Shown piece after piece: positions 1 to 33,976 of a stretch of 33,976 nt of DNA. Below the pieces are notes generated by a model. It ran no database searches and was not told the DNA's origin. It worked only from the letters and a program-made list of their open reading frames with translations. The number at the start of each line of letters is the position of its first letter. Position 1 is the stretch's first letter. The DNA comes from a virus. Position numbers and translations under genes: made by a program. The stretch lies in IMG/VR virus record IMGVR_UViG_3300015202_000033, positions 1-33,976 of that record. One strand, given 5' to 3'.

Positions 1-13
1 CGCCGCCGAGTCG

Positions 14-793
14 GTGTTGCGCATGGCCTACAACCGGGAGGCCCAGCGGCTGGCCCTGGCCCTCGACATCCTCCGCCCCCTGCCCGCTCCCGAGTGCGGC
101 GAGTGCGCGGAGGGCGACCTGGGGCCATGCAGGCTGCGCCTGGGGCATGAGAGCAAGCACGACGACGGGCGCTTCTGGTGGGACCGCGAGCCCGCCCCCG
201 AAGCCCCGGCCGCGCAGGCTGGGCGGTGCGAGGACTGCGGGGCGAGACTCCCAGCAGACCGAGGAGACTCACGCACGCACGCCACCCCGAAGGGCTGCAT
301 CTCCGCGCTCTTCGAGGAACTCCGGCACGCCCACAACGAGAGAGCGAGCAGCACCGCCGAACGCGACGCGACCCACGCCGAGGTCAAGCGGCTGCGGGGG
401 GAGCTGGCGGCTCCCGGGCCCTGCATCCACTGCGGATCGAGCGAGGCGCTGCGGTTTGAGGCCCTCGACGAACGCGACGCGACCCGCGATGAGCTGGTCG
501 CCGCGCAGGACGTGGCGAGCCGGCGCTACGGCGACATCCAAGACCTGCGCTACGAACTGAAGGACGCCCGCGCCGAGTTGGCCCGGCTGCGGGCGCCGGT
601 GTGCTGCCGGGCCCTGTGCAAGTACGCGGGCCGAGAAGACGAGCCTTGCTGGGGCGAAGTGGGCGTGGACGAAGACGTGTCCAAGAACGGCGGGGAGATA
701 CCGCATCTATGTAGTGGGCACTGGTACGGGATGTACACCCCCGAGCCGCCGGCCGCCCTGGCCCAGGGCGCGCGGCCCGAGGGGGAGCGATGA
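14..793 (+). CDS. Cys/His-rich hypothetical phage protein, probably 5'-truncated
   Basis: I do not recognise a family with known function. The frame is open to the left edge, so the GTG at 14 (or ATG at 23) may not be the true start. Seen in the 259 residues: several cysteine pairs (CGEC, CEDC, CIHC), a central charged helical stretch rich in Arg, Glu and Ala (about 100-190) that could form a coiled coil, and a C-terminal Cys/His module (about 202-243) with DEPCWG at 209-214 and CSGH at 233-236 followed by MYTPEPP. The same module occurs in the genes at 3583 and 3780. The metal-binding role is inferred from the spacing of Cys and His. The stop overlaps the next start as ATGA. Confidence 0.6.
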   Translation: MLRMAYNREAQRLALALDILRPLPAPECGECAEGDLGPCRLRLGHESKHDDGRFWWDREPAPEAPAAQAGRCEDCGARLPADRGDSRTHATPKGCISALFEELRHAHNERASSTAERDATHAEVKRLRGELAAPGPCIHCGSSEALRFEALDERDATRDELVAAQDVASRRYGDIQDLRYELKDARAELARLRAPVCCRALCKYAGREDEPCWGEVGVDEDVSKNGGEIPHLCSGHWYGMYTPEPPAALAQGARPEGER

Positions 794-1113
794 GCGAGAG
801 GAAACCGTTTTGGGTGAGCTGGTACGGCCGCGCCCTCGGGCCGTGGGAGTGGCACGGGCCGTGGTGGATCTCGGGCGAGGAGGATGGCGAGGACGGGGCG
901 AACCCGATCTTTTGCGCCGCGGTCCTGGCGCGCGACGAGGACGACGCGAAGGCGCGCATCCTGGCTGCGCACGACGCGCCGCCGGGCGATGTGGAGTGGC
1001 GCTTCGTCAACGAGCACGACGCCGACTGGTCGCCGTTCGGTAGCCGGTTTCGTCAAGCGAAGTGGATGCGATGGCCCCATGGCGAGGGGCGGACAGGAGC
1101 GATCGAGTCATGA
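790..1113 (+). CDS. hypothetical protein, Trp-rich
   Basis: A 107-residue protein of unknown function. It is unusually rich in tryptophan (WVSWYG, WEWHGPWWI, VEWRF, DADWSP, AKWMRWP) and carries an acidic stretch EEDGEDG near residue 30. The pattern of a GPWEWHGPWW segment, a helix DEDDAKARILAAHD and then VEWRFVNEHDADWSPF suggests a small alpha/beta fold. The ATG overlaps the previous stop by four bases and its own stop overlaps the next start, which supports the frame and translational coupling. Confidence 0.6.
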   Translation: MSERKPFWVSWYGRALGPWEWHGPWWISGEEDGEDGANPIFCAAVLARDEDDAKARILAAHDAPPGDVEWRFVNEHDADWSPFGSRFRQAKWMRWPHGEGRTGAIES

Positions 1114-1397
1114 GCGACCCCGAGGATTTCAACCCCCGACACTACGAGCAGAAGGCCGCGCGCGAGGCTGGCATTCAGCGCTTGCGCTTCGAGAACCCCA
1201 GCCTCTCCTGGCAAGACGTGGACGCGCTTTACGCCCGGCTCGAAGCCAAGCGCCGCGCCGCCGTCCACGCGCGATGCTGCCCGTGCCAGTCGCCGAGGCG
1301 CGCGGAGTACGTGAACCTCGGCAAGGGAGTGCACCTCTGCGAGTGCCCTTGCCATCCCGCTCGTCCCCAGGGCGCGGCGGGGGAGGGGGCGAAGTGA
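1110..1397 (+). CDS. hypothetical small protein with C-terminal Cys cluster
   Basis: A 95-residue protein starting MSDPEDFNPRHYEQKAAREA. The ATG at 1110 is chosen over an in-frame ATG at 1062 because it forms the ATGA overlap used across this operon. The N-terminal half is helical and charged. The C-terminal half holds a cluster of cysteines and histidines (ARCCPCQS, then HLCECPCHP), consistent with a small metal-binding knuckle, which is inference. No family is recognised. Confidence 0.55.
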   Translation: MSDPEDFNPRHYEQKAAREAGIQRLRFENPSLSWQDVDALYARLEAKRRAAVHARCCPCQSPRRAEYVNLGKGVHLCECPCHPARPQGAAGEGAK

Positions 1398-1660
1398 GCG
1401 AACGCTGCAATAACTGGTGGTGCTCCAAGGACAGAGAGCATGGCGGGTCGTGCGGGACCGACCCTATCAAGCAAGCGTGGTCCCCCGAGCGCCGCGAGCG
1501 CGTGGGGCGAGCGGCTTATGTGGCGCACGTGGCGTGGGTGGATGGGTGCGGCGACACCATCTGGCGACCCGTGCTGTGGGAGGCTCTCTCCGAGTGCCGC
1601 CGCGAGGGCTTCCGGCAGCAGGGCGAGGCCGCGGCGCGAGCGGACGAGGACGGGCGATGA
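1394..1660 (+). CDS. hypothetical small protein, GTG start
   Basis: An 88-residue protein read from a GTG at 1394 that overlaps the preceding stop (GTGA); the frame is open further upstream but no ATG sits at the junction. It begins SERCNNWWCSKDREHGGSC, a Cys/Trp cluster, and continues with AAYVAHVAWVDGCGDTIWRPVLWEALSECRREGF. Function is unknown. The next gene starts at its stop (ATGA at 1657), so it sits in the coupled chain. Confidence 0.5.
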   Translation: MSERCNNWWCSKDREHGGSCGTDPIKQAWSPERRERVGRAAYVAHVAWVDGCGDTIWRPVLWEALSECRREGFRQQGEAAARADEDGR

Positions 1661-2424
1661 GCGCGGACGATGACCTCGCGCTCGCAGACTGCCACGCCTG
1701 CTTCGACCGCGTGTCCAGGGAGCTGGGCCGTGAGGTCTTCCGCGGCATGGTGCGCTGCCCGAAGTGCGGCAACAAGCGGTGCCCCCGCGCGACGCACCAC
1801 CTGCATCCGTGCTCGGGATCGAACGAGCCGGGGCAGGTGGGGAGCGTCTACGGCGAGCACAGGCCCATCATCGGCGCGTGGACATGCCCCGAGCCCGGCG
1901 CCTTCGACGCCGCCATCGCGGAGCTGTCCCCGGCGGAGGGCGCCGCCTTCGAGCACGACGCGGTGTGGTGGCAGCTCGAAACGGGCATGGAGCGCGCCAG
2001 GGCGGAGAAAGCCGAGGCGCACGCGGCCACGCTGGGCGCCGCGTACGACGCCCTGCTCAAGCTGCGCGTGGTGGACGGCGACAGCTACGAGGCCCTCGCG
2101 CGGCGGTGCCGGGAGCTCGAGGGGGAGGTCGAGCGCGGCAAGATGGAGTTCAACCGGATGGGCGAGCTGTACTCGGAGGCGACCCGGCACGAGCAGATGC
2201 TACTCGACGAGTACGACGCACTGCGCTCGGCCGCGGTCGCGCTGCTGGTGGCGCTCCCTGAGTGCGGGCACAAGGAGCATGGCGTCATGGGCCCGAAGGC
2301 GACGCACTGGGGCCCGGCGCGCTACGGGATGGCCCTTGGCTGCCGGGAGCACGTGGGCGGCGCACCGGTGCCCTGGGCCGACGCCGAAGCGCGGCTGTGC
2401 GAGCTGACACGGGGGAAGCGATGA
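1657..2424 (+). CDS. hypothetical zinc-ribbon-like protein with coiled coil
   Basis: A 255-residue protein. Residues about 10-55 contain CHAC and then RCPKCGNKRCPRATHHLHPC, a zinc-ribbon-like arrangement. The middle (about 95-190) is a long charged helix (METGMERARAEKAEAH, CRELEGEVERGKMEFNRMGE) likely to coil. The C-terminus has ECGHKEHG (C203) and GCREH (C229, H232), a divergent relative of the Cys/His module in the genes at 14, 3583 and 3780. The ATG at 1657 overlaps the previous stop; a longer in-frame extension exists upstream but runs through the previous gene. Role unknown, perhaps nucleic-acid or protein binding. Confidence 0.6.
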   Translation: MSADDDLALADCHACFDRVSRELGREVFRGMVRCPKCGNKRCPRATHHLHPCSGSNEPGQVGSVYGEHRPIIGAWTCPEPGAFDAAIAELSPAEGAAFEHDAVWWQLETGMERARAEKAEAHAATLGAAYDALLKLRVVDGDSYEALARRCRELEGEVERGKMEFNRMGELYSEATRHEQMLLDEYDALRSAAVALLVALPECGHKEHGVMGPKATHWGPARYGMALGCREHVGGAPVPWADAEARLCELTRGKR

Positions 2425-2744
2425 ACTGCCTACCCGCGGCGACGCTCCGCGAGCCGAGCCCCATGGAGGTCAACATACTCTCTCTGTTGCGGGATCGAGG
2501 AACGCTCTCGGGCAAGGATCTCCACGACATCTCCTGGGGAGAGATCAAGCTGGGCACCGTCTACGTCACGCTCCAGCGCCTCGAGCGCAAGGGGCTGGCG
2601 GTATCCCGCCAAGAGCCGCGCCCGGAAGGTGCGGTAGGACCGCAACGGCGGGTCTATGAGATGACCGATCGTGGCCGCGCCGCCCTTCGGCTCGCGGACG
2701 CGATGTCCGTCGTGCGAGCGGCCCAGGCGGGGCCCCTGGCATGA
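2421..2744 (+). CDS. PadR-like winged-helix transcriptional regulator
   Basis: A 107-residue protein whose core matches the PadR winged-helix fold: an N-terminal helix (PMEVNILSLLRDRGTLSGKDL), a recognition helix GTVYVTLQRLERKGLA at about 45-60, and a wing ending RRVYEMTDRGRAALRLAD. GTVY..L.RLE.KGL and Y.MT..GR are hallmark PadR/MarR-type residues. PadR proteins are dimeric repressors that often answer to small molecules; here only the DNA-binding part and a short C-terminal helix are present, so the dimerisation region is minimal. It lies inside the coupled small-gene operon with ATGA overlaps on both sides. Its DNA target is not shown by the sequence. Confidence 0.8.
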   Translation: MNCLPAATLREPSPMEVNILSLLRDRGTLSGKDLHDISWGEIKLGTVYVTLQRLERKGLAVSRQEPRPEGAVGPQRRVYEMTDRGRAALRLADAMSVVRAAQAGPLA

Positions 2745-2860
2745 CCCGCGCCGAAGAGGCGGATCTCGCCACCGCCCTCACCGCCTTGCTTCTGGCCTAC
2801 CACCTACCGCTGTGGCTCACGCTCGACGCGGCCGAGTGGCTGCGCGGGAGGCCAGGGTGA
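2741..2860 (+). CDS. very small hydrophobic protein (39 aa)
   Basis: A 39-residue frame starting MTRAEEADLATALTALLLAY and continuing through PLWLTLDAAEWLRG. It is supported mainly by position: the ATG overlaps the PadR gene stop (ATGA at 2741) and its stop overlaps the following GTG (GTGA at 2857), exactly filling the gap between two genes. The middle is moderately hydrophobic, too short and interrupted to call a membrane segment with confidence. Function unknown. Confidence 0.5.
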   Translation: MTRAEEADLATALTALLLAYHLPLWLTLDAAEWLRGRPG

Positions 2861-3354
2861 GCAGCGCCAGCGGAGACCTGCGCTCCTGCATCGAAGCCCT
2901 GCGCGCTCAGCTCGCCGAAGCCCAAGCCGACGCAGCACGCGCCAACGCCCAAGCGGGGGGCCTGGCCGAGTGGCGAATGGTCTCGGAGGTGATGCTCGAG
3001 CAGTCGCGTGCTGCCCTCGCCTCGGCCCGCGCGGAGGCCATGGAGGCCATCGTTCACCTCGGGGCGCGGGCCGACGGCCTGGCCCTGATGCTCGTGACCG
3101 CGCGCACCGAGACCCGCGAGGCATACGAAGCCCTCGGGCTGATGACGCTGGAGTTGGCCAAGGTGGGCAAGCGGGCGGCGGAGGCGGACCTCTCACGGCA
3201 GGAGGCGGAGCAGTGCTTCGACTACGCCTACAACCGCCTCCAGGAGTGCCGCGCCGAGCTCGCGACCGCCCGCGGCGAGCCCCCGCCGAAGCTCTGGAGC
3301 GACGCCGCCGCGCAGACCACCGACCCGAAGGCGCCGGGGTACTTCGTTGACTGA
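2857..3354 (+). CDS. coiled-coil hypothetical protein
   Basis: A 165-residue protein from a GTG that overlaps the previous stop. Nearly the whole chain from residue 5 to 145 is Ala/Glu/Arg-rich with heptad-like spacing (LRSCIEALRAQLAEAQADAA, then LSRQEAEQCFDYAYNRLQEC), predicting a long coiled coil; the last 20 residues are Pro/Asp-rich and probably disordered. No family is recognised. It could be a structural scaffold or binding protein of early infection, which is only inference from composition and context. Confidence 0.55.
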   Translation: MSSASGDLRSCIEALRAQLAEAQADAARANAQAGGLAEWRMVSEVMLEQSRAALASARAEAMEAIVHLGARADGLALMLVTARTETREAYEALGLMTLELAKVGKRAAEADLSRQEAEQCFDYAYNRLQECRAELATARGEPPPKLWSDAAAQTTDPKAPGYFVD

Positions 3355-3370
3355 CCGAGGAGACACCATC

Positions 3371-3586
3371 ATGAGCACGCCCACCCCCACCTGCCTCGAC
3401 TGCGGGAGCGCCATCAATCCGAGGTACGCCCTCCGCGGACGCCACATCGACATGCGGGCGTGCATGAACCGCCTGCGCGACCGGGCGTTCACCGCCGAGC
3501 AGGCCCTTGACGCGACCGACGAGCACATCGACGGCATCCTGGCCAACATCTTGGCCGAGGACGACGCGGACGCGGAGGCGGCGTGA
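3371..3586 (+). CDS. hypothetical small protein with N-terminal CxxC
   Basis: A 71-residue protein. I choose the ATG at 3371 because a GAGGAGA ribosome-binding site lies at 3357-3363, seven bases upstream; a TTG at 3347 would also open the frame. This is the one junction in the operon with a real Shine-Dalgarno spacing rather than a 4-nt overlap. The N-terminus has CLDCGSAINPRYALRGRH and a further Cys in RACMN, and the C-terminus is an acidic helix (AEQALDATDEHIDGILANIL). Likely a small metal-binding protein; function unknown. Confidence 0.6.
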   Translation: MSTPTPTCLDCGSAINPRYALRGRHIDMRACMNRLRDRAFTAEQALDATDEHIDGILANILAEDDADAEAA

Positions 3587-3783
3587 ACTACGTCGGCCCC
3601 GCGCCCGTCATCGTCACGCCCGACCTCTGCGCCTACAGTTGGCACGTGGCCGAGCCCTGCTACGGCGCGCGGCGCCTGGAGTTCAAGCCGGCAGAGCAGG
3701 GCGACCTCGGGCTCCGGTTCTCGCTCCAGGTCTGCGCGGGGCATCGCTACGGCGGCGGGTACACGCCGGAGGGGGCAACGTGA
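3583..3783 (+). CDS. single Cys/His-module protein (66 aa)
   Basis: A 66-residue protein that consists almost only of the Cys/His module: C16, then EPCYG with C26, then CAGH with C51 and H54, then YTPE at 60-63. The module is shared with the C-terminus of the gene at 14 and with the next gene. Four conserved Cys/His positions suggest one bound metal ion (inference). It starts at a GTG overlapping the previous stop, and its stop overlaps the next GTG. No annotated family is recalled for it. Confidence 0.6.
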   Translation: MNYVGPAPVIVTPDLCAYSWHVAEPCYGARRLEFKPAEQGDLGLRFSLQVCAGHRYGGGYTPEGAT

Positions 3784-4004
3784 CCGCGCTGCCGCCCGTG
3801 GTGCCCTGCGCCTGCGGCGACGCCTGCGCCCGCGAGGATTGGGACGACGCGGAGCCCTGCTACGGCACAGTCGAGGTCATCGACGAGGAGTACGGCGACG
3901 GCGAGGAGGACGGCCAGTCCTGGCACACGTGGGTCCACGGGTGCGAGGGGCACCGCGAGCTCCACGGCCCTTACAAGCCCTACGTGCCCCCGGTGAAGCC
4001 ATGA
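3780..4004 (+). CDS. single Cys/His-module protein (74 aa), paralogue of the previous gene
   Basis: A 74-residue protein starting at GTG 3780. It opens with CACGDACARED (C10, C12, C16), followed by EPCYG (C27), a highly acidic loop (IDEEYGDGEEDG), CEGH (C55, H58) and PYKPYVPP. The order and spacing match the preceding 66-residue protein and the C-terminus of the gene at 14, so the two adjacent genes look like a tandem duplication that has diverged strongly. Function unknown; metal binding is inferred. Confidence 0.6.
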   Translation: MTALPPVVPCACGDACAREDWDDAEPCYGTVEVIDEEYGDGEEDGQSWHTWVHGCEGHRELHGPYKPYVPPVKP

Positions 4005-4210
4005 CCACCCGCGAGCAGCTCACCGCCATCGTCGCCCGCTTCCTGTGGTGGTCGGGCATGAAGACCACCAGCCCAAGCCCGCCACATCACCTTCTGGAGG
4101 CTCTGGAGCGGCACCATGCCTCCGGGCTGGTCGACTACGTCACGCTCTACGTGGCCCATCCCGACGCCAGGACCTTCGGCCCCAAGGTGACCGCCTTGGC
4201 TTCCGCATGA
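4001..4210 (+). CDS. hypothetical small protein at the operon end
   Basis: A 69-residue protein starting MTTREQLTAIVARFLWWSGM, with an ATGA overlap to the previous gene. The sequence FLWWSG...HHLLEALERHHASGLVDYVTLYVAHPDA looks like a compact helical protein. Its last 64 bases are also the end of the convergent minus-strand gene (4147-4479). It is the last plus-strand gene of the coupled block. Function unknown. Confidence 0.5.
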   Translation: MTTREQLTAIVARFLWWSGMKTTSPSPPHHLLEALERHHASGLVDYVTLYVAHPDARTFGPKVTALASA

Positions 4211-4479
4211 GCCGCCGCCACCCCTGACACCCGCGCCTTCTCGGCGGCCCGTTCCTCGCGCAGGCGCGCAGCGTGCTCAAGCATCCGGGCCAACCCCAGA
4301 GCACGAGCCGCCGCCACCTCCGCGGTCACCACGCGCCGGGGGGCCTCTGCGGCAGCCTCATGCATGACGCACCGCCGCCTCAGGGTGCCGTCGTCGAGAG
4401 CAACCACCCGGGCCTGACACTGCCCCCCGTCGGGCCGGATAGCCTCGCACTGTGGCCTGTCGCGCTTGTGGACGCGCAC
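4147..4479 (-). CDS. small Cys/His-motif protein, convergent
   Basis: A 110-residue protein on the minus strand starting at GTG 4479. The N-terminus reads PQCEAIRPDGGQC, then RRRCVMH: Cys-x9-Cys-x15-Cys-x2-His, a short zinc-knuckle-like motif of the type often seen in small phage proteins. The rest is an Ala/Arg/Glu-rich helix (VVTAEVAAARALGLARMLEH). Codons end mostly in G or C. It lies three bases after the stop of the upstream minus-strand gene, so the two are probably one transcript. Its 3' end overlaps the plus-strand operon tail by 64 bases. Confidence 0.55.
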   Translation of the reverse strand: MRVHKRDRPQCEAIRPDGGQCQARVVALDDGTLRRRCVMHEAAAEAPRRVVTAEVAAARALGLARMLEHAARLREERAAEKARVSGVAAAHAEAKAVTLGPKVLASGWAT

Positions 4480-4482
4480 GGG

Positions 4483-4743
4483 TCAGCCCCAGCCCCCGAG
4501 CATCGACCGCCGGTGAGCGGCCACGCGGCAGCAGACCCGGTGCTCCAGGTAGAAACGGGCCAACCGCGCCAGGGTCACGCCTGCGTCTGCCACCTGAGTT
4601 GGCGCCTTCTCGCCGCACCAGGCGCAGCCCGGAGCGGGGCAAGGGGGGACGGCGGCGGGAGGCTTCATGCCAGGAGCATGACACATAAGACTCGCGTGCG
4701 CCCCCGCGTGTCTACGCATGCGAGGGTGTGGGGTTTCTGACAC
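4483..4743 (-). CDS. small Cys/His-rich protein, first gene of the minus-strand pair
   Basis: An 86-residue minus-strand frame from GTG 4743; an internal ATG (MKPPAAVPPCPAPGCAWCGE) could be the true start. It carries CPAPGCAWCGE and, downstream, HRVCCRVAAHRR, again a Cys/His pattern. No clear ribosome-binding site is visible. The tandem operator-like pair at 4809-4842 lies 66 bases upstream, where a promoter for this gene would be expected. A competing plus-strand frame (4273-4740) has no homology-like features, so I prefer the minus strand. Confidence 0.45.
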   Translation of the reverse strand: MSETPHPRMRRHAGAHASLMCHAPGMKPPAAVPPCPAPGCAWCGEKAPTQVADAGVTLARLARFYLEHRVCCRVAAHRRSMLGGWG

Positions 4744-4780
4744 CTCAGTTTTCCATCTGCAACCATCTCAGTTACAGTTG

Positions 4781-4800
4781 TCTGCCTACATCTGCCTACA
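4781..4800. repeat. perfect 10-bp tandem repeat
   Basis: TCTGCCTACA occurs twice without a gap. Read on the minus strand it is TGTAGGCAGA twice, placed between the operator pair at 4809-4842 and the start of the minus-strand gene, so it falls where promoter or activator elements of that gene would lie. TGTAGGC also occurs near 5369 and 5549 on the plus strand. Confidence 0.7.
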
Positions 4801-4808
4801 CTGGCACC

Positions 4809-4842
4809 GTGTCCATTCGTTCACTTGTGACCATTCGTTCAT
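4809..4842. promoter_or_regulatory. tandem operator-like palindromes upstream of the minus-strand genes
   Basis: Two 16-bp units, GTGTCCATTCGTTCAC (4809-4824) and GTGACCATTCGTTCAT (4827-4842), separated by TT. Each is an imperfect interrupted palindrome of the family GTGAAC-N4-GTTCAC found at four other clusters in the window. The 11-bp core CCATTCGTTCA is identical in both. Here the period is 18 bp rather than 16. Binding by a regulator is inferred. Confidence 0.55.
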
Positions 4843-5048
4843 GCCTTGCGGTGGACGGGTACGCCTTGCTCTCCTTAACAGGTGGCGACGGGGACACTCC
4901 GGGTCGTAGCGACGCCTGCGGGGGCTCGTGGCGACCGGGGTCACCGTGGCAGGTGGCTGCCGCGACACCGCAGACAGGTGGCTGCTTGGGCGACCGCAGC
5001 GCCATGCCAGAGCCTAAAGGCGCAGTGGCGAGGGGATGCAACACGTTC

Positions 5049-5111
5049 CCCTTGAGTCCAGACCCCGGAGGTGTAAACTCAGGTTTACACCCCGGGGTCT
5101 GGACTCAAGGG
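5049..5111. repeat. 63-nt near-perfect palindrome / long hairpin
   Basis: The outer arms are CCCTTGAGTCCAGACCCCGG (5049-5068) and its exact reverse complement (5092-5111), 20 bp. After one unpaired A (5069) the inner arms GGTGTAAAC (5070-5078) and GTTTACACC (5083-5091) pair for 9 more bp around the 4-base loop TCAG. There is no T-run on either side, so it is not a typical intrinsic terminator. The inner GTAAAC-N4-GTTTAC differs by one base per half from the operator family. Possible roles: protein-binding palindrome, replication or resolution site, or structured RNA. Confidence 0.85.
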
Positions 5112-5236
5112 TAAGGCCATGCGTTCCGCGCGGGTCGCTGGCAGGCCTCGGGGGACCGCGTGACACACGGCGCGCACACCCTGACGACCGTCAAAGTGTT
5201 CGCCGGGACCATGACGCAGCGCGCAGGGGGTGCCGT

Positions 5237-5268
5237 GTGAACTACTGGTTACGGTTACATGTGGTACC
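5237..5268. promoter_or_regulatory. tandem operator-like pair
   Basis: GTGAACTACTGGTTAC (5237-5252) is followed directly by GGTTACATGTGGTACC (5253-5268), a 16-bp period. The first unit differs at few positions from GTGAACCACTGGTTAC at 11979-11994. The second unit is more divergent. It lies in non-coding DNA about 350 bases before the gene at 5616. Confidence 0.5.
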
Positions 5269-5339
5269 AGGTGGGGGGCCGCCTCACTTTTCCTGACATG
5301 GGTGGGGGTAGGCGCACCCTGGGGGAAACTTTATCTCCG

Positions 5340-5361
5340 CGCATACGCCGCGCATACGCTG
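5340..5361. repeat. 11-bp direct repeat
   Basis: CGCATACGCCG (5340-5350) and CGCATACGCTG (5351-5361) are adjacent and differ by one base; a partial third copy, CGCA, follows. Located in the non-coding control region. Confidence 0.6.
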
Positions 5362-5434
5362 CGCACATGTAGGCGTAGGCGCCCGTGGGAGCGACGCCGG
5401 CGCAGGGCGTACATGCAGGCGCGGGTGCACGTGG

Positions 5435-5470
5435 GAGCCTGACGCCTGCGAGCCTGACGCCTGCGAGCCT
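5435..5470. repeat. 15-bp tandem repeat, 2.4 copies
   Basis: GAGCCTGACGCCTGC is present at 5435-5449 and 5450-5464, followed by the first six bases of a third copy (GAGCCT, 5465-5470). The copies are identical. Iteron-like in form, in non-coding DNA; function not shown. Confidence 0.7.
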
Positions 5471-5615
5471 GGCCAGGTAGTCCCGAGGCCCGTGCGTGGT
5501 GGCGACCGGGGGCGTCGTGGCGTAGGGGTACCAGCTACAGGCTTGACCTGTAGGCTTGGAGCTCCCCTGGAGCGAAAGTGTAACAGGCGAGGCCAGGGCG
5601 TGTCAAGATGCGGAC

Positions 5616-5870
5616 ATGACCACGGATGCGAATGTGCAGTTGAAGACCCGAGCCAGGGCGTTGGCGGCAAGCTCGGGACTGACCTTCGACGAGGCGCTGG
5701 TGCTGTTGCGGGCGCAGGTGGGCGCGGACCTCGAGGCGGATGTCAGGGCGGCACCGGTGCGCCCGCGCATCGGGGTGAACACCCGCGGGGGGATGGGGGT
5801 GATAGGCCGCACCCGGGGAACCGCCTCTGGCACACCCGTGGCTAAATCCGAAGGAATCGTGTTACCTTGA
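5616..5870 (+). CDS. hypothetical small protein
   Basis: An 84-residue protein from ATG 5616 (MTTDANVQLKTRARALAASS). The start is chosen because the frame upstream (to 5556) lies in repeat-flanked non-coding DNA, and the sequence becomes protein-like from here. The N-terminal 50 residues look like two amphipathic helices (VQLKTRARALAASSGL, FDEALVLLRAQVGADLEADV); the rest is Gly/Arg-rich and probably flexible. A TTGACC hexamer at 5543-5548 could be a -35 element, but I see no matching -10. Function unknown. Confidence 0.5.
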   Translation: MTTDANVQLKTRARALAASSGLTFDEALVLLRAQVGADLEADVRAAPVRPRIGVNTRGGMGVIGRTRGTASGTPVAKSEGIVLP

Positions 5871-5875
5871 CACGC

Positions 5876-6298
5876 ATGGCGCTAAACAACGCAGCCTCGA
5901 CCCTAGATCAGGCACAAACGCTGCTGGGCGCCCAGAGCGTGGAAATCAAGCGGCTGGTGGTCAAGGTGGAACCCGCGATGGCGGCTCCGTCCAAGGTGCG
6001 CGTGCTGCTGTGGGTGGCGGCGGCGAGCGATGCTGTGGCGCTGACTACCGGGCCGTGGACGGTGGCGCTCGCGCTGATGCTGCCGGTGACACGGGGGTAC
6101 CTCTCGGCCGAGGTCCGGTCGGATGCGGACTACGCGGCGGCACAGAACCCCGCCACGTCGGCGGCGTTCCTCACGCAGCTGGAACCCCTGTTTCAGCCCG
6201 AGGTACACGCCAATCCGAGCTACGTGACTCCCGATGACCCAACGGCGTTTGCGCTGAGCGAGTCGGCGCGCTGCTTAGGGAAGCGGGGACCAGTTTGA
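5876..6298 (+). CDS. hypothetical protein
   Basis: A 140-residue protein starting MALNNAASTLDQAQTLLGAQ. The ATG at 5876 is preferred to the TTG at 5867, which overlaps the previous stop. No strong ribosome-binding site is near; an AAGGA lies more than 20 bases upstream. A short inverted repeat CGTGT...ACACG (5858-5874) ends just before the ATG. The central part (VRVLLWVAAASDAVALTTGPWTVALALMLP) is hydrophobic but broken by polar residues. The C-terminal half is acidic and proline-containing. No family recognised. Confidence 0.5.
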   Translation: MALNNAASTLDQAQTLLGAQSVEIKRLVVKVEPAMAAPSKVRVLLWVAAASDAVALTTGPWTVALALMLPVTRGYLSAEVRSDADYAAAQNPATSAAFLTQLEPLFQPEVHANPSYVTPDDPTAFALSESARCLGKRGPV

Positions 6299-6440
6299 CC
6301 GCGCAGGCCACGCGGGGAAGTGTTCTCCGTACACCAGCGCGAGGTCGCATTTCGCAGCGGCGAAGGTGGCCCGGTCGGCAGCGGTGACGATAGATATGGG
6401 TCAGAGCCTTTCCGTGTCAGTGTGAGCGATGGCTCAGGGT

Positions 6441-6472
6441 GTATCCCAAGGATTACGTGAACGGCAGTTGAC
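6441..6472. promoter_or_regulatory. tandem operator-like pair before the RHH gene
   Basis: GTATCCCAAGGATTAC (6441-6456) is followed directly by GTGAACGGCAGTTGAC (6457-6472). The 12-mer GATTACGTGAAC at the junction is repeated exactly at 7149-7160. The right half of the second unit contains the -35-like TTGAC, so a protein bound here would cover the proposed promoter of the RHH gene. Confidence 0.55.
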
Positions 6473-6496
6473 GATGACGTTACTGTGCGCTACACG
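6468..6496 (+). promoter_or_regulatory. putative sigma70-type promoter of the RHH gene
   Basis: TTGACG (6468-6473) matches the -35 consensus at five of six bases and is followed after 17 bases by TACACG (6491-6496), a weak -10 (three of six). Transcription would start around 6503-6504, at the ATG of the RHH gene, implying a leaderless message; no ribosome-binding site is visible. The -10 is weak, so the call is tentative. Confidence 0.35.
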
Positions 6497-6503
6497 CATG
6501 GTC

Positions 6504-6701
6504 ATGGCCTCTGCGAAGGTGCAGCTCAAGGAATCAACGGTGTTGCTGCGGGCGGCCCCCGATCTGTTTGAAGACCTGGCGAGGTGGACGGACCGCCTGA
6601 ACAGCCACGACGAAGGGCCGCGCTGGACGCGGGCCGAGGTCATGAGGGTGGCGCTGCGGAGAGCCCTGCGGGAGCGCGGCGAGAAGGGGGAACTGCCATG
6701 A
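6504..6701 (+). CDS. ribbon-helix-helix (Arc/CopG-type) DNA-binding protein
   Basis: A 65-residue protein with an RHH layout: a short strand (STVLLR, 11-16), helix A (DLFEDLARWTDRLN, 20-33), a turn with GPRWTRAE, and helix B (AEVMRVALRRALRERGE, 44-60). RHH dimers insert a two-stranded sheet into the major groove of palindromic operators, usually as tandem dimers. The tandem palindromes at 6441-6472 lie directly upstream and overlap its promoter, suggesting autoregulation (inference). Starts at 6498, 6474 or 6429 are also in frame; 6504 is chosen because the promoter geometry points there. Its stop overlaps the next start (ATGA). Confidence 0.65.
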   Translation: MASAKVQLKESTVLLRAAPDLFEDLARWTDRLNSHDEGPRWTRAEVMRVALRRALRERGEKGELP

Positions 6702-6883
6702 ACTACGACCCACCGGAATTCTGCATCACTCGCAACCACGACGGCAGCTACACGGTGGCCCTGGGAGACATCCATGGCCTCGCCCGCGACACAGAGGCCG
6801 AGGCCCTGGTGGACATCTGCGGGCGCATCGGGCGCTGCGTCGATCGGCTCATGTCCATCGGCGGCAAGGGGAGGCGGGCGTGA
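6698..6883 (+). CDS. small hypothetical protein (61 aa)
   Basis: A 61-residue protein beginning MNYDPPEFCITRNHDGSYTV. The pattern of a strand FCITRNHDGSYTVALGD followed by a helix (TEAEALVDICGRIGRCVDRLMS) looks like a small alpha/beta protein. It is coupled by ATGA to the RHH gene and by GTGA to the next gene, so the three are probably one operon leading up to the terminase. Function unknown. Confidence 0.55.
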   Translation: MNYDPPEFCITRNHDGSYTVALGDIHGLARDTEAEALVDICGRIGRCVDRLMSIGGKGRRA

Positions 6884-7116
6884 AACCCGGCATGAGCACA
6901 GCGATCGACGCCATGGTCAAGCGCTGGAAGAAGGCGTTTCCGCAGGCTACCGTCATCCGCGAGAAGACGCCCGAGGGGGACGTCGTCGGGCTGCGCATCG
7001 GGCGGCACGAACTGACTCACCTCATCGACGACCGAATGCGGGTGAGCTTGCTCCACAGCGTGGAGAGTTGCACGGCCGACGCGGTACGACGGTTCCTGGA
7101 GAAGAGCATCCGGTAG
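6880..7116 (+). CDS. small hypothetical protein upstream of terminase
   Basis: A 78-residue protein from GTG 6880 (an ATG at 6892 is also possible). It reads AIDAMVKRWKKAFPQATVIREKTPEGDVVGLRIGRHELTHLIDD and ends with a basic helix (ADAVRRFLEKSIR). Its position next to the large terminase gene is where a small terminase subunit is often found, but it is short and lacks a recognisable helix-turn-helix, so I leave it unnamed. Confidence 0.55.
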   Translation: MKPGMSTAIDAMVKRWKKAFPQATVIREKTPEGDVVGLRIGRHELTHLIDDRMRVSLLHSVESCTADAVRRFLEKSIR

Positions 7117-7138
7117 GCCCCGCCCTCGCCCGAAAACT

Positions 7139-7170
7139 GTGAACCGCAGATTACGTGAACAGTAGTTCAC
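7139..7170. promoter_or_regulatory. tandem operator-like pair before the terminase gene
   Basis: GTGAACCGCAGATTAC (7139-7154) is followed directly by GTGAACAGTAGTTCAC (7155-7170). The second unit is a perfect interrupted palindrome (GTGAAC-N4-GTTCAC). The pair ends 22 bases before the terminase GTG at 7193. TTCACG (7166-7171) sits where TTGACG sits at the RHH gene, so a promoter in the same position is possible, although no good -10 is seen. Confidence 0.6.
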
Positions 7171-7192
7171 GGTTCGTGCTACGGTCCTGCTC

Positions 7193-8773
7193 GTGGTGGC
7201 ACCACGGGCAAGTCCTCGCAAACCTAGCGCCAAGCGCGCCGCGGAGCCTCAGGCGATCCGTCCGCTGCCCTTCGTTGGGTTTGCGGATGCCGTGCTTCGC
7301 CTTCGGCTGACGACGGCTCAGTTCGTTTACGGACGAGTTGCCTTCGACGGCGTTGACCCGATCGACCTGCCCGAGGAGCTGCGCCCGATCGCTCTCGACC
7401 TCTTCGGGGGGGCGGAGCGCATCCCTTCGGCGGTGCGGCGCATTCTCGTCCTTCGGGCGGGTCGGGCCTCCGGGAAAACCCTACTCGCTGCGGCGTACTC
7501 GGTCTGGAGGATGGCTTACGCCGACCTCGGCCAGTGCGGCCCGGGCGACAAGCCGACGGCGTTCATTGTCTCGCCCCGCGTCAGCAAGCAGTCGCGCATT
7601 GCGTTCCGCGACGCGAAAGAGTTCTGCGACCGCGCCGCGGGTGTCCTCGGCTGGACGCTCGTGGCCGCGAGCGCCGACAGCCTGGAGTACACGCGAGGCG
7701 ACGGGGCGACCGTGGCCTTTGAGTCGGCGGCGAAGTCCAAGGGCGGCGATGCCATCCGAGGCTTCAGCATCATCAGCCTGATCGTCGACGAGAGCGAGTA
7801 TATCGCGCCGAACGACCCGGGATCGATGGTGTCGGACGGCGAGATTATCGCCGCGGCCATCCCCCGGCTGATCAAGGGATCGTCGGCCATCCTCATCTCG
7901 ACGCCCTGGCCTGCGGAGTCGACCACGTCGGTGCTGTTTGACAAGAACTTTGGAGCACCGTCGACGGCGCTCGTCGCGCGGGCGCCGACGGTGACGATGC
8001 GCGACAACGACCCGGATGTCGTGGCGATGGTCGCGGCGGAGCGAGAGCGCGACCCATCAAACGCCCTGCGCGAGTTTGACTGCATCCTCTCGGATGTCGC
8101 GGGGATGTTCTTCGAGACGAACACCATCGATCGCGCCGTTCTCGCAGGCGCCACGTTCGTTCCGACCGGGCGCCATGCGAGCGCGGGGATGGATCTAGCG
8201 TTCCGTCACGACTCTTCGGGACTCATCGTGGTCGAGCGATCACTCGGCATCGTCGCTGTCACGCGCGTGGAACTCGAGCGACCTTCGCCAGGCAGCCCGC
8301 TCGTGCCGTCGGTCGTCATCACCTTCTTCGCCAAGCGCGCCCGGGAAGTCGGCGCGAGCACCTGCGCGACCGACCAGCACTACATCGAAACGGCGATCGA
8401 GCACGGGAGCAAAGCCGGCATGACCGTGCTTCCCGCGCTCGCGTCGGGCGAGCAACGCGACAAGGCGTTTCTCTACCTGCGCGACCTACTTCGCGAGGGG
8501 CGCCTCGCGCTCCCGAACGACTCGCGGCTCATTCACCAGCTCCGCTCTGTCAGCGCTCGACCCAAGCCCGGAGGTGGGCTCGGCATCTTGCTACCGCGCA
8601 CCATCGGCAACGGCCACGCGGACCTTGTTTCCGCGCTCATCCAGGCCGTGTGGCTAGACCGCCGCTTCGGTTTGATCACTACCCCTCATGACAACGTGAC
8701 CCCGCTCCGAGCACGGCAGGGGATGCGCCCCGACGCGCTCTTTGCGACCGGCTCTGTCTTCTCGAGGTTCTGA
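7193..8773 (+). CDS. terL: terminase large subunit (ATPase and nuclease)
   Basis: A 526-residue protein that cuts and pumps DNA into the prohead. The ATPase part shows Walker A GRASGKT (90-96), Walker B ISLIVDESE with the Asp-Glu pair at 199-200, and a coupling motif ILISTPW (233-239). The RNase H-like nuclease part has the expected acidic residues: D334 in AGMDLAFRHDSSG, D394 in CATDQHYIE, and D477 in GNGHADLVSALIQAVW. The length is normal for the family, and it precedes the portal gene as in Mu (gp28). Two adjacent GTG codons (7193, 7196) can start it; no strong ribosome-binding site is visible. The operator pair 7139-7170 lies directly upstream. Confidence 0.93.
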   Translation: MVAPRASPRKPSAKRAAEPQAIRPLPFVGFADAVLRLRLTTAQFVYGRVAFDGVDPIDLPEELRPIALDLFGGAERIPSAVRRILVLRAGRASGKTLLAAAYSVWRMAYADLGQCGPGDKPTAFIVSPRVSKQSRIAFRDAKEFCDRAAGVLGWTLVAASADSLEYTRGDGATVAFESAAKSKGGDAIRGFSIISLIVDESEYIAPNDPGSMVSDGEIIAAAIPRLIKGSSAILISTPWPAESTTSVLFDKNFGAPSTALVARAPTVTMRDNDPDVVAMVAAERERDPSNALREFDCILSDVAGMFFETNTIDRAVLAGATFVPTGRHASAGMDLAFRHDSSGLIVVERSLGIVAVTRVELERPSPGSPLVPSVVITFFAKRAREVGASTCATDQHYIETAIEHGSKAGMTVLPALASGEQRDKAFLYLRDLLREGRLALPNDSRLIHQLRSVSARPKPGGGLGILLPRTIGNGHADLVSALIQAVWLDRRFGLITTPHDNVTPLRARQGMRPDALFATGSVFSRF

Positions 8774-8776
8774 CCC

Positions 8777-9085
8777 ATGGCTCATCTCCTGCTGCGCTGC
8801 GAACTGTTCGAGGGATCAACGATGCTGCGCAACGTCGCAGACATCGAGCACTCCACGCTTTGCAACGCATTCTCCCTCGACCCTTGCTCGCACTGGTTCG
8901 ATCTGCCGCGCTCCGCGCAGGACATGCGTCAGGGCGCGGCGGGCCGCCACATCAACGGGCTTGTCTTCCGCGGGCCGAAGGGTACCGCGCCGGTTGGGAA
9001 GCTCACCGTGGCCCGCGACGGGGAACGGTTCGCTGACTCCGACGGCAGCGATCCGCGCGAGTTCTTCAACCTTTCCCGGAGCTGA
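8777..9085 (+). CDS. hypothetical protein between terminase and portal
   Basis: A 102-residue protein starting three bases after the terminase stop. It contains FEGSTMLRNVADIEHSTLCNAFSLDPCSHWF and, near the end, GKLTVARDGERFADSDGSDPREFFNLSRS. No transmembrane segment or known motif is evident. Its place in the packaging module suggests a head or packaging accessory role, which is inference only. Confidence 0.6.
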   Translation: MAHLLLRCELFEGSTMLRNVADIEHSTLCNAFSLDPCSHWFDLPRSAQDMRQGAAGRHINGLVFRGPKGTAPVGKLTVARDGERFADSDGSDPREFFNLSRS

Positions 9086-9087
9086 AG

Positions 9088-9237
9088 ATGTTCGACATCT
9101 ACGCCGCGAAGAAGCCCCCGCCTCCCAAACCATCGAAGCCCAAGTCTGCGGGTCTCGAGGAGAAGTGGAAGCCCGGGCAGAAACCAACCTGGGGTCCCGA
9201 AGGGCCCTCGTTCCCCATCAAAAAGAAGAAGCCATGA
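9088..9237 (+). CDS. small Lys/Pro-rich protein (49 aa)
   Basis: A 49-residue protein beginning MFDIYAAKKPPPPKPSKPKS and ending PSFPIKKKKP. It is very basic and proline-rich, so probably unfolded, and could bind nucleic acid or the acidic surface of a partner (inference). The frame is supported by a two-base gap after the previous stop and an ATGA overlap with the next start. Short basic proteins like this are easily missed by gene finders. Confidence 0.6.
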   Translation: MFDIYAAKKPPPPKPSKPKSAGLEEKWKPGQKPTWGPEGPSFPIKKKKP

Positions 9238-9650
9238 CGCAAGAGCTGCAGCCGATCCGCACTCAGATCAACGACAACTCCGTGCGTCGCAAGCGCTTCG
9301 GTCTGATGCAGGCACGCATCGACACCACGCACGTGTGGACCTGGAAAGAGAAGGGCAAGATGCGCCCGTTTCTGAAGCAGGTTCAGATCTCAAACATCAT
9401 CGATGCGGTGGACGATTCGGGGGAGAAAACCCTGACGATGCTCTACTGCCTGAAGTGCCAGGCACTCGCCGAGACGCTCGAGCAGCTGACCAAAGAGCAC
9501 GATGTCAAGGAGATGACGCAGCTCGAGCAGCAGCACGTCTACCTCTACATCTCGAGCAAGAACGGCCCTGACGGCCAGCCCGAGGCGTTTTACTCGACCG
9601 AGGCATTAGCGACCGATGGCCTTTTCGCCTTCGATCGACCCGTTCTCTGA
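9234..9650 (+). CDS. hypothetical protein upstream of portal
   Basis: A 138-residue protein starting MTQELQPIRTQINDNSVRRK. It has RIDTTHVWTWKEKGKMRPFL, a CLKCQALAETLEQLTKEH segment and a C-terminal strand-rich part (QQHVYLYISSKNGPDGQPEAFY). The ATG at 9234 is chosen for the ATGA overlap, although the frame stays open far upstream. Its last 35 bases overlap the portal gene. Function unknown. Confidence 0.6.
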   Translation: MTQELQPIRTQINDNSVRRKRFGLMQARIDTTHVWTWKEKGKMRPFLKQVQISNIIDAVDDSGEKTLTMLYCLKCQALAETLEQLTKEHDVKEMTQLEQQHVYLYISSKNGPDGQPEAFYSTEALATDGLFAFDRPVL

Positions 9651-11178
9651 CCACCCGCTTTCGGGCCCCGGCATGATCCGAAGCACGGGCCCGGCGGGCG
9701 GAGTTCCGTCGATCGTCGACCAGTTCGGAAAGGTCGTCCCCGTCCTAAACGACCCGGCGTTTCAACCCCCGGTCGACCCGCTAACGAACCTGGTAGGCCG
9801 AGCCGATGTCATTCAGCGCGACATCCCGAACGTCGTCGTTCAGACAGGCTGGGATGTCGGCGGCGTGCGCGCAGCCATCGGCGAACTCGTCGTCGGACTC
9901 TTCGACACACCTGGCCAGCTCGTCGACAGCATCTGCGCCGACTCGCGAGTCAAGGCGGCCATGGCCAGCCTTCACGGCTCGCTCTTCGGCCGCCCTATCA
10001 CCTTCGATGTCCCCAAGCGTCTGAAGGGCTCCAGCGCCGCGCAGGAGGCCCTCGATGACTGGCGCGAGTGCTGGCCCAGGATGGCCACCGAAGCGGCCAT
10101 GGCGGAACTGGACCTGTGGAGTGAGATGCTTGGATTCGGACTGGCGCCGATGGTGTGGGACACGTCGGGCGACCTCTCGATTCCGATTCTGAAACCCTGG
10201 CATCCGCGCTTCGTCTACTACCACTGGACCTATCGATGCTTCGTCGCGCTCACGCTCGACGGGCAGGTCCCGATAGCCACCGGCGATGGCACGTGGCTCA
10301 TGCACGCGCCGCACGGGGAACAGCGCGGCTGGATGCGGGGCAGCATGTGGGGCGTCGCTCCCTGGTGGCTCGCGCGCAACTACGGGCTGCGAGACTGGGC
10401 CCGATGGAGCGAGCGGCACGGGTTCCCGATGCTGCTGGCGAAAACCCCGGCCGCTGGCGACCCGAATCAGATCGCCCTGTTTCAGGCATCGCTCGCGGGG
10501 CTCGGGCAGGAGTCGGTGATCCAGATCCCCCAGGGCGTCGATGCTCAGTACTCCTACGGGTTGGAGTACCTCGAGCCGAGCGATCCAGCGTGGCAGGGAT
10601 TCCAGCAACTCATCGACGCCTGCGGGATGGAAATCACGCTCGCGCTCATGAGCCAGAACCTCACCACCGAGGTGAAGGAAGGCAGCTTCGCTGCCGCCCG
10701 CGTCCACGGCGACGTGAAGCAGGTTCGCGTGGAGTCGAAAGCGCGCGGATGGGAGCAGACGATCCAGCGGCAGCTCGCGCGCCCGTTCTGCCTGATGAAT
10801 CACGGGGACCCCGACCTTGCGCCCGTCGCGACGTGGGACGTGAGCCCCGAAGAGGACAAGCGCGAGAAGAGCCTGACGATGATGTCGTTCGCGCAAACGC
10901 TGAACTACCTCCGCGTCGCGGGCGTGAAGCTCGTCGACCCCGCGCAGCTCGCCAAGCAGGTCGGGATCGATCTCGGCGAGTACGAGCACGTTGACCCGCT
11001 GCAAGTCGAGGCGAAGGTCGCTCAGACCGGCAAGAACGTGAGCGAGGACGACGTGGGAACGCCCGCGTCGGATGACGACCCGGCGCCTGACGTTCCCCGC
11101 GTCGTGAAGCCAGGCAAGCAGAAGCCCAGCAAACCGAAGCCCTCCGGGCAGAAGGACGACGATGCCGACGCCGCGTAA
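9616..11178 (+). CDS. portal protein (DUF935, Mu gp29-like)
   Basis: A 520-residue portal protein, the dodecameric ring through which DNA enters the capsid. Features consistent with the Mu gp29 (DUF935) family are the region after residue 100 (VDSICADSRVKAAMASLHGSLFGRP), the conserved WARWSERHGFPMLLAKTP segment (about 260-275), GLEYLEPSDPAWQGFQQLID, and the stem region near EITLALMSQNLTTEVKEGSFAAARVHGDV. The last 50 residues are Lys/Pro/Asp-rich and probably disordered. It follows terminase as in Mu. No separate gpF-like minor head gene follows; the protease gene overlaps its end by 17 bases. Confidence 0.88.
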   Translation: MAFSPSIDPFSDHPLSGPGMIRSTGPAGGVPSIVDQFGKVVPVLNDPAFQPPVDPLTNLVGRADVIQRDIPNVVVQTGWDVGGVRAAIGELVVGLFDTPGQLVDSICADSRVKAAMASLHGSLFGRPITFDVPKRLKGSSAAQEALDDWRECWPRMATEAAMAELDLWSEMLGFGLAPMVWDTSGDLSIPILKPWHPRFVYYHWTYRCFVALTLDGQVPIATGDGTWLMHAPHGEQRGWMRGSMWGVAPWWLARNYGLRDWARWSERHGFPMLLAKTPAAGDPNQIALFQASLAGLGQESVIQIPQGVDAQYSYGLEYLEPSDPAWQGFQQLIDACGMEITLALMSQNLTTEVKEGSFAAARVHGDVKQVRVESKARGWEQTIQRQLARPFCLMNHGDPDLAPVATWDVSPEEDKREKSLTMMSFAQTLNYLRVAGVKLVDPAQLAKQVGIDLGEYEHVDPLQVEAKVAQTGKNVSEDDVGTPASDDDPAPDVPRVVKPGKQKPSKPKPSGQKDDDADAA

Positions 11179-13006
11179 CGCCGCTCGAGCGCCCGCCCGC
11201 GCGCTCTTCCGCACCCACGCCGAGCAGGGCGAACTGCTCGCGCTCTCGCCCGAAGCAATCGGCGTCACGTTCGCGTTCGGAGCCGACGAGCCTGAGACGA
11301 ACGTGACGGAGGACGGGGTCGGGATCGTCTCGATTCAGGGCCCGTTGCAGCACCACACCAGCTGGATGTGGGACTCCTACGATGCGATTCTCTCGCGCGT
11401 CGAGACAGCACTCTGTGACGACTCCGTCAAGGCGCTTGTCCTTCGCTTCGACTCGCCCGGCGGAGAAGCCGCCGGCATGACCGAGGCGCACAAGAAGATC
11501 CGCCGCCTGCGCAAGCAGTATGGAAAGCCCATCTTCGGGTACTCCGACGAGTACGCGTGCAGCGCCGCCTACGGGCTCATCTCCGCGTGTGACGAGGTCT
11601 GGCTCCCCGATACCGGGGGCGTCGGAAGCGTCGGCGTCATCGCCACGCTGCTGGACGCGACCAAGAAAAACAAGCGCGAAGGCATCAGGGTAGAGCTCGT
11701 CACGACCGGGGCTCGCAAGACGGACTCCCACCCCGACCGCGTACTCACGGATGAGATCGTAGCCGTCATCCAGTCGCGGGTGAACGCCCTGCGAGACGTG
11801 TTCTTCGGGCTCGTTTCCGAAGCCCGAGGCATCTCCGTTGAAGCCATCGACGCCCTGCAAGCTGGCGTTTTCATTGGCCCGCAGGCGGTTGAGGCCGGCC
11901 TGGCCGATGGCGTAGCACCTTTCGATCAGTTCTTGACACTCGTGACGAACTCGGCGATTACTGTGAACAACGGTTCACGTGAACCACTGGTTACAGTCGC
12001 CCCGGCCGTGGCTGCCACCTCGAAGGAAAACTCTATGAGCGCGAAGCTTCTCACCTTGACTCAGCGGCGCGACCGCGCTGCAGCCGCGTTCGGTGCGGCA
12101 TCCTCCGAGGCGGACAAGAAGGTCCTCCTCTCCAAACTTGAGAGGGCCTCGCTGGCGCTCTCCAACGCCAAGGACCAGTCGAAGCCTAAGTCCAAGCTCT
12201 CCCCGAAAGCGAAGGCCAAACTCTCCCCGAAGGCTTCTGCCAAGTCTCCGATCCGCGCCGCTGCTGACAGCGAAGAGGAAGAGGAAGAGGAGGAGGACGA
12301 AGAGGAGGAGGAGGAGACTTCCGCCGCCGACGGCGACCCCCCCGACGACGACGACTCCGACCCGGACGACGACTCCGACGACGAGGACGAAGACGAAGAC
12401 GAGGAGGAAGAGGAGGACGAGGAAGAGGAAGAGGAGGAAGAGGAGGACGAGGAAGAGGCCAAGGCCCAGGCAAAGGACTTCCTGACGGGGAAGCTCGGCC
12501 GTCGCTACGCCCCCTCGAGGCTTCTCGCCCTGGTCAAGCACGCCACGGGCGCGAAGAGCGTGCAGGCTGCATTCGGCGCTGTCGCGGCGCTGAAGACCGA
12601 GAAAGCCAGCGTGCGGAAGATGAGCGCGCGGCTTGCGAAGCTCGAAGCCTCGGCGCGCGCTGAGAAGGTCGAGACGATGCTGACGACCGCCAAGCGGGAC
12701 GGGAAGATTACCCGAGCGCAGTCCGTCGACCGCGGGGGCAAGAGCCTCCACGCGAAGGGCATGAAAGATCACAAGTTCCTCTCGGGGTTCCTGGGTGGAC
12801 TTCCGAAGCGCATTCGCACCGAGGAGGACGGCTCGTTCGTTCCCCGTGCGGATTCCAAGGGGGCCCCGATCGGCGCTCCCTCCGGAAGCGACCAGGAGAA
12901 GATTCTCGCCGCGGCTGGCGTGGGTCTCTCGGGCGCGGAACTCGCCGCCTTCCACGCGAAAATGACTGAGTCGATGGCCAAGGTCGCCACCGCCAAGAGC
13001 TTCTGA
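11162..13006 (+). CDS. S49-type prohead protease fused to scaffold (Mu gpI-like)
   Basis: A 614-residue polypeptide. Residues about 50-265 are an SppA-like S49 serine protease (ClpP/crotonase fold): LVLRFDSPGGEAAGM, the nucleophile S134 in YACSAAYGL, the segment GGVGSVGVIA, and K186 in TTGARKTDSHP. The 52-residue Ser-Lys spacing equals that of bacterial SppA. Residues 292-614 are the scaffold: a basic Lys/Pro/Ala repeat stretch, then an almost pure Glu/Asp tract (about 370-433), then a helical C-terminus. Phage Mu has the same arrangement (gpI with gpZ in frame). The protease processes the prohead and releases the scaffold. An internal start at 12035 yields the scaffold alone. Confidence 0.9.
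   Translation: MPTPRNAARAPARALFRTHAEQGELLALSPEAIGVTFAFGADEPETNVTEDGVGIVSIQGPLQHHTSWMWDSYDAILSRVETALCDDSVKALVLRFDSPGGEAAGMTEAHKKIRRLRKQYGKPIFGYSDEYACSAAYGLISACDEVWLPDTGGVGSVGVIATLLDATKKNKREGIRVELVTTGARKTDSHPDRVLTDEIVAVIQSRVNALRDVFFGLVSEARGISVEAIDALQAGVFIGPQAVEAGLADGVAPFDQFLTLVTNSAITVNNGSREPLVTVAPAVAATSKENSMSAKLLTLTQRRDRAAAAFGAASSEADKKVLLSKLERASLALSNAKDQSKPKSKLSPKAKAKLSPKASAKSPIRAAADSEEEEEEEEDEEEEEETSAADGDPPDDDDSDPDDDSDDEDEDEDEEEEEDEEEEEEEEEDEEEAKAQAKDFLTGKLGRRYAPSRLLALVKHATGAKSVQAAFGAVAALKTEKASVRKMSARLAKLEASARAEKVETMLTTAKRDGKITRAQSVDRGGKSLHAKGMKDHKFLSGFLGGLPKRIRTEEDGSFVPRADSKGAPIGAPSGSDQEKILAAAGVGLSGAELAAFHAKMTESMAKVATAKSF
11963..11994. promoter_or_regulatory. tandem operator-like pair inside the protease-scaffold gene
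   Basis: GTGAACAACGGTTCAC (11963-11978, a perfect interrupted palindrome) is followed directly by GTGAACCACTGGTTAC (11979-11994). The pair lies in the codons for the linker between protease and scaffold, 40 bases before the internal scaffold start. The junction forms GGTTCACGTGAACC (11972-11985), which resembles parS, but the 16-bp period ties it to the other clusters. Confidence 0.6.
12035..13006 (+). CDS. scaffolding protein from internal start (Mu gpZ-like)
   Basis: The in-frame ATG at 12035 (Met 292 of the fusion, MSAKLLTLTQRRDR) is preceded by GAAGGA at 12022-12027 with seven bases of spacing, a good ribosome-binding site inside a coding region. The product is 323 residues: a helical start, a Lys/Pro/Ala-rich stretch (KSKLSPKAKAKLSPKASAK), about 60 residues almost all Glu/Asp, and a C-terminal helical region ending in AKVATAKSF. 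It would assemble the prohead shell in excess over the protease form. This nested expression is established for Mu I/Z; here it is inferred from the start site. Confidence 0.7.
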   Translation: MSAKLLTLTQRRDRAAAAFGAASSEADKKVLLSKLERASLALSNAKDQSKPKSKLSPKAKAKLSPKASAKSPIRAAADSEEEEEEEEDEEEEEETSAADGDPPDDDDSDPDDDSDDEDEDEDEEEEEDEEEEEEEEEDEEEAKAQAKDFLTGKLGRRYAPSRLLALVKHATGAKSVQAAFGAVAALKTEKASVRKMSARLAKLEASARAEKVETMLTTAKRDGKITRAQSVDRGGKSLHAKGMKDHKFLSGFLGGLPKRIRTEEDGSFVPRADSKGAPIGAPSGSDQEKILAAAGVGLSGAELAAFHAKMTESMAKVATAKSF

Positions 13007-13016
13007 GGAGACGACG

Positions 13017-14114
13017 ATGACCGCAGCCACAATCGACATCAAGAATACCAGGCTAGGCACCGACGACTCGTACGAGCCCCTGCTGCTCGCGCTGCCCGTC
13101 GAGGCCAACACGATGATCTTCGGCGGTACCATGGTGGCGCAGGACGCCGCCGGGTTCGCTGTTCCCGCCTCGAGCAACGCGGCGTTCAAGATTCTCGGAC
13201 GCTGCCAGCGGCAGATCAACAACCTCACGCTCAATATCCCCTACGGCGCGCAGGGCGCTCAGACGGTGCAGATCGAGCAGGGGTGTTTTGACTACGCGAA
13301 CAGCGTCGGTGCTGACCTCATCTCGCAGGCCAACTATCTGACCTACTGCTACGCGGTAGATGACAACACCGTCTCTCTGACGGACGGCGGCGGCACTCGG
13401 CCGGTCGCCGGGGTGATCCTGAACGTGGCCTCGAACGGCCGTGTGTATGTGCTCTTGAGCGGCTCGAGCCCCTACGCGGTCAACCCGGAGATCCAGCTCA
13501 TCGCCTCGCAGTACATCGCGCGCAACGTCGGCCCCGGTGCCAACGTGCCCGTGCTCGCCTCGTACACGGTGGCCGGCAACGACGGCGTCACCAACGTGCA
13601 GGGCGACGTGGTGTTCCTCTATGCGCAGACCACGAAGAGCCAGAACGGCCCGTACGTGGTCGGCGTGGTCGCCGTGGGCCTTGCGCCCCTGACGCGGCCC
13701 GACTGGTACGTAACCGGCTCGGCGTTCGCCTCGGGGCAGCTCTTCAAGCTCGGTGGCGAAGGCACTGTCTTCAAGGCGTGCGAGTTCAAGATCACGAACG
13801 CCGCTGGCGTCGTGGATACCGCCGACCCCGGCGTGTACCCCGGTCGCATCACGCAGCAGGTCTCGCTCGGCGCGGGCGCCCCCACGGGCACCGTGACCAT
13901 CTCGAACGTGCCCATCCTGAGTGCGACGAAGACGCAGGTTGTGTCGGCTCGCATCACGCCGTTCACCCCTTCGCTGACGGTATCCTACAACCCGTCGCCG
14001 ATGACCCAGGGCGCCATCGGCACTGGCTCGGTCGTGTTTCAGGCCCAGCTGGCGGCAGGCACCATCAACACCGCGGACGGTTCGCTCATGAACGTCACGG
14101 TCATCAACTTCTGA
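13017..14114 (+). CDS. capsid decoration-like structural protein
   Basis: A 365-residue protein between scaffold and major capsid genes, with GAGGAG at 13005-13010 six bases before the ATG. The N-terminal part (LLLALPVEANTMIFGGTMVAQ, DAAGFAVPAS, then ILGRCQRQINN) resembles phage decoration or cement proteins, which cover a beta-rich fold with a treble of Gly-containing turns. The C-terminal 250 residues are beta-rich and Ig-like in character (TVTISNVPILSATKTQVVSA). Expected role: stabilising the capsid surface. The assignment rests on position and pattern, not on a catalytic motif. Confidence 0.6.
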   Translation: MTAATIDIKNTRLGTDDSYEPLLLALPVEANTMIFGGTMVAQDAAGFAVPASSNAAFKILGRCQRQINNLTLNIPYGAQGAQTVQIEQGCFDYANSVGADLISQANYLTYCYAVDDNTVSLTDGGGTRPVAGVILNVASNGRVYVLLSGSSPYAVNPEIQLIASQYIARNVGPGANVPVLASYTVAGNDGVTNVQGDVVFLYAQTTKSQNGPYVVGVVAVGLAPLTRPDWYVTGSAFASGQLFKLGGEGTVFKACEFKITNAAGVVDTADPGVYPGRITQQVSLGAGAPTGTVTISNVPILSATKTQVVSARITPFTPSLTVSYNPSPMTQGAIGTGSVVFQAQLAAGTINTADGSLMNVTVINF

Positions 14115-14142
14115 GCGCGTGTAGGCACAAGGACATACGATC

Positions 14143-15162
14143 ATGTTGATCACCCCGACGAACCTGAATCTCTTCTTCACCGCCCTCGAGAACCGCTTCT
14201 GGATGGCGTACGGGGTGGCCGACGTTTGGAACCCCAAGATCGCGCAGACCCTGCCGGTAAGCTCAGAGCTATGGACCTCCGGCTGGATCGGAATGGTCGA
14301 TCAGTATCGGCTCTGGGACGGCCCCCGCGTTGTTCGCGAGCCTGCGCCACAGACGTACACCGTCGTCATACAGCCCTTCGAGCTGACCGAGTCGATCGAC
14401 CAGTTCAAGCTGCAGGACGACACGTACGGCATCTACAACGCGACCATCCCCTTCATGGGCCTGCAGGCCAAGAAGCTGCCGGACTACCAGATCCGGGACC
14501 TCTTGCAGAATGTCAAGGCCCAGACCGGTGTCCGCCAGCTCGGCACCGACGGCCTTACGCACTTCAGCACCGCGCATCCGATCGACTTTTACGACGCCTC
14601 CAAGGGCACGTACTGCAACGACTTCCGCGGCGCCGCAGGCTTCGTGGTGAACACCGTCAACGTCGGTGGCGCGTTCACGACCACGGGATTCAACACCCTC
14701 TGGCAGGAGTTCGCCTCTCGCAAGTCGGAGTCGGGCGAGGCCCTTGGCATCACGCCGAACCTCGTCATGGGCCCCATGCAGCTGAAGGGCGCGATGATGA
14801 CGGTTCTTCAGAGCCAGTTCTTCGGACCCCCGCAGCTCAACGGGCTCGGCACCGGTGCCGTGGGCACGCCCAACGCGCCCTTCGTCGGCGCGTTGGATAA
14901 CCCCCTGAAGGGGTGGACCGATCTGCTTCACAACGCCGATCTGAACGGCCAGCCGAACACCTGGTACATGATGTGTACCAACGGGCCGATGATGCCCTTC
15001 AACTGGCTTCAGCGCGAGGCCCCCGACTTCGTGCCGCGCATCCAGCCCGGCGATCCCGTCGTGTTCGAGCAGCACAAGATTCTGTACGGCTCGCGCGCTC
15101 GGGGGGCTCCCGCGTGGGGCCTTCCCTTCCTGTCGGCGATCAGCAACGGCGGCGTGGCCTGA
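14143..15162 (+). CDS. major capsid protein (Mu gpT-like)
   Basis: A 339-residue protein, the main shell subunit. It begins MLITPTNLNLFFTALENRFW, typical of the gpT family (LT..NL..LF..F...F), has the G-loop/E-loop region around LWDGPRVVREPAPQTYTVVIQPFEL, and ends with VFEQHKILYGSRARGAPAWGLPFLS, matching the conserved gpT C-terminus (a large-residue strand followed by G..WGL). An AAGGA site lies at 14129-14133. Position after scaffold and decoration genes and before the DUF1320 connector fits Mu order. Confidence 0.88.
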   Translation: MLITPTNLNLFFTALENRFWMAYGVADVWNPKIAQTLPVSSELWTSGWIGMVDQYRLWDGPRVVREPAPQTYTVVIQPFELTESIDQFKLQDDTYGIYNATIPFMGLQAKKLPDYQIRDLLQNVKAQTGVRQLGTDGLTHFSTAHPIDFYDASKGTYCNDFRGAAGFVVNTVNVGGAFTTTGFNTLWQEFASRKSESGEALGITPNLVMGPMQLKGAMMTVLQSQFFGPPQLNGLGTGAVGTPNAPFVGALDNPLKGWTDLLHNADLNGQPNTWYMMCTNGPMMPFNWLQREAPDFVPRIQPGDPVVFEQHKILYGSRARGAPAWGLPFLSAISNGGVA

Positions 15163-15174
15163 TTCGAGCCCCCC

Positions 15175-15603
15175 ATGGCGTACGCATCGAGCACGGACCT
15201 GACGACGTTTGGGCTGCCTTTGACCGCGCTCGGGCAGCTCACGGCGGCCCAGATTGCTGGCGCGCTCGATGTGGCAAGCCAGAAGGTCGACTCGTATCTA
15301 CGCGGCAGGTACGCCCTGCCGCTGCTTGCCTGGGGATCTGAGATCACCGAGGCGACGGCCAAGATCGCCGCCTACAACCTGCTGACCATTCGCGGATACA
15401 ACCCCGCGGCTGGCGCAGACATCAACATCAAGCTGCGGTTTGATGACGCTATCACGTGGCTGAACAAGGTGCAGCGCCAGGCCGCGCACCCCAACGTCAC
15501 GCCGCAGAACACGCAGGCGACCTACTACGGGCAGCCGAAGGTTACCTCGCAGAGCGTCACGCAGGTCTTCACCGGCGCTACCGCCGCGAATCGAGGCTGG
15601 TGA
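15175..15603 (+). CDS. head-tail connector, DUF1320 (Mu gp36-like)
   Basis: A 142-residue protein. The N-terminus MAYASSTDLTTFGLPLTALG, then ALDVASQKVDSYLRGRYALPL and ATAKIAAYNLL are the hallmark pattern of DUF1320 (AxxxAsxxIDSYLxgRYxLPL). This family sits at the head-tail interface after the capsid gene in Mu-like phages. The C-terminal 40 residues (QNTQATYYGQPKVTSQSVTQVF) look flexible. Confidence 0.88.
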   Translation: MAYASSTDLTTFGLPLTALGQLTAAQIAGALDVASQKVDSYLRGRYALPLLAWGSEITEATAKIAAYNLLTIRGYNPAAGADINIKLRFDDAITWLNKVQRQAAHPNVTPQNTQATYYGQPKVTSQSVTQVFTGATAANRGW

Positions 15604-15604
15604 T

Positions 15605-15976
15605 ATGAGCGCATCTCGTTACGTGCTGATCAACGGCGGGGCCGTGCTCAATACCGATGCGGTGCCGAACGTCACGCCGCCGGCGCCGAACCGAATATTT
15701 ACGTTTCAGACGCCTGCGCCGGGGACGTTCAACTCGGCCACCAATGACTTCGTATGGCTCGCGGCGATCAACGGCCCGCCGACGATTCGATACTGGATTC
15801 TGGCTGCCTCGCGCTGGCTGGAGTTCACTATGCAGTTTGGGGCGACTCCGCTCGTGATGACATCGGCCGACCTCGGCTACGTCGCGACGTACGTTCCCAT
15901 GAACGCTCCCTCGTTTATTCAGGTCGTGTCTCCGAACGGCTGCACGCAAATCACCGCGGGCACGGTGCTGGGTTGA
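15605..15976 (+). CDS. hypothetical structural protein in the connector region
   Basis: A 123-residue protein starting one base after the previous stop. It is beta-rich and aromatic (RYVLINGGAVLNTDAVPNVT, ATNDFVWLAAINGPPTIRYW, ASRWLEFTMQFG). No signal peptide or known motif. Its place between connector and gpG-like genes suggests a minor structural or head-tail joining protein; this is inference. Confidence 0.6.
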   Translation: MSASRYVLINGGAVLNTDAVPNVTPPAPNRIFTFQTPAPGTFNSATNDFVWLAAINGPPTIRYWILAASRWLEFTMQFGATPLVMTSADLGYVATYVPMNAPSFIQVVSPNGCTQITAGTVLG

Positions 15977-15977
15977 C

Positions 15978-16400
15978 ATGGGCATGACGGGCGACTTCAG
16001 CGGGTTGGCGAAAGCGGCGGCCGACTTTCAGGCGCTGCCTAATAAGGTCGCCAAGATCGCAGCTGCTGCGGCGCCGAAGATCGCGAAGCTCCTTGCCAAG
16101 GAGTTCGTGGCAGGCACCGACCCTGACGGCGGTGCGTGGGCCGCGTTGGCTATATCTACGCGGGCCCGTGGGCGATCGGCTCCTCCGCTGACGGACTCCG
16201 GCGCCATGCGCGGCAGTGTAGAGGTTGTCGGCCGTGGTCTGGAGATCTACGCCACGGTCGAATCGCCCGCTGAGTTTCACCAGGGCGGCACGGGTTCGAT
16301 GCCTGCTCGCCCCATCCTCCCGGACGACAGCTTGCCCGCGACATGGGACACGGCGATCACCGCCGTGGCCAAGCGGATCTTGCCGAAGGGGGCGCTCTGA
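15978..16400 (+). CDS. virion morphogenesis protein (Mu gpG / tail completion-like)
   Basis: A 140-residue protein with the typical layout of the gpG/tail-completion family: an N-terminal helical repeat (AAADFQALPNKVAKIAAAAAPKIAK), FVAGTDPDGGAWAALA, then PLTDSGAMRGSVEV, and the end motif FHQGGTGSMPARPILP. The DG..W..L...T, L..SG.L..S and H..G....PARPF(I)LP sequence of motifs is diagnostic. Expected to act in head-tail joining or tail completion. Its stop overlaps the next start as TGATG. Confidence 0.85.
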   Translation: MGMTGDFSGLAKAAADFQALPNKVAKIAAAAAPKIAKLLAKEFVAGTDPDGGAWAALAISTRARGRSAPPLTDSGAMRGSVEVVGRGLEIYATVESPAEFHQGGTGSMPARPILPDDSLPATWDTAITAVAKRILPKGAL

Positions 16401-17260
16401 TGTCGGGCATCTCCGCCCTCGTCACCCTGCTTTCGATCGATGTGTGCGCATCGTTGGTCGCCGCCGGCTACGCCGCGGCCCCCAGCGTAGCCGTGGCGGG
16501 CGCCAGCAACGCCGCGCCGGTGGTGCTGACCACGGCCGCGCCGCACGGCTTTACGGGCCCGGTACACGCCAGCATCGCTGGCATCGTCGGCACCACGTCG
16601 GCCAACGGAACCTTCCTTGCCATCCCGACCACGCTATCGGCCATGGCGCTCTACAGCGTCTCGGCCACGGGCGTGCAGGCGCCGGTCGCGGGCAACGCGT
16701 CGTACATCAGCGGCGGCACCGTGACGCTCGCTCTCACCGACGGGCGGATCTTGCTCGGGCGAGAGCATGTGATGGAACAGTCTTCCGCGCCACGCATCGT
16801 GTTCATTCCGATGGCCTCGAAGTTCGGCGTTCGCACCGTGTACTCCAGGGCGAATGTCGCGGGGCAGCCATCGGCGGAGATTCTTTCGCAGTGGCAGCAG
16901 CGGTCGATAGCGACGGACTTCAAGACGTTTGAGATTCACTGCTGGGGCATCAACCCTGCGCCGGAATCCGAGACGGCCGACTTCGACTCCACCGAGGTTC
17001 TGTACGACCAAGTGATTGCGTCGACACACAAGCTCACGGTGGGCTCGTATGCGCTCGGCGCGGGCAAGTGGACCGACTCGCAGGTGAGCGCATCGCAGCT
17101 GTACCGCTCTGGCCGCGAGTTCGTGTTTTCGATTGAGATAGGAACTCCCGTGCTCGACATCCTCCTCCCGTACGCCCCGAACGGCACGGGACCCGGACCA
17201 ATGACCGTCAAACTTCAACCCGCCGACGGGTCTCCGCCCGAAGTCGGGTTTCAGGGGTAA
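16400..17260 (+). CDS. tail terminator-like protein with an inserted beta-module
   Basis: A 286-residue protein in the position of Mu gp37. The C-terminal two thirds (DFKTFEIHCWGINPAPESETADFDSTEVLYDQVIASTH, then GREFVFSIEIGTPVLD) look like a tail terminator core. Residues about 31-110 are an insertion: GASNAAPVVLTTAAPHGFTG, TTSANGTFLAIPT and ISGGTV, the beta-module also found in the genes at 24125 and 26668. The ATG at 16400 overlaps the preceding stop. Terminator identity is by position and length; the insert is seen directly. Confidence 0.6.
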   Translation: MSGISALVTLLSIDVCASLVAAGYAAAPSVAVAGASNAAPVVLTTAAPHGFTGPVHASIAGIVGTTSANGTFLAIPTTLSAMALYSVSATGVQAPVAGNASYISGGTVTLALTDGRILLGREHVMEQSSAPRIVFIPMASKFGVRTVYSRANVAGQPSAEILSQWQQRSIATDFKTFEIHCWGINPAPESETADFDSTEVLYDQVIASTHKLTVGSYALGAGKWTDSQVSASQLYRSGREFVFSIEIGTPVLDILLPYAPNGTGPGPMTVKLQPADGSPPEVGFQG

Positions 17261-17263
17261 GCC

Positions 17264-18781
17264 ATGCCAACAGGTGACATTCAGATCACGATTGCCGATG
17301 GCGGCTCCAACATCGTCGTTCCGGCGCAGAACGTCCAGGCGATCATCGGATGCTCCTCGATCGGGACCGTCGCAACCCCGCTGGCGACACGCAGCATCCC
17401 TACGCTGCTGAGCACGTTCGGCGCGGGGCCGCTGGTCGAAGCCGCGGCGCTCGTGATTCGCGCGGGTGGCACGGTCATCGCGACCAAGGCATCCAGCACC
17501 ACGACAGGCTCGGCCAGCGCAGTCATCGCTGGGGTGTCTAACACCAGCACGTCGGTCATCACGGTCACCGGCACCCCGGTGGACACGTACTACGTCGTGG
17601 TCAAGGTGGTGTCCCTCGCCTCCTTTACCATCCTGGCGGGCGGCGCACAGATTCAGATATCGCTCGACGGAGGCCGCCAGTTCTCGCCTTCCATCGCGCT
17701 TCCCGCCGCGACGACATCGTACACGATCCCCGGGCCTGGTACGATCGCCTCGTCGGGCGTCGTCCTGAGCTTCGCCGCTGGCACCCTGGCTCCGGGCGAC
17801 ACCTTTTCTTTCGGCACAATCGAGCCGCTGTGGAACGCCGCGGGCGTCCTCGCCTGCCTTACCGCCCTGCTCGGCAGTCCCTACGCTCAGGCGGGATGGG
17901 GCTCTTCGCAACTGGTCGGCAAGTGCGGCGGGACCGACGTTACTACCATCCAGGGAGCGCTCGACACCAGCGCCACATCCTACCTGTTCCTTCGGCTCAT
18001 CGCCCACACGCGCGACGTGTCGCCCGCCGTCAAGTGGGGCGGCACGGCCGAGACCGAGGCCAACTGGCTGGGAAGCACCGGCACCGGCATTGCGTTCGAT
18101 TACAGCGCGGTGAACGCGAAGCGCTCGTGCGTGAACGCGGGACACTACAACATGCCGACGGCGCTTCCGATCTTGGGAACCGCATTCCGCTACCGCCGCC
18201 CGCTCAGCTTCGCGCTCGGCGCTCGTGCGGTGCAGATCCCCCCCCAGCGCCACGCAGGGCGTGTTCGGGACGGCTCGCTCGGCAACGTGACGATCGACCC
18301 CGTGAACGACCCGAGCGACGGGTTTGTCTACCACGACGAGCGCATTACCCCCGCGCTTGACGCGGCGCGGTTCAGCACGGCCCGTACGCGCATCGGCGTC
18401 CCCGGTCTCTTCATCACGAACCCGAACCTCATGAGCGCCCCGGGCTCTGACTTCTCGATTCTGCCGCTCGGCAACGTCATCGATGTCGCCTGCTCGATCG
18501 TGCATCAGGTCGGGCAGAACGTCATCAACTCCGACGTGCGGGCGAACCTCAACGGCACGCTCTATGAGAACGACGCGCGAGGCATAGAGACCTCGCTCTC
18601 GAGCGCGCTGGCGAGCGGCATGACGGCGCAGCAGATGATCAGCGCCGCTGTCGTTGTGGTCGACCGCACCACCAACGTGCTTACGACCAAGGCGGTCAAC
18701 GTCACGGTGACTGTCACTAGCCGCGGGTACATCCTGCAAGAGAACGTAACGATCGGGTTCGCGAACACGAACGCCGCGTGA
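17264..18781 (+). CDS. tail sheath protein
   Basis: A 505-residue protein forming the contractile tail sheath. Size, place directly before the tube gene, and the C-terminal segment (VINSDVRANLNGTLYENDAR, then VTSRGYILQENVTIGFANT) fit the phage sheath family of Mu-like viruses (gpL, or the DUF2586 variant). The middle has an inserted beta-rich domain (DTYYVVVKVVSLASFTILAGG, QISLDGGRQFSPS), which in sheaths lies on the outer surface. Gene starts three bases after the previous stop. Confidence 0.85.
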   Translation: MPTGDIQITIADGGSNIVVPAQNVQAIIGCSSIGTVATPLATRSIPTLLSTFGAGPLVEAAALVIRAGGTVIATKASSTTTGSASAVIAGVSNTSTSVITVTGTPVDTYYVVVKVVSLASFTILAGGAQIQISLDGGRQFSPSIALPAATTSYTIPGPGTIASSGVVLSFAAGTLAPGDTFSFGTIEPLWNAAGVLACLTALLGSPYAQAGWGSSQLVGKCGGTDVTTIQGALDTSATSYLFLRLIAHTRDVSPAVKWGGTAETEANWLGSTGTGIAFDYSAVNAKRSCVNAGHYNMPTALPILGTAFRYRRPLSFALGARAVQIPPQRHAGRVRDGSLGNVTIDPVNDPSDGFVYHDERITPALDAARFSTARTRIGVPGLFITNPNLMSAPGSDFSILPLGNVIDVACSIVHQVGQNVINSDVRANLNGTLYENDARGIETSLSSALASGMTAQQMISAAVVVVDRTTNVLTTKAVNVTVTVTSRGYILQENVTIGFANTNAA

Positions 18782-18788
18782 GGAACCC

Positions 18789-19256
18789 ATGCCGACTCCT
18801 ATCCAGTACCCGCTGATCAACGGTGTCCGCCACGGCTACTCGTCGATCGAGATCAAGATCAACAACCAGATCTACACCGCTTTCAAAAGCATCAACTACA
18901 GCCGCAAGCGTTCGCGCACCATGCTCCGCGGCAACTCGCCAGACCCGCTCGGGAAAACCCGCGGCACGAACGAGTACTCGGCCGATTGCGAGATGGCGCT
19001 GGCGGAGTTCAACTTGATGCTGTCCCTCCTCGGGCCGGGCTACGGGGACGTAATCTTCCAGGTCACCGCGACCTACACCGAGTCGGGCTTCGACACGATC
19101 AGCGACGTGCTCATCGGATGCACGGTCGACTCGACCGACGTTTCTCAGAGCGAGGGCACCGACGCGCTCTACCGCAAGTTTGACCTGCTCCCGCTCAAGA
19201 TTCTGTTCAACGGCGTGGATGATCTACAGACGCCGCTTACCGGGGTGCAGACCTGA
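18789..19256 (+). CDS. tail tube protein
   Basis: A 155-residue protein directly after the sheath gene, as tube genes are in contractile phages. It reads HGYSSIEIKINNQIYTAFKSINYSRKR, then DPLGKTRGTNEYSADCEMALAEFN and DVLIGCTVDSTDVSQSEGTDALYRKFDLLPLKILFNG. The GxxIxI...KSINYS... opening and K.DLLPLKI ending fit small tube subunits. It stacks as hexamers to make the inner tube. Confidence 0.82.
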   Translation: MPTPIQYPLINGVRHGYSSIEIKINNQIYTAFKSINYSRKRSRTMLRGNSPDPLGKTRGTNEYSADCEMALAEFNLMLSLLGPGYGDVIFQVTATYTESGFDTISDVLIGCTVDSTDVSQSEGTDALYRKFDLLPLKILFNGVDDLQTPLTGVQT

Positions 19257-19327
19257 CCGAGTTACCTACCCAGGGCCCGAGCCGTGGTCGCGCGGCTCGA
19301 GGCAGAGCGAGGCCGTCATGCCGAACT

Positions 19328-19355
19328 CTCCTCCCCTCAACGCAGCACGGAGGAG
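19328..19355 (+). promoter_or_regulatory. possible SD-sequestering RNA hairpin
   Basis: CTCCTCC (19328-19334) is the exact complement of GGAGGAG (19349-19355), which is the ribosome-binding site of the tail chaperone gene starting at 19358. A 7-bp G/C-rich stem with a 14-base loop would hide the site. A second hairpin, CGAGCCG/CGGCTCG, lies at 19278-19299. Regulation is inferred. Confidence 0.4.
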
Positions 19356-19357
19356 CC

Positions 19358-19696
19358 ATGCTCACGCCCGAAGCGATCGAAGACATCAGGACAGCGGCCG
19401 GTGTGGCCGAAGTCGTTCACGTTCGGGGCAAGCTCGACGCGAAAGAAGAGCCTCGGTGGGAGGTCGTCATGCGCAAGCCCAAGCGCGCGGAGTGGAAGCA
19501 CTACCGCGCGATGGCGCACGACCCCGCCCGCGCATCCGACGCCAACGAAGTGCTGTTCCGCAAGTGCTGCATTCACCCGCCGTCGGCGGGCATTGATGCG
19601 TTGCTCGACAACTACCCCGCGATCCCCGAGTCCGTGGCGGGACACAAGGACTGGGAAATCGCGTGCGGCGCAGGAGCGGAGAGCTCGGAAAAATGA
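19358..19696 (+). CDS. tail assembly chaperone, upstream frame
   Basis: A 112-residue protein between tube and tape measure. The pattern WEVVMRKPKRAEWKHYRAMAHDPARASDANEVLFRKCCIHPPSAGIDALLDNYPAIPESVAG matches the tail assembly chaperone type in which a basic RKP..AE segment is followed by helices and the C..hPP...ALL..YP core. These chaperones bind the tape measure during tail assembly. The last codons TCG GAA AAA TGA contain a run of five A, and the -1 frame is open from 19663 onward, so a frameshifted longer form is possible. Confidence 0.7.
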   Translation: MLTPEAIEDIRTAAGVAEVVHVRGKLDAKEEPRWEVVMRKPKRAEWKHYRAMAHDPARASDANEVLFRKCCIHPPSAGIDALLDNYPAIPESVAGHKDWEIACGAGAESSEK

Positions 19697-19866
19697 TCGA
19701 GTCCCTCCGTGCAGACCAGCGGCGGGACCTGGGGTCGTTTGGCGATGGTCTGGCGGACCTCTTCGCAGGGCGTCCCACGCTCGGCGCGGAGGCATCAGCT
19801 CGCAGCCTGGCGGAGGCGATTCTGCTGCACCGCAAGTGGATCCACGACCAGTACGAGAAGGACTGA
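19693..19866 (+). CDS. downstream frame of the tail chaperone pair
   Basis: A 57-residue frame (MIESLRADQRRDLGSFGDGL ... RKWIHDQYEKD) in the -1 phase relative to the upstream chaperone gene. Its ATG overlaps that gene's stop (ATGA at 19693-19696), so it can be made by reinitiation, or as a C-terminal extension if ribosomes slip back one base on the A-run at 19689-19693. Overlapping frames made by frameshifting are typical of tail chaperones before the tape measure. No separate function is recognised. Confidence 0.6.
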   Translation: MIESLRADQRRDLGSFGDGLADLFAGRPTLGAEASARSLAEAILLHRKWIHDQYEKD

Positions 19867-19870
19867 TCCT

Positions 19871-21751
19871 GTGATTGAGTTCGTCGTCAGCATGGTCGAC
19901 AAGGTCACCGGCCCCGCCAAGATGGCGGGATCGTCGATGCTGTCGACGGCGAACAAGGCGAAAACACTTCAAACCGCGATGGCCGCTGCCGAGCGATCGA
20001 TGGTCAAATCGCAGGCCATCGGAAACCAGAAGGGATTCTGGAAGGCCGCCAGCGACATTCAAGGCCTCAAGTCCGCCCTGGGGCAGCTGCCTAAAGCTAC
20101 CGACCAAATGGATTCCGGTCTCAGTGGGCTTATTGGCAAGTTCACTGGCCTCGGCGAGATGGGGCCCGCCGCCTTCGCCGAGATCGGACTGGCCGCCTAC
20201 GCCGCCATCGGCGCCATCGTCATCGCCGGGGCCGCGCTGGCGTTGCAAGCATCCGAGACGCGCGCCGCGCTCGAGAACTCCCTGGGGGCTCTCGCAGGCG
20301 GGACGGCGAGCGGCAAGCAGTTGGTGGACATGCTCGGCGACATGGCCGACAAGCTGCCGCAGACACGCGCGCAACTCGGCGAGTGGAGCAAGTCGCTCCT
20401 CGGTGCAGGCGTCAGCGCCGCGGCGCTGCCAGGCAAGCTGCAAGCCATCGCATCGTCGCAGGCCATGACGGGCACCATCGAAGGCGCCGACAGGCTGGCC
20501 GCTGCATTCGCAAAGCTCGAGGCGCGGGGCGAGGTCGGGAAAGCCTTCAAGATGAACGACCTGCTGAAGCTCGTGCAAGGCACCGGGTTGCAGGTCGCAG
20601 ACGTGACAGCGCAGCTCAAAACGATGGGCGTCACCGGGGCGGCCACGAACGGCCAGGTATCGAAAGCCATGGAACTCGCGGCCGTGGCGAAGGGCGCGGG
20701 GGCTCTCGGCGAAATGGCGGGCTCGCTGTCGAGCATGGGGGCGAAGTTCACCGAAAACATATCCAGGATGTTCGAGGGCGTTGACGTGAAGCCGTTCACG
20801 GCGGGGCTCAAGTCGGTGCTTGACCTGTTCTCCCAGAGCACCGCGAGCGGCAAGGCGATGAAGCTCATCGTCACCGCGACATTCAACGCGATCTTCGCCG
20901 TCGCCTCCGCCGTCTTCCCCGTCATCAAGTCGATGATTCTGAACCTGGTGATCGTCGCCCTTCGCATCTACATCGCGATGAAGCCGGCTGTGGCCGTGTT
21001 CAAGGCGCTCTTCGCTGCGGCGGGCGGCATGAAAACTCTGGTCACCGTGCTGAAGGTCGTGGCCGCAGCCGTGGCTGTTTTCGTAGGCATCCTCGTCCTC
21101 GGCCTCTCGCTCGTCCTCGCGCCCCTCGCCGTGGCCGTTGGGGCGGTAGTGGCCTTCGGCGCCGCCATGCTCGCCCTGCCCGCTCTGATCGGGGGGGCGG
21201 TGCTGGCCGTCGGCGCCTTCTTCCTTTCCCTGCCATCCATCGTCGAGGGCGTAGTCACCAGCGCGCTGACGGCGCTCAATACATTCGCCTCGGGAGGCAC
21301 CGACGCGGCAGGCAACTTTATTTCGGGGCTCGTCAGCGGCATCACCGGCGGGGCGGCCTGGGTGGTGTCCGCCGTGAGCAACCTTGCCTCCTCGGTGATC
21401 GGCGCCTTCACCAGTAAGATGAAGATCCAGTCGCCCTCCAAGGTCATGGCCACCCTCGGCGGTCACACCGCCATGGGCGTGGCGAAGGGCATGGACGCTG
21501 GCGCCACGCACGTCGAGGCGGCCTCCGAGGGCCTCGCCGATGCCGCCGCCGGAAGCTCCGCGCCCGAGCTCCCCAAGGGCGCCCCTTCGGGCGGCGGGGG
21601 CAAGAGCGGCGGGGGCAGCACCATCACGATCGCGGCCGGGGCTATTCAGATCAAGGGCGCAGGGTCGAACGGAGAGGCCCTGACGATGACGGAGCAAGCG
21701 CTCGCCGGCATCTTCGATCGGATCGCAGCGAAGGAAGGCCTGGCGGCATGA
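19871..21751 (+). CDS. tail tape measure protein
   Basis: A 626-residue protein from GTG 19871, four bases after the previous stop. It sets tail length; at the usual 1.5 angstrom per residue the tail would be about 90 nm. Hydrophobic stretches lie at about 98-127, 330-372 and 389-458. The C-terminal part has the tape-measure signature AFTSKMKIQSPSKVMATLGG, then HTAMGVAKGMDAG, followed by a Gly/Ser/Lys linker and a beta segment. It is long relative to its neighbours but short among tape measures. Its stop overlaps the next start (ATGA at 21748). Confidence 0.9.
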   Translation: MIEFVVSMVDKVTGPAKMAGSSMLSTANKAKTLQTAMAAAERSMVKSQAIGNQKGFWKAASDIQGLKSALGQLPKATDQMDSGLSGLIGKFTGLGEMGPAAFAEIGLAAYAAIGAIVIAGAALALQASETRAALENSLGALAGGTASGKQLVDMLGDMADKLPQTRAQLGEWSKSLLGAGVSAAALPGKLQAIASSQAMTGTIEGADRLAAAFAKLEARGEVGKAFKMNDLLKLVQGTGLQVADVTAQLKTMGVTGAATNGQVSKAMELAAVAKGAGALGEMAGSLSSMGAKFTENISRMFEGVDVKPFTAGLKSVLDLFSQSTASGKAMKLIVTATFNAIFAVASAVFPVIKSMILNLVIVALRIYIAMKPAVAVFKALFAAAGGMKTLVTVLKVVAAAVAVFVGILVLGLSLVLAPLAVAVGAVVAFGAAMLALPALIGGAVLAVGAFFLSLPSIVEGVVTSALTALNTFASGGTDAAGNFISGLVSGITGGAAWVVSAVSNLASSVIGAFTSKMKIQSPSKVMATLGGHTAMGVAKGMDAGATHVEAASEGLADAAAGSSAPELPKGAPSGGGGKSGGGSTITIAAGAIQIKGAGSNGEALTMTEQALAGIFDRIAAKEGLAA

Positions 21752-22302
21752 GTAGCGGCACGGTCGACCCGTTCAGCAATCCGCAGGCGTGGGACGTCAT
21801 CACGGTCGCGGGCGTTGCATCTCCGGGGAAATGCGACGTGTCCGACTGTAAGACCGCTTACGAGTGGGACGTAAAGAAGGGCAAGGGCGTCCGCGGCGCG
21901 ACCGTGACGTTCCTCGGCAGACCCCCCGCGAAGTTTCACATCACGTTCCAACTCTGGACCGCGGCGCACTTCGCTGCGTGGGATGCGTTTCGTCCGCTCT
22001 TCAAATACGACCCGGCCAAGAAGCAGCCGAACGCGATCGACATCTACCACCCGGCGCTCGCGGACATCGAGATCAGCAGCGTCGTTTGCGAGGGCATCGG
22101 CACGATCATTCACAAGGGCGGGCAACTCTACGAGTTGGTGATTGACTTCCTGGAATACCTGCCGCCGGTCAAGTCGATCGGCACCCCGGGCAAGTCGGTT
22201 TACACGCAGCTCGACAAGGGCCCGGGCACGCAGCCCACGAGCGCTACGGACGCCGATCAGAAGACAGCCGCCGATCTCCTCAAACAAGCGAGTGCGCCAT
22301 GA
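21748..22302 (+). CDS. tail/baseplate protein after the tape measure
   Basis: A 184-residue protein in the position where DNA-circularisation or hub-attaching proteins lie in Mu-like phages. It contains WDVITVAGVASPGKCDVSDCKTAYEWDVKKGKGVRG and FHITFQLWTAAHFAAWDAFRPL, and a C-terminal polar tail (GTQPTSATDADQKTAADLLK). A strand-rich N-terminal core is likely. No motif settles its exact role, so I name it by position. Coupled by 4-nt overlaps on both sides. Confidence 0.55.
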   Translation: MSSGTVDPFSNPQAWDVITVAGVASPGKCDVSDCKTAYEWDVKKGKGVRGATVTFLGRPPAKFHITFQLWTAAHFAAWDAFRPLFKYDPAKKQPNAIDIYHPALADIEISSVVCEGIGTIIHKGGQLYELVIDFLEYLPPVKSIGTPGKSVYTQLDKGPGTQPTSATDADQKTAADLLKQASAP

Positions 22303-22967
22303 CCGGCCACTACGTAAGTTTCGAGAATAACCGCATTACGGAATGCAAGCTTGAACTGCCCATCTATGGCGCGTGGGTTGCCGATGTCGCCTTCGCTACG
22401 GACGCAGCCGTCCCGGCGAGCGGCACTCTCACCGTCAACGATCTCGCCCTGAAGGGGTCGGTGCTGCCCGTGGGCACGTCCTTCGCTGGCGCACTTCGCG
22501 CAAGGATCGTGGGCGGCGGAGCAGGATGGGGCAAGGTCATCCCCGGGCAGGCGTATGCCAACCCCGCTGGCATCAGTCTCTCGCTCATTCTGGGCGATGT
22601 CGCGCGAGCGGTGGGAGAGACCGTGAACGTGGCCTCCAACGTCCAGGTCGGTCTCGCCTATATCCGCGAGTCCGCCCCCGCCTCGCGCGTCCTACGCCAG
22701 CTTGCGGGAGGGTCATGGTGGGTGGACGCGGCAGGCGTCACGCAAGTGGGGCCGCGTACGAATACCAGTCCGATCATATCCTTGTTCCAAGTTATCACGT
22801 ATGATGGCGCGACGCGCATGGCGGATGTGGCCACCGAGGTACTTGCCGACTGGACTCCAGGGCGAACGTTCTCGGCGCCCGTCCTCGGCGCGACGCTGAC
22901 CATCGCGGCCGTTTACCACCGCATCGGCAACGACGGCGTAGGCCGTATCCAGGTGCTTACCTCATGA
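22299..22967 (+). CDS. baseplate hub-like protein
   Basis: A 222-residue beta-rich protein between the tape measure block and the spike. VLRQLAGGSWWVDAAGVTQVGPRT and LADWTPGRTFSAPVLGATLTIAAVYHRIGNDGVGRIQVL are consistent with the hub fold that anchors the spike (gpP/gp44 position in Mu). It is shorter than Mu gp44, so perhaps only part of the hub. Identity rests on position and the WW..D..G pattern. Confidence 0.55.
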   Translation: MTGHYVSFENNRITECKLELPIYGAWVADVAFATDAAVPASGTLTVNDLALKGSVLPVGTSFAGALRARIVGGGAGWGKVIPGQAYANPAGISLSLILGDVARAVGETVNVASNVQVGLAYIRESAPASRVLRQLAGGSWWVDAAGVTQVGPRTNTSPIISLFQVITYDGATRMADVATEVLADWTPGRTFSAPVLGATLTIAAVYHRIGNDGVGRIQVLTS

Positions 22968-23461
22968 CGGCCCTCGCCTCGCCCAATCCTCTCGACCGCG
23001 TGCTCTCGGCGCTCCGCGCCCTGGTGCGCGCGGAGTTCCCGCGCCTCACGTTTCTGGGTGTTTACGAGTACTCGGTACAGGCCAACGGAAACGGGAACCT
23101 CGACGCCTTGCCCACGGACACCACGCTGTCGCTCCCCGGCATCCAGGCGATTCCGATCCGGCTCCCGCTGGGTGCCGCAAAGCCGGCGGTCGGATCGTCG
23201 GTGCTCGTCGGGTTCGTGAACGGGGACCCGACCCGGCCCTACGTCGCGGGCACCGTCCCGACGTGCCTCACCGCCTCGGTGGACGCATCCGTGGAACTCG
23301 ACCTGGGCAAGAGCGCCGCCTACGTGAACATCGCCGGGGCCACGTCGCCCATCCCCGGCCCCACGATCCCCGGGGCCGCGGCGCGCATGGGTGACCTGGT
23401 GCAGGCGGGGCCCTTCGCTGGCACCATCGTCAGCGGCTCCGCGAAAGTGCAGGTCGGCTGA
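22964..23461 (+). CDS. baseplate spike protein (Mu gp45 / gpV-like)
   Basis: A 165-residue protein. The segment IQAIPIRLPLGAAKPAVGSSVLVGFVNGDPTRPYVAGTVP is the OB-fold of gpV/gp45-type spikes (the PxxGSxVLVGFxxGDPxxPYVxG motif). A short beta-rich C-terminus follows. The spike sits below the hub and touches the host membrane first. It has no long C-terminal needle, so the tip may be made by the neighbouring 89-residue protein. Confidence 0.75.
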   Translation: MTALASPNPLDRVLSALRALVRAEFPRLTFLGVYEYSVQANGNGNLDALPTDTTLSLPGIQAIPIRLPLGAAKPAVGSSVLVGFVNGDPTRPYVAGTVPTCLTASVDASVELDLGKSAAYVNIAGATSPIPGPTIPGAAARMGDLVQAGPFAGTIVSGSAKVQVG

Positions 23462-23730
23462 TGGCCATGATCGCAGGCGACGCGGCGAGCGGCACGGGCC
23501 TCGCGGGCGTCATCTACACCAAACTCTCCGCGCGCAGCTGGTTCCGTCAGACCGTTGAAGGCCAGGGGCTCTGCAACGACATCGCCGCCGCTGTGGTGTC
23601 CTACGTCACCGCCAACGCCGTGGTTGCCGTCTCGGTCGCCACTCTGACGGGCCTCGCCACGGGCGTGACGGCAGGCGCCGCGGCCGTGCCAGTCACAGGC
23701 ACGGGCGCAGGAACAGGGACCATCTCATGA
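23461..23730 (+). CDS. small hypothetical baseplate-region protein
   Basis: An 89-residue protein whose ATG overlaps the spike gene stop (TGATG) and whose stop overlaps the wedge gene start. It reads GLAGVIYTKLSARSWFRQTVEGQGLCNDIAAAVVSYVTANAVVAVSVATLTG with an Ala/Thr/Gly-rich end. The tight coupling on both sides points to a virion or assembly part linked to spike and wedge; the function is unknown. Confidence 0.6.
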   Translation: MAMIAGDAASGTGLAGVIYTKLSARSWFRQTVEGQGLCNDIAAAVVSYVTANAVVAVSVATLTGLATGVTAGAAAVPVTGTGAGTGTIS

Positions 23731-24128
23731 GCACCGCGAGCATCTATGACTACGGGCACGACCTGTCATGCGTGTTTGACCTCGACGCGGGCATGGCGGA
23801 GGTCGACGGCCGCACCGCGCTAGCGCAGGCCCTGGCCCGCCGGCTCATCACGCCTCGGGGCGGTCTCATCGACGATGGAAACTACGGCTTCGACGTGCGG
23901 CAGTTTATCAACGACGACGCCAGCACATCCGACCTCGCGCGCATCGCCTCGAGCATCGACAGCGAGCTGTCCAAGGATGAGCGAGTCGTGACCAGCACCA
24001 GCACCATCGCGCTGCTCCTCGGGGTGGCAACGGTGTCTTCCGCCATCGTGGACGGCGTGGGTCCGTTTCAGTTCGTGCTGGCGATCACCAACGTGACCAC
24101 GGCGATCCTGACGACGGTGCAATCGTGA
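23727..24128 (+). CDS. baseplate wedge protein (gp25 / Mu gp46-like)
   Basis: A 133-residue protein. ALAQALARRLITPRGGLIDDGNYGFDVRQFINDD is the gp25/gpW signature (LlTprG....~~YGfd), in which the baseplate wedge protein triggers sheath assembly. It is coupled by ATGA to the previous gene and by GTGA to the fused J/I gene, as in other contractile phages. Confidence 0.85.
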   Translation: MSTASIYDYGHDLSCVFDLDAGMAEVDGRTALAQALARRLITPRGGLIDDGNYGFDVRQFINDDASTSDLARIASSIDSELSKDERVVTSTSTIALLLGVATVSSAIVDGVGPFQFVLAITNVTTAILTTVQS

Positions 24129-26668
24129 CCATCAACATCTCGACCCTGTTTACCCCGGCGACGCAGCCACAGTGGCTCGCCCAAATCCTCGCGAACGCGC
24201 AGCTCCTCGGACTCAACGCCACGGGATGGCAGTCGGGCGGCGTTGCCCGGACCATCCTCTCGATTCTGAGCAACGTCTTGGCTGTCAGCGACGGGGTGAT
24301 CTCGACGATGGGCCAGGGCGGATTCCTCGACTCCGCATCCACGGTCACGGCCGATCCGTCCCTGCCGCCCTACACGACCGGGACCGCCTGGACTGCGGGC
24401 TGGCTCGACCTGCTGGCGCAGGGCGTCTACAACGTTCAGCGGCAGCCAGCGACGTTCGCCACCGGCCCAATCACGATCACCTGCGGCCCAGGGGTCACCC
24501 CCGCCACGCTCGCGCCCTTCACGTTCCACGTCGCGAACCCGACGCCGAACGGCCCGACCTACGTCAACACGACGGCGATCACCCTGGCCCCGAACACGCC
24601 GACGACCGGCACCTTCCAGGCCGACCTGGCCGGGCCCTCGGGCAACGCCGGTCCGGGCGTCATCTCGCAGACCGTCACCTCGATCCTCGGGGTGAGCGTC
24701 AGCAACCCCGGCTCCCTCCTCGGGCTCTCGGCCCAGGGCAACGCCGCCGTCGTGAGCCTGTGCCGGGCAAAGCTCCAGTCGCTCAGCGTCAACGGCCCCG
24801 TCGGCGCCTACGACTACTTCGCGCGCCAGGCGGGCGCGCTGCTCGCCGCGCAGCCCCCGCCCGTCGCCCTCTCCTCGCCGGTGACGCGCACGTTCGTCCT
24901 GGTGACGCCCACGCTCGGCTACGTCGACCTGTACGTGGCCAATGCCGCGGGCGTCGTGCCCGGCGTCAGCGCGCTGGGCATCGCCAGCGTTTACAACGCC
25001 GTGGCCATCGGCGTGACGACCTCGGGGCCCCATGGCCTCGTCACCGGGAACTTCGTCACGATCACCGGCGTCGGTGGCGTCCCTGGCGCCAACGGGACGT
25101 TTCAGGTGAACGTCGTCAACGCCACGATCTTCACCCTGGTGGGCACCACCTTCGCGGGCGCCTACACCGGCGGCGGGCTCGTCGACGGCGGCGACCTCGG
25201 GCAAGTCGACGCCATCATTCAGGCGAACGCGGTGCCCGACGCCATCACGGCGCGCACGCACAGCGCCACGACGGCGAACGTCAACGTGGTCCTCAACGTA
25301 TGGGTGCCCGCCGCGCAGGCGCCCGCGGCCCAGTCGGCGGTGACCAACGCGCTGGCCACGTACTTCGCCAGCGTGCCCATCGGCGGCAGCACCGACCCGG
25401 GGGGCGGCTACACGAACGCCCTGCTCTATGACTCGGTGCTCGGCGCCGTGTTCGGCGCGGTCCAGGCCTCCGGCGCGCCGCTCGCGGTCAAGCAGGCCAC
25501 GATGACGCTGAACAGCTCCGCACCCGGCGTCGTGGCGAACATCACCCTCCTCTCGACCGATGTGCCGGTGCTCTTCCCGGCTCCCACGGTCGTGGTCCAC
25601 GGGGTCTTACGCATGGCACGCCAAGGACTCCGCGACCTTATCAAGACCATCTCCCCCACGTGGCTCCAGACGGGCGTGGCGGAGAAGCTCCTCTACACGC
25701 TCGGTCTCGACGGAGACGCCCTGCTCGAGAAGCTGAACCAAGGGATGCGCGCGCACATCCCCGGCCAGGGCGACCCCTCCGCGCTGCCACTCCTCGGGAG
25801 TGACCGGCTCCTCACCCAGGGGTTCAACGAGTCGGCCGCGTCGTTCGGCGCGCGCCTGTCGATGGCGTTCGATGACTGGAGCCACGCGGGCAACGCCCGG
25901 AGCGTGCTTCGCCAGGTGCTCGCCTACGTCTCGCCCCCGCAGCCGAACGCACGCTACGTCTCGCAGTCGTCGGTCTGGGACGAGTACCTCCCCGGCGACA
26001 ACACGGCCGCGACGGCGCCGAGGCACTACCTCGCGAACAACTGGAACTGGGACAAGACCACCCGGCCGATGCCGGCGCAGAGCTTCTGGCGACGGTGGCT
26101 CATCCTGTACTCGACCGCCAGCACGAGCGCCGCCCCCCTCGCGGTCACCGGCGCCTCGAACTCGGCGGTCATCACCATCACCACCGGCGCCCCCCACGGG
26201 CTCGTCACCGGCAACGCGGTGGTCATCGCGGGCGTGCTCGGCAACACCGCGGCGAACGGCACCTACGCCGTCACGGCGGCAACGCCCACGACCTTCACGC
26301 TCCTGTGGGGACCGGCGGGGAACGGCGCGTACACCAGCGGCGGCACGGTGACGCAGACGGTGTTTGCCCCGGCGCCGGCGTTCGGCACGGCGGGGGTGAA
26401 GTTCGGTGACCCGACGCTGAGCATTGGGTTTGCGGCGCCGGCCGCGGAGTTTGCGGCGATGCGCCAGATTGCCCGCCTGTGGAAATCCGCGAGCACGTAC
26501 CTGGTCGCGATCATCGTCTCGTTTGACGACTCGCTTTTCAACTCCACCCTCGCCGGCGGCAGCGCGGGCTTGCCTGATGGGCAGTGGGGGCTGTGGGGCA
26601 AAGAGGTCGCGGGCGTGCGTGTGCCGTCGCGCTCGCCCAACGCTCGTTACCTGGATGGGACTCTCTAA
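24125..26668 (+). CDS. fused baseplate J - tail protein I with two inserted beta-modules
   Basis: An 847-residue protein from GTG 24125. Residues about 1-495 are baseplate J-like (Mu gp47): FTPATQPQWLAQILANAQLLGL, GGVARTILSILSNVLAVSDG, and a C-terminal part rich in VLNVWVPAAQAP. Residues about 497-847 look like tail protein I, with DRLLTQGFNESAASFGARLS, AFDDWSHAGNARSVLRQVLAYVSP and a WRRWLILY segment. The junction lies at Met 497 (25613), where a separate I gene would start, and no stop separates them. Beta-modules (PHGLVTG...GAYTGGG and PHGLVTG...NGAYTSGG) are inserted at about 290-356 and 670-742. The wedge forms the baseplate rim and carries fibres. Confidence 0.75.
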   Translation: MTINISTLFTPATQPQWLAQILANAQLLGLNATGWQSGGVARTILSILSNVLAVSDGVISTMGQGGFLDSASTVTADPSLPPYTTGTAWTAGWLDLLAQGVYNVQRQPATFATGPITITCGPGVTPATLAPFTFHVANPTPNGPTYVNTTAITLAPNTPTTGTFQADLAGPSGNAGPGVISQTVTSILGVSVSNPGSLLGLSAQGNAAVVSLCRAKLQSLSVNGPVGAYDYFARQAGALLAAQPPPVALSSPVTRTFVLVTPTLGYVDLYVANAAGVVPGVSALGIASVYNAVAIGVTTSGPHGLVTGNFVTITGVGGVPGANGTFQVNVVNATIFTLVGTTFAGAYTGGGLVDGGDLGQVDAIIQANAVPDAITARTHSATTANVNVVLNVWVPAAQAPAAQSAVTNALATYFASVPIGGSTDPGGGYTNALLYDSVLGAVFGAVQASGAPLAVKQATMTLNSSAPGVVANITLLSTDVPVLFPAPTVVVHGVLRMARQGLRDLIKTISPTWLQTGVAEKLLYTLGLDGDALLEKLNQGMRAHIPGQGDPSALPLLGSDRLLTQGFNESAASFGARLSMAFDDWSHAGNARSVLRQVLAYVSPPQPNARYVSQSSVWDEYLPGDNTAATAPRHYLANNWNWDKTTRPMPAQSFWRRWLILYSTASTSAAPLAVTGASNSAVITITTGAPHGLVTGNAVVIAGVLGNTAANGTYAVTAATPTTFTLLWGPAGNGAYTSGGTVTQTVFAPAPAFGTAGVKFGDPTLSIGFAAPAAEFAAMRQIARLWKSASTYLVAIIVSFDDSLFNSTLAGGSAGLPDGQWGLWGKEVAGVRVPSRSPNARYLDGTL

Positions 26669-27798
26669 TGTCGAGCATTTATACAGGCACCCCGGCGCTC
26701 GCGCGACTGAGCGGGAAGGCGGCCATCGTCGGGGCCTCGAACGCGACGCCCATCTCCATCACGACCGCCGCGGCGCACGGGTTTCAGAGCGGTGACTATG
26801 TGAGCGTGCTGGGCGTGCTCGGCAACACCGCCGCCAACAGCGCGCAGAACACGCCGTGGCAGATCGGCGTCCTCTCGACGAACACGTTTCTCCTGCTCAA
26901 CTCCTTCGGCAACGGCGCGTACACCTCGGGCGGCACGGCCTACGACGTGTCGTTCAGCCCGGCCTTCACCATTCCGGGCGACGGGGACGCGTTCAACGCG
27001 GCTTCGTTCAACGTGGCCATCCAGGCGCTCGGTGACCGCACCGCGCAGCTCGCACAGGTGGTGACGCCGCGCATCAACGTGGCCGGCGCCACGACGGGCG
27101 GGCAGCTCATCGCGCAGTACTCGGGCGGCTCGAGCGACGACACGTGGGCCACCTGGTCGACGGGCACGCCGGGGAGCGCGGGCTGGCAAACAGCGGCGAG
27201 CGGAGACCAGATTGCACTCAGTTCGTTCAACATCCGCTGCAACACAGGCGACCTTTTCGATTGCCGGTTCAGCCTCGGGGAGGTGAGCGCGGCGACCAAC
27301 CCCCTGCCCCTGGCCATCGGGGGGCAGTTCAGCGGGAGCGGCGCCGGGTTCACGCAGGGCGTCAGCGCCAAACGGGTCGGCGTGGGACTGACCATGCCCG
27401 TCGAACTCAGCGGAAGTTTCACGGCGCAGTCGGGCGGCGGCGGGCTCGCGGCCAGCGTGGGGACGTTCTCGAGCGGCAGCCTCACCATCACCGGCCTGTC
27501 GGGCATGACCGCGGGCATGGTGGGCGCCTCGCTCACGCTGCGCGGGTGCGCGGCGCCGGGCAACAACGGCACCTTCCCCATCACGTTCTACAACAGCCCG
27601 AGCAGCGTCACCGTCTACAACTCGGGGGGCACGGCGAGCGACACGAATAGCGGCGCCATCTCGGCCATCGTCGACAACCAGACGATGCAGTTCGTGCTTC
27701 AGGTGTTCGGCACCGTGGGCGCGCAGCCGACCTACACGATGCGGGGGCACCGCCTGTTCCTCGTCAACCACTACCGGCCCAACGCCCTGTTCTTCTGA
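26668..27798 (+). CDS. tail fibre or baseplate-attached protein with beta-modules
   Basis: A 376-residue protein whose ATG overlaps the previous stop (TAATG). Residues about 18-95 carry the beta-module (GASNATPISITTAAAHGFQSG, LGNTAANS, GNGAYTSGGTA); residues about 262-335 hold a related one (GTFSSGSLTITGLSGMTAGM, GNNGTFPITFYNSPSSVTVY). The middle has a jelly-roll-like strand pattern (SGDQIALSSFNIRCNTGDLF). The C-terminus ends MRGHRLFLVNHYRPNALFF. Location after baseplate genes and beta composition suggest a fibre or receptor-binding protein. Confidence 0.6.
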   Translation: MSSIYTGTPALARLSGKAAIVGASNATPISITTAAAHGFQSGDYVSVLGVLGNTAANSAQNTPWQIGVLSTNTFLLLNSFGNGAYTSGGTAYDVSFSPAFTIPGDGDAFNAASFNVAIQALGDRTAQLAQVVTPRINVAGATTGGQLIAQYSGGSSDDTWATWSTGTPGSAGWQTAASGDQIALSSFNIRCNTGDLFDCRFSLGEVSAATNPLPLAIGGQFSGSGAGFTQGVSAKRVGVGLTMPVELSGSFTAQSGGGGLAASVGTFSSGSLTITGLSGMTAGMVGASLTLRGCAAPGNNGTFPITFYNSPSSVTVYNSGGTASDTNSGAISAIVDNQTMQFVLQVFGTVGAQPTYTMRGHRLFLVNHYRPNALFF

Positions 27799-27807
27799 GG
27801 TGATGCG

Positions 27808-29376
27808 ATGAGCTGGCTTGACTCCATCTTCACGGCCGCCAACGGCAACGCGGTGCAGCTTCAAAGCGTCGCTGTCGCGGCCACGCCGCCGACGCTGAAC
27901 CAGGTGCTCGCGTTCAACGGGACGCTGTGGACGCCCTCGACCCCGGCGGCGGGTGGCTCGAACGCGACGCAGCTCCAAGGCGTCGCCCTCTCGGCCACGA
28001 CGCCCCTGGTCAACCAGGTGATCGCCTACAACGGCTCGAGCTGGGTACCCACGAACCCGAGCGGCTCGAACGCGACGCAGCTCCAGGGGTTCGCCATCGC
28101 GGTGACCACGCCGACGACGGGGCAGTTCCTGGGCTGGAACGGAACCCAGTGGGTCTCTTCCCCCTCGGGCTCCACCTCGCTCAATGGCATGAACTACCCG
28201 ACGAGCACCGGCGTCACCGTCGGGTCGATCGCTTACGTCAGCGCGGCCAACACGGCCGCCTATCTGGCCGCGGGGGCGGTGGGCACGATTCTGCAGGGCA
28301 ACGGCGTCACCGCCGCGCCCACGTGGTCGACCAGCCTGACGGTCGGCAGCGGTAACGTGAGCCTCGCGGGGGTCAACTGCATCGCCGCGGGCGCCACGTT
28401 CCTGACGATTGGGACGCTCAGCTACACCAGCCAGATCGGGTTTTCGGTCGCTGCCACCGGGACGTACCAGTTCACGCACAACAACCTTACGTCGCTCACG
28501 ATCGCCCGCGCCACCAACGATGTGAGCTTCACGGTGGATGCCGCGGCCACCTCGGTCACCTACACGCAGGCGTCGACGGCGGGCTTGGCCGTGGGGACCA
28601 CGATCCGCGCCCAGTCCGGCACGGGCGGGACCGGCGTGGGGGGCATCCTGCGCCTGGGCGGCGGGCTCGGCGCCGGGGCGGGGAACGCGGGCACCTGTCA
28701 GATCGACGGGCTCGCGCTGACGGCGGGCGCCATCGCGCTGACCAGCACGGTGCACACCCTCACCCCCGCGGAGTCGCTGTTCTCGGCCATTCGGTTTACG
28801 GGCACGTTGACGGGCGACACCGCCGTCTCCACGCAGTTCGGCCAGGGCGCCCCGTTCTACTGGGTGCTGAACGCCACGTCGGGGGCGTTCGCGCTGACGT
28901 TCGGCGGGGTCACCGGCACCCGTGTCTACCTTCCGCCGGGGACCTGGACGCTGGTGATCGGGGATGACACCGGTTCGTTTTTCACCACCAACAGCCGCGT
29001 GTTTGAAATCGTGCTCTCGAACAACACCACCGCCGCGCTCGGCACCAGCGGCGGCGCGCTCTGCAAGCTCCCCCCGAACGCGGTCCTCACGGTCGCCAAT
29101 GTTCGCACCACCACGGCGCTCGTCGGCGGGACCACCACGATCTCCCTCGGCATCGCCGCGAGCGGCATCACCATCCTGAAGGCCCTCGCGCCGCCGGCCG
29201 TGGCGGCCCTGCCGCTCGGAGTGAACACCGGGGACCTCGGCACCGACATGCTCAGCACGAGCGGTTTTCAGGCTTACTACGCGGCGGCGGCGACCATCTA
29301 CGGCACCCAGGTCCAGAGCGGCGCCGCCTGCACCGCGGGCGTCATCGAGATCTACCTCGCGGGGTACGTGCCATGA
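27808..29376 (+). CDS. tail fibre protein with N-terminal repeats
   Basis: A 522-residue protein. The N-terminal 116 residues hold three copies of a 35-residue unit (NAVQLQSVAVAATPPTLNQV ... NGTLWTPS; NATQLQGVALSATTPLVNQV ... NGSSWVPT; NATQLQGFAIAVTTPTTGQF ... NGTQWVSS). The rest is beta- and glycine-rich (GTGGTGVGGILRLGGGLGAG, TVHTLTPAESLFSAIRFTG), as in trimeric fibre shafts and heads. Likely host recognition. There is no chaperone domain visible at the C-terminus. Coupled by ATGA to the following lectin-like gene. Confidence 0.75.
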   Translation: MSWLDSIFTAANGNAVQLQSVAVAATPPTLNQVLAFNGTLWTPSTPAAGGSNATQLQGVALSATTPLVNQVIAYNGSSWVPTNPSGSNATQLQGFAIAVTTPTTGQFLGWNGTQWVSSPSGSTSLNGMNYPTSTGVTVGSIAYVSAANTAAYLAAGAVGTILQGNGVTAAPTWSTSLTVGSGNVSLAGVNCIAAGATFLTIGTLSYTSQIGFSVAATGTYQFTHNNLTSLTIARATNDVSFTVDAAATSVTYTQASTAGLAVGTTIRAQSGTGGTGVGGILRLGGGLGAGAGNAGTCQIDGLALTAGAIALTSTVHTLTPAESLFSAIRFTGTLTGDTAVSTQFGQGAPFYWVLNATSGAFALTFGGVTGTRVYLPPGTWTLVIGDDTGSFFTTNSRVFEIVLSNNTTAALGTSGGALCKLPPNAVLTVANVRTTTALVGGTTTISLGIAASGITILKALAPPAVAALPLGVNTGDLGTDMLSTSGFQAYYAAAATIYGTQVQSGAACTAGVIEIYLAGYVP

Positions 29377-30137
29377 CCGCGCTCAGCGTGATTGCGCGGA
29401 GGCGCTCGGGAGGCGGGGCGCCGCCGGCCTTCGACCCAACGACCGTCGCCGGGCTTACCTACTGGGGCAAGAACGTCGTCACGCAGTCGGGCGGCACGGC
29501 AAGCGCGTGGCTCGACCAAAGCGGCCTGGCGCACGACTTCAACCAGGCCACCGTGGGCAACCAGCCGGCGGTCGAGGCCGCGGCGGGCGCGGGCATCAAC
29601 GCCCTGCAAGACCTCAAGTTCAACGGCACGACCTCGAAGATGGCCGGCTCGACCACCTCGAGCCTCATCAGCACGACGGCGTACACGGTCATCTACGTCG
29701 TGCAGCCGACGGCCATCGTCAACAGCTACACCGGCACCAACGCCTTCACGGGCGACGGATGCCTCGGGGACAATGGCGGGTACTGGCAGCTCGGCTTCGC
29801 GACCAACAGCGGCGGGCAGGCGTACGTCTGGCAGTTTGATAGCGCCAACCGGCTGGTCACGGTCCCCGTGGCGGCGGGGTCCAGCTACCTGCTCACGGTG
29901 CAGCTCAGCGCCGGCACGCTCTCGCTGCAGAGCGCGAGCCACACGGCCGCGACCCTGGCCGGCTGCGGGGCGATTGCCTCGCTCGCGAGCACGGCGGTGG
30001 TTGGGCAGAACTACAACGCCACCACGTTCGGCTCGTTCCGGATCGCGGAGGCGATGGTGTGGAACGTCGCCATCAGCGGGGCCAACATCGCGTCGGCGCA
30101 AGCGGCGCTGATTTACAAATACAACATCACGACCTGA
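29373..30137 (+). CDS. LamG/concanavalin-like lectin-fold tail protein
   Basis: A 254-residue protein. FDPTTVAGLTYWGKNVVTQS, AWLDQSGLAHDFNQATVGNQP, LKFNGTTSKMAG and the C-terminal EAMVWNVAISGANIASAQAALIYKYN make up the LamG-like (concanavalin A-like) lectin pattern, in which a W.D.SG turn and a final helix of the xxLxxYL type are typical. In phages such domains bind host surface glycans, so this is a receptor-binding candidate next to the fibre. Coupled to the fibre gene by a 4-nt overlap. Confidence 0.7.
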   Translation: MTALSVIARRRSGGGAPPAFDPTTVAGLTYWGKNVVTQSGGTASAWLDQSGLAHDFNQATVGNQPAVEAAAGAGINALQDLKFNGTTSKMAGSTTSSLISTTAYTVIYVVQPTAIVNSYTGTNAFTGDGCLGDNGGYWQLGFATNSGGQAYVWQFDSANRLVTVPVAAGSSYLLTVQLSAGTLSLQSASHTAATLAGCGAIASLASTAVVGQNYNATTFGSFRIAEAMVWNVAISGANIASAQAALIYKYNITT

Positions 30138-30148
30138 GACGTACCCCC

Positions 30149-30844
30149 ATGAGCCAAACCCAAAACGGTGACGTCCATCCCCAGCCCGATCCCGCCGAGA
30201 CGCTCGACGAACGACTGGCCATGATCGAGGGGTGGGCGAAGGACGTGGACGCGCGGCAGATCGCAGCGACCGCGGCCTTCACCGAAGCCGTGGAGGTGCG
30301 CGACGCGCAGCACGCGACGACCACCGAGACCCTGACGAAGGTCTTGGCGCGCATCGGGGGGGCAGAGCGGGCCATCTCGAGCGCGTCGCAGGCCGAATAC
30401 AAGCGCGTGGCGGCGCTCGCGGATGGGTTCGTGGCCATCGACGGCCGCATGTGCGGGTTCGAGATGGCCATGAAAGCTGGGTTCGACACCGTGACAGCGC
30501 AGATCAAGGCCCTGGCAGGGCGTCTCAACGAGGACGAGCTCGATACCTACGAGAAGAACCTGGCCCTCGGCCTGGAACTCGGTCTCCACAAGCGGGAACT
30601 CCAGACCGTCGAGGCCATGCGCGAGAAGCACGAGAGCATCCAGGACTCGACCCTTTCGGAAATAGATAAAAGAATAATAGACCACGCCATCCAGTTGGCC
30701 GATAGTAGTACCCGCCACCAGAAGGTGGACGACTTTCTCGCCAAGCACTTCCCGACGGCGGGGGGGCGCTGGACCGCGGGGCTTCTCGCCGCGGGCCCGG
30801 TCGTCAAAATCCTCTGGGACCTCTGGAGCAAGCTTCACTCATGA
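30149..30844 (+). CDS. coiled-coil protein with C-terminal hydrophobic segment
   Basis: A 231-residue protein from ATG 30149. The chain is mostly helical with heptad-like spacing, and the last 25 residues (WTAGLLAAGPVVKILWDLWSKL) are hydrophobic and could anchor in a membrane, resembling the layout of XhlA-type lysis proteins but longer. Codons 30659-30682 (GAA ATA GAT AAA AGA ATA ATA GAC) are AT-rich with rare ATA and AGA, unlike the rest of the gene. Its position before the lysis cassette suggests a lysis or membrane role, which is inference. Confidence 0.5.
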   Translation: MSQTQNGDVHPQPDPAETLDERLAMIEGWAKDVDARQIAATAAFTEAVEVRDAQHATTTETLTKVLARIGGAERAISSASQAEYKRVAALADGFVAIDGRMCGFEMAMKAGFDTVTAQIKALAGRLNEDELDTYEKNLALGLELGLHKRELQTVEAMREKHESIQDSTLSEIDKRIIDHAIQLADSSTRHQKVDDFLAKHFPTAGGRWTAGLLAAGPVVKILWDLWSKLHS

Positions 30845-31203
30845 CCCCCCACGCTGCCGTCGCCCTGGTCCTCACGTACGGCCCGCACGTGCTCGGCGCC
30901 TGCGCAACGGCGGCCTATATCAGCTACAACGTCCTGCCCCGCGGAGACCCCCCTGCGGGCGGCTGGCGGCGGGCATTCTGGCTCGCTCGGGAGTTCACGC
31001 TGCTGCTCTCCCGCTACGAGACCATGGGCGGCTTCAAGGTGTTCGGCGCCGCCGAGATGACGCCCGCGGCTTCGATTCGGGCCGCCACCCCGGTGCCGGT
31101 GCTCTTCCCCCCGAAGGCCCCGGGCCCGCCCGTCCTGCCGCCGCCCATCCCCCGGGAAGAGCCCGTGTCCTCCCCTCCCCCCCGCTCTCACCTCGCAGAG
31201 TAA
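30841..31203 (+). CDS. small membrane protein with Pro-rich tail, lysis region
   Basis: A 120-residue protein coupled by ATGA. Residues about 5-30 (AAVALVLTYGPHVLGACATAAYISY) are hydrophobic, giving one likely membrane span. The C-terminal 40 residues are very proline-rich (PVPVLFPPKAPGPPVLPPPI). A membrane anchor with a proline-rich tail next to lysis genes is compatible with a holin-associated or spanin-like part, but there is no decisive motif. Confidence 0.5.
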   Translation: MTPHAAVALVLTYGPHVLGACATAAYISYNVLPRGDPPAGGWRRAFWLAREFTLLLSRYETMGGFKVFGAAEMTPAASIRAATPVPVLFPPKAPGPPVLPPPIPREEPVSSPPPRSHLAE

Positions 31204-31206
31204 CCC

Positions 31207-31782
31207 ATGTCTGACCCTGCCTTGCCCCGTCCCGATCTGGTTTTCCTCGGCCGCGTGGCCGCGTTCTTCCTCGCCCTCGGCCTAGCGTTCGCCCTGCTCC
31301 TCTACACCTCGGGCTGCTCGTCGGTGCCGGCGCCGCTGACGGTGGCCGACAACGCGAGCAACGCAGCGGCGGACGAGATCAACGCCATGGTGGCGGCCGA
31401 CCGCCGCCGGGTGTTCAGCGAGTCGGTTCACGCGGAACTCTCGTGCAAGGCGGAGGACATGGCCTGCCGCCGCGACGCGGTGCTGGGCGTTCTGAAGGCG
31501 CACATGGCGGAGCGGCTGGCGCTGTCCGAGCTCGCCACGTCGCAGGACTTGATCCAGGAAGCGCTAGTCGTGGCCCGCAACTGCAAGCGAGGCGGGGACC
31601 AAGCCTGCGCGATGGCGAGCCTCCAGGACGCCGCCCGCGCCGCCAGCGAACTCCGCGCACTGCTCGCGAACTTTCACAGGGAGCACCCGTTATGCCAAGC
31701 GAAGACACTGTCGTCAGCGTCGTCGGCCTCGCGGTCGGCATCCTCGCCTCCACGCTGCCCGGCCCCGGCGCCGCCATCCTGA
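31207..31782 (+). CDS. lipoprotein-like protein with coiled coil, possible spanin component
   Basis: A 191-residue protein with a signal-anchor region (LGRVAAFFLALGLAFALLLY) ending TSGC at Cys 37, close to a lipobox although position -3 is Thr. A helical periplasmic part (DEINAMVAADRRRVFSESVH, LKAHMAERLALSELATSQD) follows. It would be attached to a membrane in a diderm host, like a spanin subunit. The last 30 residues (Ser/Pro-rich) are read through the start of the next gene, which lies in another frame. Confidence 0.55.
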   Translation: MSDPALPRPDLVFLGRVAAFFLALGLAFALLLYTSGCSSVPAPLTVADNASNAAADEINAMVAADRRRVFSESVHAELSCKAEDMACRRDAVLGVLKAHMAERLALSELATSQDLIQEALVVARNCKRGGDQACAMASLQDAARAASELRALLANFHREHPLCQAKTLSSASSASRSASSPPRCPAPAPPS

Positions 31783-31934
31783 AGGCGGCCGAGCCCTACC
31801 TGGGCGAGCTGGTGAAGCTCATCGACCTTCTGCGCGGAGGCTCCGACCCCGAGGAACTCCGCCGCGCCGTCGGGCCTTCAGACCAGACCGACCTGAAGGA
31901 AGCCCTCGGCGGCATCCAGCCGGAGGCGTCGTGA
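31692..31934 (+). CDS. small hydrophobic protein, holin candidate
   Basis: An 80-residue protein from ATG 31692 in a different frame from the lipoprotein-like gene, with which it overlaps by 91 bases. The N-terminal half (TVVSVVGLAVGILASTLPGPGAAILKA) is hydrophobic, and the rest is a charged helix (GELVKLIDLLRGGSDPEELR). A holin-like role is possible from size and neighbours but not proven; one hydrophobic segment is weak evidence. Confidence 0.5.
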   Translation: MPSEDTVVSVVGLAVGILASTLPGPGAAILKAAEPYLGELVKLIDLLRGGSDPEELRRAVGPSDQTDLKEALGGIQPEAS

Positions 31935-32092
31935 TGTTCACCGGGCATCCCTCCGTTTCGTTCGACGGGACCACGTACGTGGTCAGCGATGGCCGGTCGA
32001 TCTGGCCCGTCGAGCTGCCCGCGCGGTCGTGGGAGCGGCGCCTGCGCGCGTTCTTGCATGATCTCGGCCGCGCCCTGATGAGGCAGTCATGA
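31934..32092 (+). CDS. small hypothetical protein (52 aa)
   Basis: A 52-residue protein from ATG 31934 that overlaps the previous stop (TGATG) and ends in an ATGA overlap with the next gene at 32089. It reads FTGHPSVSFDGTTYVVSDGR, then WPVELPARSWERRLRAFLHD. The perfect 16-bp palindrome GACCACGTACGTGGTC lies within its codons at 31969-31984. The frame is supported by coupling on both sides; function unknown. Confidence 0.5.
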   Translation: MFTGHPSVSFDGTTYVVSDGRSIWPVELPARSWERRLRAFLHDLGRALMRQS

Positions 32093-32676
32093 GCGCCGAC
32101 GCGGTCGTGATGATCGCCGAAGGCGCCGACGGGCTCAGCTACGGCACCGACCCGGACGGCTACACGTCGTTCCTGTTCGCCACCGACGACGCGGACAAGG
32201 CCCGCGAGATGGCCAGCGAGGATTTCTCCTGCGCGCTCACCGTCCGGGCCATCCTCGCGAAGGAGGGCGCCGACGGGATGTGCGTGCTTCAGGACCAGAT
32301 GCAGGACGTTCTTCGCGAGCCCTACGCCCACCTGACCGGCCTCGCTGTCGCGCTGCTCATCCAGCTCGCGCAGACGCGGGGGCTGTGGAACGCGCACCCG
32401 ACGCTGGACGACCTTCAGCCCGGCGTCGTTGTGCTCATCGAGGCCCCGGACCACGCACTCACGATCGTGAAGCGCATGGAGCAGGGCGGCGCCGTCATCC
32501 TCGAGAGCATCGAGGGCGGGCAGACCGACATCCACAACGGCGGCAAGGGCACCGCCATCCACCGCAAGACCCGCTACGCGGAGCGCGGCCCCTTCGGCAG
32601 GCTCATCGTCGGACGCGCCGTGCGCGGCCTCTTCGACGCCGGGGCCCTGCCCTGCCTGCCCGACCCCTCCCCCTGA
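32089..32676 (+). CDS. putative cysteine peptidase (NlpC/CHAP-like), lysis
   Basis: A 195-residue protein in the lysis cassette. The pattern is that of papain-like peptidoglycan peptidases: a Cys at the start of a helix (FSCALTVRAILAKEGAD, C48), a linker with HPTLDDLQPGVVVLIEA, and a His in a strand (DHALTIVKRM, H122) followed by a GG-containing turn (IEGGQTDIHNGG). A PGD/PGV-V-H arrangement is typical of CHAP and NlpC/P60 enzymes, which cut peptide links in the cell wall. The third catalytic residue is not identified, and I have no similarity search, so this is tentative. Confidence 0.5.
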   Translation: MSADAVVMIAEGADGLSYGTDPDGYTSFLFATDDADKAREMASEDFSCALTVRAILAKEGADGMCVLQDQMQDVLREPYAHLTGLAVALLIQLAQTRGLWNAHPTLDDLQPGVVVLIEAPDHALTIVKRMEQGGAVILESIEGGQTDIHNGGKGTAIHRKTRYAERGPFGRLIVGRAVRGLFDAGALPCLPDPSP

Positions 32677-32716
32677 CCTTCGCTTCGCTTGCCCCCTCAC
32701 CCCCAGGAGATGACCC

Positions 32717-33022
32717 ATGCCTGAGCCCCTGATTGACGCCGCCGCCGTGGCCGACGTGCCGGACGCCCTGACCCTCGCGCTCGCTCCCCTCCGGCACACG
32801 CTGAGCGCCGCCTCGGACGAACTCGTGTCCACGACCGTCGCCGCCGCGAAGGCCGCCATCGCCCGCGTCGCGGCGCAGGCCGACGAGGACCGGGCCACCC
32901 GCGCGCAGGCCATGGCCGTCCTCGCCCTTCAGGCCGCCGCGACGCAGCACGCGCAGGCCGTGGCCGCCTACGGAGCCCCGCCCCCCGCGCCGGCCGTCGC
33001 CCCTCACCTCGCGGAGGCCTGA
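32717..33022 (+). CDS. small Ala-rich hypothetical protein
   Basis: A 101-residue protein with AGGAGA at 32705-32710 six bases before the ATG. It is largely a helical Ala/Arg/Val-rich chain (VSTTVAAAKAAIARVAAQAD, ATRAQAMAVLALQAAATQH) with a proline-rich end (APPPAPAVAPHLAEA). The gap before it (32677-32716) holds no gene. Placed directly before the lysozyme; function unknown. Confidence 0.55.
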   Translation: MPEPLIDAAAVADVPDALTLALAPLRHTLSAASDELVSTTVAAAKAAIARVAAQADEDRATRAQAMAVLALQAAATQHAQAVAAYGAPPPAPAVAPHLAEA

Positions 33023-33025
33023 CCC

Positions 33026-33658
33026 GTGCTCGCCATTCTGGACGTGTCGGAGCTTCAGGGCCCCATCGACTGGCCCGCCGTCGCGTCCAGCGGCGTGGAT
33101 GCCGTGTGGATCCGCGCCTGCGAGGGGGTGACGCCTGACGCAGAGTTCGCGCGCAACTGGGCCGGGGCGCGCTCCGTCGGTCTGCCCCGCGGCGCCTACA
33201 CCTTCCTCCGGGCGCGGCACACTGCCGACGATCTGGGGGCGGCGCTGCTGCGGCAACTGGGCAGCGACGCGGGCGAACTCCCCGTCATGCTCGACGCGGA
33301 GACTCTCGACGGCGCCCAGCGCCCCGCGTTCGTGGAGCTCATCGGCGACCTGGCCGATCTGGTCGACCTCGAGCTGGACCGCGGGCCCTTGCTCTACACC
33401 TACCCCGCATTCTGGGCGCAGCTCCACGCGGTCCGCGCCCCCGCCCTGCCGCTGTGGATAGCCCACTACGGCGTCGAGCGCCCGAGCGTGCCCGTCGGGT
33501 GGAACGACTGGCTCCTGTGGCAGTACACCGGCACCGGGCGCTGTCCCGGGGTGTCCACCATCGTCGACCGCTCAAGGTTCCGCGGCACCCTGGACGAGCT
33601 GCTCGCGCTCGGAGTGTCGCCGATGGTCGACGCCCCGACCGAGCCGGTGGCCGCGTGA
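33026..33658 (+). CDS. GH25-type lysozyme (endolysin)
   Basis: A 210-residue protein from GTG 33026. It matches glycoside hydrolase family 25 (muramidases cutting between N-acetylmuramic acid and N-acetylglucosamine): catalytic-type D6 in AILDVSELQGPIDWPAV, the strand PRGAYTFLRA, D90 and E92 in LPVMLDAETL, then LLYTYPAFWAQL, LWIAHYGV and WLLWQYTGTGRCPGV with the final VDRSRFRG. Length is normal for a single GH25 domain with no cell-wall binding domain. It would degrade host peptidoglycan at lysis. Its stop overlaps the next start (GTGA). Confidence 0.85.
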   Translation: MLAILDVSELQGPIDWPAVASSGVDAVWIRACEGVTPDAEFARNWAGARSVGLPRGAYTFLRARHTADDLGAALLRQLGSDAGELPVMLDAETLDGAQRPAFVELIGDLADLVDLELDRGPLLYTYPAFWAQLHAVRAPALPLWIAHYGVERPSVPVGWNDWLLWQYTGTGRCPGVSTIVDRSRFRGTLDELLALGVSPMVDAPTEPVAA

Positions 33659-33774
33659 GCCTCGAATGGCGGTATTACTTGATCTGCTCCGGCCTGTTCG
33701 CGACGCTGGTGCTCATCGAGGCAGCGTCGCGATGGCTGAGCGCGGTCAAGCCGCCGCGCGCCCCTCGCCCTTGA
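33655..33774 (+). CDS. very small single-span membrane protein (39 aa)
   Basis: A 39-residue frame from GTG 33655 that overlaps the lysozyme stop. It reads SLEWRYYLICSGLFATLVLIEAASRWLSAVKPPRAPRP: a hydrophobic segment (about 8-22) and a basic C-terminus, the form of a tiny holin or membrane lysis factor. Its last 29 bases overlap the convergent minus-strand gene end. Evidence is the coupling and hydrophobicity; function is inferred. Confidence 0.5.
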   Translation: MSLEWRYYLICSGLFATLVLIEAASRWLSAVKPPRAPRP

Positions 33775-33976
33775 CCAGCGCGAGCCAGTCGGGCGGGGCG
33801 TGCTCCCCGAGCGCCGTGGCGAGGTCCGCGAGCCACGCGCGCCGAAGGGCGGGGATGTCGCCTCCGTGTATCCAGTCCGCCCCGCGAACAGGCTCGCCGC
33901 TGCCGTAGACCGCCTCAAGCGCGAGGACCCCGGGGTCGGGCGGCGCCGCCCTAAGCAGGGCGTCCAGGCAGGCGAC
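33746..33976 (-). CDS. partial minus-strand gene entering from the right edge
   Basis: An open minus-strand frame with its stop at 33746-33748 and no start inside the window. The visible 76 residues include VLALEAVYGSGEPVRGADWI, IPALRRAWLADLATALGEHA and PPDWLALVKGEGRAAA. Almost all codons end in G or C, unlike the plus-strand frames here, supporting coding on this strand. It converges with the lysis genes. Family unknown. Confidence 0.5.
   Translation of the reverse strand, partial: VACLDALLRAAPPDPGVLALEAVYGSGEPVRGADWIHGGDIPALRRAWLADLATALGEHAPPDWLALVKGEGRAAA

Follow-up and report, generated by a model that had tools for sequence, protein, structure and literature searches.

What do the tandem palindromes that recur ahead of the packaging and head genes of this phage do, and is there one regulator that reads them all? 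The window analysed here is the whole of an IMG/VR virus record (33,976 bp) from a GC-rich phage with a contractile tail, and its relevant features are collected in Table 1. An earlier note on this DNA had described five tandem clusters of the pattern GTGAAC-N4-GTTCAC, suggested that they form an undescribed regulon and put forward two candidate binding proteins, a ribbon-helix-helix (RHH) protein encoded at 6504 and a PadR protein encoded at 2421. All unit coordinates and sequences were reproduced on re-checking, including the perfect (12/12) copies at 7155–7170 and 11963–11978 and the 12-mer (GATTACGTGAAC) common to 6451–6462 and 7149–7160. The expectation that perfect units should be rare was borne out by dinucleotide shuffles (two in the window, none in the shuffles); units matching at least 11 of 12 positions number three against 0.04 expected, and abutting pairs matching at least 18 of 24 occur at three positions against 0.01 expected. 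Loose matching with three mismatches allowed gave no enrichment (16 seen, 11.4 expected), which leaves the strong units, and their pairing, to carry the claim. A weight matrix that was built solely from units found in other phages and disregarded the loop gave the same sites the highest ranks in the window, and when the window was compared with 200 shuffles only 0 to 0.02 comparable pairs were seen per shuffle. Of the five clusters, the pairs at 7139 and 11963 and the weaker ones at 6441 and 4809 stand, but 5237–5268 has just one convincing unit (15/16 identical to 11979–11994), the adjoining 5253–5268 matching at 6/12 and being too poor to count. The sites are dispersed over 7 kb.

Table 1. 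Positions of the palindromic sites and of genes in the window, with matrix scores and the number of comparable matches per shuffle
Feature	Position	Strand	Comment
Period-18 pair, GTGTCCATTCGTTCAC-TT-GTGACCATTCGTTCAT	4809..4842	.	27.0; 0.0 per shuffle
Single convincing unit, GTGAACTACTGGTTAC	5237..5252	.	10/12; 0.36 per shuffle by score
Tandem pair, GTATCCCAAGGATTAC then GTGAACGGCAGTTGAC	6441..6472	+	16.5; 0.02 per shuffle
65-aa protein, earlier called RHH (identity unsupported)	6504..6701	+	
Tandem pair, GTGAACCGCAGATTAC then GTGAACAGTAGTTCAC	7139..7170	+	pair score 36.2; 0.0 per shuffle
Candidate −10, TACGGT	7180..7185	+	predicted; candidate −35 TGAACA at 7156–7161, in right-hand unit
Terminase large subunit (TerL)	7193..8773	+	PHROG 2, E 4e-16; downstream of 7139 pair; GTG start 7193
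Portal	at 9616		
S49 head maturation protease with C-terminal scaffold part	11162..13006	+	PHROG 53, PF01343
Tandem pair, GTGAACAACGGTTCAC then GTGAACCACTGGTTAC	11963..11994	+	pair score 36.2; 0.0 per shuffle
Major head protein	at 14143		
Sheath	at 17264		
Tape measure	at 19709		
GH25 lysin	at 33026		

The two strongest pairs lie close to starts of translation. The 7139 pair ends 22 nt before the GTG of TerL, and the 11963 pair falls within the linker that follows the S49 domain of the protease/scaffold ORF, 41 nt before an internal ATG (12036). This ATG is a putative start for a scaffold protein nested in the protease ORF, an arrangement comparable to lambda Nu3; within 11950–12040 the scaffold part has its own ATG together with an AGGA ribosome site, and further into the scaffold part there is a very long Glu/Asp-rich stretch (12265–12460). 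The 6441 pair precedes the small gene at 6504, and its GTTGAC variant yields a −35-like hexamer (TTGACG) with TACACG 17 bp further on, as judged by eye. The weaker 4809 pair stands before leftward genes at about 4147–4743. Its two units are direct copies (GTGnCCATTCGTTCAy) with an identical loop, so the pair may have arisen by local duplication; since periods of 17 and 18 are also present in other phages (L026, L038, L040 and L021), the period of 18 alone is no objection to it.

The same site arrangements recur in L005 and L006, two contigs that hardly differ from the window along most of their length and so carry little independence. In 2.9 million viral contigs, exact scans for the zero-gap tandem pattern found it only in relatives near-identical to the window and in one further contig (L010, here called G001; IMG/VR 3300046517_001043, 33,272 bp, 68% GC), which is distant from the window (protease 35%, portal 24% and major head protein 20% identity). 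In G001 one pair is separated by 15 nt, GGAGG among them, from the ATG of an HTH gene of small-terminase-like type, after which comes TerL; the other lies 19 nt before the protease ATG. When a gap of 0–30 was allowed the pattern was found in 21 contigs, among them L026, in which a period-17 pair ends 41 nt before a small gene (called small-terminase-like by position alone) with TerL directly after it; this TerL is confirmed by a PHROGs match and 48% identity to an annotated terminase. A counterpart of the window TerL is absent from G001, and blastp of L026 against the window and against G001 gave no matches. By these comparisons, three packaging operons whose TerL proteins share no detectable pairwise similarity are all preceded by the same pair. 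On a rough estimate, with some twelve tight pairs spread over about seven lineages, the chance of lying less than 50 nt before a terminase is well under 1% per site, and three terminase-proximal pairs far exceed that expectation. The one control palindrome scanned in the same collection was present in nine contigs, with tight pairs in none.

Possession of the site does not follow descent of the virion genes. L018, the closest structural relative, shares 37–38% identity with the window in portal, protease, head and sheath, more than G001 does, and yet lacks the site. No convincing sites were found in Myxococcus phage Mx4 or Rctr16k, the motif was not found upstream of the terminase in the named phages whose terminases most closely match the L026 and G001 enzymes, and none of the named phage records holds a full-length pair. 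As presence of the site is independent of structural kinship, the regulator would go with the host or move separately. In two named phages whose terminases are akin to the G001 enzyme (L088, 1850–1935, and L089, 1590–1655), a TTGACA promoter-like sequence and then a different inverted repeat come right before the small terminase gene. A further contig, L040, has between 4600 and 13800 a series of repeated units in its intergenic regions, each with a GGTAGGC element; some of the units have a terminator hairpin with a T run ahead of this element, and in four a GTGAAC pair is at the same place.

From the observed sites, their positions and their recurrence we infer binding by dimers, repression and coordination of the genes. 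The pairs are probably DNA operators at which pairs of dimers, most likely acting as repressors, control packaging, head and a few small upstream genes, with the regulator encoded off the contigs; we hold this with somewhat better than even confidence. Each 16-bp palindrome would be bound by one dimer of a helix-turn-helix-type regulator, as the spacing of the GTTCAC half-sites (10 bp centre to centre) would suit a dimer lying along a single helix face, and the 16-bp period (about 1.5 turns) would place two dimers side by side on roughly opposite faces. The operators would lie across or beside the promoters of the terminase genes, the scaffold genes and the few small upstream genes, most likely repressing them until removal of the regulator, which would come from the host or from a phage gene outside the contigs.

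The promoter predictions are in keeping with this, promoter-like matches near the sites exceeding a background of 0.1 per kb. In G001 the protease pair spans the predicted −35 to −10 of a promoter (TTGACG-16-TATGCT) whose −35 lies inside the pair and comes from the GTTGAC variant also present at the window's 6441 site; a weak TGAACA-18-TACGGT ahead of the window TerL overlaps the 7139 pair; and the G001 small-terminase pair appears by eye to begin directly downstream of a −10-like TGTTAT. No promoter was found at the 11963 scaffold site by a sigma-70 scan, which is of little help in DNA of 65–70% GC. Sites stand 15 to 41 nt from start codons and at varying distances from promoter-like elements, and this variable placement favours a repressor over an activator like the C protein of phage Mu. 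Mu C controls the late promoters Plys, PI, PP and Pmom (PMC4461284), and Mu is the closest analogue as regards position, in that one type of site stands before separate late operons, including head and protease/scaffold genes. If the pairs were late-gene activator sites of this kind, terminase and protease/scaffold operons would be switched on late; two of the Mu late promoters do have similar positions (PMC4461284), and the TerL pair would lie at about −53 to −22 of the start predicted from the weak −10. Mu C, however, binds upstream of the −35, whereas the sites here are paired 16-bp palindromes without a fixed distance to start codon or −10-like element, one of which covers a predicted −35 to −10 and another of which seems to lie downstream of a −10. 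Among the window ORFs scanned (part of all ORFs, on a contig that may be incomplete) no Pfam match to the Mor/C family was found. We regard activation as the less likely mode.

The position of the pairs ahead of start codons would also suit an element acting as RNA, that is two tetraloop hairpins in the 5' leader that are bound by a protein or control translation of TerL and scaffold. A 6-bp hairpin is possible in each perfect unit, and the G001 terminase leader, with two perfect units, folds better than its shuffles (z −2.6), but the other six leader folds are ordinary (z 0.14 to −1.49) and their structures disagree with each other. The arm letters are conserved between phages at 20–35% protein identity while the four loop bases vary, and the imperfect arms (GATTAC, GGTTAC and GTTGAC) are mostly opposite a perfect GTGAAC, with compensation absent. 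Conserved arms, a variable loop, uncompensated changes and ordinary folds together favour a protein that reads half-sites in duplex DNA. With no match to Rfam families either, the RNA hairpin was rejected as very improbable.

The nearness of terminase genes in three phages raises another alternative, in which the pairs are pac or cosB-like packaging sites read by the small terminase, or else replication iterons. The same palindrome is indeed clustered in an iteron-like manner beside A-rich tracts in L025 and L027. A single packaging start or origin, however, needs no dispersed copies, and the window, G001 and L040 each carry several, including copies before scaffold and small genes, which counts against this explanation; we give it very little credence. 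Copies of GTGAAC-N4-GTTCAC clustered like replication iterons were seen in seven contigs in all (L024, L025, L027, L033, L035, L036 and L039), several of the clusters lying beside A-rich tracts and apparently within coding sequence.

If the pairs are operators, which protein reads them? The proposal that one regulator acts at all the sites is strengthened as far as a dispersed operator set is concerned, by the terminase sites of G001 and L026 and the protease/scaffold site of G001, but the candidates named for it did not hold up. Contig L006, which is 99% identical to the window from TerL onward and keeps the sites, gave no homologue when searched for the 6504 gene (tblastn E 0.21), and PadR is missing from its syntenic place, which measures 268 bp as against 961 bp in the window; neither protein is thus required, unless encoded elsewhere. 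The 6504 protein gave no Pfam match to RHH and no significant fold match with a single-sequence model (a weak test), so that an RHH protein encoded with the sites was not recovered. In G001 no homologue of either protein was found, and no regulator shared by the window and G001 was found by blastp. The 6504 protein, the 2421 PadR and a shared window/G001 regulator were accordingly rejected as candidates. When the early and leader ORFs were scanned with Pfam, PadR was the sole match.

A host protein is another possible owner, and this would be a version of the operator explanation that names the source of the protein: host LexA (SOS) or another host repressor, for instance of the TetR family, acting at sites that the phages had taken over, would make late genes follow the state of the host. 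The core of actinobacterial LexA boxes, GAAC-N4-GTTC (as in M. tuberculosis, TCGAACAATTGTTCGA; PMC8607333), is present in the perfect units at 7155 and 11963, but their GT/AC flanks are unlike known LexA boxes. Operators of two TetR-family proteins are reported in PMC9210681, RolR (TGAAC-N4-GTTCA) and BioQ (TGAAC-N3-GTTAC), of which the first has the palindrome core and spacing seen here and the second the variant GTTAC half-site; both are regulators of cellular metabolism, and no TetR protein was found in the scanned window ORFs. That the site is present independently of structural relatedness, and missing from L018, also suits a host protein. In a sample of 40 Acidobacteriota and 41 Actinomycetota genomes, perfect single sites were at about the level of chance, giving no sign of a host-wide regulon, with the exception of one Bryobacteraceae genome with seven. 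Perfect zero-gap pairs were not found in bacterial genomes; gapped pairs were present in four, and in one of these, a Paenarthrobacter genome, the pair stands before an MFS-transporter-like gene. We take a host repressor to be a possibility well short of probable. The genome of a Calditrichia MAG (L053, G018) has eight perfect GTGAAC-N4-GTTCAC copies, seven of them GTGAACGATCGTTCAC, which suggests a cellular regulon using the same palindrome.

Phage repressors offer two further comparisons. The CI operators of TP901-1 and phi13 are palindromic and dimer-bound and have a half-site (AGTTCAYR; PMC8516035) nearly identical to (N)GTTCAC, but there the half-sites face the opposite way and serve a genetic switch rather than late operons. 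No CI homologue or CI-like gene was found among the scanned window ORFs, and the sites are dispersed rather than clustered beside a phage repressor gene as in CI-type immunity. Mycobacteriophage L5 has stoperators, many copies of a repressor site spread across a temperate phage genome, and these resemble the present sites as numerous copies of one operator near transcription units; stoperators are short and asymmetric, whereas here paired palindromes are found near terminase and scaffold genes.

How much of this is undescribed needs qualifying. The exact motif was not found in the literature searched, but TGAAC-N4-GTTCA operators are known, as reported for RolR in PMC9210681, and the operator type is a familiar one. 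No description of such a site recurring ahead of terminases that lack detectable sequence similarity turned up in the literature searched, and what is of interest is that unrelated packaging operons share one operator. We would tentatively extend the operator explanation to a broader and doubtful proposal: a single operator, read by the host or by a mobile regulator, may have been independently acquired by phages with unrelated packaging enzymes and have brought packaging and head assembly under a common direct switch, its copies serving also as recombination joints for small cassettes upstream of the terminase. If the operator explanation is true, the late packaging and scaffold genes of an uncultured group of GC-rich phages would be under the direct control of one dimeric regulator with a readable 32-bp site, and regulation would move between phages independently of the genes controlled. 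The site would then be a handle for finding both regulator and host, the 32-bp duplex being a ready bait for isolating the protein.

A role of the sites as joints is suggested by the L006 TerL site (6646–6677), which is chimeric: GTGTATCCCAAAGATTACGTGAACGGCAGTT, as at window 6441, is followed by CACGGTTCGTGCTACGG, as at 7139. The shared core probably served as the joint at which the cassette with the 6504 gene, missing from L006, was lost or gained, the full second unit being retained. Between the 4809 and 5237 sites the window also has a large inverted repeat (5033–5127) with 36-nt arms that are 81% complementary and an inner 15-nt dyad (5064–5097); GTAAACTCAGGTTTAC lies at its centre, it has no T run, and it is kept in L006.
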